Positions 1 through 64,000 of a stretch of 64,000 nucleotides of DNA are shown one piece after another. The stretch covers positions 1-64,000 of the forward strand of contig MEFD01000022.1 in NCBI GenBank assembly GCA_001724995.1, given 5' to 3'. The DNA is from Rubrivivax sp. SCN 71-131. Its GTDB lineage: Bacteria > Pseudomonadota > Gammaproteobacteria > Burkholderiales > Burkholderiaceae_C. Position 1 is the first letter of the stretch, and every line of letters starts with the position of its first letter. The position numbers and the translations under genes are program-made. The notes beneath the pieces are model-generated. The model did not search any database. It had not been told where the DNA came from and worked only from the letters and a program-made list of their open reading frames with translations.

Positions 1-81
1 CGCGCCTGGACCGACCGCAAACCCTACGACCCCGCGCTCCACAACGCCGCCGTAGCGCTCGCTTCGACCAGCGGAGGTTGA
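1..81 (+). CDS. 3' end of an unidentified upstream gene (partial)
   Basis: Frame 1 stays open from the window edge to a TGA at 79-81 and would encode 26 residues ending ALASTSGG. Nearly every third codon position is G or C, as in the real genes here, so it looks like the tail of a real protein. The family cannot be named from so little sequence. A transposase tail is possible and would explain why the following subtilase lacks its 5' end, but this is a guess. Confidence 0.35.
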   Translation, partial: RAWTDRKPYDPALHNAAVALASTSGG

Positions 82-106
82 CCCAGGATGTCTCACTGGC
101 GCGCCG

Positions 107-2554
107 GTGGCCGATGGCGGCAACCGCAACAGCGCGCAGGCCGAAAAGGCCGCCTTCCGGCGCGCCGCCCAGTCCGCAGGGGTTCGCTTCACGGAGCGGC
201 GCAGCTTCGACGTGCTGTTCAACGGCTTCTCGGTCGAGGTGGATGCGCGTGATCGCGCCAAGCTGGCCGAACTGCCGGGCGTGAAGGCCATCTACCCCGT
301 CGAAGTGGTGCAGGCCCCGCGGCCCGACCCTGCCGGCGGTGGCGCGGCGCCCGACATGGCCACGGCGCTGGCCATGACCGGCGCCGACCGCGTGCAAAGC
401 CAGCTCGGCTTCACCGGCACCGGCATCAAGGTGGCGGTGATGGACACCGGCATCGACCTCGATCACCCTGATTTCGGCGGCACCGGTGTCAACGGCACCA
501 CGCCGCTCCTGAACCACCCTCGCATCAAATACGGCTACGACTTCGTCGGTGACGCCTTCAATGCCGACTCCACGAGTCCCACGTACAACCCCGTTCCGGC
601 ACCCGACGACAACCCGGACGACTGTGGCGGCCACGGCACGCACGTGGCCGGCATCGTGGGCGCCAACGGCGCGGTCAAGGGTGTCGCTCCGGATGTCACC
701 TTCGGCGCCTACCGCATCTTCGGCTGCGATGGCTCGACCACGGCCGACATCATGATCGCCGCCATGGAGCGCGCGCTGGCCGATGGCATGCACGTGCTCA
801 ACATGAGCATCGGCTCAGCCTTCCAGTGGCCGCAATACCCCACCGCCGTGGCCGCCACCCGGCTGGTCAACAAGGGCATGGTTGTCGTCGCATCGATCGG
901 CAACAGCGGCGCCAACGGCATCTATTCGGCCGGCGCGCCGGGGCTGGGTGAGAAGGTCATCGGTACAGCGTCGTTCGACAACACCTCGGTGACGCTCACC
1001 ACCTTCTCGGTCTCGCCCGACAACACGGCCATCGGCTATTCGGCGATGACCGGCTCGGTGGCAGCGCCGACCTCGGGCTCGCTGCCGATGTCGCGCACGG
1101 GAACGGCCACGTCGGCAGCGGATGCCTGCTCTGCGCTGCCCGCCGGCAGCCTCACCGGCACGGCTGCACTCATCCGTCGCGGCACCTGCAGCTTCGCCAT
1201 CAAGGCCCAAAACGCCCAGGCCGCGGGTGCTGCCGCCGTGGTGATCTACAACAACTCGGCCGGGCGCTTTGCCGGCACCATCGCCGGCAGCGGCGTGACC
1301 ATCCCGACCGTGCAGGTCTCCGACGCCGAAGGCGTGCTGATCGACGGCCGCCTGGCCGCCGGTGCGGTCACGATGACCTGGCAGTCCAGCATCGGCTCCT
1401 TCGCCAATGCCACGGGCAACCTGATCTCGAGCTTCAGCTCCTACGGTCTCAGCCCCGATCTGTCGCTCAAGCCCGATATCGGAGCCCCCGGCGGCCTGAT
1501 CTATTCCACCTACCCGCTGGAAGCCGGCGCCTACGCCACGCTGTCGGGCACCTCGATGTCCTCGCCGCATGTCGCCGGCGCCGCGGCGCTGCTGCTGCAG
1601 GCCCAGCCGAAGACGCCGGCGCAGGCCATGCGCGGCATCCTGCAGAACAGCGCCGATCCCAAGCCCTGGTGGGGTAACCCGGCTCTTGGCTTCCTCGACA
1701 ACGTGCACCGCCAGGGTGCCGGCATGCTGGACATCGACGACGCCATTCTGGCGACGACCCGCGTCGATCCCGCGAAGATCGCCGCCGGCGAGGGCGAGGC
1801 CGGCCCGGTGACGCGCACGGTCACCATCGAGAACAAGAGCGCATCGACGGTGACCTACAACCTGTCGTCGGTCAACGGCTTGTCGACGGGGGCCAACTCG
1901 TTCACCCCGGGCTTCAGCACCTCGAATGCCAGCGTGGCCTTCAGCGCCGGCTCGGTGGTGGTGCCGGCCAAGGGCAGCGCGACCGTCGACGTGACCATCA
2001 CGCCGGCCACGGCGCCGGCCGGCGGCCAGTATGGCGGCTATGTGGTGCTGACCGACGCGGCGGATGCAGGCAAGGTGTTCCGTGTGCCGTTTGCCGGCCA
2101 TATCGGCGACTACCAGGCGCGCCAGGTGCTGGTGCCGACGGCCAACAACTTCCCGCGACTCGGCTGGAGCCCGAATGGCGTCAATTTCGGCTTTGCCGGC
2201 GCCGGTGATGTCTTCACGATGCAGGGCCAGGACATCCCCTACGTGCTGGCGCACCTCGACCATCAATCACGCCGCTTGCGCGTCGAAGCGGTCGATGCCG
2301 TCAGCGGCAAGTCCTGGCACCGTATCAGCAACGACGATTACCTGCCGCGCAACAGCACGGCCACCGGTTTCTTCGCCTTCGCCTGGGACGGCACCACCTT
2401 CACGGGCAACGGCAAGAACCGCAACCAGTGGCGCACGGCGCCCAATGGGCAGTATGTGCTGAAGGTGTCGGTGCTGAAGGCCCTGGGTGACGAGAACAAC
2501 CCGGCGCACTGGGAGACCTGGACCTCGCCGATGTTCGAGGTCCAGCGCCCCTGA
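107..2554 (+). CDS. S8 family serine peptidase (subtilase), 5' end apparently missing
   Basis: Secreted subtilisin-type protease by family. The order is an inhibitor-I9-like propeptide (residues about 10-65), a catalytic domain with Asp113 (MDTGID), His176 (GHGTH) and Ser483 (GTSMSSPH), a protease-associated insert at about 340-430 and Fn3-like domains to the end. The only in-frame start is GTG 107, with no Shine-Dalgarno site and no signal peptide. A TAG at 53-55 closes the frame upstream. The protein therefore begins just inside the propeptide. Residues encoded just before 107 (LTGAPVA) look like family sequence, so a frameshift or truncation near 55-105 is likely. If so, the product would stay in the cytoplasm or the gene is dead. 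The catalytic part itself is intact. A perfect terminator follows the stop. Confidence 0.85.
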   Translation: MADGGNRNSAQAEKAAFRRAAQSAGVRFTERRSFDVLFNGFSVEVDARDRAKLAELPGVKAIYPVEVVQAPRPDPAGGGAAPDMATALAMTGADRVQSQLGFTGTGIKVAVMDTGIDLDHPDFGGTGVNGTTPLLNHPRIKYGYDFVGDAFNADSTSPTYNPVPAPDDNPDDCGGHGTHVAGIVGANGAVKGVAPDVTFGAYRIFGCDGSTTADIMIAAMERALADGMHVLNMSIGSAFQWPQYPTAVAATRLVNKGMVVVASIGNSGANGIYSAGAPGLGEKVIGTASFDNTSVTLTTFSVSPDNTAIGYSAMTGSVAAPTSGSLPMSRTGTATSAADACSALPAGSLTGTAALIRRGTCSFAIKAQNAQAAGAAAVVIYNNSAGRFAGTIAGSGVTIPTVQVSDAEGVLIDGRLAAGAVTMTWQSSIGSFANATGNLISSFSSYGLSPDLSLKPDIGAPGGLIYSTYPLEAGAYATLSGTSMSSPHVAGAAALLLQAQPKTPAQAMRGILQNSADPKPWWGNPALGFLDNVHRQGAGMLDIDDAILATTRVDPAKIAAGEGEAGPVTRTVTIENKSASTVTYNLSSVNGLSTGANSFTPGFSTSNASVAFSAGSVVVPAKGSATVDVTITPATAPAGGQYGGYVVLTDAADAGKVFRVPFAGHIGDYQARQVLVPTANNFPRLGWSPNGVNFGFAGAGDVFTMQGQDIPYVLAHLDHQSRRLRVEAVDAVSGKSWHRISNDDYLPRNSTATGFFAFAWDGTTFTGNGKNRNQWRTAPNGQYVLKVSVLKALGDENNPAHWETWTSPMFEVQRP

Positions 2555-2575
2555 TCGCAGCGGCGCTCGTGTCAG

Positions 2576-2608
2576 AGCCCCTGGCAGCCCCGCTGCCAGG
2601 GGCTTTTT
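2576..2608 (+). terminator. Rho-independent terminator after the subtilase
   Basis: A perfect 12-bp inverted repeat (AGCCCCTGGCAG, 2576-2587, with CTGCCAGGGGCT, 2593-2604) with a 5-nt loop is followed by a run of five T (2604-2608). It starts 22 bp after the subtilase stop, the classical intrinsic terminator arrangement. Confidence 0.9.
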
Positions 2609-2689
2609 GCGCCGCAGGAGTTGCGCGACCGGGCATCGGTGGTACGTGTCCTGCGACCGCTCCACGGAGTACCGGCAGTCCGGCGATGC

Positions 2690-2888
2690 CAGCGCGGACG
2701 ACGGCGCCCGGATGCCGCAGGCCGGCAGTCAGGCCGTTGAAGCTCAGGCCGATGGTGGCCGTCCTGCCCAGGCTCGCCGCATTGGGCGCCGTCACCGTCA
2801 GGTTGCCGGCCGCATGACCACCGGAATGCTCAAGGTCGCCGGGCTCATGGCGACCCAGCCGCTGACAAGGCGCTCGCTGAAGCCGGCT
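2690..2888 (-). pseudogene. Decayed C-terminal fragment of a second subtilase
   Basis: Directly behind the secA stop, the minus strand reads SERLVSGWVAMSPATL in one frame and then, after a shift near 2815, LTVTAPNAASLGRTAT and LSFNGLTAG in the next frame. Both stretches resemble the C-terminal Fn3-like tails common in Burkholderiales S8 peptidases. There is no start, catalytic domain or single reading frame, so this is a remnant. It is not a copy of the C-terminus of the adjacent plus-strand subtilase, which has different sequence. The assignment rests on remembered family features. No function is expected. Confidence 0.45.
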
Positions 2889-5633
<2,745 letters not shown>

Positions 5634-5772
5634 GCGGGGAGAGCCCGTTGGCGCGTTGGGGGACTAGCGCGCGCAAAGCGTGCTAGTCTATCACCCGCCA
5701 TCGCGCCGTCCGCCCGGCACGCCTGACCCTGCGCGCCGGCCGGCGCGACGTGCGCCGGCGCACCGGCCGGGG

Positions 5773-6828
5773 TCAGCGCCGTTGCGCGCTGCGCTCGGGT
5801 GCGACCGGGCGCGCCGCCATCAACCGGGCCGGGGCCGCGGCCAGGAAGCGGGCCGGGTTCTGCGGCACACCCTCGAGCAACACCTCGAAGTGCAGATGCG
5901 GACCGGTGGAGCGGCCGGTCGTGCCGACCTCGGCGATCGCCTGGCCGCGCTTGACGATCTCGCCCTGCTGCACGAGCAGATGACTGCCGTGGGCATAGCG
6001 CGTGATCAGGCCCTTGCCGTGATCGATCTCGACCAGCTTGCCGTACTCCGGGTGCACGCCTGAGCTCAGCACCACGCCCGCGGCCGATGCCAGGATCGGG
6101 GTTCCCGGCTCGGCCGGAAAATCCAGCCCGGTGTGCAACGCGGTTCGCCCGGTAAAGGGGTCGTTGCGCAGGCCGAAGCCGGAACCGAACACGCCCTGTA
6201 CCGGCGCTGAGCTGGGCACGCGCAGCGTGTCCAGCCGCGCCTGGAAGAGGCGCGATTCGCTGTAGGCGAAGAGGTCGCCCTGCCAGTCGGCCGCCTCGTC
6301 CAGCCCCGCCAGCAACTGCTGCAGTTGCTGCAGCGAGGGTCGATCGGCGGCAACGAACGGGCCGCCGCTGCCCGCCGGCGTCACCTCGGCACGGCCGCTC
6401 GGCGTGACCGCCCCACCCTGGCCGCTCTGCACGCTCGCGGGCTGTCCGGCGGCAGCGCCGCCTGCGGCGGGGCGGGACGCTCCGAGCTCTTCCGGCTTGA
6501 CGCCGGCCAGGCCGCTGACGCGTTCGCTCATCGCCTCGAGCCGGATCAGCTTGGCCTGCATCTCGCCGACCTTCTGCGCCATCGCGTCGAGGTTCTCGCG
6601 CATGAAGCGCTCGCGCTCCGCGATCTCGCCGCGCAGCACCCACTGCACGAGCGGGCCGACGACCGGCCAGCCCTCGTGCACCGCCTTCAGGAAGACGAAG
6701 TGGTAGATCGCTCCGGAGAGCGCCATCAGCGCCACGGCCAGCGAGGCCGTCGCCAGCACGAGCTGCAGCGCGCCAAGCTGCATCACGCGCGTGCGTGCCA
6801 TGCGTCCGTGGGTGATGAGCACCTGCAT
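5773..6828 (-). CDS. M23 family (LytM/NlpD-type) metallopeptidase
   Basis: A 351-residue envelope protein with a short cytoplasmic start, one transmembrane segment at about residues 16-40, a coiled-coil-prone region with repeated Glu/Arg and Gln/Leu, a low-complexity Ala/Gly linker, and a C-terminal M23 domain with HTGLD and HLHFE zinc ligands. The family cleaves, or regulates cleavage of, peptidoglycan cross-links in the periplasm. The start chosen (6826-6828) is preceded by AGGAG at good spacing. The frame is open further upstream, but that part overlaps dciA on the other strand and is implausible. It is divergent from dciA with only 20 bp between starts. M23-dciA-secA proximity is seen in other proteobacteria. 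Confidence 0.93.
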   Translation of the reverse strand: MQVLITHGRMARTRVMQLGALQLVLATASLAVALMALSGAIYHFVFLKAVHEGWPVVGPLVQWVLRGEIAERERFMRENLDAMAQKVGEMQAKLIRLEAMSERVSGLAGVKPEELGASRPAAGGAAAGQPASVQSGQGGAVTPSGRAEVTPAGSGGPFVAADRPSLQQLQQLLAGLDEAADWQGDLFAYSESRLFQARLDTLRVPSSAPVQGVFGSGFGLRNDPFTGRTALHTGLDFPAEPGTPILASAAGVVLSSGVHPEYGKLVEIDHGKGLITRYAHGSHLLVQQGEIVKRGQAIAEVGTTGRSTGPHLHFEVLLEGVPQNPARFLAAAPARLMAARPVAPERSAQRR

Positions 6829-6848
6829 CGCCAATAAACTCCTGCTCC

Positions 6849-7217
6849 ATGTCCAAGCGCAAGCCCGCAGCGAGCGGTGCACCGCACCCGGGCCGCGGCG
6901 CGGCGCGGGCCGCAGGCCCGGCCCTGGGCCTGGCCGACGCGCTCGACCGCAGCGAACCGCTCGGGCTCCTGTTGCGCCGCCTGCACCAGGCACGCACGCT
7001 GTTCGAGGCGCTGGCCCCACTGCTGCCCGCAGGCCTGCGCGCCGACGTGCGCCCGGGCCCGGTGGACGGGGACACCTGGACCCTGCTCGCAGCGCACAAC
7101 CCCGCCGCGGCCAAGCTGCGCCAGTTGCTGCCCCTGCTGCTGCAGCGCCTGCAGGAGACGGGGTGGGAGGGTAGCGCAATCAGGGTGCGGGTTCAACCGC
7201 CCTCCCCGCCGCTCTGA
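6849..7217 (+). CDS. dciA: DciA-like DUF721 protein
   Basis: 122 residues. After a basic, disordered N-terminus (about 1-25) comes a compact DUF721 domain with LGLADALDRS, an LLRRLHQAR helix and a WTLLAAHNPAAAKLRQLLP segment, ending in a Pro-rich tail. DUF721/DciA is the ancestral loader of the DnaB replicative helicase in bacteria without DnaC. The short betaproteobacterial forms carry the same domain near the C-terminus. Its place beside secA and an M23 peptidase matches its usual neighbourhood. The ATG at 6849 has only a weak Shine-Dalgarno site because its leader is squeezed into 20 bp shared with the divergent peptidase gene. Confidence 0.75.
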   Translation: MSKRKPAASGAPHPGRGAARAAGPALGLADALDRSEPLGLLLRRLHQARTLFEALAPLLPAGLRADVRPGPVDGDTWTLLAAHNPAAAKLRQLLPLLLQRLQETGWEGSAIRVRVQPPSPPL

Positions 7218-7384
7218 AAGCGCCCGCAACAGCCGCATGCCGCGGCAGCCTGCGTCACCGCATTCTTCGTGCCGCCGATGGCGATCTCGATCTCGGGCCG
7301 GACGCCCGACAGCCTGCCGACGGCACAGGCGCTCGAGGCTGCCGGCGATCTCGGCCTCACGCATGAACCGGCGCTGGCCTGCGG

Positions 7385-7411
7385 TTGAGCCTTATGAATC
7401 AGGGTTATTAG
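7385..7411 (+). promoter_or_regulatory. Possible sigma-70 promoter upstream of the sulfide dehydrogenase pair
   Basis: TTGAGC (7385-7390) and TATTAG (7406-7411), 15 bp apart, lie in an unusually AT-rich island 75 bp before the cytochrome start. Spacing and matches are mediocre. The rest of 7218-7485 holds no convincing gene, only a short Cys-rich minus-strand frame without a start. Confidence 0.25.
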
Positions 7412-7485
7412 GGGGAGCACTGCGACGGCAGGTTTTCCACAATTGGCGGTGTCCGGCGCCGCGCGCCACCCGCCTTGGAGGGACC

Positions 7486-7800
7486 ATGCACCGATTGACT
7501 CGTCTTCTCGTCGCGCCGGCGTTGCTGCTCGGCGGTTTGAGTCCGGCCTGGGCACAGGACGCGAACCTGGCGCGCAGCCTGGCCGCCACCTGCGCCAACT
7601 GTCACGGCACCAACGGTCAGGCGCGCGGCGACATGACCCCGCTGGCCGGCGTGCCGGCCAACAAGATCATCGCGATGCTGGCCGACTTCAAGAGCGGTGC
7701 GCTGCCGTCGACGATCATGGGCCAGATTGCCAAGGGCTACACCGACGAGCAGGTGCGCCTGCTCGCCGGATTCTTTGCGGCACAACCGGCCAAGCGCTGA
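7486..7800 (+). CDS. fccA: Monoheme class I cytochrome c (FccA-like sulfide dehydrogenase subunit)
   Basis: 104 residues. A clear Sec signal peptide (about 1-24, cleaved after PAWAQ) is followed by a mature domain of about 80 residues with one heme-binding CANCH. A Met in the STIMGQIAKGY segment is the likely distal ligand. It is a periplasmic electron acceptor. The next gene, 9 bp downstream, encodes the FAD-binding sulfide dehydrogenase subunit, so this should be its cytochrome partner carrying electrons from sulfide oxidation to the respiratory chain. GGAGG before ATG 7486 fixes the start. It resembles the single-heme FccA type or one half of a cytochrome c4. Confidence 0.85.
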   Translation: MHRLTRLLVAPALLLGGLSPAWAQDANLARSLAATCANCHGTNGQARGDMTPLAGVPANKIIAMLADFKSGALPSTIMGQIAKGYTDEQVRLLAGFFAAQPAKR

Positions 7801-7809
7801 GGAGATGGC

Positions 7810-9096
7810 ATGAAGCAAGGGTTCGAACTCGGGCGCCGGCATCTGCTGGGCGCTGGCGCCGCGCTGGCGGCCACCACGCTCGCCGGCTGCGCCGGCATGA
7901 CGAGCGGCGGGCCGTCGATCGGCAGGGTCGTGATCGTCGGCGGCGGCTACGGCGGCGCCACCGCAGCGCGCTATCTCAAGCTGTGGGGCGGCAACGTCGA
8001 CGTCACGCTGATCGAGCGCCAGAGTGAATTCGTCTCCTGCCCGATCAGCAACCTGGTGCTCGGCGGCTACAAGACGATGGCCGACATCACCCGGGGTTAC
8101 GGCGGACTGAAGGCGGCCGGAGTCAAGATGGTGCAGGGAGAAGCCGTCGCCGTCGACCCCGGCGCGCGCACGGTGCGCCTGGCGGACGGCCGCACGCTCG
8201 CCTATGACCGGCTGGTGCTGTCGCCCGGCGTCGATTTCATGCTCGACCAGGTCGGTGGCCTGCAGGCGGCGCTGGATGCGGGTCGCGTGTTCCACGCCTG
8301 GAAGGCCGGGCCGCAGACGGCGGCGCTGCGCGGGGCGATCGAGGGCATGCGCGATGGCGGCGTGTTCGCGATGTTCATTCCGAAGGCGCCCTATCGCTGC
8401 CCGCCCGGACCCTACGAGCGCGCCTGCGTCGTCGCCACCTACCTCAAGGCCGCCAAGCCGCGATCCAAGCTGCTGATCTACGACGCCAACCCCGAGATCA
8501 CCTCGAAGAAGGGCCTGTTCCAGAAGGCGTTCAGCGAGCTGCACGCCGGCATCCTCGAGTACCGTCCCAACGCCGAGCTGAAGGAGATCGCGGGCAACGT
8601 CGCCAGGACCGAGTTCGACGACGTCAAGGCCGACGTGATCAACGCGATTCCGCCGCAGCGCGGCGGGGATCTGGCGCGCTCGGCCGGGCTGCTGAACATG
8701 AACGCCCGCTGGGCCGGCGTGAACTGGCTGACGATGGAGTCGACCGCGGTGCCCGGGATCCACGTGCTCGGCGACACCACCTTCTCCGCGCCGCAGATGC
8801 CCAAGTCCGGCCACATGGCGAACCAGCAAGCCAAGGTCGCAGCGGCCGCGATCATCCAGTTGCTCCAGGGCGCGGCGGTGAACCCGGCGCCGGTGGTGAT
8901 GAACACCTGCTACAGCTTCGTCAGCGATCGCGAGGCGATGCACGTGGCCTCGGTGCACCAGTACAACGCGGCCGAAAAGACCTTCAAGACCGTGCCGGGT
9001 TCGGGCGGCGTGTCAGCCGCGCGCAGCCTGAGCGAAGCGCGCCACGCGCTCAGCTGGGCGAACAACATCTGGACCGATTCACTCGCACTGGCCTGA
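7810..9096 (+). CDS. fccB: Flavocytochrome c sulfide dehydrogenase, flavoprotein subunit
   Basis: 428 residues, a periplasmic FAD protein oxidising sulfide to sulfur or polysulfide. A Tat-type signal (GRRHLLG, then an Ala-rich stretch ending AGCAG) occupies about residues 8-30, as in other FccB proteins. A Rossmann FAD motif GGGYGG is at 44-49. Cys77 in VSCPISN corresponds to the conserved Cys region near the flavin, and a second Cys in YRCPPGPYE fits the redox-active pair. The C-terminal flavocytochrome domain is complete (NTCYSF, then WANNIW). It is translated just after the cytochrome gene. No sox, dsr or sulfur-globule genes are visible, so the likely role is sulfide detoxification or supplementary electron supply. 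Confidence 0.92.
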   Translation: MKQGFELGRRHLLGAGAALAATTLAGCAGMTSGGPSIGRVVIVGGGYGGATAARYLKLWGGNVDVTLIERQSEFVSCPISNLVLGGYKTMADITRGYGGLKAAGVKMVQGEAVAVDPGARTVRLADGRTLAYDRLVLSPGVDFMLDQVGGLQAALDAGRVFHAWKAGPQTAALRGAIEGMRDGGVFAMFIPKAPYRCPPGPYERACVVATYLKAAKPRSKLLIYDANPEITSKKGLFQKAFSELHAGILEYRPNAELKEIAGNVARTEFDDVKADVINAIPPQRGGDLARSAGLLNMNARWAGVNWLTMESTAVPGIHVLGDTTFSAPQMPKSGHMANQQAKVAAAAIIQLLQGAAVNPAPVVMNTCYSFVSDREAMHVASVHQYNAAEKTFKTVPGSGGVSAARSLSEARHALSWANNIWTDSLALA

Positions 9097-9268
9097 GCGC
9101 GCGAGCCGCGCGTTGCGGTGCCGTCGGCAATCACACCGAGCCGGGCACCGTCACGCTGCTGATGCGGCACGTCGCACCGCAGGGCAGGTCTCTCGGCCTA
9201 CGCCTTCCCCATGCGGTGCGAGGCCCGCGCTCCTGATGGAGCGCGGCCGGCCGCGCTGTGGCGCTTGC

Positions 9269-9664
9269 TCAGGCCTCGAGCGCGGATAGCGCCTGTTCCA
9301 GGCGCTCGCGGACCTGCGCGGCGAGGGGCGCCACCTTGGGGTTGTCGACCAGCCCCAGCACCGCGTGCGGATCCATCAGCTCGACGTGCACCACCGCCTG
9401 CGCATCCTGGCGCACGACGACATTGCAGGGCAGCAGCGCGCCGATCTGCGGCTCGGCCCCGATCGCCTGGTGCGCGAAGTTGGGGTTGCAGGCGCCGAGG
9501 ATGCGGTAGGGCGGCATGTCGGCATCGAGCTTCTTCTTCATCGTTGCCTGCACGTCGATCTCGGTCAGGATGCCGAAGCCGACCTTGCCCAGCTCCTCGA
9601 CGATGCGCTCGCGTGCGCGCTCGAAACCCAGGGTCGTGGTGCGACCGAATGCGTACTTGCTCAT
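9269..9664 (-). CDS. DUF302 domain protein
   Basis: 131 residues without signal peptide or membrane segment. The whole protein matches the DUF302 fold: an N-terminal YAFGRTTTLGFERA strand-helix, a TEIDVQATMKKKL segment, then YRILGACNPNFAHQA and LLPCNVVV with the paired Cys residues typical of the family. The biochemical function is unknown. Members often sit beside cytochromes and sulfur or metal redox genes, which agrees with the nearby fccAB, but it is convergent with fccB and has its own transcription unit. The ATG is preceded by GGAGG. Confidence 0.85.
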   Translation of the reverse strand: MSKYAFGRTTTLGFERARERIVEELGKVGFGILTEIDVQATMKKKLDADMPPYRILGACNPNFAHQAIGAEPQIGALLPCNVVVRQDAQAVVHVELMDPHAVLGLVDNPKVAPLAAQVRERLEQALSALEA

Positions 9665-9689
9665 GGGCGTCCTCCAGCGGAAATGGGGT

Positions 9690-9765
9690 TGGTGCCGGCT
9701 ATCCGAATCGAACGGATGACCTTCCGCTTACAAGGCGGGTGCTCTACCAGCTGAGCTAAGCCGGC
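9690..9765 (-). tRNA. tRNA-Thr (anticodon UGU)
   Basis: The minus strand folds into a 76-nt cloverleaf starting GCCGGCTTAGCTCAG, with an acceptor stem GCCGGC/GCCGGC, a D-loop with GGTAGA, anticodon loop CTTGTAA (anticodon TGT), T-loop TTCGATT and an encoded CCA end. It closely resembles bacterial tRNA-Thr. The first anticodon-stem pair is a C-A mismatch (positions 27/43). No other tRNA was found in the window. Confidence 0.95.
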
Positions 9766-9834
9766 CGATCAAGATATCCATTCTAGGCCGCGGGGTCCGC
9801 GGTGCGTCCGCCGGCCCGGCCGCGCGGCACGAGC

Positions 9835-10413
9835 CTATTTGATGCGCTTGAGCGAGGGACGCTGCGGACCCGCGGGCGGGGGCGGCTGTGGGGGCTCCGG
9901 CCCTTCCGGGGGTTCGGCGGGTGCGGGCGCCGCGCCCGACGCACCCGATGCGCCTGCGGCGTCGTGTCCCGGCGTGGCGGCGTCCTGCCCTTCGACGCTG
10001 GCCAGGTGCAGCCCGCGCGCAGCACCTCCTTTCGGCGCCTGCGTCTCGTCGTCTTCGGCCTCGCTCGGTATCGCCGCGCTGGGAACGGGGAAGGCCATGC
10101 CCTGCCCGTTCTCGCGCGCGTAGATCGCGACCACATGGTCGACCGGCACCATGATGTCGCGCGCCACGCCGCCGAAGCGCGCGCGGAATTCGATCGCCTC
10201 GTTGCCGAGCTTCAAGCCGCTCGTGGCCTCGAAGCCGACGTTGAGCACGATCTCGTTGTTCTTCACGTACTCCATCGGCACCCGTACCGAGCCGTCGACG
10301 TGGACGGCGATGTAGGGCGTGAATCCGTTGTCCGTGCACCAGTCGTGCAGCGCGCGCAGCAGGTAGGGGCGCGTCGAGGTGCCCTGTCCGTCGCCGCCCA
10401 CGGCCTGGTTCAT
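9835..10413 (-). CDS. sspB: ClpXP protease specificity-enhancing factor SspB
   Basis: 192 residues. The N-terminal SspB fold (about 15-115, with TRPYLLRALHDWC, PYIAVHVD and the VGLKLGNEAIEF-like strand) binds ssrA tags of trans-translated proteins. A long Ala/Pro/Gly-rich flexible linker then leads to a basic C-terminal end (RPSLKRIK) resembling the XB motif that docks on ClpX. This is the normal SspB layout with a longer than usual linker. The ATG at 10411-10413 is chosen over a GTG five codons upstream because homologues start near MNQA. It is downstream of sspA in the same direction, as in most proteobacteria. Confidence 0.92.
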   Translation of the reverse strand: MNQAVGGDGQGTSTRPYLLRALHDWCTDNGFTPYIAVHVDGSVRVPMEYVKNNEIVLNVGFEATSGLKLGNEAIEFRARFGGVARDIMVPVDHVVAIYARENGQGMAFPVPSAAIPSEAEDDETQAPKGGAARGLHLASVEGQDAATPGHDAAGASGASGAAPAPAEPPEGPEPPQPPPPAGPQRPSLKRIK

Positions 10414-10533
10414 GCGTCGACCCCGCACCCGCAGGCGGCGCAGCCGGTACCGGCGCGAGCGCTCGTCGACGCGCGCGATGGACGCGCGTGAGGACGGGAA
10501 GACAGCTTCGTGCAGGTGCCCATGGCCGCGACC

Positions 10534-11145
10534 CTACTTGCGCATCACCTTTTCCGAGGGCGTGAGGGCCTCGATGTAGGCCGGGCGCGAGAAGATGCGT
10601 TCCGCGTACTTCAGCAGCGGCGCGGCGTTCTTGCTCAGCTCGATGCCGTAGTAGTCGAGCCGCCAGAGCAGCGGAGCGATCGCCACGTCGAGCATGCTGA
10701 AGTCGTCGCCGAGCATGTAGCGGTTCTTCAGGAAGATCGGCGCCAGCTGCGTCAGGCGGTCGCGGATCTGGCTGCGCGCCTTCTCCAACTGGCGGTCGGT
10801 GGCCTTGACGCTGCGGCTCTCGAGCAGGCTGACATGAGTGAACAACTCCTTCTCGAAGTTGAACAGGAAGAGCCGCACGCGCGCCCGCGCCACCGGGTCG
10901 CCGGGCATGAGCTGGGGGTGCGGAAAACGCTCGTCGATGTACTCGTTGATGATGTGCGATTCGTACAGGATGAGGTCGCGCTCGACGAGGATGGGAACCT
11001 CGTTGTACGGGTTCATGAGCGCGATGTCCTCCGGCTTGGCGAAGAGATCGACGTCGCGGATCTCGAAGTCCATGCCCTTCTCGAACAGCACGAAGCGGCA
11101 GCGATGCGAATACGGGCAGGTAGTTCCGGAGTAAAGCACCATCAT
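10534..11145 (-). CDS. sspA: Stringent starvation protein A
   Basis: 203 residues with the glutathione S-transferase fold: a thioredoxin-like N-domain (YSGTTCPYSHRCRFVLFEKG, then NEVPILVERDL and LYESHIINEYIDERFPHP) and an all-helical C-domain. SspA has no transferase activity. It binds RNA polymerase and sigma-70 and alters transcription in starvation and acid stress. It lies between the cytochrome bc1 operon and sspB. A terminator separates it from petC, so it likely has its own promoter in the 11146-11200 segment and is co-transcribed with sspB. Confidence 0.95.
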   Translation of the reverse strand: MMVLYSGTTCPYSHRCRFVLFEKGMDFEIRDVDLFAKPEDIALMNPYNEVPILVERDLILYESHIINEYIDERFPHPQLMPGDPVARARVRLFLFNFEKELFTHVSLLESRSVKATDRQLEKARSQIRDRLTQLAPIFLKNRYMLGDDFSMLDVAIAPLLWRLDYYGIELSKNAAPLLKYAERIFSRPAYIEALTPSEKVMRK

Positions 11146-11194
11146 GGCGTGTGGCCTTCGATCGAAGAGGAGCCTGCAGGCGGTTCAGGCCCCG

Positions 11195-11238
11195 AAAAAA
11201 CCCGGGCGCAGTGGGCGCGCCAAGCCCCCACTGCGCCC
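11195..11238 (-). terminator. Rho-independent terminator of the cytochrome bc1 operon
   Basis: Read on the minus strand, GGGCGCAGTGGG (11238-11227) pairs perfectly with CCCACTGCGCCC (11215-11204) around an 11-nt loop, then GGG and six T (11200-11195). It ends petABC transcription just before sspA. Confidence 0.85.
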
Positions 11239-11269
11239 TCCCCCGGCGCGCTCACCGGGACGGTGGATG

Positions 11270-12040
11270 CTACTTGACGTCCTTCCAGAACGCCGCGTTC
11301 AGACGCCAGGCAATGACCGTGAAGATGGCCAGGAAGATCAGCACCCACACGCCCAGGCGCACGCGGCTGCCCTGGTTGGGCTCGCCCATCCACTGCAGGA
11401 AGGCGACGAGATCGGCCACGGTCTCGGTGTACTCGGCCGGCGACAGGGTGCCTGCCGTGATCGGCTCGAAGTTCTTGAACACCTGCACCGTCTTGCTCGG
11501 GTCGTGCGGATCCTTCTCGTCGGCGAAGACGGCGCGCTGCTGCCCCTGCAGTTCCCACATTGCGTGCGGCATGCCCACGCTCGGGAAGACGAGATTGTTC
11601 CAGCCGCTGGCCTTGGTGCCGTCGCGGTAGTAGGTGCGCAAATAGGTGTAGACATAGTCCGCGCCGCTGCCCTGCCCGGGCGCCGAGCGCGAGCGCGCGA
11701 TCAGCGTCAGGTCGGGCGGCACGGCGCCGAACCACGCCTTGGCCTCCTTGGGATCGAGCGCCACCGTCATGGTGTCGCCGACCTTGTCGGCGGCGAACAT
11801 CAGGTTGTCCTTGATCTGCTCCTCGCTGAGGCCGATGTCGCGCAATCGGTTGTAGCGCAGGAAGGCCGCAGCGTGGCAGTTCAGGCAGTAGTTGACGAAG
11901 GTCTTGGCACCGCGCTGCAGCGCGGCCACGTCGGTGACGCGTTCGGTGGGGAACTTGTCCCAGGCGACGCCGCCTCCGGCCGCCTGCACGCCCGAGACCA
12001 GCGCCAGGCTTGCAAGCATGCTGAGGATGAGTTTCTTCAT
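11270..12040 (-). CDS. petC: Ubiquinol-cytochrome c reductase, cytochrome c1
   Basis: 256 residues: a signal peptide (1-20, cut after VQA), a periplasmic cytochrome c1 domain with heme site CLNCH at about 52-56, the VPPDLTLIARSR segment and an axial Met in the GMPHAMWEL region, and a C-terminal anchor helix (VWVLIFLAIFTVIAW). It receives electrons from the Rieske protein and passes them to soluble cytochrome c. It is the third gene of petA-petB-petC, 37 bp after petB, and a strong terminator follows. Confidence 0.97.
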   Translation of the reverse strand: MKKLILSMLASLALVSGVQAAGGGVAWDKFPTERVTDVAALQRGAKTFVNYCLNCHAAAFLRYNRLRDIGLSEEQIKDNLMFAADKVGDTMTVALDPKEAKAWFGAVPPDLTLIARSRSAPGQGSGADYVYTYLRTYYRDGTKASGWNNLVFPSVGMPHAMWELQGQQRAVFADEKDPHDPSKTVQVFKNFEPITAGTLSPAEYTETVADLVAFLQWMGEPNQGSRVRLGVWVLIFLAIFTVIAWRLNAAFWKDVK

Positions 12041-12077
12041 GGTGATGTGACTCTCTGACTCTCTAGCGGACGTGGCG

Positions 12078-13484
12078 TCAGTGCGGCTGGAAGGTCACGC
12101 GGTCGGGCACCGCCTTGAACTCGCCGATCCGGCTCCACACCGGCATCAGCGCGAAGAAGGCGAAGTAGAAGATGGTGCCGATCTGCGCGATCAGCGTGCC
12201 CATGTCGGACACCGGCTGAATGCCCAGGTAGCCGAGCACGAAGAAGACGATGACGAAGATACCGTAGAGCCACTTGTGCCAGCCCGGACGGTAGCGGATC
12301 GACTTCACCGGACTGCGGTCCAGCCAGGGCAGGGCAAAGAGGATGATGACCGCACCGCCCATCACGACGACACCCCAGAACTTGGCGTCGAAGACCTTGA
12401 GCAGAGCGATCACGACCAGCCCGGCAACGACGATGCCGACCTTGGCGCGGCCGCTGAAGCCACCCTTGAGCAGCGCGCCCACGGTGCCCAGCGCGGTGAT
12501 GACGACGAAGACGTTGACCATCGGGTCGGTGGTCGCGCGCAGCATCGAGTAGTAGGGCGTGAAGTACCACACCGGGGCGATGTGTGCCGGCGTCTTCAGC
12601 GGGTCGGCAGGGATGAAGTTGTTGTACTCGAGGAAGTAGCCGCCGAGCTCGGGCGCGAAGAAGATGACGGCCGAGAACAGGATCAGGAACACCGCCACGC
12701 CGACGATGTCGTGCACCGTGTAGTAGGGGTGGAAGGGAATGCCGTCCAGCGGGATGCCGGTCTTCGGGTCCTTCTTGGCCTTGATCTCGATGCCGTCGGG
12801 GTTGTTGGAGCCGACGTCGTGCAGCGCCAGCAGGTGCGCGACGACCAGACCCAGCAGCACCAGCGGCAGCGCGATGACGTGGAAGCTGAAGAAGCGGTTG
12901 AGCGTGGCGTCGCTGACGACGTAGTCGCCGCGGATCAGCAGCGCGAGGTCGGGACCGACGAAGGGGATGGCGGCGAAGAGGTTGACGATCACCTGCGCGC
13001 CCCAGTAGGACATCTGGCCCCAGGGCAGCAGGTAGCCGAAGAAGGCCTCGCCCATCAGGGCCAGGAAGATCATGCAGCCAAAGATCCACACCAGCTCGCG
13101 CGGCTTGCGATAGCTGCCGTAGAGCATGCCGCGGTACATGTGCAGGTAAACGACGATGAAGAAGGCGCTGGCGCCCGTGCTGTGCATGTAGCGGATCAGC
13201 CAGCCCCAGGGCACGTCGCGCATGATGTACTCGACCGAGGCGAAGGCCAGGTTCGCGTCGGGCTTGTAGTGCATCACCAGGAAGATGCCCGTGACGATCT
13301 GGATCACCAGCACCAGGAGGGCCAGCGAGCCGAAGAAGTACCAGGTGTTGAAGTTCTTCGGAGCGTAGTACTCCGACATGTGCTTCTTGTACTCGGCGAA
13401 CGCGGTCGGGAACCGGTTCTCGAACCAGACGGTGGTCTTCTCGATCACCGAGGCGCCGGCAGGCGCTTCCTTGAATTCAGCCAT
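12078..13484 (-). CDS. petB: Ubiquinol-cytochrome c reductase, cytochrome b
   Basis: 468 residues, a full-length fused cytochrome b/subunit IV. Eight or so transmembrane helices, heme-ligand His pairs (HSTGASAFF and FFSFHVIALPL regions), the Qo-site WGQMSYWGA motif and PEW-equivalent PVWYFTPYY are visible. It houses the quinol oxidation and reduction sites and hemes bL and bH. The ATG at 13482-13484 gives the conserved MAEFKE start. Frame upstream of it overlaps petA and is rejected. It is flanked by petA (17 bp) and petC (37 bp). Confidence 0.97.
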   Translation of the reverse strand: MAEFKEAPAGASVIEKTTVWFENRFPTAFAEYKKHMSEYYAPKNFNTWYFFGSLALLVLVIQIVTGIFLVMHYKPDANLAFASVEYIMRDVPWGWLIRYMHSTGASAFFIVVYLHMYRGMLYGSYRKPRELVWIFGCMIFLALMGEAFFGYLLPWGQMSYWGAQVIVNLFAAIPFVGPDLALLIRGDYVVSDATLNRFFSFHVIALPLVLLGLVVAHLLALHDVGSNNPDGIEIKAKKDPKTGIPLDGIPFHPYYTVHDIVGVAVFLILFSAVIFFAPELGGYFLEYNNFIPADPLKTPAHIAPVWYFTPYYSMLRATTDPMVNVFVVITALGTVGALLKGGFSGRAKVGIVVAGLVVIALLKVFDAKFWGVVVMGGAVIILFALPWLDRSPVKSIRYRPGWHKWLYGIFVIVFFVLGYLGIQPVSDMGTLIAQIGTIFYFAFFALMPVWSRIGEFKAVPDRVTFQPH

Positions 13485-13501
13485 GGGATGGACCTCGCTC
13501 C

Positions 13502-14122
13502 TCAAGCCTTCTTGTCTTCGCCGATCAACAGCACGTTGTCCGAGAGGTACATGTGCGGCGGCACCTCCAGGTTGTCGGGCGCGGGCTTGTTCTTGAAGAC
13601 GCGGCCGGCCAGGTCGAAGGTCGATCCGTGGCAGGGGCAAAGGAAGCCGCCCATCCAGTCATCGGGCAGCGAAGGCTGGGCGCCAAGCTGGAACTTGTCC
13701 ACCGGCGAGCAGCCCAGATGCGAGCAGATGCCCACCGCCACCAGGACCTCGGGCTTGATCGAGCGCCACTCGTTCTTCGCGTACTCGGGCGTCGGATAGG
13801 CCTTGCGGTCGGAGTTCGGATCCGCCACCAGCGCATCGGTCTTCTTCAGCGTCTCGAGCTGCTCGGGCGTGCGTCGCATGACCCACACCGGCTTGCCGCG
13901 CCACTCGACGGTGAGCTTCTCGCCGGGCCTCAAGGCACTGATGTCGACCTGAACGGGAGCGCCGGCCGCCTTGGCGCGCTCGGAGGGCGCGAAGCTGCTG
14001 ACGAAGGGAACGGCGACTGCGACACCACCGACGGCGCCGGCGCCGCAGGTGATCGCGATCCAGGTCCGACGGTCCTTGTCGACGTGACCGGGGCCCGCCG
14101 GGGCGGTAGCGGAATCGCTCAT
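13502..14122 (-). CDS. petA: Ubiquinol-cytochrome c reductase, Rieske iron-sulfur subunit
   Basis: 206 residues. An N-terminal Tat-type signal anchor (DKDRRTWIAIT then a Gly/Ala/Val-rich helix) is followed by the soluble Rieske domain with CSHLGC and CPCHGS boxes that bind the 2Fe-2S cluster through two Cys and two His and carry the disulfide Cys pair. GAGGA before ATG 14122 supports this start rather than one 13 codons upstream. It is the first gene of the bc1 operon, so the promoter should lie in 14123-14295, which it shares with the divergent mscL. Confidence 0.97.
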   Translation of the reverse strand: MSDSATAPAGPGHVDKDRRTWIAITCGAGAVGGVAVAVPFVSSFAPSERAKAAGAPVQVDISALRPGEKLTVEWRGKPVWVMRRTPEQLETLKKTDALVADPNSDRKAYPTPEYAKNEWRSIKPEVLVAVGICSHLGCSPVDKFQLGAQPSLPDDWMGGFLCPCHGSTFDLAGRVFKNKPAPDNLEVPPHMYLSDNVLLIGEDKKA

Positions 14123-14295
14123 GGGTTCCTCGAGTGGTGGTTCGATTGTCTTCAGGGTCAACCCGCGATTCTAGCGGAGCGAATCCGCGCGCCCCCGGAG
14201 CGGTCGCAGCTTGACGCGCCCCCGGGCTGCCCCTACCGTGCCGCAGCGGCGGCGCACGCCGCGCAACCATCAAGCCGATCAGGAGGACCCCGCAC

Positions 14296-14727
14296 ATGAG
14301 TTTCACATCGGAGTTCAAGGAGTTCGCGCTCAAGGGCAGCGTCATGGATCTCGCCGTCGGCGTCATCATCGGCGGCGCCTTTGGCAAGATCGTCGACTCG
14401 CTGGTCGGCGACGTCATCATGCCCATCGTCGGCAAGGTCTTCGGCGGGCTGGACTTCAGCAACCACTTCATCCCGCTGGCCGGACAAACCGCCACCGTGC
14501 TGGAGGAGGCGAGGAAGCAGGGCGCCGTGCTGGCCTACGGCAACTTCATCACCGTGGCGCTGAACTTCATCATCCTGGCCTTCATCATCTTCGTGATGGT
14601 GAAGCAGATCAACCGGCTCAAGCGCGCCGAGCTGCCCCCGCCGGCCCCGCCGGCGCCGACCCCCGAGGACGTGCTGCTGCTGCGCGAGATCCGCGACGCG
14701 CTGGCGCGCACCGGCAAGCCGGGCTGA
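14296..14727 (+). CDS. mscL: Large-conductance mechanosensitive channel MscL
   Basis: 143 residues, normal length. The first transmembrane pore helix contains the conserved [17 protein letters not shown], a periplasmic loop follows, a second helix ([19 protein letters not shown]) and a cytoplasmic Pro-rich segment ending in the bundle helix ([13 protein letters not shown]). The pentamer opens under hypo-osmotic membrane tension. AGGAGG lies 9 bp before the ATG. It is divergent from petA. Confidence 0.97.
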
Positions 14728-14755
14728 CGCGCACCAGGGAGCGCAGGAGGGCGCG

Positions 14756-14780
14756 GGCGTGGGCGCCGTGCGCCCACGCC
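14756..14780 (+). terminator. Hairpin after mscL without T-tract
   Basis: An 11-bp perfect inverted repeat (GGCGTGGGCGC / GCGCCCACGCC) with a CGT loop lies 28 bp after mscL and just before DUF1631. No T-run follows, so it is at best a weak or factor-assisted terminator. Confidence 0.4.
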
Positions 14781-14787
14781 GCGAGGC

Positions 14788-17211
14788 ATGGCCCAGAATA
14801 AGGGTTGCGCACCGCAAGCCATGTCCATCACTCCGCCACCCCCGCTGCACCCGCTGCTCGGCGCCGCCGCCCAGCGGGTGCGGCAGGCGCTGCGTACCGC
14901 CGCCGAGCGCACCGTACAGAGCCTGGATCTGGCGGCGATGACGGCGCTGGGCGCGCAGCGCGACGCACTGCTGGCGGCGCAGTTCGAGCTCAGCCGCAAG
15001 CGCGCGCCCTTCGAGCAGGCCTTCGACCAGGCGTTCGACGAACAGTTGCGCAGCGCCGGCGGCATGAGCAGCGCACCGCAACCGCAGGCCTGGGAGGCGC
15101 TGACGCTGGTCGAGGACCGCGAGCTCGAGATCAAGGTGCAGGCCGAGCGCTTCGCGCTCGAGATCACGCACGGCCTGGAGTGGGAGCTGCGTGAGCTCGA
15201 GGCCTACGTCGGCTCGCTGCTCGGGGACGCACGCGCGGAGCGCGAGCGCAATCCGCTGCGCCCGGAGTCGATCGGCCATGGCGTGATCCGCGCCGTCGAC
15301 GCCATCGTCGACCGCCCGGAGGTGCGCAGGGTCCTCGAGGGCGAACTGCGGCGTTCGCTGGCCACCGTGCTGCGCGAGACCTACGCCGCCATCATCGGCG
15401 ACCTGCGCAAGGCCGGCGTGCAGCCGGTCTCGCTGACCGTGCGCACGCAGGAGGGCACAGGCGGCGCAGGCATGCACAGCCGCGCCGGGGCCCTGGACAG
15501 CACCGCCGCGGACGCTGGGGCCGTCAGCCGGCGCGGCGGTCTCGGCGGCGGCCAGGGCGGCGCACGCACCCATGCCGCCTCGGGCCCGGGAAGTCTCCCC
15601 ACGCGCAGCGGCCCGGCCACGCTCGGAGGCAGCACCTTCGGTGGCGGCCCACGCCACGGCGGCGGCACACCGATCGGGCAAGTCGACCCGGGCATGATGG
15701 ACCTGCTGCGCCGCCTGACGCAGGTCGAGCCCGCGGGCTTCGATACCTCGGGCTGGAGCCCCTCGGGCCTCGCGGGCCTGGGCGACGAAGCGGGCGCCGT
15801 CGCGCCCAACCTCATCCACGCCAACCGCGACCAGTTGCGCCAGGCCTCGCGCGGCACGCTCGATCACATGGTGATCGACGTCATCGCCAGCCTGTTCGAC
15901 CAGATCCTCTCCGACCCCAAGGTGCCGCCGCAGCTGGCGCGGCAGATCGCGCGGCTGCAGTTGCCGGTGCTGCGCGCAGCGCTCGGCGATCCGAGCTTCT
16001 TCTCCACGCGCAAGCACCCCGTGCGCCAGTTCGTCAACCGCATCGCCTCGCTGGGCAACGGCTTCGAGGACTTCGGCGACGAGCAGGCGAAGACCTTTCT
16101 GGCCAAGGTGCGCGACCTGGTGCAGGAGATCGTCAAGGGCGACTTCGACCAGATCGAGACCTACGCCCTGCGGCTGGCGGCGCTCGAGGCCTTCGTCGCC
16201 GAGCAGGCGCGCCTGGCCGTCGACGCGCAGCACGCCGGCGCCACCGCGCTGCTGCAGCAGCGCGAGCAGTCGCTGCGCCTCTCGCAGCACTACGAGCAGC
16301 GCCTGGACCAGGAGCTGCAACCGCTGGCGGCGCCGGCCTTCGTGCGCGACTTCGTCTCGCGCGTGTGGAGCCGCGTCATCCTCAAGGCCGCCGAGCGCGA
16401 AGGCGTGACGAGCGAGCGCGTGCGCGCCTTGCGCCAGACCGGTCGCGAGCTCTTCATGAGCGTGCAGCCCAAGGCCACGCCGGCGCAGCGCAAGGCCTTC
16501 ATGGCCGAGCTGCCGAAGATGGTGCAGCAGATCAACGAGGGCCTGAACACGATCGGCTGGCCCGAGGAGCGACGGCGCCGGTTCTTCGGCGAGCTCATGC
16601 CCGCGCACGCCGAGGCGCTCAAGTCAATCGCCGGCACGGTGCTCGATCACAACCTGCTCGCGCGCCAGGTCGAGCAGGCGCTCGAGCGCCTGATGCCCAC
16701 CGCCGCCGAGCTGCCGCCGGCGTCGACGGCAGCGCCGCTGGACGCGGCGCTGGCCGAGTCGGCCTTCAGCGGCGAGGAGGCAGCACAGCTCGGGCTCGTG
16801 CAGGAATCGCGTTTCGACTGGGACGGCACGGTCGACATCGACCTCAGCGCCGAGCCCGAGGTGAAGGCCGCCGACCTGGCGCTGCCGGGCCTGCCGGCAC
16901 CGGCGGAGGCGCCGGAGCCGGCCAGCGGCCGCACGCTGGCCGAGCACGTGCAGATCGGCTTCAGCTACCAGATGCATATCGACGGCAGGTGGGAGAAGGT
17001 GCGCCTGGCGCACATCAGCCCGGCGCGCAGCTTCTTCGTCTTCACGCATGGGCAGCGCCATCAGCGCACCATTTCGCTGACGCAGCGCATGCTCGTGCGC
17101 CTGAGCGAGTCGGGCCGCCTGCGCGCCTTCGAGAGCGCTCAGCTGCTCGAACGCGCGACCGCGCGGGCGCGCCGCCAGCTCGCCGGCCTGGCCGGCGGCA
17201 GCGCGCGCTGA
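14788..17211 (+). CDS. DUF1631 family protein
   Basis: About 800 cytosolic residues, matching the DUF1631 family of beta- and gammaproteobacteria by its helical N-terminal half (AALRTAAERTVQSL-like, EQAFDQAFDEQLR, then WELRELEAYVG), a Gly-rich low-complexity linker (about 225-300), a long helical core (HMVIDVIASLFDQIL, PVRQFVNRIASLGNGFEDFG) and a C-terminal beta-rich PilZ-like portion (SYQMHIDGRWEKVRLAHISPA). Some members have been mis-annotated as thymidine phosphorylase. Function is unknown, though a PilZ-like end would suggest c-di-GMP sensing. An internal ATG at 14821 (MSITPP) is an equally plausible start. Convergent with pdxA across a palindromic repeat. Confidence 0.85.
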   Translation: MAQNKGCAPQAMSITPPPPLHPLLGAAAQRVRQALRTAAERTVQSLDLAAMTALGAQRDALLAAQFELSRKRAPFEQAFDQAFDEQLRSAGGMSSAPQPQAWEALTLVEDRELEIKVQAERFALEITHGLEWELRELEAYVGSLLGDARAERERNPLRPESIGHGVIRAVDAIVDRPEVRRVLEGELRRSLATVLRETYAAIIGDLRKAGVQPVSLTVRTQEGTGGAGMHSRAGALDSTAADAGAVSRRGGLGGGQGGARTHAASGPGSLPTRSGPATLGGSTFGGGPRHGGGTPIGQVDPGMMDLLRRLTQVEPAGFDTSGWSPSGLAGLGDEAGAVAPNLIHANRDQLRQASRGTLDHMVIDVIASLFDQILSDPKVPPQLARQIARLQLPVLRAALGDPSFFSTRKHPVRQFVNRIASLGNGFEDFGDEQAKTFLAKVRDLVQEIVKGDFDQIETYALRLAALEAFVAEQARLAVDAQHAGATALLQQREQSLRLSQHYEQRLDQELQPLAAPAFVRDFVSRVWSRVILKAAEREGVTSERVRALRQTGRELFMSVQPKATPAQRKAFMAELPKMVQQINEGLNTIGWPEERRRRFFGELMPAHAEALKSIAGTVLDHNLLARQVEQALERLMPTAAELPPASTAAPLDAALAESAFSGEEAAQLGLVQESRFDWDGTVDIDLSAEPEVKAADLALPGLPAPAEAPEPASGRTLAEHVQIGFSYQMHIDGRWEKVRLAHISPARSFFVFTHGQRHQRTISLTQRMLVRLSESGRLRAFESAQLLERATARARRQLAGLAGGSAR

Positions 17212-17222
17212 ATCCCGCGCCC

Positions 17223-18293
17223 CTACCCCCTCTCCCGCTGCGCGGGAGAGGGCTGGGGTGAGGGTGCCGGCGAACCACGCGCCATCCCCTGCGCCGCCTC
17301 GATCGCCGCCACCAGGCTGGACGCGTCGGCCACGCCGCGCCCGGCAATGTCGAAAGCCGTGCCGTGGTCGGGGCTGGTGCGCACGAAGGGCAGGCCAAGC
17401 GTCACGTTGACGCCATGCTCGACGCCGAGGTACTTCACCGGAATCAGCCCATGGTCGTGCGTCATCGCCACCACGACGTCGAAGGGCTCGGCGTAGCCGG
17501 CGCGGCGACGCGCCCGCATGAACACGGTATCGGGCGCGAACGGCCCCGCGGCGGCAATGCCCTCGGCTCGCGCCTGCGCGATGGCCGGCGCGATGATCGC
17601 CTGCTCCTCGTCGCCGAAGAGGCCGCCCTCGCCGGCATGCGGGTTCAGCCCGGCGACCGCGATGCGCGGCGCCCCGCCGGCCCACGCGGGAACCGCGGCC
17701 TGCACGATGCGCAAGGTCTGCAGCACCGCCTCGCGCGTCACGAGCTCGATCGCGCGACGCAGCGACACGTGGATGGTCACCAGCACCACGCGCAGCTCCT
17801 CGTTGGCGAGCATCATGCGCACCGGCGGCAAGGCGCCGCCCGGGTCGGCAGCCAGCGCCTGCAGCATCTCGGTGTGGCCGGGGAATGACACGCCGGCCGC
17901 GGCCAGCGCTTCCTTGTGGATCGGCGCCGTGACGATGCCCCCCGCCTGCCCGGCGCGCACCAGCGCCACCGCCGCCTGAATGCAGGCCGCGGCCGCGGCG
18001 CCGCAGCGCGCGTCGACCTGCCCCCAGGGCAGCTCCGCCAGCCCCGCCGGCAAACCCTGCGGCCGCAGCACCGGCAAGGCCCCCGGCGGCACCTGCTCGA
18101 GCGCGCCCGGCTCGTCGACGACCGCCAGCGGCACGCCCAGCGGATCGATCAGCCGCGCCGCGCGCTGCAGTACCGCCGGCTCGCCGACGACGACGCAGTC
18201 CGCAGCCCGGCCCTGCCGGAAGGCCCGCAGCACGATCTCGGGTCCGATGCCCACGGCATCGCCCAGGGTGACGAGCAGCGGCGCGGGCTTCAT
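17223..18293 (-). CDS. pdxA: 4-hydroxythreonine-4-phosphate dehydrogenase PdxA
   Basis: 356 residues; the NAD-dependent enzyme of pyridoxal 5'-phosphate synthesis. Metal-ligand His residues are visible in PGHTEML, the VTIHVSLRRAI segment and MTHDHGLIPVKYLG. The substrate-binding GIVTAPIHKEAL and NPHAGEGG motifs are intact. It starts with ATG overlapping the Nif3 stop (ATGA), so the two are translationally coupled. The last 14 or so residues (PAPSPQPSPAQRERG) are not family sequence. They come from reading into the REP-like palindrome, which supplies the TAG stop at 17223-17225. Confidence 0.96.
   Translation of the reverse strand: MKPAPLLVTLGDAVGIGPEIVLRAFRQGRAADCVVVGEPAVLQRAARLIDPLGVPLAVVDEPGALEQVPPGALPVLRPQGLPAGLAELPWGQVDARCGAAAAACIQAAVALVRAGQAGGIVTAPIHKEALAAAGVSFPGHTEMLQALAADPGGALPPVRMMLANEELRVVLVTIHVSLRRAIELVTREAVLQTLRIVQAAVPAWAGGAPRIAVAGLNPHAGEGGLFGDEEQAIIAPAIAQARAEGIAAAGPFAPDTVFMRARRRAGYAEPFDVVVAMTHDHGLIPVKYLGVEHGVNVTLGLPFVRTSPDHGTAFDIAGRGVADASSLVAAIEAAQGMARGSPAPSPQPSPAQRERG
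17228..17264. repeat. REP-like palindromic intergenic element
   Basis: CCCTCTCCCGC (17228-17238) and GCGGGAGAGGG (17242-17252) form a perfect 11-bp stem with a TGC loop, followed by CTGGGGTGAGGG. This is the widespread dispersed element of GC-rich beta- and gammaproteobacteria whose translation gives the SPQPSPAQRERG signature. Here it lies between convergent genes and forms the last codons of pdxA. It may act as a bidirectional terminator or mRNA-stabilising structure. Confidence 0.7.
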
Positions 18294-19039
18294 GCCGGGT
18301 TGTCGATCTCGATGAAGCGGTGCTCGAGCCCGAAGCGCGCCGCGATGTGCGTCGCCACCGCTGGCGCGCCGTAGCGTTCGCTCGCGTGGTGACCGCAGGC
18401 GAGGAAGGCCACGCCCGTCTCCCGCGCCAGGTGCGCCTGCGGCTCCGAAATCTCGCCGGTGAAGAAGGCGTCGGCCCCGGCGGCGATCGCCGCCTCGAAG
18501 AAGCCCTGCGCGCCGCCGCTGCACCAGGCCACGCGCCGCAGCGGCCGCCCGTCGCCGGGCAGCAGCAGCGGCGCGCGCGCGAGCACCCGTGCCACCCGCG
18601 CCGCCAGCGCGGCCGTGTCGGCGAGCCCGGCGGCCGCGCCGATGAAGCCCAGATCCTGCTCTCCGAAACGGGCGTCGGCGACGAGCCCCAGGCGCAGGCC
18701 GAGCTGCGCGTTGTTGCCGAACTCGGCCTGCGCGTCCAGCGGCAGGTGGTAGGCAAAGAGGTTGATGTCATGCGCCAGCAGCCGCGCCACGCGCTCCTTC
18801 AGCCAGCCGACCAGGCGCCCGTCCTGCCCGCGCCAGAACAGTCCGTGGTGCACGAGCAGCGTGTCGGCGCCGGCTTCGATGGCGGCGTCGATGAAGGCCA
18901 GACTTGCCGTCACGCCACTGGCCAGACGCCGCACCTCGCGCCGGCCCTCGACCTGCAGGCCGTTCGGGCCGTAGTCCTTGAAGGCCTCGGGTTGCAGCAA
19001 CTCGGCAAGCGCCGCTTCGATCCGTCCACGCTCGGCCAT
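18290..19039 (-). CDS. Nif3-like dinuclear metal centre protein
   Basis: 249 residues spanning the whole NIF3 family fold. Conserved metal-binding pieces are LLVHHGLFW (His-His), the AYHLPLDAQ segment and, near the end, TGEISEPQ and LACGHHASER. Family members form toroidal hexamers with two metal ions per subunit. The proposed GTP cyclohydrolase or hydrolase activities are not settled, so no function is asserted. The start MAERGRIE is chosen because it matches homologues. The frame runs on upstream toward tatC without support. It is coupled to pdxA by a 4-bp overlap and lies 49 bp after tatC. Confidence 0.9.
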   Translation of the reverse strand: MAERGRIEAALAELLQPEAFKDYGPNGLQVEGRREVRRLASGVTASLAFIDAAIEAGADTLLVHHGLFWRGQDGRLVGWLKERVARLLAHDINLFAYHLPLDAQAEFGNNAQLGLRLGLVADARFGEQDLGFIGAAAGLADTAALAARVARVLARAPLLLPGDGRPLRRVAWCSGGAQGFFEAAIAAGADAFFTGEISEPQAHLARETGVAFLACGHHASERYGAPAVATHIAARFGLEHRFIEIDNPA

Positions 19040-19088
19040 GCGGGATGACTCCTCGGACGATGTGCGCCGCGCGATGCCCGGCGCTGCT

Positions 19089-19883
19089 CTAGGTCTTGCT
19101 GCCGTCGGCCTCGCCATCCGGCAGCGCGGCGTTCCTGATGAACATGCCGGCAGCCAGGATGCCGAGTTCGTAGAGGATGCACATCGGCACCGCCAGCGCG
19201 AGCTGGGAGATCACGTCCGGCGGCGTGACGACCGCCGCGACGATGAAGGCGCCGACGATGAAGTAGCCGCGGAACTTCTTCAACTGCTCGATGGTGACGA
19301 TGCCCACGCGCGCCAGCACGACGACCGCGATCGGCACCTCGAAGGCGATGCCGAAGACGAGGAAGAGCGTGAGCACGAAGCCGAAGTACTGCTCGATGTC
19401 CGGCGCCGCGGTGATGGCGCTGGGTGCGAACGCCTGGATGAACTTCGACATCGCCGGGATGACGAGAAAATAGCAGAAGGCCACGCCGATGAAGAAGAGG
19501 ATGGTGCTGCTGATCACCAGCGGCAGCACGAACTTCTTCTCGTGCGAGTACAGCCCCGGCGCGACGAAGGCCCAGACCTGGTAGAGCACGTAGGGCAGCA
19601 CGACGAAGAAGGCCGCCATCAGCGTGATCTTCAGCGGCACCAGCACCGGCGAGATGACGCTGGTGGCGATCAGCCGCGTGCCCTCGGGCAGATGCGCCAC
19701 CAGCGGCTGCGCGAGGAAGTCGTACAGCGCGCCCATCCCCGGCCAGAAGGCGAGCACGCCGAAGGCGATCATCACCGCGACGAGCGCGCGGATGATGCGG
19801 TCGCGCAGCTCGACGAGATGCGAGACGAACGGCGCCTCGGTGCCGGCCAGTTCGTCCTCGGTGTCCTTGCGCTCCTCGCTCAC
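19089..19883 (-). CDS. tatC: Twin-arginine translocase subunit TatC
   Basis: 264 residues with six transmembrane helices and the TatC signatures ([12 protein letters not shown] near the start, [13 protein letters not shown], then [24 protein letters not shown]). TatC is the receptor for twin-arginine signal peptides in the cytoplasmic membrane. The start is a GTG overlapping the tatB stop (GTGA). A longer frame upstream only runs through tatB. Tat substrates within this window plausibly include the Rieske protein and FccB. Confidence 0.97.
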
Positions 19884-20371
19884 GAGCGGCCCTTGATGCC
19901 GGGCCTGACTCCCGGCGGGCGAAAGCGCGCCACGCGCGCCGCGCCCGACTGCGCCTGGGTGCGGATGCCGCGCTGCCGCTTGTACCACTGCGGCGTGGCG
20001 CCGCGCTTGAGGCGCCAGTTCTTCTTCGGGCGCCGGTACTCCGGCACCGGTTCGGCGAGGACGTCGTGTTCGCTCCCCACCGAGGGCCACTGCTTGGAGA
20101 TGTCGTCGAACCCGGCCTTGGCCTCACCCACTTCGCGGTTGACCGTCTGCTCGACGTCGCGTGCCGCGTCCTCGAACTGGGTCTTCATCTTCTTGAGCTC
20201 TTCGAGCTCGATCGAGCGGTTGACCTCGGCCTTGACGTCGGCGACGTAGCGCTGCGCCTTGCCCAGCAGATGGCCCACCGTGCGTGCCACGCGCGGCAGC
20301 TTCTCGGGGCCGATGACGATCAGCGCCACCGCCCCGATGAGCGCGAGCTTGTCGAAACCGAAGTCGATCAT
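19880..20371 (-). CDS. tatB: Sec-independent translocase subunit TatB
   Basis: 163 residues: an N-terminal membrane helix ([25 protein letters not shown] region, with the conserved Glu and GPE-KLP turn), an amphipathic helix, a charged helical segment and a longer basic, low-complexity C-terminal tail ([12 protein letters not shown]). TatB bridges TatC and TatA. It is 60 bp after tatA and overlaps tatC by 4 bp. Confidence 0.96.
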
Positions 20372-20431
20372 GCGTGTGCGGGCAGACGCAGGCGACCCCG
20401 CGAAGGCGCGCGGCCCCTTTGTCTCAACGCA

Positions 20432-20677
20432 TCAGCTCTTTTGCTTGGCCTCGACGTCGACGGTATTGGCGTCGGCCGTGCGCTGCGCCTGCGTCACCTG
20501 CTGCGGCGGCGCCGCCGGCGCGTCGGCCTCGCCCTCGGAGCCGCCCTTGACGCCTTCCTTGAAGCCCTTGACGGCCTGGCCGAGGTCCGAGCCGATGTTC
20601 TTGAGCTTCTTGGTGCCGAAGATCATCACCACCACCAGCAGCACGATCAGCCAATGCCAGATGCTGAACGATCCCAT
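20432..20677 (-). CDS. tatA: Sec-independent translocase subunit TatA
   Basis: 81 residues: one membrane helix ([16 protein letters not shown]), the conserved [14 protein letters not shown] amphipathic helix and an acidic/Ala-rich tail. It oligomerises to form the protein-conducting element. AGGAG precedes the ATG. First of tatABC, following hinT by 69 bp. Confidence 0.97.
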
Positions 20678-20746
20678 GAGAATTCTCCTGCAGAGGAACC
20701 GGTCATTCTAGGTGAGGGCTCGTCCGCCGGACTTCCAGAGGGCGGT

Positions 20747-21094
20747 TCACCCCCGCGCCCAGGGCCTGGGGCCCCCCATCACGTGCATGTGCAGGTGGTC
20801 GACCTCCTGCCCGCCGTCGCGCCCGGTGTTGACGACGACGCGAAAGCCCTGGGTCACGCCCAGCTGCTGCATCAGCCGCGGCGCCAGCGCCAGCATGCGC
20901 CCGAGCAGCGGCTCGTGCCCGGGGCCGGCGACGGCGAGCGAGGCCACATGCACCTTGGGCACGATCAGCACGTGCACCGGGGCCCAGGGGTTGATGTCGT
21001 GGAAGACGACGAGTGCGTCGTCCTCGTGGACCTTTTGCGCCGGAATCTGTCCGGCGACGATCTTGCAGAAGATGCAGTTCGGGTCGGTGCTCAT
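20747..21094 (-). CDS. hinT: HIT family (HinT-like) nucleotide hydrolase
   Basis: 115 residues, cytosolic. N-terminal zinc-type CIFCKI and the C-terminal histidine triad HLHMHVMGG define the Hint branch, which hydrolyses purine nucleoside phosphoramidates such as AMP-lysine. It lies 4 bp after hisE and before tatA, the standard betaproteobacterial order hisI-hisE-hinT-tatABC. Confidence 0.95.
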   Translation of the reverse strand: MSTDPNCIFCKIVAGQIPAQKVHEDDALVVFHDINPWAPVHVLIVPKVHVASLAVAGPGHEPLLGRMLALAPRLMQQLGVTQGFRVVVNTGRDGGQEVDHLHMHVMGGPRPWARG

Positions 21095-21098
21095 GCCT

Positions 21099-21458
21099 TC
21101 AGGGCTTCCCTTCCTGGTCGCGTGCCGCGGCCTTGCGCGCGGCGAATTCCTCGAGGCCGGAGAGGCCCTCGCGCCGGCGCAACTCGGCCAGCACGTCTTC
21201 GGGCGCGAGGCCGAAGTGTGCCAGCGCCACGAGCGTGTGGAACCACAGGTCGGCGACCTCGTAGACGATCTTCTCGCGCTGACCGTCCTTGGCGGCCATC
21301 ACGGTCTCGGTGGCCTCCTCGCCGATCTTCTTCAGGATGGCGTCGGTGCCCTTGGCGAAGAGCCGCGCGACGTAGCTCTTCTCCGGGTCGCCGTCGCGGC
21401 GCGACTCGATCACCGCCGCCAGCCGCGCCAGGGTGTCGTCGGAGCTGGCGTCGCTCAT
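21099..21458 (-). CDS. hisE: Phosphoribosyl-ATP pyrophosphatase HisE
   Basis: 119 residues of all-alpha MazG-like fold with the family motifs [25 protein letters not shown] and [15 protein letters not shown]. It catalyses the second step of histidine synthesis, PR-ATP to PR-AMP plus pyrophosphate. ATG overlaps the hisI stop (ATGA). HisI and HisE are separate proteins here, not fused as in enterobacteria. Confidence 0.97.
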
Positions 21459-21901
21459 GCGCCGTAGATCCGCTTCGGGTCGAGCAGCACCGGCTCGACG
21501 CTGCGCCAGCGTCCCTCTTCAAGGAGTTGGAAGAAGCAGCTGTGACGCCCGGTGTGGCAGGCAATCGACGGACTCTCGGGCTCGTGGCCAAGCTGCGTGA
21601 CGGTCAGGAGCAGCACGTCGTGGTCGCAGTCCATGCGGATCGCGTGCACCTGCTGGAAGTGGCCGGACTCCTCGCCCTTGTGCCACAGGCGCGCGCGCGA
21701 GCGGCTCCAGTAGACCGCCTGGCCGCAGCGCACCGTTTCGGCCAGCGCCTGGCGGTTCATCCAGGCGAACATCAGCACGTCGCCGCTGCCCTGCTCCTGT
21801 GCGATCACGGGCACGAGGCCATCGCGGTCCCACGTCACCTGGTCGAGCCAAGCGCCGTCGGTGGGCTTGCCGATCGCTGCGGCGGTCTGCTTCTCGGACA
21901 T
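21455..21901 (-). CDS. hisI: Phosphoribosyl-AMP cyclohydrolase HisI
   Basis: 148 residues with [13 protein letters not shown], the [16 protein letters not shown] loop, metal-ligand DCDHDVLLL and [12 protein letters not shown]. It opens the adenine ring of PR-AMP in histidine synthesis. Upstream lies mutT rather than hisF, so the usual hisBHAFIE run is not continued in this window. Confidence 0.97.
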
Positions 21902-21911
21902 GCGCGAAAGT

Positions 21912-22343
21912 CTACGTCCTGCCGTGCGTGGGCCCAACGAAGCCACACGCCTCGGCCAGCCAGCGCAGCACCGGCACGGTGCCCGGCAGCACCGGCTCGA
22001 CCACCACGGGCAGCGTGCACCAGACCATGCGCTGGCCCTCGCGCATCTGGAACTCGCCGCGCCATTCGTGCACCTTGCAGAAGTGCAGGCGCACGCGCGC
22101 GTGCGGGTAGTCGACGATTTCCTGCTGCCAGGGATGCACGGCACCGACCGTGATGCCCAGCTCCTCGTGCAGTTCGCGCCGCAGCGCCTGCTCGACACCC
22201 TCGCCGGGCTCGAACTTGCCTCCCGGGAACTCCCACCAGCCGGCGTAGACCTTGCCCGGCGGCCGACTCGTCATGAGGAAGCGCCCTTGCCCGTCGAACA
22301 GCACGCCGACGGCGACGTCCACCGGTTCGCGCTCAGCGCTCAC
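21912..22343 (-). CDS. mutT: MutT-type Nudix hydrolase
   Basis: 143 residues. The Nudix box is intact (G at the start of GKFEPGEG, then [10 protein letters not shown]), preceded by a GWWEFPGG substrate loop typical of MutT-like 8-oxo-dGTP/CTP pyrophosphohydrolases. It starts with GTG, overlapping the end of the DUF815 ATPase gene by 11 bp, so the two are coupled. The Pro/Val-rich end ([14 protein letters not shown]) fits the family. Substrate is inferred from family only. Confidence 0.88.
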
Positions 22344-23202
22344 CTTGCCGCCCCGCGAAGTCCTTGGCGAACTGGAAGGCCACGCGCCCGGAGCGCGAGC
22401 CGCGCTCGAGCGCCCACACGAGGCTCTCCTGCCGCGCCGCGGCGATCGCCTCCTCGGCCACGCCGAAGCTGCGCAGCCACTGCGCGACGATGGCCAGGTA
22501 CTCGTCCTGGCTGAAGGGGTAGAAGCTCAGCCACAGGCCGAAGCGCTCGGAGAGGCTGATCTTCTCCTCCACCGCTTCGCCGGGGTGGATCTCGCCGTCC
22601 TCGGTGTGGCGGTAGCCGAGGTTGTCCTTCATGGTCTCGGGCAGCAGGTGGCGGCGGTTGCTCGTGGCGTAGATCAACACGTTGTCGCTGCTCTGCGCGA
22701 CGCTGCCGTCGAGCATGCTCTTCAAGGCCTTGTAGCCGGCCTCGCCCTCGTCGAAGCTCAGGTCGTCGCAGAAGACGACGAAGCGCTCGGGCCGCTCGGC
22801 GACGAGGTCGACGAGGTCCGGCAGATCGACGAGGTCGGCCTTGTCGACCTCGATCAGCCGCAGGCCGCGCCCGGCGAAGGCGTTCAGCGCGGCCTTGATG
22901 AGCGAGCTCTTGCCCGTGCCGCGCGCGCCGGTGAGCAGCACGTTGTTGGCCGGGCGCCCGGCGACGAACTGCTCGGTGTTGCGCAGCAGCTTGTCCTTCT
23001 GCGCGTCGACTTCCTTCAGGTCGCCAAGGCGGATGCGCGCCACGTGGCGCACTGGTTCGAGCCTGCCCGCGCCGCCGCGCTTGCGGTAGCGAAAGGCAAC
23101 CGAGGCCGACCAGTCCGGTGCCTGCAGGGGCAGCGGGAGGACCGCTTCGAGCCGCACGAGCAAGGCCTCGGCGCGGCTGATGAGCTGTTCGACGGAGGAC
23201 AT
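22333..23202 (-). CDS. DUF815 family AAA-like ATPase
   Basis: 289 residues. Family signature features are VAFRYRKRGG, the Walker A VLLTGARGTGKSS (about 89-100), a Walker B-like VVFCDDLSF with a conserved Asp pair, and the sensor YATSNRRHLLPE. The C-terminal third contains FSQDEYLAIV. DUF815 proteins are soluble P-loop ATPases of unknown role, often coupled to mutT as here. No membrane segments or partner domains are visible. Confidence 0.9.
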   Translation of the reverse strand: MSSVEQLISRAEALLVRLEAVLPLPLQAPDWSASVAFRYRKRGGAGRLEPVRHVARIRLGDLKEVDAQKDKLLRNTEQFVAGRPANNVLLTGARGTGKSSLIKAALNAFAGRGLRLIEVDKADLVDLPDLVDLVAERPERFVVFCDDLSFDEGEAGYKALKSMLDGSVAQSSDNVLIYATSNRRHLLPETMKDNLGYRHTEDGEIHPGEAVEEKISLSERFGLWLSFYPFSQDEYLAIVAQWLRSFGVAEEAIAAARQESLVWALERGSRSGRVAFQFAKDFAGRQGER

Positions 23203-23246
23203 GCAGGAAGTTTAGGCCGCCGCCGCAGCGCGGCGGCCCGGCGCCC

Positions 23247-23903
23247 TCAGCTCGTCAGCCGCTGCAGCGGCACTTCCAGGGCTTCGGTCGGCATGCGCCT
23301 GAAGCCCGAGCGCGCGTAGCGCTGCAGCCTGCCGACGATGAGCGCGGTCAGCGCCGAGGCCATCGCATGCGCATCCGCCGTGGGCGTGTTCGAGCCCTGC
23401 GCCTGCGCGCCCAGGCGCAGGCACTGGCGCAACTGCGATTCGACGCGGTCGAAGAACTGGTTCATGCGCTGCGTCAGGCGCTCGTGCTCGAAGACGAGGG
23501 CGTCGCCGACCATGACGCGCGTCATGCCCGGGTTCTTCTCGCCGAACTGCAGCAGCATGAGCACGATGCGCTGCGCCTGCAGCGCGCCGGATTCGTCGCG
23601 CTCGACGATCTGGTTGACGAGCGCGAACACGCTCGCCTCGATGAACTCGATCAGGCCTTCGAACATCTGCGCCTTGCTGGCGAAGTGTCGGTAGAGCGCG
23701 GCCTCGGAGACTTCGAGCCGGGACGCCAGCGCCGCGGTCGTGATGCGCTCGGCCCCCGGCTGCTCGAGCATGCCGGCCAGCGTCTGCAGAATCTGCACAC
23801 GCCGCTCGCCGGGCCGCGGGCGCTTGCGTACCGGCGTCGCAGGAGCCGGATCTGCAGCAGGCTCGGCTTCGGCGCCGACCGGTTCGGGCATCGTGTCGGA
23901 CAT
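23247..23903 (-). CDS. slmA: TetR-type nucleoid occlusion factor SlmA
   Basis: 218 residues. After a disordered Pro/Ala-rich N-terminus (1-28) is a TetR helix-turn-helix (RRVQILQTLAGML, ITTAALASRLEVSEAALYRHF) and a ligand/dimer domain. The SlmA-type KAQMFEGLIEFIE and NPGMTRVMVGDALVFEHERL segments separate it from ordinary TetR repressors. SlmA binds chromosomal sites and blocks FtsZ assembly over the nucleoid. Start chosen at 23903 (MSDTMPEP). A second Met four codons on is possible. The argB-HAD-slmA order is usual in this group. Confidence 0.9.
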   Translation of the reverse strand: MSDTMPEPVGAEAEPAADPAPATPVRKRPRPGERRVQILQTLAGMLEQPGAERITTAALASRLEVSEAALYRHFASKAQMFEGLIEFIEASVFALVNQIVERDESGALQAQRIVLMLLQFGEKNPGMTRVMVGDALVFEHERLTQRMNQFFDRVESQLRQCLRLGAQAQGSNTPTADAHAMASALTALIVGRLQRYARSGFRRMPTEALEVPLQRLTS

Positions 23904-24043
23904 CGCGTCGCGCGGCGTGCTCAAGGGGGGGTCGGCTGGCGGTCCGGAGACGGACCGGATGAAGGGGGCAGGGGCGGGGTGGCGGCGATTCTGGCATAGG
24001 GCCGGCGGCCCTTCGGCGCAGGAAAATACTGATCCTGGGCGCG

Positions 24044-24775
24044 TCAGCGCGGCGGCCGCGGGCGGCCCGGCAGGCGCTGGCGCAGCTCGCGCAGGCCGTG
24101 CACGCGGCAATCGACATAGGTCGGAAGCCGCGTGGCGCGCCGCTCGTGCGGCGTGCGCTTGCGCACCCAGCGCTTGAACCACACCGTCTTCATGCCGATG
24201 CGGCGCGCGGCCTTCTGGTGCGCCAGCGTGTCCTCGACCAGGATGCAGCGCGCGGGCGGCACGCCAAGGCGCGCGGCGATGTGGCGCAGCATGCGCGCGT
24301 CCGGCTTGGGGCGCAGCTGCCCGAACATGCGCATGTCCTCGATCGTGATCACGCCGTCGAACAACGGCAGCAGCCCGAGCGTCTGGAGCACGCGCAGCGC
24401 ATAGGCGCGCGGCGCGTTGGTGAGCACGTAGCGCCGCCCCGGCAGCGTGGCCAGCGCGGCGATGTCGGGGGCGTGCGCGCGCAGTCGCGCCTCCAGTCCC
24501 GGCAGCTGGTGCGTGTGGTGCAGGAAGTGCGCCGCCTTCACGCCGTGGTGGCGCAGCAGGCCCAGCAGCGTGGCGCCGTAGCGCAGCCAGTAGCGGCGGC
24601 GCAGCGCGTCGGAAGCAGCCTTCTCGAGCTGCAGCTCGCGCTCGATGTAGTGCCCCATCGCCAGCCCCAGCTCCGGCATCGCGGAGCGGTGCGCGTCGTG
24701 CAGGGTGTCGTCGAGGTCGAAGAGCCAGACGAGGTCGGGCCGGCGCGCGCCCCGGCCGTCGCTTTCCTTCGCCAT
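24044..24775 (-). CDS. HAD-type pyrimidine 5'-nucleotidase
   Basis: 243 residues. HAD motif I is LFDLDDTLHDA (both Asp present), motif II the LTNAPRAYA stretch, motif III the LRPKPDARML Lys, and motif IV LVEDTLAHQKAARRIG. The layout with a helical cap between motifs I and II matches the SDT1/pyrimidine 5'-nucleotidase subgroup found beside argB and slmA in Burkholderiales. The C-terminal end is basic. Its ATG overlaps the argB stop by one base (TGATG), indicating coupling. Confidence 0.88.
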   Translation of the reverse strand: MAKESDGRGARRPDLVWLFDLDDTLHDAHRSAMPELGLAMGHYIERELQLEKAASDALRRRYWLRYGATLLGLLRHHGVKAAHFLHHTHQLPGLEARLRAHAPDIAALATLPGRRYVLTNAPRAYALRVLQTLGLLPLFDGVITIEDMRMFGQLRPKPDARMLRHIAARLGVPPARCILVEDTLAHQKAARRIGMKTVWFKRWVRKRTPHERRATRLPTYVDCRVHGLRELRQRLPGRPRPPR

Positions 24776-25677
24776 CAGGAGCGGATCATGGTGCCGTAGG
24801 CCTGGTCGGTGAGGACCTCGAGCAGCATCGCGTGCGGCACGCGGCCGTCGACCACGTGCACCGCATTGACGCCGCTCCTGGCCGCCTCGATGGCGCCGGC
24901 CAGCTTGGGCAGCATGCCGCCGCTGATGGTGCCGTCGGTGACGAGGGCGTCGATCTGCTGCGGCGAGAGCTCGGTGATCAGCTCGCCGGCCTTGTCGAGG
25001 ACGCCGCGGATGTTGGTGAGCATGATGAGCTTTTCGGCCCGCAGTTCGGTGGCCAGGCGCGCGGCGACGAGGTCGGCGTTGATGTTGTAGCTCTCGTTCT
25101 GCTCGCCGAAGCCGATCGGGCTGACGACGGGGATGAACTGATCGTCCTGCAGTGCCTTCACCACGCTCGGGTCGATCACGGTGATCTCGCCGACCTGGCC
25201 GATGTCGTGCTCCTTGCCCGGGTCGTCCTTGTCGGCGAGCTTGAGCTTGCGCGCGCGGATGAGGCCGCCGTCGCGCCCGGTCAGGCCCACCGCCTTGCCG
25301 CCGCAGCCGTTGATGAGGCCGACGATGTCCTGCTGCACCTCGCCGGCCAGCACCCACTCGACGACCTCCATGGTCTCCTCGTCGGTGACGCGCATGCCCT
25401 GGATGAAGGTGCCCTTCTTGCCGATGCGCGCCAGCGCCTCGTCGATCTGCGGCCCGCCGCCGTGCACGACGATGGGGTTCATGCCGACGAGCTTGAGCAG
25501 CACGACGTCCTCGGCGAAATCCTGCTGCAGCGCCGGGTCGGTCATCGCGTTGCCGCCGTACTTGATGACCAGCGTCTTGCCGTGGAAGCGGCGGATGTAG
25601 GGCAGTGCCTGCGCCAGGATCTCCGCCTGGTCGCGCGCGGTGATGTGCTCCAGCGAATGCTCGGCGGCTTGGTTCAT
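24775..25677 (-). CDS. argB: Acetylglutamate kinase ArgB
   Basis: 300 residues, cytosolic. Amino-acid kinase motifs are VIKYGGNAM at the start, [10 protein letters not shown], and the substrate-binding [12 protein letters not shown], with [13 protein letters not shown] and the C-terminal [13 protein letters not shown]. It phosphorylates N-acetylglutamate, the second arginine-synthesis step. It carries an N-terminal extension before the kinase core, as seen in arginine-inhibited hexameric enzymes. First gene of the argB-HAD pair. Confidence 0.97.
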
Positions 25678-25790
25678 GGCGGGGCTGGGAAGTCCTTGGA
25701 GGCGGGCGGCGGCGATTGTAGGAAGGCTTGGCGCACGCGCGCGGCGAGGCTGTCATCATCCCGCCCTGACCCGCCGCACGGAGATCGACC

Positions 25791-26087
25791 ATGAAGCCCC
25801 TGGCCACCCTGCTCCTCGGCCTCGCCGCCGCCGCCAGCGCGCTGTCGTGGGCCCAGGCGCAGACGCCCGACGCCGAAGGCGAGGTGACGAAGGTCGACGC
25901 CGCCGCCGGCCGCGTGACGCTGCGCCACACGGGCGTGAAGAACCTGGACATGCCGCCGATGACGATGGCCTTTCGCGTCGGCGAGCCGCGCCTGCTGCAG
26001 GGCGTGGCGGCCGGCGACCACGTGCGCTTCGCGGCGCGCAAGGTCGGCGGCAGCTACACCGTCGTGGCGCTGGTGAAGACGCCCTGA
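25791..26087 (+). CDS. Periplasmic CusF-like copper-binding protein
   Basis: 98 residues: signal peptide (1-23, cut after WAQA) then a small OB-fold domain. The metal-site region reads RHTGVKNLDMPPMTMAF. His and the MTM pair align with the Cu(I)/Ag(I) ligands of CusF, but the tryptophan that caps the metal in CusF is replaced by Met (LDMP versus NWPE). Such Met forms are common in betaproteobacteria. No copper efflux genes lie nearby, so a free-standing periplasmic copper chaperone is inferred. Divergent from argB. Confidence 0.75.
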   Translation: MKPLATLLLGLAAAASALSWAQAQTPDAEGEVTKVDAAAGRVTLRHTGVKNLDMPPMTMAFRVGEPRLLQGVAAGDHVRFAARKVGGSYTVVALVKTP

Positions 26088-26260
26088 GCGGCGCCGCCCC
26101 GGGACTTGCGCGGCACCCGGCGCACGGCCCTCCGGCCCGCCGGGCGGATAGAGCCTTCTCTCTAGACAAGGCGGCCCTGCGCCACCGCCGGGGCCCCTAT
26201 ATTTGTCGCCATGACGCGACCGCCGTGGTCGCCCGAGCCGCTCATCCAACCGAGGAAGTC

Positions 26261-26812
26261 ATGGTCAAGAAGGTCCAACGCACCCCCGCGAAGAAGTCCA
26301 AGCCCGGCGCCGCCGGCCTGCTCGACAGCCAGCTCGCCCAGTCGGTGCGTGACTCGGCGCAGCAGATCTGGCTCGCCGGCATGGGCGCCTTCGGCAAGGC
26401 GCAGGAGGAAGGCGGGCGCTTCTTCGAGACGCTGGTCAAGGAGGGCCTTCACCTGCAGCGCCGCACGCAGGGCATGGCCGAGGACAAGCTCGGCGAAGTC
26501 ACCGGCCGCATGAGCGCGATGGCCGGCAGCGTCACCTCCAAGGCGGGGCAGAACTGGGACAGGCTCGAGACCATCTTCGAGCAGCGTACGGCCAAGGCCC
26601 TGGGCAAGCTGGGCGTGCCCAGCGCCAAGGACGTCGAGGTGCTGACGCAGCGCGTCGAGGAACTCGCCGCCGCGGTGTCGCGCCTGGCCAAGGCGGGCGG
26701 GGGCGCCAAGGCGGGCGCCAAGGTCGCGCCGAAGGTCGCGCCGAAGAAGGCTGCGACGACCCCGCGCAAGACGGCGGGCAAGCGCGCGCCCCGCAAGGCT
26801 GCGGCCGCCTGA
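26261..26812 (+). CDS. Phasin family polyhydroxyalkanoate granule-associated protein
   Basis: 183 residues. The N-terminal and central part is a long amphipathic helix region (DSQLAQSVRDSAQQIWLAGMGAFGKA, then FFETLVKEG and a heptad-like VEELAAAVSRL) typical of the phasin/granule-associated family. The last 45 residues are a Lys/Ala/Pro histone-like tail (repeats of KVAPK, KRAPRKAA) like that of PhaI/PhaM-type proteins that tie storage granules to the nucleoid. GAGGA precedes the ATG. It ends 2 bp before the patatin gene. A BktB-type thiolase elsewhere in the window supports PHA metabolism. Confidence 0.82.
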   Translation: MVKKVQRTPAKKSKPGAAGLLDSQLAQSVRDSAQQIWLAGMGAFGKAQEEGGRFFETLVKEGLHLQRRTQGMAEDKLGEVTGRMSAMAGSVTSKAGQNWDRLETIFEQRTAKALGKLGVPSAKDVEVLTQRVEELAAAVSRLAKAGGGAKAGAKVAPKVAPKKAATTPRKTAGKRAPRKAAAA

Positions 26813-26814
26813 GC

Positions 26815-28053
26815 GTGGCCGGCAGTCGTCGCCGCGGGCGGCGCGGCCAGAGCCCATCCCGCATCGGCCTGGCGCTGGCCGGCGGCGGGCCGCTCGGGGC
26901 GATCTACGAGATCGGCGCGCTGTGCGCGCTGGACGAATCGGTGCCGGGGCTGGACTTCAACGATCTGGCCGGCTATGTCGGCGTCTCGGCCGGCGGCTTC
27001 ATCGCCGCGGGCCTGGCCAACGGGCTCTCGCCGCGCCAGCTCTGCACCTCGTTCATCGAGAACCGCGGCCCGCGCGGCGACATCGTGCGGCCCTCGCTCT
27101 TCATCCGCCCGGCGTTCACGGAGTACGCCTGCCGCGCCGCGATGCTGCCCGGGCTCGTCGCGCAGGCCGCCCTTCAGCTGGCCTTCGAGCGCCGCTCGCT
27201 GCTGGCCGCGGCCGAGCGCCTGGGGCGCGCGCTGCCGACCGGCTTCTTCACGCACGCCGCGCTCGAGGCGCAGATGCGCCGCATGCTCTCGGCGCCGGGG
27301 CGCAGCAACGACTTCCGCCGACTGAAGCATCCGCTGGTGCTGGTGGCCACCGACCTCGACACCGGCACCGCCGCGCCCTTCGGCAAGCCGGGCTGGGACC
27401 ATGTGCCGATCTCGCAGGCCGTGGCCGCGAGCGCCGCGCTGCCCGGGCTTTTTGCGCCGGTGCCGATCGACGGCCGCTGGTACGTCGACGGCGCGCTGAA
27501 GAAGACGCTGCACGCCAGCGTGCTGCTCGATCTGGGCCTGGACCTGGTGCTGTGCCTGAACCCGCTCGTGCCCTACACGAGCACCGAGGAGGGGCCGCAC
27601 CGCGTTGCCACCGCGCGCAACGAGCGCATCCCGCACCTGGTGGCCGGTGGCCTGCCGGTGGTGCTGGCGCAGACCTTCCGCTCGCTCATCCACTCGCGGC
27701 TCGAGCTGGGCCTCAAGGGCTACGAACGCAGCCATCCGGACGTCGACATCCTGCTCTTCGAGCCCGACCGGCGCGACCCGGAGATGTTCCTCGCCAACAC
27801 CTTCGGCTACGCCGAGCGGCGGCTGCTGGCCGAACACGCCTACCAGCAGACGCGCGCCGACCTGCGCTCGCGCCGCAGTCATGTGGCGGCCACGTTGGCC
27901 GCGCATGGCCTGGACCTCGACCACGCGGTGCTGGATGACCCCAAGCGGCGGCTGCTGGCCAGGCGGCCTGCGCCCGGCAGCGCCGCCGAGCGCACGCTGA
28001 CGCGGCTGGACGAAGTCCTCGACGACCTCGAAGGCGCGCTCGCCGCGCGCTGA
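26815..28053 (+). CDS. Patatin-like phospholipase family protein
   Basis: 412 residues starting at a GTG two bases after the phasin stop, so likely co-translated. The oxyanion-hole LAGGGPLGAIYEIG (about 20-33), nucleophile-elbow GVSAGG (about 56-61) and the Asp of YVDGALKK give the Ser-Asp dyad of patatins. The C-terminal 150 residues are charged and helical. No signal peptide. The pairing with a granule-associated protein suggests action at PHA granules or membranes, which is inference only. Lipid acyl hydrolysis is the family activity. Confidence 0.85.
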   Translation: MAGSRRRGRRGQSPSRIGLALAGGGPLGAIYEIGALCALDESVPGLDFNDLAGYVGVSAGGFIAAGLANGLSPRQLCTSFIENRGPRGDIVRPSLFIRPAFTEYACRAAMLPGLVAQAALQLAFERRSLLAAAERLGRALPTGFFTHAALEAQMRRMLSAPGRSNDFRRLKHPLVLVATDLDTGTAAPFGKPGWDHVPISQAVAASAALPGLFAPVPIDGRWYVDGALKKTLHASVLLDLGLDLVLCLNPLVPYTSTEEGPHRVATARNERIPHLVAGGLPVVLAQTFRSLIHSRLELGLKGYERSHPDVDILLFEPDRRDPEMFLANTFGYAERRLLAEHAYQQTRADLRSRRSHVAATLAAHGLDLDHAVLDDPKRRLLARRPAPGSAAERTLTRLDEVLDDLEGALAAR

Positions 28054-29550
28054 TCAGTCGAGGTAGCGACGCCGCAGGTGCGCCTCGAGGTGCGCCGGGT
28101 CCAGCGTCTGGCCGCTGGCGCGCTCGGCGAGCTCGTCCGTCGGCCAGCGGCTGCCCTGGCTCCAGATGTGGGTCTCCAGCCAGTCGAAGACGGGCGCGAG
28201 GTCGCCCGCGTCGATGTGCGCATCGAGCCCGGGCACGGCGCGGCGCATGGCCGCGAACCACTGCGCGGCGTACATCGCGCCCAGCGAGTAGCAGGGGAAG
28301 TAGCCGAACAGGCCCGAAGGCCAGTGCACGTCCTGCAGCGCGCCGTCGCGGTGGTTGCCGCGCGTGTCGACGCCCAGCAGCTCCATCATCTTCACGTCCC
28401 ACAGCGCGGGAATGTCCCCGGCCTCGATCGCGCCCTCGATCAGCGGGCGCTCGATCTCGTAGCGCAGGATGATGTGCGCGGGATAGCTCACCTCGTCGGC
28501 GTCGACGCGGATGAAGCCCGGCTTCACGCGCGTGAGCAGGCGCTGCAGGTTCTGCGGCTCGAACGCCGGCTGCGCGCCGAAGGCCTCGCGCAGCAGCGGC
28601 GCCAGCCGCGCCACGAAGCCCGGATGGCAGCCCAGCTGCATCTCGAAGGCCAGGCTCTGGCTCTCGTGGATGGCCATCGAGCGCGGCTGCCCGATCGGCC
28701 GCGCCAGCCAGGGCCGGGGCAGGCGCTGCTGATAGCGTGCGTGGCCGGTCTCGTGGATGGTGCCCATCAGCGCCGAGAGGAAGTCGTGCTCCGCGAAGCG
28801 CGTCGTCAGGCGCACGTCCTCGGGTACGCCGCCACAGAAGGGATGCGCCGAGACGTCGAGCCGGCCGGCCTCGAAGTCGAAGCCGAACAGGCGCATCGCG
28901 TGCTCGCACAGCGCGCGCTGCGCCGGCAGCGCGAACGGGCCCAGCGGCTCGACCAGCGCCTGCGTGCGCTGGCGCTCGACCACCTCCTGCACGAGCGCAG
29001 GCAGCCACTGCCGCACCTCGCCGAACACACGGTCGACGGTGGCGCAGCGCAGCCCCGGCTCGTACTGCGCCATCAGCGCCTCGTAGCGCGAGACGCCCAG
29101 GCGTTCGGCCAGCCGCGCCGCCTGCTCGCGCGCGTTCGCCAGCACGGGGCGGAAGTCGTCGAGGAAGCCGTCCCAGTCATGGGCCGGGCGCCGACTGCGC
29201 CAGGCGTGCTCGCAGCGCGCGCCGGCCAGCGCGCCCTGCTCCACCAAGGCCTCGGGCAGCGCGGTGTCGGCGTCCCAGCGGCGGCGCAGCTCGCGCAGGT
29301 CGGCGCGCTGCTCCTGCGTCAGCGGCTCCTGCTCGGCGCGCTCGAGCTCCTGCCCGAACGACGGCGCGGCGCGCATGCGGTGCAGCAGCGCCGTGACCTC
29401 GGCAATCGCTGCCCCGCGCGCCTCGTTGCCCTTGGGCGGCATGTGGGTCGCCCGGTCCCAGGTGGCGATGGCCTGCAGGTGCTCCAGCCGCTGCATGCGG
29501 GCGCACTGCGCCATCAGTGCGTCGTAGGCGGGCGTGGCCGCAGCGTTCAT
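28054..29550 (-). CDS. M32 family carboxypeptidase (Taq type)
   Basis: 498 residues, cytosolic, all-helical. The zinc site is HETGH with the downstream Glu of the HESQS segment. The family features MAIHESQS, YPAHIILRYEIER and DVHWPSGLFGYFPCYSLGAMYAAQ are all present. It removes C-terminal residues from peptides with broad specificity. AGGAGG directly abuts an ATG at 29556 but sits six bases before ATG 29550, so the latter is taken as the start. It is tail-to-tail with the patatin gene with no bases between the stops. Confidence 0.95.
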   Translation of the reverse strand: MNAAATPAYDALMAQCARMQRLEHLQAIATWDRATHMPPKGNEARGAAIAEVTALLHRMRAAPSFGQELERAEQEPLTQEQRADLRELRRRWDADTALPEALVEQGALAGARCEHAWRSRRPAHDWDGFLDDFRPVLANAREQAARLAERLGVSRYEALMAQYEPGLRCATVDRVFGEVRQWLPALVQEVVERQRTQALVEPLGPFALPAQRALCEHAMRLFGFDFEAGRLDVSAHPFCGGVPEDVRLTTRFAEHDFLSALMGTIHETGHARYQQRLPRPWLARPIGQPRSMAIHESQSLAFEMQLGCHPGFVARLAPLLREAFGAQPAFEPQNLQRLLTRVKPGFIRVDADEVSYPAHIILRYEIERPLIEGAIEAGDIPALWDVKMMELLGVDTRGNHRDGALQDVHWPSGLFGYFPCYSLGAMYAAQWFAAMRRAVPGLDAHIDAGDLAPVFDWLETHIWSQGSRWPTDELAERASGQTLDPAHLEAHLRRRYLD

Positions 29551-29614
29551 CGACATCCTCCTGCGAAGCTGCAGCGGATTGTCCCGCGTCGGCCGTCGCT
29601 GCAGCGGCCTTTGC

Positions 29615-30100
29615 TCAGTGCGGCAGCGCGCCGGGGAAGGCCCACAGCAGGGCCGCGGTCATCATCACGTAGCGCCCGAACTTGCCGATCGCCATGTAGG
29701 CCAGGCAAGGCCAGAAGGGCATGCGCAGCCAGCCGGCGACGGCGCACAGCGGATCGCCCACCGCCGGCAGCCAGGACAACAGGCAGGCACGCGGCCCCAG
29801 GCGCTGCAGCCAGCGCAGCGCGCTGCGGTGCACGGGCTTGTGCTGCACCACGCGTTCATAGGCGCGCTCGGCGCCGAAGCCCATCCACCAGCTGATCGCG
29901 CCGCCCAGCGTGTTGCCCACGGTGGCGACGAGCACCGCCGGCCAGAACAGGCCCGGGTTCAGCTTGACGAGCCCGAACACCGCCGGCTCGCTGCCCAGCG
30001 GCAGCAGCGTGGCCGATACCAGACTGACGACGAAGACCGTCGACAGCCCGTATTGCGGCAGCGCCAGGGCCGCAAGCATCGAATCGAGCCAGGCGTGCAT
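29615..30100 (-). CDS. YqaA family (DedA/VTT) membrane protein
   Basis: 161 residues with several membrane segments. The SNARE-associated/VTT-type core is seen in SATLLPLGSEPAVFG, ATVGNTLGGAISWWMGFG and the re-entrant-like SWLPAVGDPLCAVAGWLRM. Family members are proposed lipid scramblases or transporters, but YqaA itself is uncharacterised. Monocistronic between the M32 gene and divergent dusB. Confidence 0.88.
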   Translation of the reverse strand: MHAWLDSMLAALALPQYGLSTVFVVSLVSATLLPLGSEPAVFGLVKLNPGLFWPAVLVATVGNTLGGAISWWMGFGAERAYERVVQHKPVHRSALRWLQRLGPRACLLSWLPAVGDPLCAVAGWLRMPFWPCLAYMAIGKFGRYVMMTAALLWAFPGALPH

Positions 30101-30210
30101 CGCGGGCGATTATCCGGGGCGGCAACCGCACCCCCGCAAGGGGGAGGCCCGTCAGGCCTGCGGTCTATACTCCTGCCTCCTTTTTAGGCACTTGCTCCCC
30201 GTTTCCGCGC

Positions 30211-31248
30211 ATGAAGATCGGCTCGCATCGGCTGCCGAACGGCCTCGTCGTCGCCCCGATGGCCGGGGTCACCGACCGCGCCTTCCGGCAGCTCTGCCGG
30301 CGCCTGGGCGCCGGCCACGCGGTGAGCGAGATGATCACCAGCCGGCCCGAGCTGCAGCACTCGACGAAGACGTCGCGGCGCGCCGACCATGCCGGCGAAC
30401 CCGGACCGGTGGCGGTGCAGATCGTCGGCGTCGACCCGGCGCAGATGGCCGACGCCGCGCGCCGCAACATCGACGGCGGCGCGCAGATCATCGACATCAA
30501 CATGGGCTGCCCGGCGAAGAAGGTGTGCAACACCTGGGCCGGCTCGGCGCTGATGCGCAACGAACCGCTGGCGCTGGCCATCGTCGAGGCGGTGGTCGCC
30601 GCCTGCGCGCCGCAGGGCGTGCCGGTGACGCTGAAGATGCGCAGCGGCTGGTGCGCCGCCGAGCGCAACGCGCTGGCGCTGGCGCGCGCGGCCGAGGGCG
30701 CAGGCATCGCGGCGCTGGCCATCCACGGCCGCACGCGCGAGCAAGGCTACCGCGGCGCGGCCGAGTACGAGACCGTGGCCGCGGTGAAGGCCGCGGTGTC
30801 GATTCCCGTCATTGCCAACGGCGACATCGATTCGCCGGCCAAGGCGCTTGCCGTGCTGCGCGCCACCGGCGCGGACGCCCTGATGATCGGGCGCGCCGCG
30901 CAGGGCCGGCCCTGGATCTTCCGCGACATCGCGCATTTCCTGGCGACCGGCCGGGAGGCGCCGCCGCCGGCCACCGCCGAGGTCGCCGCCTGGCTGCACG
31001 CACACCTGCTCGACCACTACGCGCTGCACGGCGAGGCGCGCGGCGTGCGCAGCGCGCGCAAGCACATCGGCTGGGCCGTGCGCGCGCTGCCCGGCGGCGA
31101 GGCCTTCCGCGCCGCCATGAACACGCTCGACGCCGCCGAGGCGCAGTTGCGCGCCCTGCGCCGCTTCTTCGACAGGCTGGCCGAGAACCACCCCCGCCTG
31201 CCGGCGCCGCACACCGCCTGCGAGCCGCAGGCCCTGCCATGCGCATGA
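30211..31248 (+). CDS. dusB: tRNA-dihydrouridine synthase DusB
   Basis: 345 residues: a TIM-barrel FMN domain (APMAGVTDRAFRQLCR, NMGCPAKKVCNTWAGSALM with the catalytic Cys, IHGRTREQGYRG, ANGDIDSPAKA) followed by a helical tRNA-binding domain. DusB reduces uridine to dihydrouridine in the tRNA D-loop. The fis gene starts within its last codons. The dusB-fis arrangement is conserved across proteobacteria, and Fis commonly derives its expression from the dusB promoter. A TATACT at 30166-30171 is a possible -10 element. Confidence 0.97.
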   Translation: MKIGSHRLPNGLVVAPMAGVTDRAFRQLCRRLGAGHAVSEMITSRPELQHSTKTSRRADHAGEPGPVAVQIVGVDPAQMADAARRNIDGGAQIIDINMGCPAKKVCNTWAGSALMRNEPLALAIVEAVVAACAPQGVPVTLKMRSGWCAAERNALALARAAEGAGIAALAIHGRTREQGYRGAAEYETVAAVKAAVSIPVIANGDIDSPAKALAVLRATGADALMIGRAAQGRPWIFRDIAHFLATGREAPPPATAEVAAWLHAHLLDHYALHGEARGVRSARKHIGWAVRALPGGEAFRAAMNTLDAAEAQLRALRRFFDRLAENHPRLPAPHTACEPQALPCA

Positions 31249-31481
31249 GACACAAGTCGATCGACGACAGCGTGCGTACGGCGCTCGAGCAGTACTTCGA
31301 AGACCTCGGCGGCACCGATCCGCATGCCGTGCACGAGATGATCATCCAGGCCGTGGAGCGGCCGCTGCTGGACGTGGTGATGAAGCGCGCCGACGGCAAC
31401 CAGAGCAAGGCCGCCGAGTGGCTGGGCATCAACCGCAACACGCTGCGGCGCAAGCTGCTCGATCACAAGCTCCTTCCCTGA
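31239..31481 (+). CDS. fis: Fis family DNA-binding protein
   Basis: 80 residues. An N-terminal helix pair for dimerisation (DDSVRTALEQYFEDLGG) and the C-terminal helix-turn-helix NQSKAAEWLGINRNTLRRKL are typical of Fis, the growth-phase nucleoid protein that bends DNA. ATG 31239 or the ATG at 31245 (which forms ATGA with the dusB stop) can start translation. Both are inside dusB, indicating strict coupling. Confidence 0.95.
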   Translation: MRMRHKSIDDSVRTALEQYFEDLGGTDPHAVHEMIIQAVERPLLDVVMKRADGNQSKAAEWLGINRNTLRRKLLDHKLLP

Positions 31482-31489
31482 TCCCTTCG

Positions 31490-31508
31490 CCCCGGCCGGC
31501 GGCCGGGG
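31490..31508 (+). terminator. Hairpin between fis and purH, no T-tract
   Basis: CCCCGGCC (31490-31497), GGC loop, GGCCGGGG (31501-31508). It is a stable 8-bp stem 8 bp after fis but lacks a T-run, so it may act as an RNA-processing or partial attenuation structure rather than a true terminator. Confidence 0.3.
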
Positions 31509-31553
31509 TGCGTCCGGGCTCCGCCCTCCTGCACCGACTTCCCCGGAACCGAC

Positions 31554-33140
31554 ATGGCCGAACTCACCGCACTCATCTCCGTCTCCGACAAGGCCGGCGT
31601 CATCGACTTCGCGCGCGCGCTGCGCGGCCTGGGTGTGCGCCTGCTCTCCACCGGCGGCACCGCACGACTGCTGCTGGACGCCGGCCTGGCGGTGACCGAG
31701 GTCGCCGAAGTCACGGGCTTCCCCGAGATGCTCGACGGTCGCGTGAAGACGCTGCACCCGCGCATCCATGCCGGCCTGCTGGCGCGGCGCGAGCGGCCCT
31801 CGCACATGGACGCGCTGCGCGAGCACGGCATCGACCGCATCGACCTGCTGGTGGTCAACCTCTACCCCTTCGCGCAGGCCACCGCGCGCGCCGACTGCAC
31901 GCTCGAGGAGGCGATCGAGAACATCGACATCGGCGGCCCGGCGATGCTGCGCGCGGCCGCCAAGAACTGGCCCGGGGTGACGGTGCTGATCGACCCGGCC
32001 GACTACGCCGGCGTGCTCGCCGAACTGCAGGCCGGCGGCGTCGGCCGGGCCACGCGGCTGCGCCTGGCCGGCAAGGTGTTCGCGCACACCGCCGCCTACG
32101 ACGGCATGATCGGCAACTACCTGGGCGCGCTGCAGCCCGGCGCCGAGGAGGACTTGGCCGCCGTGCCCGCGCGCGAGCCCTTCCCCGCCGTCTACAGCCT
32201 GCAGCTGACCAAGACGCAGGACATGCGTTACGGCGAGAACCCGCATCAGGCCGCGGCCTTCTACCGCGAAGGGCGTCCCGCCGCGGGGCTGCTGGCGGGC
32301 TGGGTGCAGTTGCAGGGCAAGGCGCTGAGCTACAACAACATCGCCGATGCCGACGCCGCCTGGGAATGCGTGCGCAGCTTCGAGGCGCTGCCGGCCTGCG
32401 TCATCGTCAAGCACGCCAACCCCTGCGGCGTGGCCATCGCGCCGACGCTCGTCGAGGCCTACGCCAAGGCCTGGCAGACCGACCCGACCTCGGCCTTCGG
32501 CGGCATCGTCGCCCTGAACCGGCCGCTGGACGAGGCCACGGCGCTGCGCATCGGCGAGAACAAGCAGTTCGTGGAGGTGCTGATCGCACCGGCCATCAGC
32601 GCCGAGGCCCGCGCCGTCTTCGCCGCCAAGCCCAACGTGCGCCTGCTCGAGCTGCCCATCGGCGGCGGTGTCAACCCGCTGGACTTCAAGCGCGTCGGCG
32701 GCGGCATGTTGCTGCAGACGCCGGACGTGAAGAACGTCGGCCCCGGCGAGCTGCGCGTGGTGACGAAGAAGGCCCCGACCGACGCCCAGCTCGAGGACCT
32801 GCTGTTTGCCTGGAAGGTGGCCAAGTTCGTGAAGAGCAACGCCATCGTCTTCTGCGGCGGCGGCATGACGCTGGGCGTGGGCGCCGGCCAGATGAGCCGC
32901 GTCGACAGCGCCCGCATCGCGCGCATCAAGGCCGGCAATGCCGGCCTGTCGCTGCAGGACTCGGCCGTGGCCAGCGACGCCTTCTTTCCCTTCCGCGACG
33001 GCCTGGACGTGGTCATCGACGAGGGTGCGGCCTGCGTCATCCAGCCCGGCGGATCGATGCGCGACGACGAAGTCATCGCCGCGGCCGACGAGCGCGGCAT
33101 CGCGATGGTCTTCACCGGCACGCGGCATTTCCGGCACTGA
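31554..33140 (+). CDS. purH: Bifunctional AICAR formyltransferase/IMP cyclohydrolase PurH
   Basis: 528 residues. The N-terminal IMP cyclohydrolase domain has [39 protein letters not shown] and [17 protein letters not shown]. The C-terminal AICAR transformylase has [13 protein letters not shown], the catalytic [10 protein letters not shown] and [10 protein letters not shown]. It performs the last two steps of de novo IMP synthesis. It follows dusB-fis in the same direction, the usual betaproteobacterial order, but ruvC does not come next. Confidence 0.98.
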
Positions 33141-33266
33141 GGCCGGCGACGCCCCGGGCACTCGGCCATCCGCCGCGCCGACATCCATTTGCAGGCAGGC
33201 CACTCCCCGCCGGTTCATTGACACGAATCAATTCAAACACCTGAGGAACGAGGGCGCGCATTCTTA

Positions 33267-33287
33267 GAATGCGAATTACTCGTATTC
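33267..33287. promoter_or_regulatory. Candidate Fur box upstream of the TonB receptor
   Basis: GAATGCGA (33267-33274), 5-bp spacer ATTAC, TCGTATTC (33280-33287) is an inverted repeat with seven of eight pairs matched, in an AT-rich island. A second inverted repeat (CGCATTC-TTA-GAATGCG, 33257-33273) overlaps it, as do a -10-like TAGAAT (33265-33270) and the leader of the receptor gene. Overlapping GAAT/ATTC repeats of this form are typical of Fur operators, so iron repression is inferred. Confidence 0.55.
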
Positions 33288-33303
33288 GTGTTTGGAGAAT
33301 TCC

Positions 33304-35394
33304 GTGAGCAAGAACGCAAGCGCGCGCAAGGCCTCTCGCCGGCGTCCGACGCCGTTTGGCCTGAGGCTCGGCTCGGCCCTGCTGGCCCTGGTCGCCGCGT
33401 CAGGGCCGGTCCGCAGCCAGGCCCAGGACACTGCCCCGGCGCAAACCGTCGTCATCAGCGCCAAAGGCTATGCCTCGACGGACGTCGACACGCCGATGTC
33501 GCTCAGCATCCTCGAGCGCGAGGATCTGTTGCGCCGCGGTGCGCTGACCCCGGGCGAGGCGCTACGCGGCGAGCCGGGCCTGGCGGTCACCGTCGACAGC
33601 GCGCAAGGCCTGAACCCGGTCATCCGCGGGTTGAAGAAGGAAAGCGTGGTGCTGCTCGTCGACGGCATGCGGCTGAACTCCGCCCAGCCGCAAGGCGCCG
33701 TGGCTTCCTTCATGTCGCTCGCGCTGGCAGAGCGGCTCGAGGTGGTGAAGGGCCCGGCCTCGGTGCTCTACGGCACCGGCGCGCTGGGCGGTGTCGTGAA
33801 CGTGCTGTTGCCGCAGGCGCGCTTCGACCCGGGGCTGACGCTGCGCGCCAACCTGGGCGGCGAAAGCGCCAACGAGGCGCTGCGCGCGGCCGCGGTGGTC
33901 AACCTGAGCCAGGGCGATCACGCCCTCATGCTCGGCCTGGCCGGCGCCCGCGTGCAGGACTACGCCTCGCCCCGGGGCCGGGTCGAGAAGACGGGCTACG
34001 ACAGCGGCTCGGCGATCGCCCAGGTCCGCCTGCGCCTGGACGCACGGCAGCAGCTGCGTGCATCCCTCCAGCGCCATCGCGACGAGGACGTCTGGTATCC
34101 CGGCTCGATCAAGCCGCTGGCCAACCCGGCGCTGGGCACGTCCATCATCCACTCGCCCTTGCAGCAGCGCGAGCTGGGCGAGATCGGCTACAGCCGCACC
34201 GGCAGCGGCGCGCTACCGTTGAACCTGGACCTGCGCGTGTACCGGCAGGCGATGTCGCGCTCGATCGACTCGCGCGCGCTGCGGCTGGAGCGCGAAGTCG
34301 CGCAGACCCAGGTCGAGTTCGAGACCTGGGGCGTCGACGCCAAGGCCGACTGGCTCGTGCATCCGCAGCACCTGCTGGCGCTCGGCCTGAGCGCGTGGCG
34401 CATGCAGGCCGCGCCCGAGCGCTACCTCGCCAGCCCGACGCCGCTTTCGCCGCTGGTGCGCAACGACCCCTTCAGCGACGGTCAGATCGACGCGCTGGGT
34501 GCTTTCGTCCAGGACGACATGAGGTTCGGCAAGCTCGGCGTCCTGGCCGCGCTGCGACTCGACCACGTGGCCGGCCGCGCGGCGTCGATCGGCAACGGCG
34601 TCGTCACCCGGGGGCTTGCGCGCAGCGACAATGCCACGTCCTGGAGCCTGGGCGCGAGCTACGAGGTGACGCCGCTGCTGCGCCCCTATGCCAGCCTGTC
34701 ACGTGCCTTTCGTGCCGGCGAGATGCGCGAGCGCTTCGAGGCCTCGCCCCGCGGCGACGGCTATTTCTACCTTGGCAACCCGCAGATCGCGCCCGAGCTG
34801 GCGACCCAGCTCGAGCTGGGCGTGAAGGGCGCCGACGCCGCGCTCTCCTGGTCGGCGGCCGTCTTTCACAACCGCATCAGCGACTACATCACGGGGCAGC
34901 CCACCGGAACCACGCAAGGCGGCCTTCCGGTGAAGGCCACCGTCAACCTGGGCCGGGTCGAGATCAGCGGCCTCGAAGCGCAGACGCGCTGGCTGCTTCG
35001 CGCCGGGCAGTGGCTGAACGCAGGGCTGTCCGCGCTGCGCGGCCGGAACAGGGATCTGGACGAGCCCCTGTTCCAGATGCCGGCCGACGAGCTCTCGCTC
35101 GGCTGGGACGGGCGCCTGGCCCCCGGCTGGAGCGCCGACGCCACGCTGCGCCTCGTGCGCCGCCAGGGCCGCGTCGCCACCCGCTTCTCGCGCGGCAGCG
35201 AGAACGCGACGCCCGGCTTCGTCACCGCCGACCTGGGCCTGAGCTGGCGCTTCGCGGGCAACCAGCAGCTGCGGCTGGCGCTGCGCAACCTGGCCGACAA
35301 GACCTATCACGAGCACCTCACCGAAGGCCTCTCCGGCCAGGAGAGCCCGGCAGCGGGCCGCAGCATCCTCCTGGGCTGGCAGGCCAAGTTCTGA
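33304..35394 (+). CDS. TonB-dependent outer-membrane receptor, probably iron-related
   Basis: 696 residues. GTG 33304 with GGAG eight bases upstream gives a signal peptide (to about 39, ending RSQAQ). A plug domain follows (VVISAKGY as TonB box region, IRGLKKESVVLLVDGMRLN, VVKGPASVLYGTGALGGVVN), then a 22-strand barrel type sequence ending in the C-terminal aromatic signature (ILLGWQAKF). Near the end is NLADKTYHEHL, common in siderophore, heme and copper-type receptors. The ligand cannot be decided from sequence. No TonB/ExbBD, permease or siderophore genes are adjacent. A Fur-like operator precedes it. Confidence 0.9.
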   Translation: MSKNASARKASRRRPTPFGLRLGSALLALVAASGPVRSQAQDTAPAQTVVISAKGYASTDVDTPMSLSILEREDLLRRGALTPGEALRGEPGLAVTVDSAQGLNPVIRGLKKESVVLLVDGMRLNSAQPQGAVASFMSLALAERLEVVKGPASVLYGTGALGGVVNVLLPQARFDPGLTLRANLGGESANEALRAAAVVNLSQGDHALMLGLAGARVQDYASPRGRVEKTGYDSGSAIAQVRLRLDARQQLRASLQRHRDEDVWYPGSIKPLANPALGTSIIHSPLQQRELGEIGYSRTGSGALPLNLDLRVYRQAMSRSIDSRALRLEREVAQTQVEFETWGVDAKADWLVHPQHLLALGLSAWRMQAAPERYLASPTPLSPLVRNDPFSDGQIDALGAFVQDDMRFGKLGVLAALRLDHVAGRAASIGNGVVTRGLARSDNATSWSLGASYEVTPLLRPYASLSRAFRAGEMRERFEASPRGDGYFYLGNPQIAPELATQLELGVKGADAALSWSAAVFHNRISDYITGQPTGTTQGGLPVKATVNLGRVEISGLEAQTRWLLRAGQWLNAGLSALRGRNRDLDEPLFQMPADELSLGWDGRLAPGWSADATLRLVRRQGRVATRFSRGSENATPGFVTADLGLSWRFAGNQQLRLALRNLADKTYHEHLTEGLSGQESPAAGRSILLGWQAKF

Positions 35395-35408
35395 GTAATC
35401 CCCAGGGC

Positions 35409-35428
35409 CTTACGCGATCGCGCGTAAG
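35409..35428. promoter_or_regulatory. Perfect inverted repeat upstream of the thiolase
   Basis: CTTACGCG, ATCG, CGCGTAAG: an 8-bp perfect inverted repeat 14 bp after the receptor stop and about 90 bp before the thiolase ATG. There is no T-run, so a terminator is unlikely. The size and TTACG...CGTAA symmetry suit an operator for a dimeric TetR- or MerR-type regulator. The regulator is unknown. Confidence 0.4.
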
Positions 35429-35516
35429 CGTCGCGCATGCTGTCGGGCGTACCATCTCCGCCAGGGCCGGTCGCGATCCGGCGCTCCCTTTTTTTCCTGG
35501 CGTTTGGAGGAATCCC

Positions 35517-36701
35517 ATGAGCAAGCGTGACGTGGTGGTCTTGAGTGCGGTGCGATCGGCGATCGGCAGCTACGGCGGCGCGCTGGCCGACATCGAGCCG
35601 GCCGAGCTTGCCGGCAGCGTGATGAAGGCGGCGGTCGAGCGCTCCGGCGTCGACCCCAAGGTGATCAACTACGTGACGGTGGGCAACTGCATCCCCACCG
35701 AGAGCCGCTACCCCTACGTCGCGCGCGTGGCCAGCATCCAGGCCGGGCTGCCGATGGACAGCGTGGCCATGGCCGTCAACCGCCTGTGCTCCTCGGGCCT
35801 GCAGGGCATCGTGACGACGGCGCAGAACATCCTGCTCGGCGACTGCGATTACGGCGTCGGTGGCGGCGTCGAGGTCATGAGCCGCGGCGCCTATCTCTCC
35901 ACCGCGATGCGCAACGGCGCGCGCATGGGCGATACCAAGCTGATCGACGCCATGGTCGCCGCGCTGACCGACCCCTTCGGCGTCGGCCACATGGGCGTCA
36001 CCGCCGAGAACCTGGCCGCCAAGTGGGACATCACGCGCGAGCAGCAGGACGCGCTGGCGGTCGAGTCGCAGCGGCGCGCCGCCGCGGCCATCGCCGAGGG
36101 GCGTTTCAAGAGCCAGATCGTGCCCGTCGTCAAGCAGACGAAGAAGGGCGAGGTCATCTTCGACACCGACGAGTACGTCAAGGCCAACACGACGATGGAG
36201 TCGCTGGCCAAGCTCAGGCCGGCGTTCAAGAAGGACGGCACGGTGACCGCCGGCAACGCCTCGGGCATCAACGACGGCGCCGCCTTCTTCGTGCTGGGCG
36301 ACGCCGAGACGGCGGCCAAGGCCGGCCACAAGGCGATCGCCCGCCTCGTCAGCTACGCGGTGGCGGGCGTGCCCAACGACGTCATGGGCGAAGGCCCGAT
36401 CCCGGCTTCCCGGATGGCGCTGAAGAAGGCGGGCATGACCATCGGCCAGATGGACGTGGTGGAAAGCAACGAAGCCTTCGCGGCGCAGGCGATCGCCGTC
36501 GCGCGCGGCCTCGAGCTCGACCCGGCGAAGACCAACCCCAACGGCGGCGCCATCGCCCTGGGCCACCCCATCGGCTGCTCCGGCGCCTTCCTCGCCACCA
36601 AGGCGCTGTACGAACTGCAGCGCATCAATGGCCGCTACGCGCTGGTGACCATGTGCATCGGCGGCGGCCAGGGCATCGCGGCGATCTTCGAGCGGCTGTA
36701 A
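35517..36701 (+). CDS. bktB: Acetyl-CoA C-acyltransferase (beta-ketothiolase, BktB-like)
   Basis: 394 residues, full-length thiolase. The nucleophilic Cys is in NRLCSSGLQ (about 90), the substrate-loop Asn/Glu in [10 protein letters not shown], the catalytic His in GHPIGCSGA and the second Cys in MCIGGGQG. The sequence, especially [24 protein letters not shown], recalls BktB of Cupriavidus, which condenses acyl-CoA with acetyl-CoA for PHA monomers and also serves fatty-acid breakdown. GGAGG precedes ATG 35517. It is preceded by a palindrome and followed by a hairpin, so it looks monocistronic. Confidence 0.93.
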
Positions 36702-36729
36702 GGCGCAGCGCGGCGCGCGCCATGACGCA

Positions 36730-36755
36730 CGAAGGCGGCCTGCGGGCCGCCTTCG
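36730..36755 (+). terminator. Hairpin after the thiolase gene
   Basis: CGAAGGCGGCC (36730-36740), TGCG loop, GGCCGCCTTCG (36745-36755): an 11-bp perfect stem 28 bp after the stop. The following sequence has only scattered T residues (GCGTTGG), so strength is uncertain. Confidence 0.55.
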
Positions 36756-36897
36756 CGTTGGCCGGTGTGTTGGCTTTGGCATTGGCGCCGCGCACGCCGC
36801 ACGCCGCTCGCGTACGGCGGCCCATCCTACTCGGGCGATACTGGGTGCTCGCGGCCACGGCACCACGGGCCGGACCCCTAAGCCCACGAGCATCGAA

Positions 36898-37446
36898 GTG
36901 AGGATCCTCGGCATCGACCCCGGCCTGCAGCGCGCGGGCTTTGGCGTCATCGACGTCGATGGGCAGCGGCTGTCCTACGTCGCCAGCGGCACCATCGCCA
37001 CCGCCGAGGCGCCGCGCGGCGATCTGCCGCAGCGGCTGAAGATCATCTTCGAGGGCGTGCGCGAGGTCGTGCGCCGCTACGAGCCGCAGTGCGCGGCGGT
37101 GGAGATCGTCTTCGTCAACGTCAACCCGCAGAGCACGCTGCTGCTCGGGCAGGCGCGCGGCGCGGCGCTGGCCGCGCTCGTCGCCGCCGACCTGCCGGTG
37201 GCCGAGTACACCGCGCTGCAGATGAAGAAGGCCGTGGTCGGCCACGGCCTGGCCAACAAGAACCAGGTGCAGGAGATGGTGCGCCGCCTGCTCGCCCTGT
37301 CCACGCCGCCGGGCCGCGATGCGGCGGACGCCCTGGGCCTGGCGATCTCGCACGCGCATGCCGGTGCCTCGTTCGCGGCGCTGGCCGCCGCCGCACCGCT
37401 GCAGCGGCGCCAGCACGCGCAGTACCGCAAGGGGCGGACGTACTGA
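36898..37446 (+). CDS. ruvC: Holliday junction endonuclease RuvC
   Basis: 182 residues with RNase H-like fold. Catalytic acidic residues are Asp7 (GIDPG), Glu69 (VEIVFVN) and the Asp pair of [12 protein letters not shown] near 140. The DNA-binding [13 protein letters not shown] motif is present. It starts at GTG with no other start nearby. RuvC resolves Holliday junctions with RuvAB, but ruvA and ruvB do not follow: the next gene is on the other strand. In related bacteria ruvC directly follows purH. Confidence 0.97.
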
Positions 37447-37501
37447 AGACCGCCGCGGACCGGCCGGAACCCATCCGACCCGGCCGCTTCTTCGACGCCG
37501 T

Positions 37502-38683
37502 TCAGGGCACGCGCTTCAGCTCGACGCTGCCCGGCGGCCGGTAGTAGGGATCGTTCGTGCTGCTGTAGCTGCCGTCACCGTGCTGCAGCACGCGGCTGCC
37601 GCCGTGGATGCTGCTGCGCACGGCGTTGCCGCTCGTGTCGCGGTAGGTGTTGTATTCGCCGATGCCTTCCATCGAGCGGCGGTGCATGCGGTCGTTCGTC
37701 GCCTGCGTGTTGGAGTAGGTCTGCGCCTGGATGGCGGAGAGCTCGCGCTGCGTCTGCGCGCGGATCGCGGCGCGGTCGGCAGCGCCCTTGGCGTTGATGC
37801 GCGCCATTTCGCGCGCGTGCCATTCGTCGATCTGCCGGCGCTGCTTGCTCGAATACTGCTGCTCGGCCCGCAGGCCGGTATCGCGCATCAGCGCCAGCCA
37901 CTGCGCATTGGGCTTCATCGAGGCGACGATGCGCGCGCCGCGCTCCGCGTCGGGCGCAGCGCCCAGGCGACGCTGGGCGTAGACGATCCCCGAACCGCCC
38001 ATCACCGTGCCCTGGATCGCGGTGAAGGTGACGCTGGTCGAGAAGCGCTCCTGCATTTCGCCGCCCGGCGTGGCGTAGGCGACCAGCAGTTCGCCGGCGT
38101 CGATCTTGCGCTGCATGCCTTGGGCGACCGGCGGCGCCTGCGCCTCGGCCTGGGCCGCGAGGTCGGCGCGGTCGCGGTAGTCGAGCACGCGCGCGCCGGC
38201 GCGGCGCTGCTGCACCACGGCCATGAGGAAGTCGCGGTTCGAGGCGAACGGCAACACCGGGCACGGGTTCATCTGCACGCTGCGCCCCTGCACCTGCCAG
38301 GTGAAGGGATGCATCACCTCGAAGGCCTCGCTGCCGTCGGGTGCGGCGGCCGTCCAGGCAATGCGCAGGTGGTTGCCGACACAAGGGTCGCCGCGCTGCC
38401 AGCTCACGCCGCCTTGCACCTGCCAGCCCGCGGGGATCTCCAGCGTCGCCGCATCCATCGGCTGGCCGAAGCCCTGCGCGTCGACGATCGCCACCTGCTG
38501 CGTCCCGCCGCCCATCGCCGCGCGCAGCGTCGCCGCCAGCCCGCGCGCCGACGGCTGCGGCGCCTGCGCCACCGGCGCGTCGACGGCCTCGTCGCCCTCG
38601 TCCTCCGGCGCACCGTCACAGGCCGCCAAGGCGAGGGCTGACAGTCCGGCGCCAAGTACCATGCCGAAGCGACGTGCGGCCAT
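37502..38683 (-). CDS. Lipoprotein of unknown function
   Basis: 393 residues. A signal peptide ends in the lipobox LAAC (about 18-21), then an acidic/Pro linker and a domain with a Cys pair (GDPCVGNHLR and MNPCPVLPF), followed by a charged helical segment (about 285-345, rich in Arg, Gln, Ala, coiled-coil-like) and a Gly/Ser/Tyr-rich end (YSSTNDPYYRPPG). I do not recognise a named family. AGGAGG six bases before ATG 38683 fixes the start, and the frame upstream of it is rejected. The gene is convergent with ruvC and divergent from the M1 peptidase, so it is transcribed alone. Likely anchored in the outer membrane facing the periplasm. Confidence 0.8.
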   Translation of the reverse strand: MAARRFGMVLGAGLSALALAACDGAPEDEGDEAVDAPVAQAPQPSARGLAATLRAAMGGGTQQVAIVDAQGFGQPMDAATLEIPAGWQVQGGVSWQRGDPCVGNHLRIAWTAAAPDGSEAFEVMHPFTWQVQGRSVQMNPCPVLPFASNRDFLMAVVQQRRAGARVLDYRDRADLAAQAEAQAPPVAQGMQRKIDAGELLVAYATPGGEMQERFSTSVTFTAIQGTVMGGSGIVYAQRRLGAAPDAERGARIVASMKPNAQWLALMRDTGLRAEQQYSSKQRRQIDEWHAREMARINAKGAADRAAIRAQTQRELSAIQAQTYSNTQATNDRMHRRSMEGIGEYNTYRDTSGNAVRSSIHGGSRVLQHGDGSYSSTNDPYYRPPGSVELKRVP

Positions 38684-38886
38684 CGGAAACCTCCTGCGTT
38701 GCGGGTCCACGCGGCATGCTAGGACGGTCCGTCGTACACGGCAACGCCTAGTCTTCAAACAGGGGGCGACGCGGCACGGGACAGTGCGCTTCCACAATCA
38801 TGCGGATCCGCGGCGTTCAAGCAGCACCATGGGCAGTGCACGCAGGACTACAGTGCGGCATACCGTCTGCACGCGTGGAGGCCCCA

Positions 38887-41568
38887 ATGCTCGTGCTGCG
38901 ACCAATCGTCCTCTCCCTGCTGCTGGCCACCGCCACGGCTTCCGATGCGCAACCGCGTTTCGACTTCGCCCAGACGCCCGGCCGCCTGTCCAAGCAGGTA
39001 CGCCCGCTGCTGCAGCAACTCACGCTGGAGATCGATCCGGCCGCCGACCACTTCGAGGGCCGAAGCACGATTACGCTGCAGTTGGAGCAGGGCCAGCCTG
39101 AACTGCGCCTGCACGCCCACCGCCTGCAGGCGCTGGCGAGCGACTGGATCGATGCGAACGACCGCAAACACCCGCTGACCGTGCGGGCCGATGAGAGCAC
39201 CCAGACCTGGCAGCTCGTTCCCCTCGACGGCCAGCCTCTGCCGCGCGGGCAGGGGCGCCTGCAACTGCGTTGGCGCGGCCAGGTGCAGGACAGCGCCAAC
39301 GGCCTCTACCGCGCTCCGTACGGACCGCCGGGGTCCGGCCACGCCATCCTCGCGACACAACTAGAGGCCGTGTTCGCGCGCCAGGTCTTCCCCGCCTTCG
39401 ACGAGCCCGCCTTCCGCACGCCGTTCGATGTCAGCGTGCGCACGCCGCGCGGCTGGCAGGTGCTTTCCAACATGCCCGGGCTCGTGCGCCCTGAGCCCGA
39501 CGGGCGGCAATTGCACCGCTTCCAGCGCACTCCGCCGATGCCGAGCTACCTGGTGGCGGTGAGCGTCGGGCGCTTCGAATGGCTGCAAGGCGGCGCCGCC
39601 GGCGTGCCGCTGCGCATCGTCACCACGCCGGGCAAGCGCGCCCAGGGCGCCTATGCGCTGCGCGCCACCGAGCAGCTGCTGCCCTACTACACGCACTACT
39701 TCAGCCAGCGCTATGCTTTGCCCAAGCTCGACCTGTTGGCCGTGCCGAGCACGCGCGACGGCGCGATGGAGGACTGGGGTTTGATCTCCTACTCCGAGGA
39801 CGACCTGCTGTTCGACCCCGCCCGCAGCAACGCGTCCAACCAGCGCGTCATCTTCGAGCTCGTCGCGCACGAAATCGCGCACCAATGGTTCGGCAACCTC
39901 GTCACCGCCGCGTCCTGGGACGAGATCTGGCTCAACGAGGCCTTTGCCACTTGGATGGCCGAGAAGGCCAGCGCGCACTTCAACCCCCAGTGGCAGCTCG
40001 CCCTGCGCCGACGAGCCAGGCTCGACCGCACGATGGACCGCGACGCCGGCAGCGCCACGCACGCGATCCGCGCCGGCACGGTGCTCGAGGATCGGGTCTT
40101 CGACGCCTTCGACGACATCACCTACACCAAGGGCGGCGCCGTGCTGGCGATGCTGGAGGCCTGGGTCGGCGAGGAGACGATGCGCCTCGGACTGGCAGCC
40201 TATCTGCAGGAGCGCCGGCTCTCCAACGCCACCGCGGGCGACTTGTGGTTCCACATCGGCAAGGCCGCGGGCCGCGACGTAGCCGCCGTCGCTTCCACCT
40301 GGACCGACCAGCCCGGCCTGCCGCTCGTTCGGGTCGATTCGCGCTGCGAAGATGGCTGGACACGGCTGCAGCTGCACCAGCAGCCCTTACGCGATGCCTC
40401 CGACGGCGGCGCTACCGACACGATTGCCAGCCGCCGCTGGCAGGTGCCGCTCACGCTATGGCACGACGGCCGGACACGGGCGCTGCTGCTGTCGCAAGCC
40501 ACGGAGGAGCTGTACCTGCCGGGTTGCTCACCCGTGCCCACGCTGGTCAACGCCAGCGGCATCGGCTTCTACCGCGTGGCGTATGACGACGCGACGGACG
40601 CGGCGCTGGCGCAGGCCTTCGCGCAGTTGCCCGGCACGGCACAGGTCTCCCTGCTCAGCGACAGCTTCGCACTCGCCCAGGCAGGGCTGGCGCCGATGCG
40701 CGACTGGTTGGCCCTGCTTGCGCACCTGCCGACGGCGCAGGGCAGCGCCCGACCCGCGCTGTGGTCACAGGCGCGATCGGGCCTCGAGCCGCTGCGCGAC
40801 GCCCTGGTCGGCAGCTCTGCCGAAGGACCGTTGAAGGCGCTGCGACGGGCCTTGATGGCGCCGGAGCTACAGCGCCTGGGCTGGCTGCCGCAGCCGGGCG
40901 AGGACAGCGATACCGAAATGCTGCGCACGTCGCTGATCGGCGCGCTGGCGCGCGACGGCGACCCCGATGTGCTGGCCCGCGCCGGCGCGTTGTTCGATGC
41001 CGCCGAGGCCGGCGGCCCGGCCCTGCCGGCGACCATCCGTAGCGCGGTGATCGCCGCAGCGGGCCGTGGTGCCGGCGCCGCGCGCCACGATGCGCTGCGC
41101 CGGCACCTGCTTGCCGCCACTTCGGAGCAGGACCGCTGGACCTACGCCACGGCGGTCGCCGCAACGCCGGATGCCGCCCAAAGGCAGGCCGCGCTGGAAC
41201 TTGCGCTGGACCCGCGGCTGCCCGCCAACGTGGCGATACGGATGCCGACCCAGATCGCGTACTGGGGCCTGCACGGCGACTTGCCCTACCGCTTCGTGAA
41301 GGAGCATGGCGCCGCGCTGGCCGAGCGGGCCGGCGACATGTTCGGTGCCAAGGACTGGCTGCTGCCGGCGGCCGCCTGGCCCTTCAACACCGCTGCCGCC
41401 GCCGAGCGGCTGCTGGCCGATCAGAAGGCGCTGCGCGGCGAGCCTGGAAGCGCCACCGCCAGGCAGACCGCCGCACGTATCCGCCGGCTCGCGGCGCTGC
41501 GCGAGCGCGGGGGCCAGGCACTGGCGGCGCAACTGCAGGCGCTGGCGCAGCGCTTGTCCGGACCTTGA
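38887..41568 (+). CDS. M1 family zinc aminopeptidase, exported
   Basis: 893 residues, preceded by GGAGG. A signal peptide covers about 1-21. The M1 layout is a beta-saddle N-domain, a catalytic domain with HEIAHQW and the Glu of NEAFATWM (gluzincin zinc site), the exopeptidase GAMED-W-G motif, and an ERAP1-like helical C-terminal half. The canonical GAMEN has Asp instead of Asn here. Full length, and resembles aminopeptidase N/ERAP1-like proteins. It probably trims peptides in the periplasm. No partner genes nearby: the adjacent lipoprotein is divergent. Confidence 0.93.
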   Translation: MLVLRPIVLSLLLATATASDAQPRFDFAQTPGRLSKQVRPLLQQLTLEIDPAADHFEGRSTITLQLEQGQPELRLHAHRLQALASDWIDANDRKHPLTVRADESTQTWQLVPLDGQPLPRGQGRLQLRWRGQVQDSANGLYRAPYGPPGSGHAILATQLEAVFARQVFPAFDEPAFRTPFDVSVRTPRGWQVLSNMPGLVRPEPDGRQLHRFQRTPPMPSYLVAVSVGRFEWLQGGAAGVPLRIVTTPGKRAQGAYALRATEQLLPYYTHYFSQRYALPKLDLLAVPSTRDGAMEDWGLISYSEDDLLFDPARSNASNQRVIFELVAHEIAHQWFGNLVTAASWDEIWLNEAFATWMAEKASAHFNPQWQLALRRRARLDRTMDRDAGSATHAIRAGTVLEDRVFDAFDDITYTKGGAVLAMLEAWVGEETMRLGLAAYLQERRLSNATAGDLWFHIGKAAGRDVAAVASTWTDQPGLPLVRVDSRCEDGWTRLQLHQQPLRDASDGGATDTIASRRWQVPLTLWHDGRTRALLLSQATEELYLPGCSPVPTLVNASGIGFYRVAYDDATDAALAQAFAQLPGTAQVSLLSDSFALAQAGLAPMRDWLALLAHLPTAQGSARPALWSQARSGLEPLRDALVGSSAEGPLKALRRALMAPELQRLGWLPQPGEDSDTEMLRTSLIGALARDGDPDVLARAGALFDAAEAGGPALPATIRSAVIAAAGRGAGAARHDALRRHLLAATSEQDRWTYATAVAATPDAAQRQAALELALDPRLPANVAIRMPTQIAYWGLHGDLPYRFVKEHGAALAERAGDMFGAKDWLLPAAAWPFNTAAAAERLLADQKALRGEPGSATARQTAARIRRLAALRERGGQALAAQLQALAQRLSGP

Positions 41569-41583
41569 GCGCGCCGCCGTGCG

Positions 41584-41769
41584 CTACAGCATGCGCGCCA
41601 GGCGCTCGAGGATCAGCACGGCGAAGAATCCGAACGCCGCCAGCACCGTCCACTTGACGATGACGATGCCGCGGCGCAGCCACAGCTTGGCGCGCGTGCC
41701 GATGTACATCGCGAAGCACAGCACGCCGGCCAGCAGCAGCAAGCCGAAGACGAGCCGGAAGATCAGCAT
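41584..41769 (-). CDS. Small two-helix membrane protein downstream of lpxC
   Basis: 61 residues: two hydrophobic helices (LIFRLVFGLLLLAGVLCFAM and VIVKWTVLAAFGFFAVLIL) separated by a basic turn (RAKLWLRRG). No known domain. It lies 18 bp after lpxC in the same direction and, from memory, a similar small protein accompanies lpxC in other Burkholderiales, so it is probably real and co-transcribed. Function unknown. Confidence 0.72.
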   Translation of the reverse strand: MLIFRLVFGLLLLAGVLCFAMYIGTRAKLWLRRGIVIVKWTVLAAFGFFAVLILERLARML

Positions 41770-41787
41770 GCGATGACCGCGCTCGCG

Positions 41788-42723
41788 CTACCAGGCCGGC
41801 GCCAGGTCGGCGAGGCCGCGCGGCGCGTCGGACGCGCGCTCGAAGCTGACGATCTCGTAGGCGCTGGCGTCGGCGAGCAGCGCGCGCAGCAGCCGGTTGT
41901 TGAGCGCGTGTCCGCCCTTGAAGGCGGTGTAGGCGCCGATCAGCGGCTTGCCCGCGACGTGCATGTCGCCCATGGCGTCGAGGATCTTGTGCTTGACGAA
42001 CTCGTCGTCGTAGCGCAGCCCTTCGGCGTTGAGCACGCGGTAGTCGTCGACGACGATGACGTTGTCCATGCTGCCGCCCAGGCCCAGGCCACGCGCGCGC
42101 ATCATCTCGACGTCGCGCGTGAAGCCGAAGGTGCGCGCGCGCGCGATGTCGCGCTTGTACTGGCCGGAACTGAAATCGAACTCGACGCGCTGGCCGGTGG
42201 CATCCAGCGCCGGATGATGGAACTCGATCTCGAAGGCGAGCTTGTAGCCGTCGAAGGGCGCAAGGCGCGCCCACTTCAGCGCAGCGCCCTCGCCCTCGCG
42301 CACCTCGACCGTCTTCCTCACGCGCAGGAAGCGCTTGGGCGCGTTCTGCAGCGCGATGCCCGCGCTCTGCAACAGGAAGACGAAGCTGGCCGCGCTGCCG
42401 TCGAGGATGGGCACCTCGTCGGCGGTGATGTCGACGTAGAGGTTGTCGATGCCCAGGCCCGCACAGGCCGAGAGCAGGTGCTCGATGGTCTGCACCTTGG
42501 GGCCGCCGGGATCGTCGACGCGGCTGATCGTCGTCGCCATGCGGGTGTCGCTGACGGCCTCGGGCGTGACCGGGATGTCGACCGGTCGCGGCAGGTCGAT
42601 GCGGCGAAAGACGATGCCGGTGCCCGGCGGCGCCGGACGCAGCGTCAGCTCGACCCTCTGACCGCTGTGCACGCCGACACCGACGGCGCGCGTGAGCGAC
42701 TTCAGGCTGCGTTGGGGAATCAT
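41788..42723 (-). CDS. lpxC: UDP-3-O-acyl-N-acetylglucosamine deacetylase LpxC
   Basis: 311 residues. Zinc ligands are the His of TIEHLLSA and the His/Asp of [10 protein letters not shown], and the catalytic His is in [10 protein letters not shown]. This is the committed step of lipid A synthesis. Start MIPQRSLKS at 42723 is family-typical. The frame extends nine codons further without support. In many proteobacteria lpxC directly follows ftsZ. Here ftsZ is about 17 kb away in the same orientation. Confidence 0.97.
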
Positions 42724-42809
42724 GATGTCGCGATTGTCCCCGATGCACACGCCGGCGCGCCCATGCGCTACGCTGCGACCGTCCCGCGATCCCTGCGGAC
42801 AGCCTGTGA

Positions 42810-43937
<1,128 letters not shown>

Positions 43938-43945
43938 GCCCCGCC

Positions 43946-44776
43946 ATGAAGCGCATCGAACAGCACGCCAGCTTCGGCGGCCGCCAGGAAGTCTGGCAGC
44001 ACGCCAGCCGCAGCACGGGCACGCCGATGAAATTCGGCCTCTACCTGCCGCCCGCGGCGCTGCGGGGCGAGCAGCGGCCGGTGCTGTACTGGCTCTCGGG
44101 CCTGACCTGCACCGAGCAGAACTTCATCACCAAGGCCGGCGCACAGGCGTTCGCCGCCGCGCACGGGCTGATCCTCGTCGCACCCGACACCAGCCCGCGC
44201 GGCGAGGGCGTCGCCGACGACGCGGCCTACGACCTGGGCCAGGGCGCGGGCTTCTACGTCAACGCCAGCGAGCCGCCCTGGGCGGCGCACTACCGCATGC
44301 AGGACTATGTCGCCGACGAACTGCCCGCGCTCGTCGAGCAGCACTTCCCGGCCAGCGGCGCGCGCGGCATCTGCGGGCACAGCATGGGCGGGCATGGCGC
44401 GCTCGTCACCGCGCTGCGCCACCCGGGGCGCTACCGCAGCGTCTCGGCCTTCGCGCCCATCGTCGCGCCCTCGCAGGTGCCCTGGGGGCGCAAGGCGCTC
44501 GGTGCCTACCTCGGTGCCGACGCCAGCCACTGGCGCGAATGGGATGCGGTGCACCTGCTGGGCCGGGCACGCGAGCGTCTGCCCCTGCTCGTCGATCAGG
44601 GGGAGGACGACGAGTTCCTCGACCAGCTCCGGCCCGAGCTGCTGCAGCAGGCCTGCAGTGCCGCCGGCCATGCGCTCGAGCTGCGCATGCATGCCGGCTA
44701 CGACCACAGCTACTACTTCATCGCCAGCTTCATCGGCGAGCACATCGCGCACCACGCGCGCGCGCTGGCGGCTTGA
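43946..44776 (+). CDS. fghA: S-formylglutathione hydrolase
   Basis: 276 residues of alpha/beta hydrolase (esterase D) type. SGLTCTEQNFITKAG near the start, the nucleophile in GHSMGGHGA, the Asp in DQGEDDEFL and the His in GYDHSYYFI form the triad and family signature. It releases formate and glutathione from S-formylglutathione. Downstream of frmA by 8 bp, a standard detoxification operon. It is convergent with the lipoprotein gene 8 bp away. Confidence 0.97.
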   Translation: MKRIEQHASFGGRQEVWQHASRSTGTPMKFGLYLPPAALRGEQRPVLYWLSGLTCTEQNFITKAGAQAFAAAHGLILVAPDTSPRGEGVADDAAYDLGQGAGFYVNASEPPWAAHYRMQDYVADELPALVEQHFPASGARGICGHSMGGHGALVTALRHPGRYRSVSAFAPIVAPSQVPWGRKALGAYLGADASHWREWDAVHLLGRARERLPLLVDQGEDDEFLDQLRPELLQQACSAAGHALELRMHAGYDHSYYFIASFIGEHIAHHARALAA

Positions 44777-44783
44777 GGCGGCG

Positions 44784-45491
44784 TCAACCGTCCCGGCCCT
44801 GCAGCACCAGCTCGATGCGGCGGCCGATGCGGTTGGCCTCGGCGATGTCGCCGGCCTGCCGCGCGCGCTGCTGCTGCAGGGTCAGCCAGGCCAGCAGCGG
44901 ACGGCGCCAGCCCTGCGCCGACGCGGTCTGCACCGCCAGCGCGATGACCTCGGGCGCGGCCTGCCCGGCCTGCAGCCAGAGGGCCGCGGCGAGCAGACGC
45001 GAAAGCGGATCGGCGGTGGCCTGCAGCGCAGCCCGTTGCGCCGCATCGCCCTGCGGCGCCACGGCCAGCGGCTGCTGCGCCGGTGGCAGCAGGTGGCGCT
45101 GACCGGCGTCGAGGTGGCCGCGCAGGTACGCGGCATAGGCCTGCTCGGGCGCCGCGGCATCGAGGCGCAGGCGCTCGAAGCCTTCGCAGGGCTCGAACTG
45201 CAGGCTCGCCGTCCAGGCGGCGCAGCGCAGCAGCTCGACGCGCGCCACCAGGTCCGGCCGGCCGGTGGCGGCGACTTCGTCACGCGCGCGCCGGTACTCG
45301 TTCGTCGCCACACGGTCCTTGCCCTGCAGCAGCGCCTGCTGCATGCGCTGCAGCGCCGAGCCGGCGTTGATCCGCCAGTCGGGTGCGGGCGTTCCCGCGC
45401 AGCCGGCGAGCAAGCCCGCCAGCACGAGGCACAGCGCGAGGGACAGCGGCGCAATGGCGGTCGGCAGGCGACGGGCGCGCACAGGCTTCAT
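44784..45491 (-). CDS. Lipoprotein at the end of an Mce/Mla-type operon
   Basis: 235 residues. A signal with lipobox LAGC (about residue 31 is the lipidated Cys) precedes a helical, Ala/Arg/Gln-rich domain with two Cys (LLRCAAWTA and FEPCEGFERL) suggestive of a repeat-like helical fold. It does not look like the PqiC/DUF330 auxiliary lipoproteins. Its start overlaps the MlaD-like gene by 4 bp, so it is the third gene of the operon and probably the outer-membrane partner of the system. I cannot name the family. Confidence 0.78.
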   Translation of the reverse strand: MKPVRARRLPTAIAPLSLALCLVLAGLLAGCAGTPAPDWRINAGSALQRMQQALLQGKDRVATNEYRRARDEVAATGRPDLVARVELLRCAAWTASLQFEPCEGFERLRLDAAAPEQAYAAYLRGHLDAGQRHLLPPAQQPLAVAPQGDAAQRAALQATADPLSRLLAAALWLQAGQAAPEVIALAVQTASAQGWRRPLLAWLTLQQQRARQAGDIAEANRIGRRIELVLQGRDG

Positions 45492-46519
45492 GGCAGCTTC
45501 AACTCCGGTTCGCGCCTGAAGGGCCAGCGGCGATTGAGGTCGTTCACCAGCTGCTCGACCTTGCGCAGGCTGGCGTCGACCTCGGCACGCAGCGCACCGA
45601 GGTCGGCGCTGGCCACGCGCGCCTGCGCGGCCACCGCCTGCGCGTCCTGCAGCACGGCGTCGACCTTCTGCAGGCTGCTGCGCGCGTCGGCCAGCAGCGC
45701 GTCGAGCCGGCGCACCGCGCCCTGCGCGTCGGCGGCGAGGCCTTGCTCGCCCAGCAGCCTGTCGTCGGCGTGCGCGATCACGCCTTCGGTGCGCGCGGCC
45801 AGCGCATCCAGCCGCGCCAGCAGCTGCTGCGTGCGCGCCAGCGTGGCCGCGACCTGCGGCGCGTCCTCGCCCAACAGCGCACCGAGTGCGCCGTGCCTGC
45901 CGGCCGTCTTGTCCAGCAGCACGTCCAGGCGGCCGCTGCTGCGCTGCAGGTTGTCCAGCGTGAGCGAAAGCGGCGACTCGGGCGCCGTCAGCCGGCCCAG
46001 ATGGGTCAGCAGCTCGCGCGCGGTGCTCATGAGCTGCGGAATCTCGGCCGTCGCGTCGCCGGCGAGCACCGTGCGCTCGGCGCCGTCCGGCAAGGGCGGA
46101 TCGGACAGGATGCCGCTGTAGGCCTTGATCGCCGTGCCGCCGACGAGCCCGCGCGACATCGTGAACACGCTGGACGTGCGCAGCCAGTGCGCGTCCTTGC
46201 GCGGCACGTCGACGAGGATGCGCACGTTGCCGTCCGCCGCCAGCTCGATGCGTCGCACGCGACCGATCGGGAAGCCGGAGAAGGTCATGTCCATGCCCAC
46301 GCTCACGCCCTCGCTGTCCTGCGCCAGCAGCACCAGCCGCTGCGTCGGCTCGAAGCTGCCGCGGGCGTAGAGCACGTACAGCACGGAGGCCAGCAGCAGC
46401 CCTCCCAGCAGCACCAGCAATGCGGCGGCGCGGCGCTCGAGCGCGGCTTGCGCGGCGTCGGCCGGCGGCGGGTCGGCGGGCTTCGCGACCGGGGGTTCGG
46501 GCGGCAGCGGATCGGTCAT
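45488..46519 (-). CDS. MlaD-type MCE domain protein
   Basis: 343 residues. A cytoplasmic Pro-rich start and one membrane helix (LLVLLGGLLLASVLYVLYA, about 33-51) are followed by a single MCE domain (LLAQDSEGVSVGMDMTFSGFPIGRVRRIEL), with LVGGTAIKAY. A long helical C-terminal region with leucine-rich repeats of RLDALLA type should form the tube or helical barrel. MCE proteins carry lipids across the periplasm between inner and outer membranes. Overlaps by 4 bp both the permease gene upstream and the lipoprotein downstream. Confidence 0.9.
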   Translation of the reverse strand: MTDPLPPEPPVAKPADPPPADAAQAALERRAAALLVLLGGLLLASVLYVLYARGSFEPTQRLVLLAQDSEGVSVGMDMTFSGFPIGRVRRIELAADGNVRILVDVPRKDAHWLRTSSVFTMSRGLVGGTAIKAYSGILSDPPLPDGAERTVLAGDATAEIPQLMSTARELLTHLGRLTAPESPLSLTLDNLQRSSGRLDVLLDKTAGRHGALGALLGEDAPQVAATLARTQQLLARLDALAARTEGVIAHADDRLLGEQGLAADAQGAVRRLDALLADARSSLQKVDAVLQDAQAVAAQARVASADLGALRAEVDASLRKVEQLVNDLNRRWPFRREPELKLP

Positions 46520-47289
46520 TGCAGGTAGTTGCCCATCAGCGCGAGGATCTCGATCGCCAGCACGAGCACGAAGAGCCGCAGCGCGCCGCGCTGCGCCGCG
46601 GCCTCGGCGGCGGCCGCGCGCGCCTGCACGGCAGCACCCAGCGGCGCCACCGACACCGCCAGCGCCAGCGCGCCGGTCTTCAGCACGAAGACGAGCGCGA
46701 CCACTGGGTCGAAGATCTGGCCGACCAGACGCGTGAAGCGCGCGAATGCATAGGGCGTGAAGCCGTGCGCGAGCAGGTAGGCCAGCACCAGCGCCAGCAG
46801 CGAGCCCACCGTCACCAGCAGCAGCACGGCGACGACGCCGGCCAGCACGCGCGGCGCCAGCTGCGCGCGCAACCAGGGCAGGCTGGACACCCCGCCCGCC
46901 CGCGCTCCGGCGACTTCGGCAGCCATCGGCAGGGTCACGCGCAGCGCCACCGCAAGCGCCGCCGACAGGGGGATCAACTCGAGCACGAGCACGCGCACCA
47001 CCATGCCCAGCGCGTACTGCGACAGGCCGTAGCTTTGCGCCGTCACCAGCACGATGCGGATGACGACGAGGCTGGCGATGGCCGCCAGCAGCGTGAACCA
47101 GGGCAGCAGCGGATAGGCCGCGCGCACGAGCTGCGCCGCCAGCGGCTGTCGCCAGGGCCGGCGATAGGTCGACGGCGTCAGCGCCAGCGCCACCGCCAGC
47201 GCACCCAGCCGCAGCGTGCGCCAGTTCGCCAGCCCGTGGTGCTGCAGCGCCGCGAGGCGCGCGTGCCAGGGAGCGGGGGCGGCCAGCAT
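46516..47289 (-). CDS. MlaE-like ABC permease
   Basis: 257 residues with about five membrane helices and an N-terminal interface region. FDPVVALVFVLKTGALALAVSVAPLG and the helices before it match the MlaE/DUF140 permease fold, though the C-terminal part is divergent. It should be the inner-membrane channel of the MCE system. Start MLAAPAPW (47289) is chosen, and the longer frame lacks support. No ATP-binding gene is present upstream (the neighbour is on the other strand) or downstream, so the ATPase must be elsewhere or absent. Confidence 0.82.
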   Translation of the reverse strand: MLAAPAPWHARLAALQHHGLANWRTLRLGALAVALALTPSTYRRPWRQPLAAQLVRAAYPLLPWFTLLAAIASLVVIRIVLVTAQSYGLSQYALGMVVRVLVLELIPLSAALAVALRVTLPMAAEVAGARAGGVSSLPWLRAQLAPRVLAGVVAVLLLVTVGSLLALVLAYLLAHGFTPYAFARFTRLVGQIFDPVVALVFVLKTGALALAVSVAPLGAAVQARAAAAEAAAQRGALRLFVLVLAIEILALMGNYLQ

Positions 47290-47432
47290 GCGGTCATCAT
47301 AGGGCGAGGATCGGGCTTGCCCACGCCCGGCGCCCCGGCGTCGCGGGTTGACGCTGGACATCCGCCGGCGCCGGCACCCGGGTCCACAATCCGGCGGCAA
47401 GCGCGCAGCTCGCGCGCGTCGTCACCGCCCAA

Positions 47433-50111
47433 GTGTCCGATCAAGCCGTCACCGCGACCTTCGTCTTCACCGACATCGAAGGCAGCACGCGCCTGTGGGA
47501 GCAGGAGCCCGAGGCGATGCGCAGCGCGCTCGCGCAGCATGACGCGATCTGCCGCGACGCCGTCGGCGCCTGGCGCGGTCGCATCGTCAAGACCACCGGC
47601 GACGGCATCCACGCCGTCTTCGACGAACCCGTGGACGCGCTGCAGGCGGTGCTGATGCTGCAGCAGGAACTGGCGCGTGCAGCGGTGGCGGGCATCGCCT
47701 TGAAGGTGCGCGCCGGCCTGCACCTGGGGCCGGCCGAGCAGCGCGACGGCGACTACTTCGGTCCCGCGCTCAACCGCGCCGCGCGCATCATGGCCGCCGC
47801 GCATGGCGGGCAGGTGCTGCTGTCGCAGGCGGTGGCCGAGGCCGTGCGCGCGCGCCTGCCCGAGTCCTGCGCGCTGCTCGACCTGGGCGCGGCGCGGCTG
47901 CGCGACCTCGACGAGCCCGAGCACCTGCAGCAACTGCTGCACCCTTCGCTGCGCGCGGCCTTCCCGCCGCTGCGCGCGCTGGCGCGCACGCCGAGCAACC
48001 TGCCGCAGGCGCTGAACCGCTTCGTCGGGCGCGAGCGCGAACTCGCCGAGGCGCGCGCGATGCTCGCGCGCTCGCGACTGCTGACGCTGCTGGGCATGGG
48101 CGGCATGGGCAAGTCGCGGCTGTCGCTGCAGCTGGCCGCCACGCTGCTGGACGACTACCCGGACGGCGTCTGGCTGGTCGAGCTCGCGCCCCTGGTCGAC
48201 GCGGCACGCGTGCCGCAGCAGATGGCCGGCGTGCTCGGCCTGCAGGAGGAGCGCGGGCGCAGCCTGACCGAGACGCTGCTGCACTGGGTGCGCGAGCGCC
48301 GGCTGCTGATCGTCCTCGACAACTGCGAGCATGTGCTGCACGCCTGCGCCGAACTCGCCAAGCAGCTGCTGCAGGCGGGTGCCGGCGTGCGGCTGCTGGC
48401 CAGCAGCCGCGACACGCTGAAGATCGCCGGCGAGACCGTCTACCCGGTGCCGGCGCTGTCGGTGCCCGGGCCCGCCGAGCTCGGCGGCCGCAGCGCGCCT
48501 GCGGAGCTGCTGCGCCACGAGGCCGTGCAGCTCTTCGTCGAACGCGCGCACGCCGTGCAGCCGGCCTTCGCGCTGCAGGCCGGCAACGCCGAGGCGGTGG
48601 CGGCGATCTGCCGCATGCTGGACGGCATTCCGCTGGCGCTGGAGCTCGCCGCCGCGCGCGTGCGCGCCCTGTCGGTCCAGGTCATCGCCCGGCGGCTGGT
48701 CGACCGCTTCGCGCTGCTGAAGACCGACGACGAGACCGTGCTGCCGCGTCAGCGCACGCTGCGCGCGCTCATCGACTGGAGCCACGAGCTGCTGAGCGTG
48801 CCCGAGCGGCTGCTGTTCGCGCGGTTGTCGGTGTTCGCCGGCGGTTGGACGCTCGAGGCCGCCGAGGCGGTCACCGCCGACGCCGGACTGGACGAGACGG
48901 AGGTGCTGGATCAGCTTGGCCGCCTGGCCGAGAAGTCGCTCGTCTGCCTGGCGCCCGAAAGCGAGCGCTACGTCATGCTCGACACCGTGCGCGCCTACGC
49001 CGCCGAGAAGCTTGCCGCCAGCGGCGACGAGACGGCGACGCAGCGGCGCCACGTACGGCACTTCCTGCACTTTGCCGCGGCCTCGCCGCAGAAGCTCTCC
49101 GGCCCCGAGCAGGCGGCCTGGCTGCAGTGCCTGGATGCCGAGCGCGACAACCTGCTGGCCGCGCACGAAAGCTGCGGCCGCGACGCCGCCTGCCGCGACG
49201 ACGGGCTGGAACTCGTCTTCGTGCTCAAGGCCTATTGGCGCACGCGCGGGCTGCTCGAGCTCGGCCTGCGCATCACCCTCGAGGCGCTGGCGCGCACGCA
49301 GCCGCAGGAGCGCAGCTTCGGCCGCTGCCGCGTGCTCTGCGATGCCGGGCAGCTTTGCTGTTTCCTCGGCCGCTTCGAGGAGGCGCGCCGCCACCTCGAG
49401 GAAAGCCGGGCCATCGCCCATGAGCTCGAGGATGCCGGCCGCCTCGGGGCGGTGATGCAGCCCCTGGGGATGGCCTACCTCGCCCTGGGCGACCGCGCTG
49501 CGGCGCAGGCCCTCTACGAAGCCACGATCCGGATCACCGAGCGCGCCGGGAACGCCAGGCCCCGCATGGTGGCCAGCAATTCGCTGGCGCTGCTGCATCG
49601 CGCCGCCGGGGAGCTGGCGGCGGCCGAGCCCCTGTACGAACTGGTGATCGCCCTGGCACGCGAGATGGGCGACCGCGAGAGCATGGCCATCGGGCTGCTC
49701 AACCAGGCCATGGTGGCGATCATGCGCGCGGACCTGGAGGGCGCGCGCCGCATGCTGTGCGAAGTCCGGCAGGTGGCTGCCGAGATCGGTTCACAGCCCG
49801 TCGGGCAAAGCCTGCTCGAGGTCTGCGCGGGCCTCGCCGCGGCCGGCGGCGAGGCCGTGCGCGCGGCCTGGCTCTATGGCGCCGGGGAGTCGCAGGCGGC
49901 GCGAACGGGCATACGCCGTGATCCCAGCGACGAGGCCTTCATCCATCCGCTCATGCGGCAGGCGCGGCAGGCGCTCGGGGAAACACGCTACGCCCTTGCC
50001 GAAGGGCAGGGCCGAGTCGCCACGGCGACCGAGGTCGATGCCGGGATCGATGCCGCCTGTCGATCGCCGCTCGTCGACGAGCCCCGGCGCCAGATCACTC
50101 CATGTTCGTGA
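47433..50111 (+). CDS. Adenylate/guanylate cyclase-domain protein with STAND ATPase and TPR-like repeats
   Basis: 892 residues from GTG 47433. Residues about 5-160 are a class III cyclase domain with both metal Asp (Asp14 in FTDIEGST, Asp57 in KTTGDG) and the RAGLHLGPAE and NRAARIMAAA motifs. Then a STAND/NB-ARC-type ATPase has Walker A GMGGMGKS (221-228), Walker B LLIVLDNCEH and IPLALELAAARVRAL. After that is a winged-helix-like part, then TPR-like helical repeats (LGMAYLALGDRAAAQALYEATI and following). It lacks a C-terminal DNA-binding domain. No membrane segment. This large cytosolic signalling switch would couple cAMP synthesis to ATP/ligand state. It overlaps the next, convergent gene by 17 bp. 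Confidence 0.9.
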   Translation: MSDQAVTATFVFTDIEGSTRLWEQEPEAMRSALAQHDAICRDAVGAWRGRIVKTTGDGIHAVFDEPVDALQAVLMLQQELARAAVAGIALKVRAGLHLGPAEQRDGDYFGPALNRAARIMAAAHGGQVLLSQAVAEAVRARLPESCALLDLGAARLRDLDEPEHLQQLLHPSLRAAFPPLRALARTPSNLPQALNRFVGRERELAEARAMLARSRLLTLLGMGGMGKSRLSLQLAATLLDDYPDGVWLVELAPLVDAARVPQQMAGVLGLQEERGRSLTETLLHWVRERRLLIVLDNCEHVLHACAELAKQLLQAGAGVRLLASSRDTLKIAGETVYPVPALSVPGPAELGGRSAPAELLRHEAVQLFVERAHAVQPAFALQAGNAEAVAAICRMLDGIPLALELAAARVRALSVQVIARRLVDRFALLKTDDETVLPRQRTLRALIDWSHELLSVPERLLFARLSVFAGGWTLEAAEAVTADAGLDETEVLDQLGRLAEKSLVCLAPESERYVMLDTVRAYAAEKLAASGDETATQRRHVRHFLHFAAASPQKLSGPEQAAWLQCLDAERDNLLAAHESCGRDAACRDDGLELVFVLKAYWRTRGLLELGLRITLEALARTQPQERSFGRCRVLCDAGQLCCFLGRFEEARRHLEESRAIAHELEDAGRLGAVMQPLGMAYLALGDRAAAQALYEATIRITERAGNARPRMVASNSLALLHRAAGELAAAEPLYELVIALAREMGDRESMAIGLLNQAMVAIMRADLEGARRMLCEVRQVAAEIGSQPVGQSLLEVCAGLAAAGGEAVRAAWLYGAGESQAARTGIRRDPSDEAFIHPLMRQARQALGETRYALAEGQGRVATATEVDAGIDAACRSPLVDEPRRQITPCS

Positions 50112-50529
50112 TCTGCGGATCCAGCGGTGCCAGCGCCTTGCCCTGGCGCAGCAGGTGCACGCTGTACTTGAAGGCGCCGGGGCGCGAATTGCGGTAGATG
50201 CACTGGAAGCGGCGCCCATCCTCCAGCGGCTTGCAGTCGATGATCTCGTTCTGCTCACGGCTGCTGAGCTTGCCGCCGGGCCGGTCGAGCTCGCCGTCGA
50301 TGACGATGCCGTTGCGCGCAAAGCTGTAGTCTGCGCCGGAGGTGCGCCAGATGATGACGACCGCGCCCGCTCCCTGCCGGAAGCGCAGCGGGTCCGGGTT
50401 GACCGCCTTCACGGTGTCGCCGCTGGCCTCGACCACGGGCCAGGCGTTGTGCATCTGCTGGTGGTAGCGCCCGCCGCAGGCCGCCAGCAGCAGGGCCAGC
50501 GCGGTCGCGGCGATCAGTCGTCGTCTCAT
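50095..50529 (-). CDS. Small lipoprotein of unknown function
   Basis: 144 residues. Signal with lipobox LAAC (about 15-18), then a compact domain with a Cys pair (IIDCKPLEDGRRFQCIY) and a YSVHLLRQG motif near the end. No named family recognised. GGAGG precedes the ATG at 50529. The YSVHLL motif recurs in the secreted protein at 51341-51694, suggesting the two are related. The gene overlaps the end of the cyclase gene by 17 bp, tail to tail. Confidence 0.72.
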   Translation of the reverse strand: MRRRLIAATALALLLAACGGRYHQQMHNAWPVVEASGDTVKAVNPDPLRFRQGAGAVVIIWRTSGADYSFARNGIVIDGELDRPGGKLSSREQNEIIDCKPLEDGRRFQCIYRNSRPGAFKYSVHLLRQGKALAPLDPQITNME

Positions 50530-50635
50530 GGGTTCCTCCCGCGGGCGGTGTGGGCGATGATGATGCCCGAGCCTTCGCCGCCGGACAACGGCTGCATGAT
50601 GCAGGTCCCGGCGCCAGCCTTGCGGAGATGCCTGC

Positions 50636-51268
50636 ATGATCACCTTCTACGATTGCGTCACCGCCCCCAGCCCGCGCCGCGCACGCATCCTGCTCGCCGA
50701 GAAGGGCATCCCGCACGCCAGCGTGCAGGTCGACCTGGGTCGCGGCGAGCAGCTCGGCGACGCCTTCCGGCGCCTGAATCCGCAGTGCACGGTGCCGGTG
50801 CTGCGCACCGACGAAGGCCTGGTGCTCACCGACAACGCCGGCATCACCGCCTGGGCCGAAGCGGCTTATCCCGAGCCGCCGCTGCTGGGCACGACGCCGG
50901 CCGAGAAGGCGGCGATCGCGAGCTGGAACTGGCGCGTCGAGTTCGAGGGCCTGATGGCCGTGGCCGAGGCCCTGCGCAACCGCGCGCCGGCGCTGGCCGG
51001 GCGCGCCCTCCCCGGGCCCGTCGACTACGCGCAGATCCCCGCGTTGGCCGAGCGCGGCCTGCTGCGCCTGCAGCAGTTCCTCGCCGACCTCGACCGGCAG
51101 CTCGAGGGCCGCGGCTTCGTGGCCGCCGATCGCTTCAGCATCGCCGACATCACTGCCGTGGTGACGGTGGACTTCGCGCGCATCGTGAAGGTCAGGCCCG
51201 ACGAGCGCCACCCGCAGCTGCTGCGCTGGCGCGCGGCGATGGCGCTGCGGCCGTCGATGGCCTCGTGA
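50636..51268 (+). CDS. Glutathione S-transferase family protein
   Basis: 210 residues: thioredoxin-like N-domain (TAPSPRRARILLAEKG with the catalytic Ser/Pro position, CTVPVLRTDEG, LTDNAGITAW) and a helical C-domain ending with FSIADITAVVTVDFARIV, the N-capping box motif of GSTs. Cytosolic. The substrate is unknown; most bacterial members detoxify electrophiles. It is monocistronic between two minus-strand genes. Confidence 0.9.
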   Translation: MITFYDCVTAPSPRRARILLAEKGIPHASVQVDLGRGEQLGDAFRRLNPQCTVPVLRTDEGLVLTDNAGITAWAEAAYPEPPLLGTTPAEKAAIASWNWRVEFEGLMAVAEALRNRAPALAGRALPGPVDYAQIPALAERGLLRLQQFLADLDRQLEGRGFVAADRFSIADITAVVTVDFARIVKVRPDERHPQLLRWRAAMALRPSMAS

Positions 51269-51340
51269 AGGCAGGGCACCGTGGCGCACCGCTTGCCGAG
51301 GCTCCCGGCGCCGCCGCGCGGCGCGGGCGCCGAACCGTCC

Positions 51341-51694
51341 TCAATGCCGGACCGTGCTCTCGGTCACCGCGGTGATCGTCACCTTGCCGTCGGGCGCGAG
51401 CCTCACGTCATAGGTGCGGACATCCTCACGCCCCTCCTGAAGGAGGTGGACCGAATACGAGCTCGTCGAGTTCTGGACGATGCGACCGATGCCGCCGCCG
51501 CCTCGCATCGTGTAATGCTTGTCCACGTCCGCGAGGATCGCCTGATAGATACAAACCGACTGCCTGATCGCGTCCATCCTGCAACTCCTCGTTGATACGG
51601 TCGGGGCGTCGACCTTGCCCGGCAGGGCAGGCGCGCTCAGCCCGGCAAACCCCATGAACACGGCACCAAGGGCCACGATGCTGTTTCGTCGCAT
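51341..51694 (-). CDS. Small secreted protein of unknown function
   Basis: 117 residues. An N-terminal hydrophobic signal sequence (about 1-24, ending near SAPALPG) precedes a domain with a Cys pair (STRSCRMDAIRQSVCIY), a Gly-rich RGGGGIG stretch and YSVHLLQEG, then a beta-rich end. Start ATG 51694. A GTG three codons earlier is possible. It follows the metzincin gene by 15 bp and so is probably expressed with it, perhaps as an inhibitor or partner; that is only inference from context. YSVHLL is shared with the lipoprotein at 50095-50529. Confidence 0.68.
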   Translation of the reverse strand: MRRNSIVALGAVFMGFAGLSAPALPGKVDAPTVSTRSCRMDAIRQSVCIYQAILADVDKHYTMRGGGGIGRIVQNSTSSYSVHLLQEGREDVRTYDVRLAPDGKVTITAVTESTVRH

Positions 51695-51709
51695 GGTCCC
51701 CACCCTTCT

Positions 51710-52612
51710 TCAGACGGCGCGGTTGGGCCTCGAGACGATCATTCGGCCGGCCTGCACTTCGGCCGCCGTGCGCGGGTAGTGCCGTTGCATCCGCGCCGGC
51801 CAGACCGAGGTCAGCGAGACGATCGGGATCTGCAGCGCCCGCAGCAGGCCGGCCGATGAAACGGGCCTGAACGCCGCCGTCAACGAATCGGCAAGGGCGA
51901 AGCTGCGCAGGGCCTCGCGCCACGGATAGGCGTTCTCCGGCTTCAGCTGCATGCCCGATCCCATCGCCGCCTTCATGTCGCCATCGGCGATACCGTAGCA
52001 GGCCGAGGCGTTGGTGTCGCCCGAGGGCAGGCAATGCGGCTTGCCCACGTCGACGTGGTCGAGGCCCAGCAGGTGGCCCACCTCGTGCACATGCGCACGC
52101 TGCATCACCGCCTTGCCCCGGCTGTCGGTGCTCTTGTGGACGAGGTTCGTGTCCTTGCTGTCGTAGAGGGTCGAATGCGAGCCGAACCAGTTCTCGCTCG
52201 CGTGCAGGCGCACCACGTCGATGGTGTGATGGCTCCCGGCCGTCGCCGCGTCCTGGCCGACCAGCCTGAAGCGGCACCACACGTTCGGACAGTAGGTCGT
52301 CGCGCCCCTGGCGAACGCGAAGGTCCCGGCATCGTTGATCAGCCAGAACCTGCCGTTCCAGAACGCTTCGGCGGATTGCAGGAAGTTCGCCTTCCAGGCC
52401 TTCCAGGAGGAGTCGCTCCACCGGATGATCCGGCGTGCCGGCTGGGTGGCATCGCCGTAGTCATGGTGGCTTCCCTCGGCCGCTCCGGCCGCCGGATTGA
52501 TCTGCCGAAAGCCCATGCGCAGCGTCAGCGTGAGCTCGGCGTTGTTGTAGGGATCGCAGACGTCGGTGTCGAGCTCGGCATCGAAGCGCCGGAAGGACAT
52601 CTTCTTCTTCAT
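51710..52612 (-). CDS. Metzincin-type zinc metalloprotease, unrecognised family
   Basis: 300 residues. The extended zinc signature HEVGHLLGLDH (His176, His180, His186 with Glu177) is followed about 31 residues later by a Met-turn-like AAMGSGM, which defines a metzincin. Upstream are aromatic strands (LRMGFRQINP, AEAFWNGRFWLIND) and four Cys in CPNVWC and CLPSG/ACYG contexts, possibly two disulfides. There is no signal peptide or membrane anchor at the N-terminus (MKKKMSFRRF), unusual for a disulfide-containing protease, so export would need another route. GGAG precedes ATG 52612. Followed by a small secreted protein gene. Confidence 0.75.
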   Translation of the reverse strand: MKKKMSFRRFDAELDTDVCDPYNNAELTLTLRMGFRQINPAAGAAEGSHHDYGDATQPARRIIRWSDSSWKAWKANFLQSAEAFWNGRFWLINDAGTFAFARGATTYCPNVWCRFRLVGQDAATAGSHHTIDVVRLHASENWFGSHSTLYDSKDTNLVHKSTDSRGKAVMQRAHVHEVGHLLGLDHVDVGKPHCLPSGDTNASACYGIADGDMKAAMGSGMQLKPENAYPWREALRSFALADSLTAAFRPVSSAGLLRALQIPIVSLTSVWPARMQRHYPRTAAEVQAGRMIVSRPNRAV

Positions 52613-52992
52613 CGCCTTCTCCAGGAATCACGGTCATCGCGAAGCAGGGACCGGCCCGCCGATGCGCACCCGCCGCGGGGCCTCGGCACCTCGGGCGGCG
52701 CCGCCACCGCCGCGCAGCACGCCGCGGCGGCGACCGCCGGATGCCGACCTTACTCCCAGACGCCCCTCCCTGGGGGGCGCCGCGCCGTCCTCCGGCAGGG
52801 GGAGATGGGGATCGCATCCGGCCCGGCGTTTGGCATGATGCTCGCCAGTGTTCCGGCGGTCTTCCAGGGCGGCCGGGGCGTACGGAAATCGTCGGCGCGG
52901 CGGCAAGTCCACGGCGCTGCAGCGGCCAGCGTCGCCGAGCCGGGCATGCCGACCCTGCACGACGTCGGCAAGCCGTTCCGAGAGAGGCCCGC
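52613..52992. other. 380-bp intergenic region without a supported gene
   Basis: This divergent region between the metzincin gene and dmeF is very GC-rich, with short GC palindromes around 52690-52735. Open frames here have no start/RBS support or familiar sequence. It must hold both promoters, but no clear -35/-10 pair or operator was found. Confidence 0.5.
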
Positions 52993-53967
52993 ATGCACAA
53001 GCACGACCTCGCCGAATGGCGAGACGCTCACCGGTTCGACAACGGCAACGTCGCCGGCGAACGCGGCACGCGGCTCGTGCTGTGGATCGCCGCCGGGATG
53101 ATGGTGGTCGAGATCGCGGCCGGCTGGTTCTACAACTCGATGGCGCTGCTGGCTGACGGCTTCCACATGAGCAGCCATGCCGTGGCCATCGGGCTCAGCA
53201 CCTTTGCGTACGCCGCGGCGCGACGGCACGCCCATGACCCGCGCTATGCCTTCGGCACATGGAAGATCGAGGTGCTCGGCGCGTTCGCCAGCGCGATCTT
53301 CCTGCTCGGCGTCGTCGCGCTGATGGTCTACGGCTCGATCGAGCGACTCATCAAGCCGGAACCGATCCACTACCGGGAGGCGATGCTCATCGCGAGCATC
53401 GGCCTCGTCGTCAATCTCGTCTCGGCGCGCATCCTCGGCGAAGCGCACCACCATGGGCACGAACACGACCACCCCGGTCATGCCCCGGGAAGCGACGACC
53501 ACGGCCCCCACAGTCAACCCCGCCACGATGACCTCAACCTCAAGGCCGCCTACCTCCACGTGATCGTCGACGCCGCGACCTCGGTGGCCGCCATCGCCGC
53601 ACTGGCCGGCGGCTGGCTGTTCGGCTGGTCCTGGCTGGACCCCGCGACGGGCATCGTCGGCGCGATCCTCGTGGCGATCTGGGCCAAGGGCCTGATCGCC
53701 GACACCAGCACGGTGCTGCTGGACCGCGAGATGGACCACCCGGTCGTCGACGAAATTCGCGAGGTGATCGGCAAGCGCGGCGCCGACAGCGAAACCCTGA
53801 TTGCCCACCTGCACGTCTGGCGCGTCGGCAAGTCCTCCTACGCGTGCGCGCTCGGCCTGATCACCCACGACGAGCCCCTCACGCCGCGGCAGGTACGCGA
53901 GTGGCTGTCGATCCACGCGGAGATCGTGCACTCGACGATCGAGATCCAGCAATGCCGCACCGTCTGA
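52993..53967 (+). CDS. dmeF: Cation diffusion facilitator, Co/Ni exporter DmeF-type
   Basis: 324 residues with six membrane helices. Features specific to the DmeF subgroup are the start MHKHDLAEW, GNVAGERGTRLVLWIA, the zinc-type site NSMALLADGFHMSSHAVAIG (helix II), a His-rich cytoplasmic loop between helices IV and V (HHHGHEHDHPGH), YLHVIVDAATSV (helix V site) and LLDREMDHPVVDEIRE at the start of the cytoplasmic domain. It exports divalent cobalt or nickel in exchange for protons. No DmeR/RcnR repressor gene is adjacent. It overlaps the MFS gene. Confidence 0.93.
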   Translation: MHKHDLAEWRDAHRFDNGNVAGERGTRLVLWIAAGMMVVEIAAGWFYNSMALLADGFHMSSHAVAIGLSTFAYAAARRHAHDPRYAFGTWKIEVLGAFASAIFLLGVVALMVYGSIERLIKPEPIHYREAMLIASIGLVVNLVSARILGEAHHHGHEHDHPGHAPGSDDHGPHSQPRHDDLNLKAAYLHVIVDAATSVAAIAALAGGWLFGWSWLDPATGIVGAILVAIWAKGLIADTSTVLLDREMDHPVVDEIREVIGKRGADSETLIAHLHVWRVGKSSYACALGLITHDEPLTPRQVREWLSIHAEIVHSTIEIQQCRTV

Positions 53968-55175
53968 TGCCGCCGCGGTCAGACGTCGACGCAGCGCCGG
54001 CGCCGGCGCTGCCCCGGGCCATCTGGGTGCTCGGCTTCGTCAGCATGCTGATGGACATCTCCTCCGAGATGGTGCACAGCCTGCTGCCGCTGTTTCTGGT
54101 GTCCACGCTGGGGGTGAGCGTGATCGTGGTCGGCGTGATCGAGGGCATTGCCGAGTCCACGGCACTGATCGTCAAGGTGTTCTCCGGCGTGCTCAGCGAC
54201 CACTTCCGCCGGCGCAAGGGCCTCGCGGTCTTCGGCTATGCCCTCGGCGCCTTGACCAAGCCGGCCTTTGCGCTGGCGCAGGGCGCCGGCATGGTGGTCG
54301 CCGCCCGCTTCGTCGACCGTATCGGCAAAGGCATGCGCGGCGCCCCGCGCGACGCGCTGGTGGCCGACCTGGTGCCGCCGGCGCAGCGCGGCGCCGCCTA
54401 CGGCCTGCGGCAGGCGCTGGACACCGTGGGTGCCTTTGCCGGCCCGCTGCTCGCCACGACGCTGATGCTGTTGTGGACCAGCGACTTGCGTGCCGTGTTC
54501 TGGGTCGCCGTGATACCGGGCGCGCTTGCCGTGCTGCTGCTCGTGGTCGGCGTGCGCGAGCCCGAACCGACGCCGCGCGCGGCCCGCGGGAGCCCGATCC
54601 GGCGCGAAGCGCTGCGTCGGCTGAGCATGGCCTACTGGGGCGTGGTCGCCCTCGGCGCCCTCTTCACGCTGGCCCGCTTCAGCGAGGCTTTCCTGGTGCT
54701 GCGGGCCGAGCAGCTGGGGATCGCGGTGTCGCTGGTGCCGCTGGTCATGGTGGCGATGAACGTCGTCTACGCGTCCAGCGCCTACCCGTTCGGCAAGCTG
54801 TCGGACGCCATGAGCCACGGCGTCTTGCTGGCCTGGGGGCTCGCGGTGCTGGTTGCCGCCGACGCGGTGCTCGCCCTGGCCACCGGATGGCCGACGCTGC
54901 TGCTGGGCGTGGCGCTGTGGGGCCTGCACATGGGCATGACGCAGGGGCTGCTGGCGGCGATGGTGGCCGGCACGGCGCCCGACGACCTGCGGGGTACAGC
55001 CTTCGGCTTGTTCAACCTGGTCAGCGGAGTGGCGATGCTGCTGGCCAGCGTAATCGCAGGCGTCCTGTGGGAGCGGCTCGGCTCGCAGGCGACCTTCATC
55101 GCCGGCGGCGCCTTCGCCGTGCTGACCCTGCTCGGGCTCGTCGTGCGGCACGCATGGGGTGCGCGGCCCGCTTGA
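53967..55175 (+). CDS. MFS transporter
   Basis: 402 residues, twelve predicted membrane helices. The MFS motif A is in loop 2-3 (SGVLSDHFRRRKGLAV), and a second-half equivalent is in GKLSDAMSHG. GLRQALDTVGAFAGPLLA in helix 5 resembles drug/metabolite exporters. The start ATG at 53967 overlaps the dmeF stop (TGATG), so it is translated with dmeF. ATG 53952 is a five-codon longer alternative. Coupling to a Co/Ni exporter hints at metal or toxicant efflux, but the substrate is unknown. Confidence 0.88.
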   Translation: MPPRSDVDAAPAPALPRAIWVLGFVSMLMDISSEMVHSLLPLFLVSTLGVSVIVVGVIEGIAESTALIVKVFSGVLSDHFRRRKGLAVFGYALGALTKPAFALAQGAGMVVAARFVDRIGKGMRGAPRDALVADLVPPAQRGAAYGLRQALDTVGAFAGPLLATTLMLLWTSDLRAVFWVAVIPGALAVLLLVVGVREPEPTPRAARGSPIRREALRRLSMAYWGVVALGALFTLARFSEAFLVLRAEQLGIAVSLVPLVMVAMNVVYASSAYPFGKLSDAMSHGVLLAWGLAVLVAADAVLALATGWPTLLLGVALWGLHMGMTQGLLAAMVAGTAPDDLRGTAFGLFNLVSGVAMLLASVIAGVLWERLGSQATFIAGGAFAVLTLLGLVVRHAWGARPA

Positions 55176-55204
55176 CGGCATCGAGCCGCCGGCGGCGAGG
55201 CCGC

Positions 55205-55237
55205 TTGTCACGACGCGGTCACGCCGCCGTCATCGCC
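55205..55237 (+). promoter_or_regulatory. Candidate Pho box, three 11-bp repeats
   Basis: TTGTCACGACG, CGGTCACGCCG and CCGTCATCGCC follow one another without gaps, with GTCA at 55207, 55218 and 55229, exactly 11 bp apart. That is the half-site geometry bound by PhoB (consensus CTGTCAT plus 4). It precedes the PPK1 fusion, a classical Pho target, but ends only 7 bp before the ATG at 55245, so that start could hardly be translated from this promoter. Confidence 0.65.
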
Positions 55238-55244
55238 TTGCGGG

Positions 55245-56756
55245 ATGGAGACCGCCTTCGTCCAGACCACGGTCGATGCGTCGGCGGCCGTCGTGCCGCC
55301 GGCCGTCGTGCCGTCGGCCGCCGTCGCGCCGTCCCTGCTCGGGCGCGAGCGTTCCATCCTCGAGTTCAACCGCCGCGTGCTCGCGCAGGCGCAGCGCGCA
55401 GATGTGCCGCTGCTCGAGCGACTGCGCTACATCACGATCGTCTCGTCGAATCTCGACGGGTTCTTCGAGGTCCGCTTCGCCGACTTCGCCGAGCGCGACG
55501 CGCCCCAGCGCGAGTGGGTCGCCCGCTTCTTCGAGTCGCAGGTGCGGCCGCTGCTGGTGCCGATCGGGCTCGACCCGGCGCACCCGTTCCCGCAGGTCGC
55601 GAACAAGTCGCTGAACTTCATCGTCCAGCTCGACGGGCGCGACGCCTTCGGGCGGCGCAACGCGATCGCGATCGTCAAGGTGCCTCGCGTGCTGCCGCGG
55701 GTGATCCGCCTGCCCGACGCGCTGACCGGCGGCCGCCAGGGCTTCGTCCTGCTGTCGAGCGTCATACGTGCGCACCTCGGGTCGCTGTTCGGCGGCCGCA
55801 CCGTGGTCGCGTTCTCGCAGTTCCGTGTCACCCGCGACTCCGAGCTCGAGGTCGACGACGAGGAGGTGACGAACCTGCGCCAGGCGCTGCGTTCGGGGCT
55901 GACGACGCGGCATTTCGGGAAGGCGATCCGCCTCGAGGTCGTGACGAGCTGCCCGCCGCCGCTGTCGGCCTTCCTGCTGCAGCAGTTCGGGCTCGGCGAG
56001 GCGGCGCGGCGCGGCAAGGAGGTCACGGTCGTCGTCGAGCTGAAGGCGCGCTTCGACGAGGAGGCGAACATCAACTGGGCCGAGCGGCTCGAGGCGGTCG
56101 GCGCGCAGGTGGTCTACGGCATCGTCGGACTGAAGACGCATGCCAAGCTGCTGCTGATCACGCGCCGCGAGGGTGCCGGGCGCAGCACCGCGGTGCTGCG
56201 CCGCTACGCGCACCTGTCGACCGGCAACTACAACGCGCGCATCGTCGTCAAGTGCAACGCCCTGACCGACCCGACACCGATCCAGGCGCTGGTGCGGGCG
56301 TCGCAGGCCGGGGCGCGCATCGACCTCGTCGTGCGCGGCGCCTGCATGCTGGCGCCCGGCGTCCAGGGCACGACCGCGAACGTGCGCGTGCGCTCGATCG
56401 TCGGCCGCTTCCTCGAGCATTCGCGCGTCCTCTCCAGTCCGGCGCGACGCGCGCAGCAGACCGCGAGGGCGCTCGACCGCAGCTTTCGCAGCGTCGACGC
56501 GCTGGCGCCCGACGGCAGCGTCGCCGGGCTGCTCGACGCTGCGCGCTGGCACGATTCGCGCGTCGCGGTGCTCGTGGTCGGCCACCAGCCGACGCTCGGG
56601 CTGGTCGCCGCGCAGCTGGTGGGCGGCCTCGATCCGGCAGCGACGCTGCCGTGGCGGATCAAGAAGGGCGGCGTCTGGTGGCTGCGCACGCGCGGGAACG
56701 GCGACGGCGGCCCGCCGCTGACGGTGCTCGCGGTGCGCTCGCCCGATCTGCTGTAG
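55245..56756 (+). CDS. Internally deleted polyphosphate kinase 1 fused to a SixA-type phosphatase tail
   Basis: 503 residues in one frame. Residues 33-80 are the PPK1 N-domain start (LEFNRRVLAQAQRADVPLLE, SSNLDGFFEVR; the usual Glu after SNLD is Gly). Residues 86-250 resume later in the N/H domains, 253-330 carry the C1 segment with the autophosphorylated-type His299 (GLKTHAKLLLI), and 331-395 the C2 segment (VRGACML, His392 in RFLEHSRV). Family blocks normally lying between these, and the true C-terminus, are missing. From 396 on (LSSPARRAQQTA, VGHQPTLG, KKGGVWWL) it is the back half of SixA, without the N-terminal RHG catalytic motif. Probably inactive, or an unusual chimera. It starts 7 bp after a Pho-box-like array. 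Domain boundaries come from memory of PPK1. Confidence 0.8.
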   Translation: METAFVQTTVDASAAVVPPAVVPSAAVAPSLLGRERSILEFNRRVLAQAQRADVPLLERLRYITIVSSNLDGFFEVRFADFAERDAPQREWVARFFESQVRPLLVPIGLDPAHPFPQVANKSLNFIVQLDGRDAFGRRNAIAIVKVPRVLPRVIRLPDALTGGRQGFVLLSSVIRAHLGSLFGGRTVVAFSQFRVTRDSELEVDDEEVTNLRQALRSGLTTRHFGKAIRLEVVTSCPPPLSAFLLQQFGLGEAARRGKEVTVVVELKARFDEEANINWAERLEAVGAQVVYGIVGLKTHAKLLLITRREGAGRSTAVLRRYAHLSTGNYNARIVVKCNALTDPTPIQALVRASQAGARIDLVVRGACMLAPGVQGTTANVRVRSIVGRFLEHSRVLSSPARRAQQTARALDRSFRSVDALAPDGSVAGLLDAARWHDSRVAVLVVGHQPTLGLVAAQLVGGLDPAATLPWRIKKGGVWWLRTRGNGDGGPPLTVLAVRSPDLL

Positions 56757-56780
56757 GTCGGCCGCGGTCGCCGCGGCGGC

Positions 56781-57405
56781 CTACGCGGCGGCGGTTTCGG
56801 GCTCGCACACCGACAGGCCGAGCGCGCTGCCGCGCTGCCACGCCAGTACCTCCTCGCGCAACAGGTGCAGCGTGCGCAGGTCGACCGCGCCGGCGGTGTC
56901 GAAGCGCAGCTCGGCGGCATTCGGCCCGCGCTTCAGCCGCCAACCCGCCGGCGCGTCGGCGCGCGCGTGGCAGGTGATCGCCGCCAGCCGCAGGCACAGC
57001 AGCTGCCAGCGGCGATCGGGATGGGCGAGCGTCGGCTCGACCTTGCGCAGGCCGCCGCGCTGGCCGAGCACCAGCGCGCCGAGATGGCGCTGCTGGTCCT
57101 GCGAGAAGCCGGGGGCGTCGGCATGCGCCACCAGATAGGCCCCATGCCGGTGGTGGTCGTGGTGCGAGACGACGAGGCCCAGCTCGTGCAGCGCCGCCGC
57201 CCAGCCGAGCTCGCGCCGGCGCCCGCCCGCGCCCTGGGCGGCGCTCGGCGTCGAGCCCGCCGCCCAGGCGCACCGTCTCCTTCAGGTAGTCGACGCGCCG
57301 GTAGCGGCCATGCTCGAGGCGTCCGATCTCGAGGCGAAAGCTGTTCGATCCGAGGTCGATCGCGGCGAGCGGCGCGGCCGGCAGGCGAACGCGTGCGGGA
57401 AGCAT
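56781..57405 (-). pseudogene. Exopolyphosphatase (Ppx/GppA) remnant: both ends, middle lost, frameshifted
   Basis: From ATG 57405 the minus strand encodes a good Ppx N-terminus (LAAIDLGSNSFRLEIGRLE, then VDYLKETVRLGGGLDAE). Near 57220-57250, in a very GC-rich stretch, the reading frame must change. The next frame gives the Ppx C-terminal part (LGWAAALHELGLVVSHHDHH, HADAPGFSQ, LVLGQRGGLRKVE, LCLRLAAI, LRTLHLL) ending at TAG 56781. The ASKHA catalytic core between, roughly 300 residues, is absent. Convergent with the PPK1-SixA fusion. An in-frame leader (57406-57567) has no recognisable identity. Confidence 0.8.
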
Positions 57406-57677
57406 GGCGCCGATTGTCGCGTCGCCGGCCGTGCGCGCGGCGTCGAGGGCGTCGAGCAGGCCCGGCAGGCCGTGCCACTTGCCGGTGCACGACAGGCGGC
57501 AGGCGATCTCCGCGCGCAGCAGCGCATAGCGATGAACGGGGCTGGGGATCATGACGCGCAGCATCGCCGCCTCGTGTGACAACCGTGTGGAAGCCCGCGG
57601 CCACGCGGGCATCGGTCGCGCCCCGAGGCACGCCGCGGGATGGCTGCCACGGCGAGCCGGCCGCCTCCACGCCCCGC

Positions 57678-57745
57678 ATGAAGACCCACCCCGAAGTCGA
57701 GGTGAAGTTCCTCGTCCCGGCCTCGCCGGCCGCGCCCTTGCGACG
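57678..57745 (+). pseudogene. Start fragment of a CYTH-domain (triphosphate tunnel) protein
   Basis: ATG 57678 begins MKTHPEVEVKFLVP, with the ExExK signature (EVEVK) that opens CYTH/triphosphate tunnel enzymes, which bind tripolyphosphate or ThTP. After about 22 residues homology ends and the sequence runs straight into GTCA repeats. The frame stays open by GC bias only. Probably a truncated gene of the polyphosphate module. Confidence 0.5.
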
Positions 57746-57761
57746 GTGTCGTGACCGCCGC

Positions 57762-57805
57762 ACGTCACGCCGCGGTCATGGGCCGGTCAAGCGGCGGTCA
57801 TCGTG
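57762..57805 (+). promoter_or_regulatory. Candidate Pho box, four 11-bp repeats, before olsB
   Basis: GTCA occurs at 57764, 57775, 57786 and 57797, exactly 11 bp apart, in 11-mers ACGTCACGCCG, CGGTCATGGGC, CGGTCAAGCGG and CGGTCATCGTG. Four in-phase half-sites match a double PhoB site. The array ends 41 bp before the olsB start, a suitable distance for a PhoB-activated promoter in which the box replaces the -35 element. Confidence 0.75.
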
Positions 57806-57846
57806 CGCCACGACGATGCACTGGCTCTGCCACCGCGAGGACCTCG

Positions 57847-58671
57847 ATGAGCCATGTCGCCCTCCTTCGACCGCGCCCGCACGACGCGGCCCCCGATCGC
57901 GCTGTCGCGCTGCATCCGCCGGCGCCGGCGACGACGCGCTTCGTCGCCGCATGGGCGCGGCCTGCCGACGAGGTCGCCGAGGCGCAGCGGCTGCGCTGGC
58001 GCGTCTTCGTCGACGAGATGGGCGCGCGGCCACAGCCGCTGCCCGGAACACCGCCGCAGCACGACGCCGACCGCTTCGACGCCTTCTGCGAGCACCTGCT
58101 GGTGCGCGTCGCCGACGGCCCGTGCGCCGGCCTGCTGGTCGGCACCTACCGGGTGCTGGTCGCCGACGCGGCGCGTCGCGCCGGCGGCTTCTACTCGGAC
58201 GGCGAATTCGACCTGCAGCCGGTGCGCGCGCTGCTGCTGCGCGCGGCCGAGCTCGGCCGCTCCTGCGTGCACCCCGAGTGGCGCTCCGGCGGCGCGATCC
58301 TCGCGCTGTGGGGCGCGCTGTATGGCTTCCTCGAGCGCCACCGCATCGAGGTGGTGATCGGCTGCGCGAGCGTCGGCATCGGCGACGGCGGCCACCACGC
58401 GGCCAGCTTGTGGCGGCGGCTGCGCGAGACGCATCTGGTCGACGCGGCGCTGCGCGTCGCGCCGCGCCTGCCGCTGCCGCTGGCGCACCTGCGCGACGAC
58501 CTCGACGCCGAGCCGCCGGCGCTGGTCAAGGGCTACCTGCGCTGCGGCGGCCGGCTGCTCGGTCCGCCCGCCTGGGACCCGGACTTCAACGCCGCCGACC
58601 TGCCGCTGATGCTGCGTCTGGCCGACTTCCCGTCGCGCTACCAGCGCCATTTCGCCGACCCCGCCGGCTGA
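57847..58671 (+). CDS. olsB: OlsB-type L-ornithine N(alpha)-acyltransferase (GNAT family)
   Basis: 274 residues. The N-acyltransferase fold is complete: AQRLRWRVFVDEMGA, VGTYRVL, ELGRSCVHPEWRSGGAILALWGALYGFL, IGCASVGIGDGG, then PALVKGYLRCGGRLLGPPAWDPDFNAADLPLML, the OlsB/hemolysin-like signature. The reaction is transfer of a 3-hydroxyacyl group from ACP to ornithine, the first step of phosphorus-free ornithine lipids. GAGGA lies before ATG 57847. Upstream is a four-repeat Pho-box array, matching known phosphate-starvation control of ornithine lipids in other bacteria. OlsA is not adjacent. The end lies 75 bp before a HAD gene. Confidence 0.85.
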   Translation: MSHVALLRPRPHDAAPDRAVALHPPAPATTRFVAAWARPADEVAEAQRLRWRVFVDEMGARPQPLPGTPPQHDADRFDAFCEHLLVRVADGPCAGLLVGTYRVLVADAARRAGGFYSDGEFDLQPVRALLLRAAELGRSCVHPEWRSGGAILALWGALYGFLERHRIEVVIGCASVGIGDGGHHAASLWRRLRETHLVDAALRVAPRLPLPLAHLRDDLDAEPPALVKGYLRCGGRLLGPPAWDPDFNAADLPLMLRLADFPSRYQRHFADPAG

Positions 58672-58746
58672 ACACGGCGGCACGAGAGGTCTCTGACTGC
58701 CGCACTGCTCGGGTAGGATGCCCGCCGAGGCTACCGACGCGAAGGC

Positions 58747-59412
58747 ATGAAGGATCAGGTCTTGCTGCTGGATTTCGGCGGGGTGGTCAGCCGCACCCCG
58801 TTCGAAACGCATGAGCACACCGAGCAGGTTCTCGGGCTGAAGGCCGGGACGCTGACTTGGCGCGGCCCCTTCGATCCGGCCGGCGATCCGCTCTGGCAAC
58901 GGCTCGAGGAGGGCGCGATCACGGAGCGTGAGTACTGGCTCATTCGTGCGCGCGAGGTCGGCGAACTGCTGGGCGAGACCTGGACGGAGATTTCCGAACT
59001 CGTGATTCGTTCGCGCGGCACCGACCCCGATGCGGTGATCCGCCCCGAGGCCGTGGCCGCCGTCGAGGCCGCCAAGGCGGCGGGCCGTCGCGTCGCCGTG
59101 CTGTCCAACGACCTGGATCTGTTCTACGGGCCGCAGCTGCGCGGCCGCGTCGGTATCCTGAAGCACGCCGATTTCGTCATCGACGCCACTTACACGGGCA
59201 TCCTCAAGCCCGATCCGCGCGCCTTCGCCATCTGCCTGGAGCGCCTGGCCGTGCCGGCGCAGCACTGTGTGTTCGTCGACGACCAGCAACGCAACGTCGA
59301 CGCCGCGGTCGCGACCGGCATGCGCGCCGTGTACTTCGACGTCGCGCGGCCGCAGGCCTCGTTCCGGCAGGCGCTCGATCTGCTCGGCGTGGCGCCGCCG
59401 CGGACGGCCTGA
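58747..59412 (+). CDS. HAD-IA family hydrolase
   Basis: 221 residues. Motif I is LLLDFGGVVS, where the second Asp of the usual DxD is Gly; motif II is AVLSNDLD; motif III the Lys of TGILKPDPRAF; motif IV VFVDDQQRNVDAA. The helical cap lies between motifs I and II. The missing second Asp occurs in dehalogenase-like/YihX-like members, so phosphatase activity is not assured. Substrate unknown. It ends before a hairpin and is convergent with ftsZ. Confidence 0.88.
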   Translation: MKDQVLLLDFGGVVSRTPFETHEHTEQVLGLKAGTLTWRGPFDPAGDPLWQRLEEGAITEREYWLIRAREVGELLGETWTEISELVIRSRGTDPDAVIRPEAVAAVEAAKAAGRRVAVLSNDLDLFYGPQLRGRVGILKHADFVIDATYTGILKPDPRAFAICLERLAVPAQHCVFVDDQQRNVDAAVATGMRAVYFDVARPQASFRQALDLLGVAPPRTA

Positions 59413-59434
59413 CGATTCCCGACGATTCGTGACG

Positions 59435-59460
59435 ACGAGGGCGCCCGCAGGCGCCCTCGT
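59435..59460. terminator. Hairpin between HAD hydrolase and ftsZ
   Basis: ACGAGGGCGCC (59435-59445), CGCA, GGCGCCCTCGT (59450-59460): a perfect 11-bp stem between convergent genes, 22 bp after the HAD stop and 26 bp after the ftsZ stop (on its strand). No clear T-run on either side, so the terminator is probable but not certain. Confidence 0.6.
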
Positions 59461-59486
59461 GACCGAGCCGCCGGGCGCAGCCGTCT

Positions 59487-60701
59487 TCAGTCGGCCTGCT
59501 TCCTCAGGAACGCCGGGATCTCGATCTCGTCCATGCCGTTGCTGGACAAGGCCTCGACCTTGGCCGCCGCCTGGCTGCGCGCGTTGCGCCACACGCTGGG
59601 CGTGTTCAGGCCGGCGTAGTCGCCCGCGCCCGCCTGGGTCGGCTGCATCGGCTGGTTGAGGATGGGCAGGTTGTCGGTGCCGGTGCGCAGTGGCGCCGCC
59701 GCGGGCTGCACGACGTTCAGCGTGGGGGGGCGACTTTCAGCCCTCCGTGCGCTGGACAGGCCGGTGGCGATGACCGTCACGCGCAGCTGGTCGCCCAGGG
59801 ATTCGTCGTAGGCGGTGCCGTAGATGACGTGCGCCTCGTCGGCGGCGTAGCGGCGGATGGTGTTCATCGCGTTGCGGCTCTCGGCGAGCTTGAAGCTGTT
59901 CTTCGCCGCGGCGATCAGCACCAGCACGCCGCGCGCGCCCGAGAGGTCGATGCCCTCCAGCAGCGGGCACGCCACGGCCGCCTCGGCGGCCTTGGTGGCG
60001 CGGTCCGGGCCGCCGGCGGTGGCGGTGCCCATCATCGCCTTGCCGGGTTCGCTCATCACCGTCTTCACGTCCTCGAAGTCGACGTTGACGAGACCCGGGA
60101 TGTGGATGATGTCGCTGATGCCGCCGACCGCGTTCTTCAGCACGTCGTTGGCGTGCGCGAAGGCCTGCTCCTGCGTCACGTCGTCGCCCATGACCTCGAG
60201 CAGCTTCTCGTTGAGGACGACGATCAGGCTGTCGACGTTGGCCTCGAGCTCGACGACGCCGTCGTCGGCCTGCTTGCCGCGCCGGCGGCCCTCGAACTCG
60301 AAGGGCTTGGTGACCACGCCCACGGTGAGGATGCCCATCTCCTTGGCCACGCGCGCGATCACCGGCGCGGCGCCCGTGCCGGTGCCCCCGCCCATGCCTG
60401 CGGTGATGAAGAGCATGTGCGCGCCGACGATCGCCTCGCGGATCTGCGCCTCGGCGTCCTCGGCGGCGGCGCGCGCGACCTCGGGCTTGGAGCCCGCGCC
60501 CAGGCCCGAGGTGCCCAGCTGCACCAGCGTGCGCGCGTTGCTGCGGTTGAGCGCCTGCGAGTCGGTGTTGGCGCAGATGAAGTCCACGCCCTGCACCGCC
60601 TGCGCGATCATGTGCTCGACGGCGTTGCCGCCGCCGCCGCCGACCCCGATCACCTTGATCTGGGTGCCCTGGTCAAACTCTTCGATCATCTCGATAGGCA
60701 T
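59487..60701 (-). CDS. ftsZ: Cell division protein FtsZ
   Basis: 404 residues. The tubulin-like GTPase has VIGVGGGGGNAVEHMI, the signature GMGGGTGTGAAP, and the T7-loop NVDFEDVKTVM. A variable linker leads to the conserved C-terminal peptide MDEIEIPAFLRKQAD that binds FtsA. It forms the Z-ring. ATG 60701 has AGGAGG upstream. Last gene of the dcw series here, 101 bp after ftsA. The window also encodes its antagonist SlmA. Confidence 0.99.
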   Translation of the reverse strand: MPIEMIEEFDQGTQIKVIGVGGGGGNAVEHMIAQAVQGVDFICANTDSQALNRSNARTLVQLGTSGLGAGSKPEVARAAAEDAEAQIREAIVGAHMLFITAGMGGGTGTGAAPVIARVAKEMGILTVGVVTKPFEFEGRRRGKQADDGVVELEANVDSLIVVLNEKLLEVMGDDVTQEQAFAHANDVLKNAVGGISDIIHIPGLVNVDFEDVKTVMSEPGKAMMGTATAGGPDRATKAAEAAVACPLLEGIDLSGARGVLVLIAAAKNSFKLAESRNAMNTIRRYAADEAHVIYGTAYDESLGDQLRVTVIATGLSSARRAESRPPTLNVVQPAAAPLRTGTDNLPILNQPMQPTQAGAGDYAGLNTPSVWRNARSQAAAKVEALSSNGMDEIEIPAFLRKQAD

Positions 60702-60802
60702 GTGAACCTCCTTCGGGTCGCTTGCAGTTGCCAAAAAAAGAGAACAGTCGCTTGCTTCTTCTCTCACGGGGCCTCGAATGGCCGCCCCTTCCTCGAACCT
60801 CT

Positions 60803-62035
60803 TCAGAAATTCCCCAGCAGCCAGTCGCGGGCGCGCCCGATCAGGGTCGACATCGACCCGCCCTGCGCCGCCGCCCTCTGGCCGCGCGCGCGCGCCAGCC
60901 GCGCATCCTCCAGCAGCCCCATCACCGTCGCCGAGCGCGGGTTGGCGACCATGTCGGCCAAGGCGCCGCGGTAAGTCGGCAAGCCCTTGCGCACGGGCTT
61001 GAGAAAGATGTCCTCGCCGAGCTCGACCATGCCGGGCATGACCGCACTGCCGCCGCAGAGGACGACGCCGCTGGAGAGCAGCTCCTCGTAGCCGCTCTCG
61101 CGGATGACCTGGTGCACGAGCGAGAAGATCTCCTCCACCCGCGGCTCGATCACGCCGGCCAGCGCCTGGCGGCTGAGCATGCGCGGCTCGCGGTCGCCCA
61201 GGCCCGGCACCTCCACCTGCTCGGCGGGGTCGGCCAGCAGTTGCTTGGCCACGCCGTGCTCGACCTTGATCTCCTCGGCGTCCTTGGTCGGCGTGCGCAG
61301 GGCCATGGCGATGTCGCTGGTGACGAGGTCGCCGGCGATCGGGATCACCGCGGTGTGGCGCACGCTGCCCTCGGTGTAGATCTGCACGTCGGTGGTGCCG
61401 GCGCCGATATCGACCACGGCCACGCCGAGCTGCTTTTCGTCCTCGGTCAGCACCGCCGCGGCGCTGGCGCTCGGGTTGAGCACCAGGCGCTCGACCTCGA
61501 GGCCGCAGCGGCGCACGCACTTGAGGATGTTCTCGGCCGCGCTCTGCGCCCCGGTGACGATGTGCACCTTGACCTCGAGGCGGCTGCCGCTCATGCCGAT
61601 CGGCTCCTTCACCTCGTGGCCGTCGATCACGTACTCCTGCGGCTCGACCAGCAGCAGCCGCTGGTCGCCGGGGATGTTGATCGCCTTCGCGGTCTCGATG
61701 ACCCGCGTCACGTCCACCGGCGTGACCTCGCGGTTGTCGCGCACGATCACCATGCCGGTGCTGTTCTGGCCGCGGATGTGGCTGCCGGTGATGCCGGTGT
61801 AGACGCGGTCGATCTTGCAGGCGGCCATCATCTCCGCCTCCTTCAGCGCCTGCTGGATGCTCTGCACGGTGGCGTCGATGTTGACGACCACGCCGCGCTT
61901 CAGGCCGTGCGCGGGGGCGACTCCCAGGCCGGCGACGCGCAGCTCGCCGTCGGGCAGCACCTCGGCGGCAACCACCATCACCTTGGCGGTGCCGATGTCG
62001 AGACCGAAAACGAGGTCCATTTGTTCCTTGGGCAT
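60803..62035 (-). CDS. ftsA: Cell division protein FtsA
   Basis: 410 residues, actin-like. VFGLDIGTAKVMVV (phosphate 1), VVDIGAGTTDVQIY (phosphate 2) and LCGGSAVMPGMVELG (adenosine) motifs and the 1C domain between are intact. The C-terminal amphipathic helix ends ARDWLLGNF, the membrane-targeting sequence that tethers FtsZ. 12 bp after ftsQ. A second Met at residue 6 is an alternative start. Confidence 0.99.
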   Translation of the reverse strand: MPKEQMDLVFGLDIGTAKVMVVAAEVLPDGELRVAGLGVAPAHGLKRGVVVNIDATVQSIQQALKEAEMMAACKIDRVYTGITGSHIRGQNSTGMVIVRDNREVTPVDVTRVIETAKAINIPGDQRLLLVEPQEYVIDGHEVKEPIGMSGSRLEVKVHIVTGAQSAAENILKCVRRCGLEVERLVLNPSASAAAVLTEDEKQLGVAVVDIGAGTTDVQIYTEGSVRHTAVIPIAGDLVTSDIAMALRTPTKDAEEIKVEHGVAKQLLADPAEQVEVPGLGDREPRMLSRQALAGVIEPRVEEIFSLVHQVIRESGYEELLSSGVVLCGGSAVMPGMVELGEDIFLKPVRKGLPTYRGALADMVANPRSATVMGLLEDARLARARGQRAAAQGGSMSTLIGRARDWLLGNF

Positions 62036-62047
62036 GAGGTGTGCTCT

Positions 62048-62872
62048 TCAGCGTGCGGGAGGGGCCCCCGCGGGCGCGGCCTGGAGGGTGCTGACGCCGC
62101 GCAGGCGCACGGCGTAGCCGTCGGTGTGGCGAAGATCGGCGGCTTCCAGCGGCGCACGCAGGCGCTCGGTCACCTGCGGCAGCGTGCGCACGAAGCGCTG
62201 CGTGCGCGCCAGCACCTCGTCCTCGACGCCGCGGCCGAGCTCCAGGCGCGCGCCGCCGTCGAGCAGCACGCGCCAGCTGCCGCGCGCCGAGAGCTGCAGC
62301 CGCTCGACCCGCGCCTGCAGCGTCTGCACGAGCGGCTGCAGCCGCCGGTACATGGACAGCAGCGCCGCCGCACTGCCTTCGGGGCCGACGAAGGTCGGCA
62401 GCGCCTCGTCCTCGACGTCGCCGACGTTGGCGGCGAACACCTCGCCCTGCCGGTTGACGAGGCGATCCTCGCGCTCGTCGGCCTGCCACAGCGCCGCGGC
62501 CTGGTGTTCCTCGATCGTCACCACCAGGCGGTCGGGCCAGACGCGGCGCACGCTGGCGCGGCGCACCCAGGGCACGCTCTCGAAGGCGGCGCGCACGGCA
62601 TCCAGGTCGGCGCTGAAGAAGTTGCCCGACACCCGCGGCGCCACGCTCGTGCGCAGCGAGCCGGCGTCGATGCGCTGCAGCGCGCCCTCGACGCGGATGC
62701 CGCGCAGCTGGAACGCCGGCGAGCGCGCCAGCCACAGCAGCAGCGCAGCCAGCAGCAGCGCCGCCAGCAGCAGGAAGACGAGGCTGGCCACCGCCTGCGT
62801 CAGGCGCACGTCGGCGGGCAGCGCCGGCATCACGGCCGGCGCAGCGTCGCGCGTCAGGCGCAGGCCGCTCAT
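62048..62872 (-). CDS. ftsQ: Cell division protein FtsQ
   Basis: 274 residues: a short cytoplasmic start, one membrane helix ([19 protein letters not shown]), a POTRA domain ([11 protein letters not shown], then [30 protein letters not shown]) and the FtsQ/DivIB beta domain, ending in an Ala/Pro tail. It links early and late divisome proteins via FtsB/L. ATG overlaps the ddl stop (ATGA). The longer frame upstream lies inside ddl and is rejected. Confidence 0.96.
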
Positions 62873-63861
62873 AGACCACCCCTTGCGGCGGCGCCGTCCA
62901 GCGTCGCCGCGGCCAGCAACTGCAGGCACAGCTGCGGATAGTCGATGCCGGCGGCCTTGGCCGACATCGGCACCAGCGAATGCCCGGTCATGCCGGGGCT
63001 GGTGTTCATCTCGATGAGGAAGGGGCGGCGGTCGCTCGCGCGCAGCATGAGGTCGGCACGGCCCCAGCCGCGGCAACCGAGCGCCTGGTAGGCGGCCAGC
63101 GTCAGCCGCTGCACCTGTTCCTCCTCCGCGGGCGCCAGGCCGCTGGGCACGCGGTAGGCGACGACGTCGGTGAAGTACTTGTTCTGGTAGTCGTAGCGGC
63201 CCTCGGGCGCGTCGATGCGGATCACCGGCAGCGCGCGCGCCGACGCCCCCTGCCCGAGCACCGGGCAGGTGAGCTCGAGGCCCTCGATGAACTCCTCGCA
63301 CAGCACGTCGGCGTCGTGCCTGGCGGCGAGCGTCACCGCGTCCTGCATCTGCGAATAGCCGAGCACCTTGCTCACGCCGATCGAGCTGCCTTCGCGCGCG
63401 GGCTTGACGATGAGCGGCAGGCCCAGTGCGTCAGGCACCGCCTGCAGCTCCTCGCGCGCGCGCTGCCCGGCGCCGAGGCACACCCAGCGCGGCGTCGGCA
63501 GGCCTTCGGCGAGCCAGACGCGCTTGGTCATCACCTTGTCCATGGCGATCGCGCTGGCCATCACGCCGCTGCCGGTGTAGGGGATGCGCAGCAGCTCGAG
63601 CGCGCCCTGCACCGTGCCGTCCTCGCCGTGGCGGCCGTGCAGGGCGATGAAGGCGCGCGCGAAGCCCTGCGTGCGCAGATCGCACAGCGGCTGCGCCGCC
63701 GGATCGAAGGCGTGCGCGTCGACGCCGAGTGCGCGCAGCGCGTCCAGCACGCCCTGGCCGGACATCAGCGAAACCTCGCGCTCGGCGCTGTCGCCGCCCA
63801 TCAGCACCGCGGTCCGGCCGAGGTCGCCGACGTCGATGCGCACCGGATCGTTCATCGTCAT
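62869..63861 (-). CDS. ddlB: D-alanine--D-alanine ligase
   Basis: 330 residues, ATP-grasp enzyme making D-Ala-D-Ala for peptidoglycan. [50 protein letters not shown] (ATP-binding Lys), RADLMLRA and [14 protein letters not shown] (metal and substrate residues) are all intact. Its first ATG overlaps the murC stop as ATGA (63858-63861). A second ATG two codons later is possible. Order murC-ddlB-ftsQ is standard. Confidence 0.98.
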
Positions 63862-64000
63862 GCCCCTTTCGGCAAGGTCTGCGCCGTGCCCTGCGTGCTG
63901 TCCAGTGCCCGCAGGGCCGCACAGGTGCCGCCGATCGAACCCGCGCCCAGCGTCAGCAGCACGTCGCCTCCGCGCAGTTGCGCGGCCAGCGCCGCCGGCA
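63858..64000 (-). CDS. murC: UDP-N-acetylmuramate--L-alanine ligase MurC (C-terminal part only)
   Basis: The minus strand from the window edge encodes about 46 residues, with [24 protein letters not shown] matching the MurC C-terminal domain end, then a short tail ending KGA and TGA at 63858. The rest lies outside the window. It overlaps ddlB by 4 bp. Confidence 0.88.

Follow-up and report, generated by a model that had tools for sequence, protein, structure and literature searches.

In the PPK of Escherichia coli, His435 is the autophosphorylation site and four domains shape the active-site tunnel (PMC4400040). In several relatives of the genome studied here, ppk1 is followed by sixA and by a convergent ppx on the minus strand (ppk1 > sixA > < ppx), which we consider the original order of the locus. 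We take His592 of the E. coli enzyme to be the second catalytic histidine of PPK1, and the histidine of the RHA motif to be the catalytic one of SixA. No PPK1-SixA fusion is named among the titles listed in a limited literature search on SixA and ppk.

The window we have analyzed covers 64,000 nt from the start of contig C22 in a draft genome (3.9 Mb, 43 contigs, 98.19% complete). Within about 1.8 kb of it, three adjoining genes, ppk1, sixA, and ppx, lack five blocks with sizes of 156 to about 900 bp; two of these genes belong to polyphosphate metabolism, and the rest of the sequence is otherwise well kept. The locus suggests an assembly fault in this region, or very recent deletions in a burst, rather than a new fused enzyme.

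Structure of the ppk1-sixA-ppx locus

The first-pass annotation had described a gapped PPK1 frame fused to half of a SixA, an observation which we confirm and extend to ppx. The frame (55245–56756, plus strand) is 503 aa long and open, without any internal stop. Its junctions were placed by DNA alignment with eight loci of the same genus; for junction 4, we used the six of these eight in which sixA is the next gene after ppk1. The alignment, which narrows junctions 2 and 3 down to 55987–55990 and 56233–56234, puts them at chimera residues about 80, 248, 330, and 396, as compared with about 80, 250, 330, and 395 in the annotation: Three blocks are missing inside ppk1, all of them multiples of three with respect to the eight loci, and the next loss runs into sixA (Table 1). 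There is also a fifth loss, overlooked in the annotation: The neighbouring ppx gene, on the minus strand, has its two halves in different frames.

Table 1. Retained blocks and junctions in the ppk1-sixA-ppx locus (window positions).
Feature	Position	Strand	Comparison with models and relatives
PPK1 block 1 (chimera residues 1–80; part of the N-terminal domain)	55245..55485	+	PF13089 at chimera residues 33–83; R. gelatinosus PPK1 residues 13–75
Junction 1	55482..55487	+	156 bp missing vs seven relatives, 162 vs one
PPK1 block 2 (middle domain)	55488..55990	+	PF02503 at chimera residues 88–253; 74% identity, R. gelatinosus residues 125–294
Junction 2	55987..55996	+	309–321 bp missing vs eight relatives
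PPK1 block 3, THAK histidine motif	55995..56234	+	PF17941; 86% identity, R. gelatinosus residues 398–474
Junction 3	56233..56240	+	207 bp missing vs seven relatives, 204 vs one
PPK1 block 4, LEHSRV histidine motif	56235..56432	+	PF13090; 74% identity, R. gelatinosus residues 541–606
Junction 4	56419..56435	+	431–454 bp missing vs six relatives, from the 3' end of ppk1 through the front half of sixA
sixA back half and stop	56434..56756	+	TIGR00249 positions 44–128 of 154; match to sixA of relative locus L114
ppx 3' part	56781..57236	-	R. gelatinosus PPX residues 359–497, 59% identity
Junction 5	57219..57249	-	894–908 bp missing vs four loci; frame changes
ppx 5' part	57244..57396	-	R. gelatinosus PPX residues 7–57

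The chimera shares four collinear blocks with the PPK1 of R. gelatinosus (74–86% identity). When E. coli PPK (1xdo) is aligned to it, chain residues 8–60, 115–273, 387–463, and 530–595 are matched; residues about 61–114, 274–386, and 464–529, and all those past about 595, are lacking. Compared with a full-length PPK1 (four domains, about 690 aa, a score above the cut-off), four blocks are missing: All four PPK1 Pfam domains are present in the frame, each of them partial, and TIGR03705 (NCBIfam PPK1) gives 451.5 bits in four separate stretches, versus a cut-off of 465.85. Both PPK1 histidine motifs are kept, as the annotation had stated. H299 and H392, at the positions equivalent to the two E. 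coli histidines, are found in columns which are invariant over 22 aligned sequences.

In SixA, only the back half is left. The TIGR00249 match begins at model position 44, so the N-terminal motif is indeed lost with the front half of the gene; the sixA of the relative does have the corresponding RHA motif. The score of this match is 39.4 bits, below the cut-off of 74.5 for membership. Since every PPK1 domain is incomplete and the SixA front half is missing, neither PPK1 nor SixA activity would be expected from the chimera. In particular, an intact PPK1 active-site tunnel is not to be expected when parts of every domain are gone, despite the conservation of both histidine motifs. If the sequence is real, what it encodes (503 aa) would most likely be a dead remnant of PPK1.

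Short direct repeats and the open frame

According to the first-pass annotation, three deletions and a fusion which all preserve the frame would not come from random decay. As an argument for selection, this fails: About three quarters of short direct repeats in ppk1 of this genus are in phase, and the loss in ppx is out of frame. The genes of the locus are GC3-rich. Among short direct repeats found 100–500 bp apart in ppk1, 73–84% are in phase in the eight loci; within ppk1, using the exact ORFs of six loci, the share is 75–76%. Between ppk1 and sixA it is 68–70%, and within one ppx, for a spacing of 700–1000 bp, 57–68%. The probability that at least four of five joins are in phase is about 0.63 at 0.75 per join, versus 0.045 at one third, which corresponds to random joins. 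In-phase joining is thus expected if the joins fall on short repeats, and in that case the open frame says nothing about selection.

That the joins do fall on short repeats is only suggested by the alignments to relatives, in which the flanks share short words at junctions 1–4. In a comparison with background which covered junctions 1–3, 9 of 12 bases match at junctions 1 and 2 in some relatives, a value reached by 2.5–7% of comparable places. In other relatives, and at junction 3 (where two relatives were skipped), the overlap is unremarkable.

Extent of the losses in the genome and in the genus

In order to cover more than the window, we predicted 845 ORFs in 1.275 Mb of R. gelatinosus and compared them with 1.28 Mb of our genome, a third of the total. 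We obtained 185 orthologue-like matches with 65,463 aligned residues. Among these 185 genes, gaps or splits with well-matched flanks are found in ppk1 and ppx only; this count covers gaps internal to the genes, within the best HSP or among chained HSPs, and not losses at gene ends. A first pass on 0.88 Mb gave the same outcome. The losses therefore exceed ordinary divergence and, as far as the sampled third shows, their cause is local. A genome-wide deletion artefact is unsupported in this third.

Queries L129 and L225 also show gaps of 16 aa, but there the flanks match poorly. A possible frameshift was flagged in two HSP pairs, L152 and L136; in L152, an ATPase-like frame runs into a stop and the following one continues, which may simply correspond to two genes. 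The reverse comparison, of our genes with R. gelatinosus in the first, smaller sample, yielded a single split of 55 bp together with two gaps, of 12 and 16 aa. In the relative stretches compared, ORFs which match the window are split at ppk1 and ppx only. Nineteen of the 44 matched places in the window were flagged as partial, three of them at the ppk1-sixA-ppx locus; many of the other flags probably stem from choosing the earliest possible start codon for the ORF of the relative.

The window also differs from its relatives in other places. A DegP/DegQ-like serine protease frame of G024 (L129:18753-19970) is absent at 18999–19098, where G017 also carries about 2.2 kb more; the neighbours (nif3 and tatC, named by eye) match the relatives over their full length. 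At 23203–23255, about 625–630 bp of both G017 and G024 are absent, with complete neighbours; in G024, this block holds a metallophosphoesterase-like frame (L130:4393-5226, named by eye). On the other hand, 7198–9690 contains about 2.4 kb which are extra with respect to G017 and G024, with cytochrome c-like and flavocytochrome-like frames (named by eye).

Full-length PPK1 and PPX queries do not find the missing ppk1 and ppx blocks anywhere else in the assembly at E values up to 1. Their relocation to another place in the genome is thus unsupported; their absence is as expected if they were left unassembled. No PPK2 and no Ppx-GppA domain were found elsewhere in our genome.

Most genomes of the genus do contain the PPK1 middle domain and the Ppx-GppA domain. 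The PPK1 middle domain is found in 71 of 81 genomes and in 49 of the 53 good ones (our genome is counted as having it), and the Ppx-GppA domain in 70 of 81 and in 50 of 53 (our genome is counted as lacking it). The good genomes without the PPK1 middle domain are G063, G066, G085, and G096; the last two also lack Ppx-GppA. None of the four shows a clear PPK1 remnant, G085 giving a single match at E 0.26. G085 and G096 are 96% and 91% complete: They may have really lost polyphosphate metabolism, or they may be incomplete bins.

We have not seen the same deletions in any of the 70 other genomes with a match to the PPK1 middle domain. The best PPK1 frame has at least 683 aa in all but three of them: G008 (578 aa), G011 (290 aa), and G043 (445 aa). 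In G008 and G011, the short frames are found at contig ends. In G043, a single-contig genome of 5.0 Mb, ppk1 (L255 and L257; G043:C1:3612227-3614304) is split into frames of 445 and 317 aa which together make up the whole protein, as if from a small frameshift or a sequencing error. G087 has two further short PPK1 pieces on other contigs.

State of the retained sequence and origin of the losses

The retained PPK1 blocks contain 146 near-invariant positions, defined by at least 97% conservation over 100 distinct relative sequences and the R. gelatinosus reference; the relatives come from 104 of 109 loci with a full-length match, some genomes being represented twice. Only one of the 146 is changed in the window protein, while leave-one-out counts for the relatives run from 0 to 14, with a median of 1. 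The single change, E72 to G (55458–55460), affects the stretch SSNLDEFFEVR and lies some eight residues ahead of junction 1. The dN/dS values of our ppk1 versus eight relatives are 0.23–0.38; pairs of relatives give 0.09–0.50, with a median of 0.31. With a 95% threshold, 2 of 43 near-invariant positions are changed in the retained parts of ppx and 2 of 24 in that of sixA; in both cases the relatives have a median of 0 and a 90th percentile of 2. No retained block has a stop in its own frame or other small lesions.

The alignments to intact relatives show ppk1, sixA, and ppx to be disrupted, and what is left of ppk1 looks functional, judging from its residues. Since there is no relaxation in the retained blocks, ppk1 would have worked until very recently, or still does. 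As these residues match a working PPK1, a new function would have had little time to arise. With such a conserved remainder, and with losses only in ppk1 and ppx among the 185 genes, both slow decay and a long-lived chimera fit poorly.

A local misassembly at a coverage hole is the explanation we consider probable, although by no means certain. Before assembly, the locus would have had intact ppk1, sixA, and ppx genes, arranged as in several relatives. A stretch with poor read coverage would have been closed by false joins at short overlaps, and the five blocks would have been dropped from the draft in this way; the organism itself probably still has intact genes. Genome assemblers join tips at about 10 bp. 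Likewise, rnaSPAdes glues tips with an exact overlap of at least 8 bp and one read pair, and its authors state that smaller overlap thresholds often yield false connections (PMC6736328). We base this explanation on the five losses, their confinement in the sample, the conserved remainder, and the high in-phase share of short repeats; from these we infer that this stretch lacked reads and that the assembler produced the joins. Separate decay should also leave small indels and stops, and none is present, which counts in favor of misassembly. Five large losses without small lesions are hard to obtain through separate mutations; a coverage hole closed at overlaps requires a single step.

The locus resembles collapsed assembly gaps in having several losses in one place, well-kept flanks, and mostly in-phase joins. 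It differs from them in that the overlap at the joins is weak when judged on relatives, and in that the coverage hole is deduced rather than seen. Other facts also speak against misassembly. The assembly is otherwise good, the window contains no N, the sampled third shows no other collapse of this kind, and about 900 bp, as lost from ppx, is a long distance for a library with short inserts. We have considered GC or hairpin dropout as the cause of the hole. In R. gelatinosus, the missing and retained ppk1 blocks differ little in GC, GC3 (96–100% versus 92–98%), and mean folding energy (-22.4 versus -21.4), so no cause for a hole is evident from composition or folding.

Real and very recent deletions across ppk1, sixA, and ppx are the chief alternative, although we hold this reading only tentatively. 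They could be due to one event with several junctions, or to slippage between short repeats that deleted one block after another in quick succession; the short words shared at the joins would also fit such slippage. The result would be a dead locus in a strain without polyphosphate metabolism, the open ppk1-sixA frame being a by-product of in-phase repeats. In agreement with this, the losses hit three adjoining genes, two of them functionally linked, and leave the sampled rest of the genome intact; neither PPK2 nor a Ppx-GppA domain is available elsewhere, and G085 and G096 are good genomes which lack both the PPK1 middle domain and Ppx-GppA. However, five losses in a remainder without frameshifts or stops, and with 1 of 146 positions changed, would require several events in a very short time. 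Moreover, most good genomes of the genus retain PPK1, and those without it hold no comparable remnant.

An old, slowly decaying cluster of pseudogenes is very improbable. All three genes are disrupted, and the changes in ppx and sixA are slightly above the median of the relatives, but these counts equal their 90th percentile, ppk1 shows no relaxation either in near-invariant positions or in dN/dS, and the retained blocks lack small lesions. A new PPK1-SixA chimera held by selection is hardly credible: It has a single open frame and both PPK1 histidine motifs in its favor, but portions of all four PPK1 domains and the SixA front half are missing, in-phase joining is expected anyway, a similar loss has broken the neighbouring ppx and put its halves out of frame, and none of the 80 other genomes of the genus has a comparable shortened frame. 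We find it just as hard to believe that the 503 aa product is real, translated, and retained as a minimal PPK1 scaffold with half a SixA domain, perhaps with a phosphate-binding or regulatory role, in an organism otherwise devoid of PPK1, PPK2, and PPX.

In summary, the chimera interpretation is not supported, and assembly collapse is favoured over very recent real deletion. The first-pass annotation had offered a selected chimera and a collapsed assembly as its two readings: The former falls with the frame argument, and the latter, or else very recent real deletions, is better supported. Genome scans should take into account that, in genes with strong GC at the third position, about three quarters of the joins at short repeats remain in phase. 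Whether such joins are made by the assembler or by the cell, an open frame which spans several missing blocks does not amount to evidence for a chimera under selection. Should the deletions be real, this organism would be devoid of PPK1, PPK2, and PPX, a natural mutant in a genus most of whose good genomes (49 of 53) keep the PPK1 middle domain.
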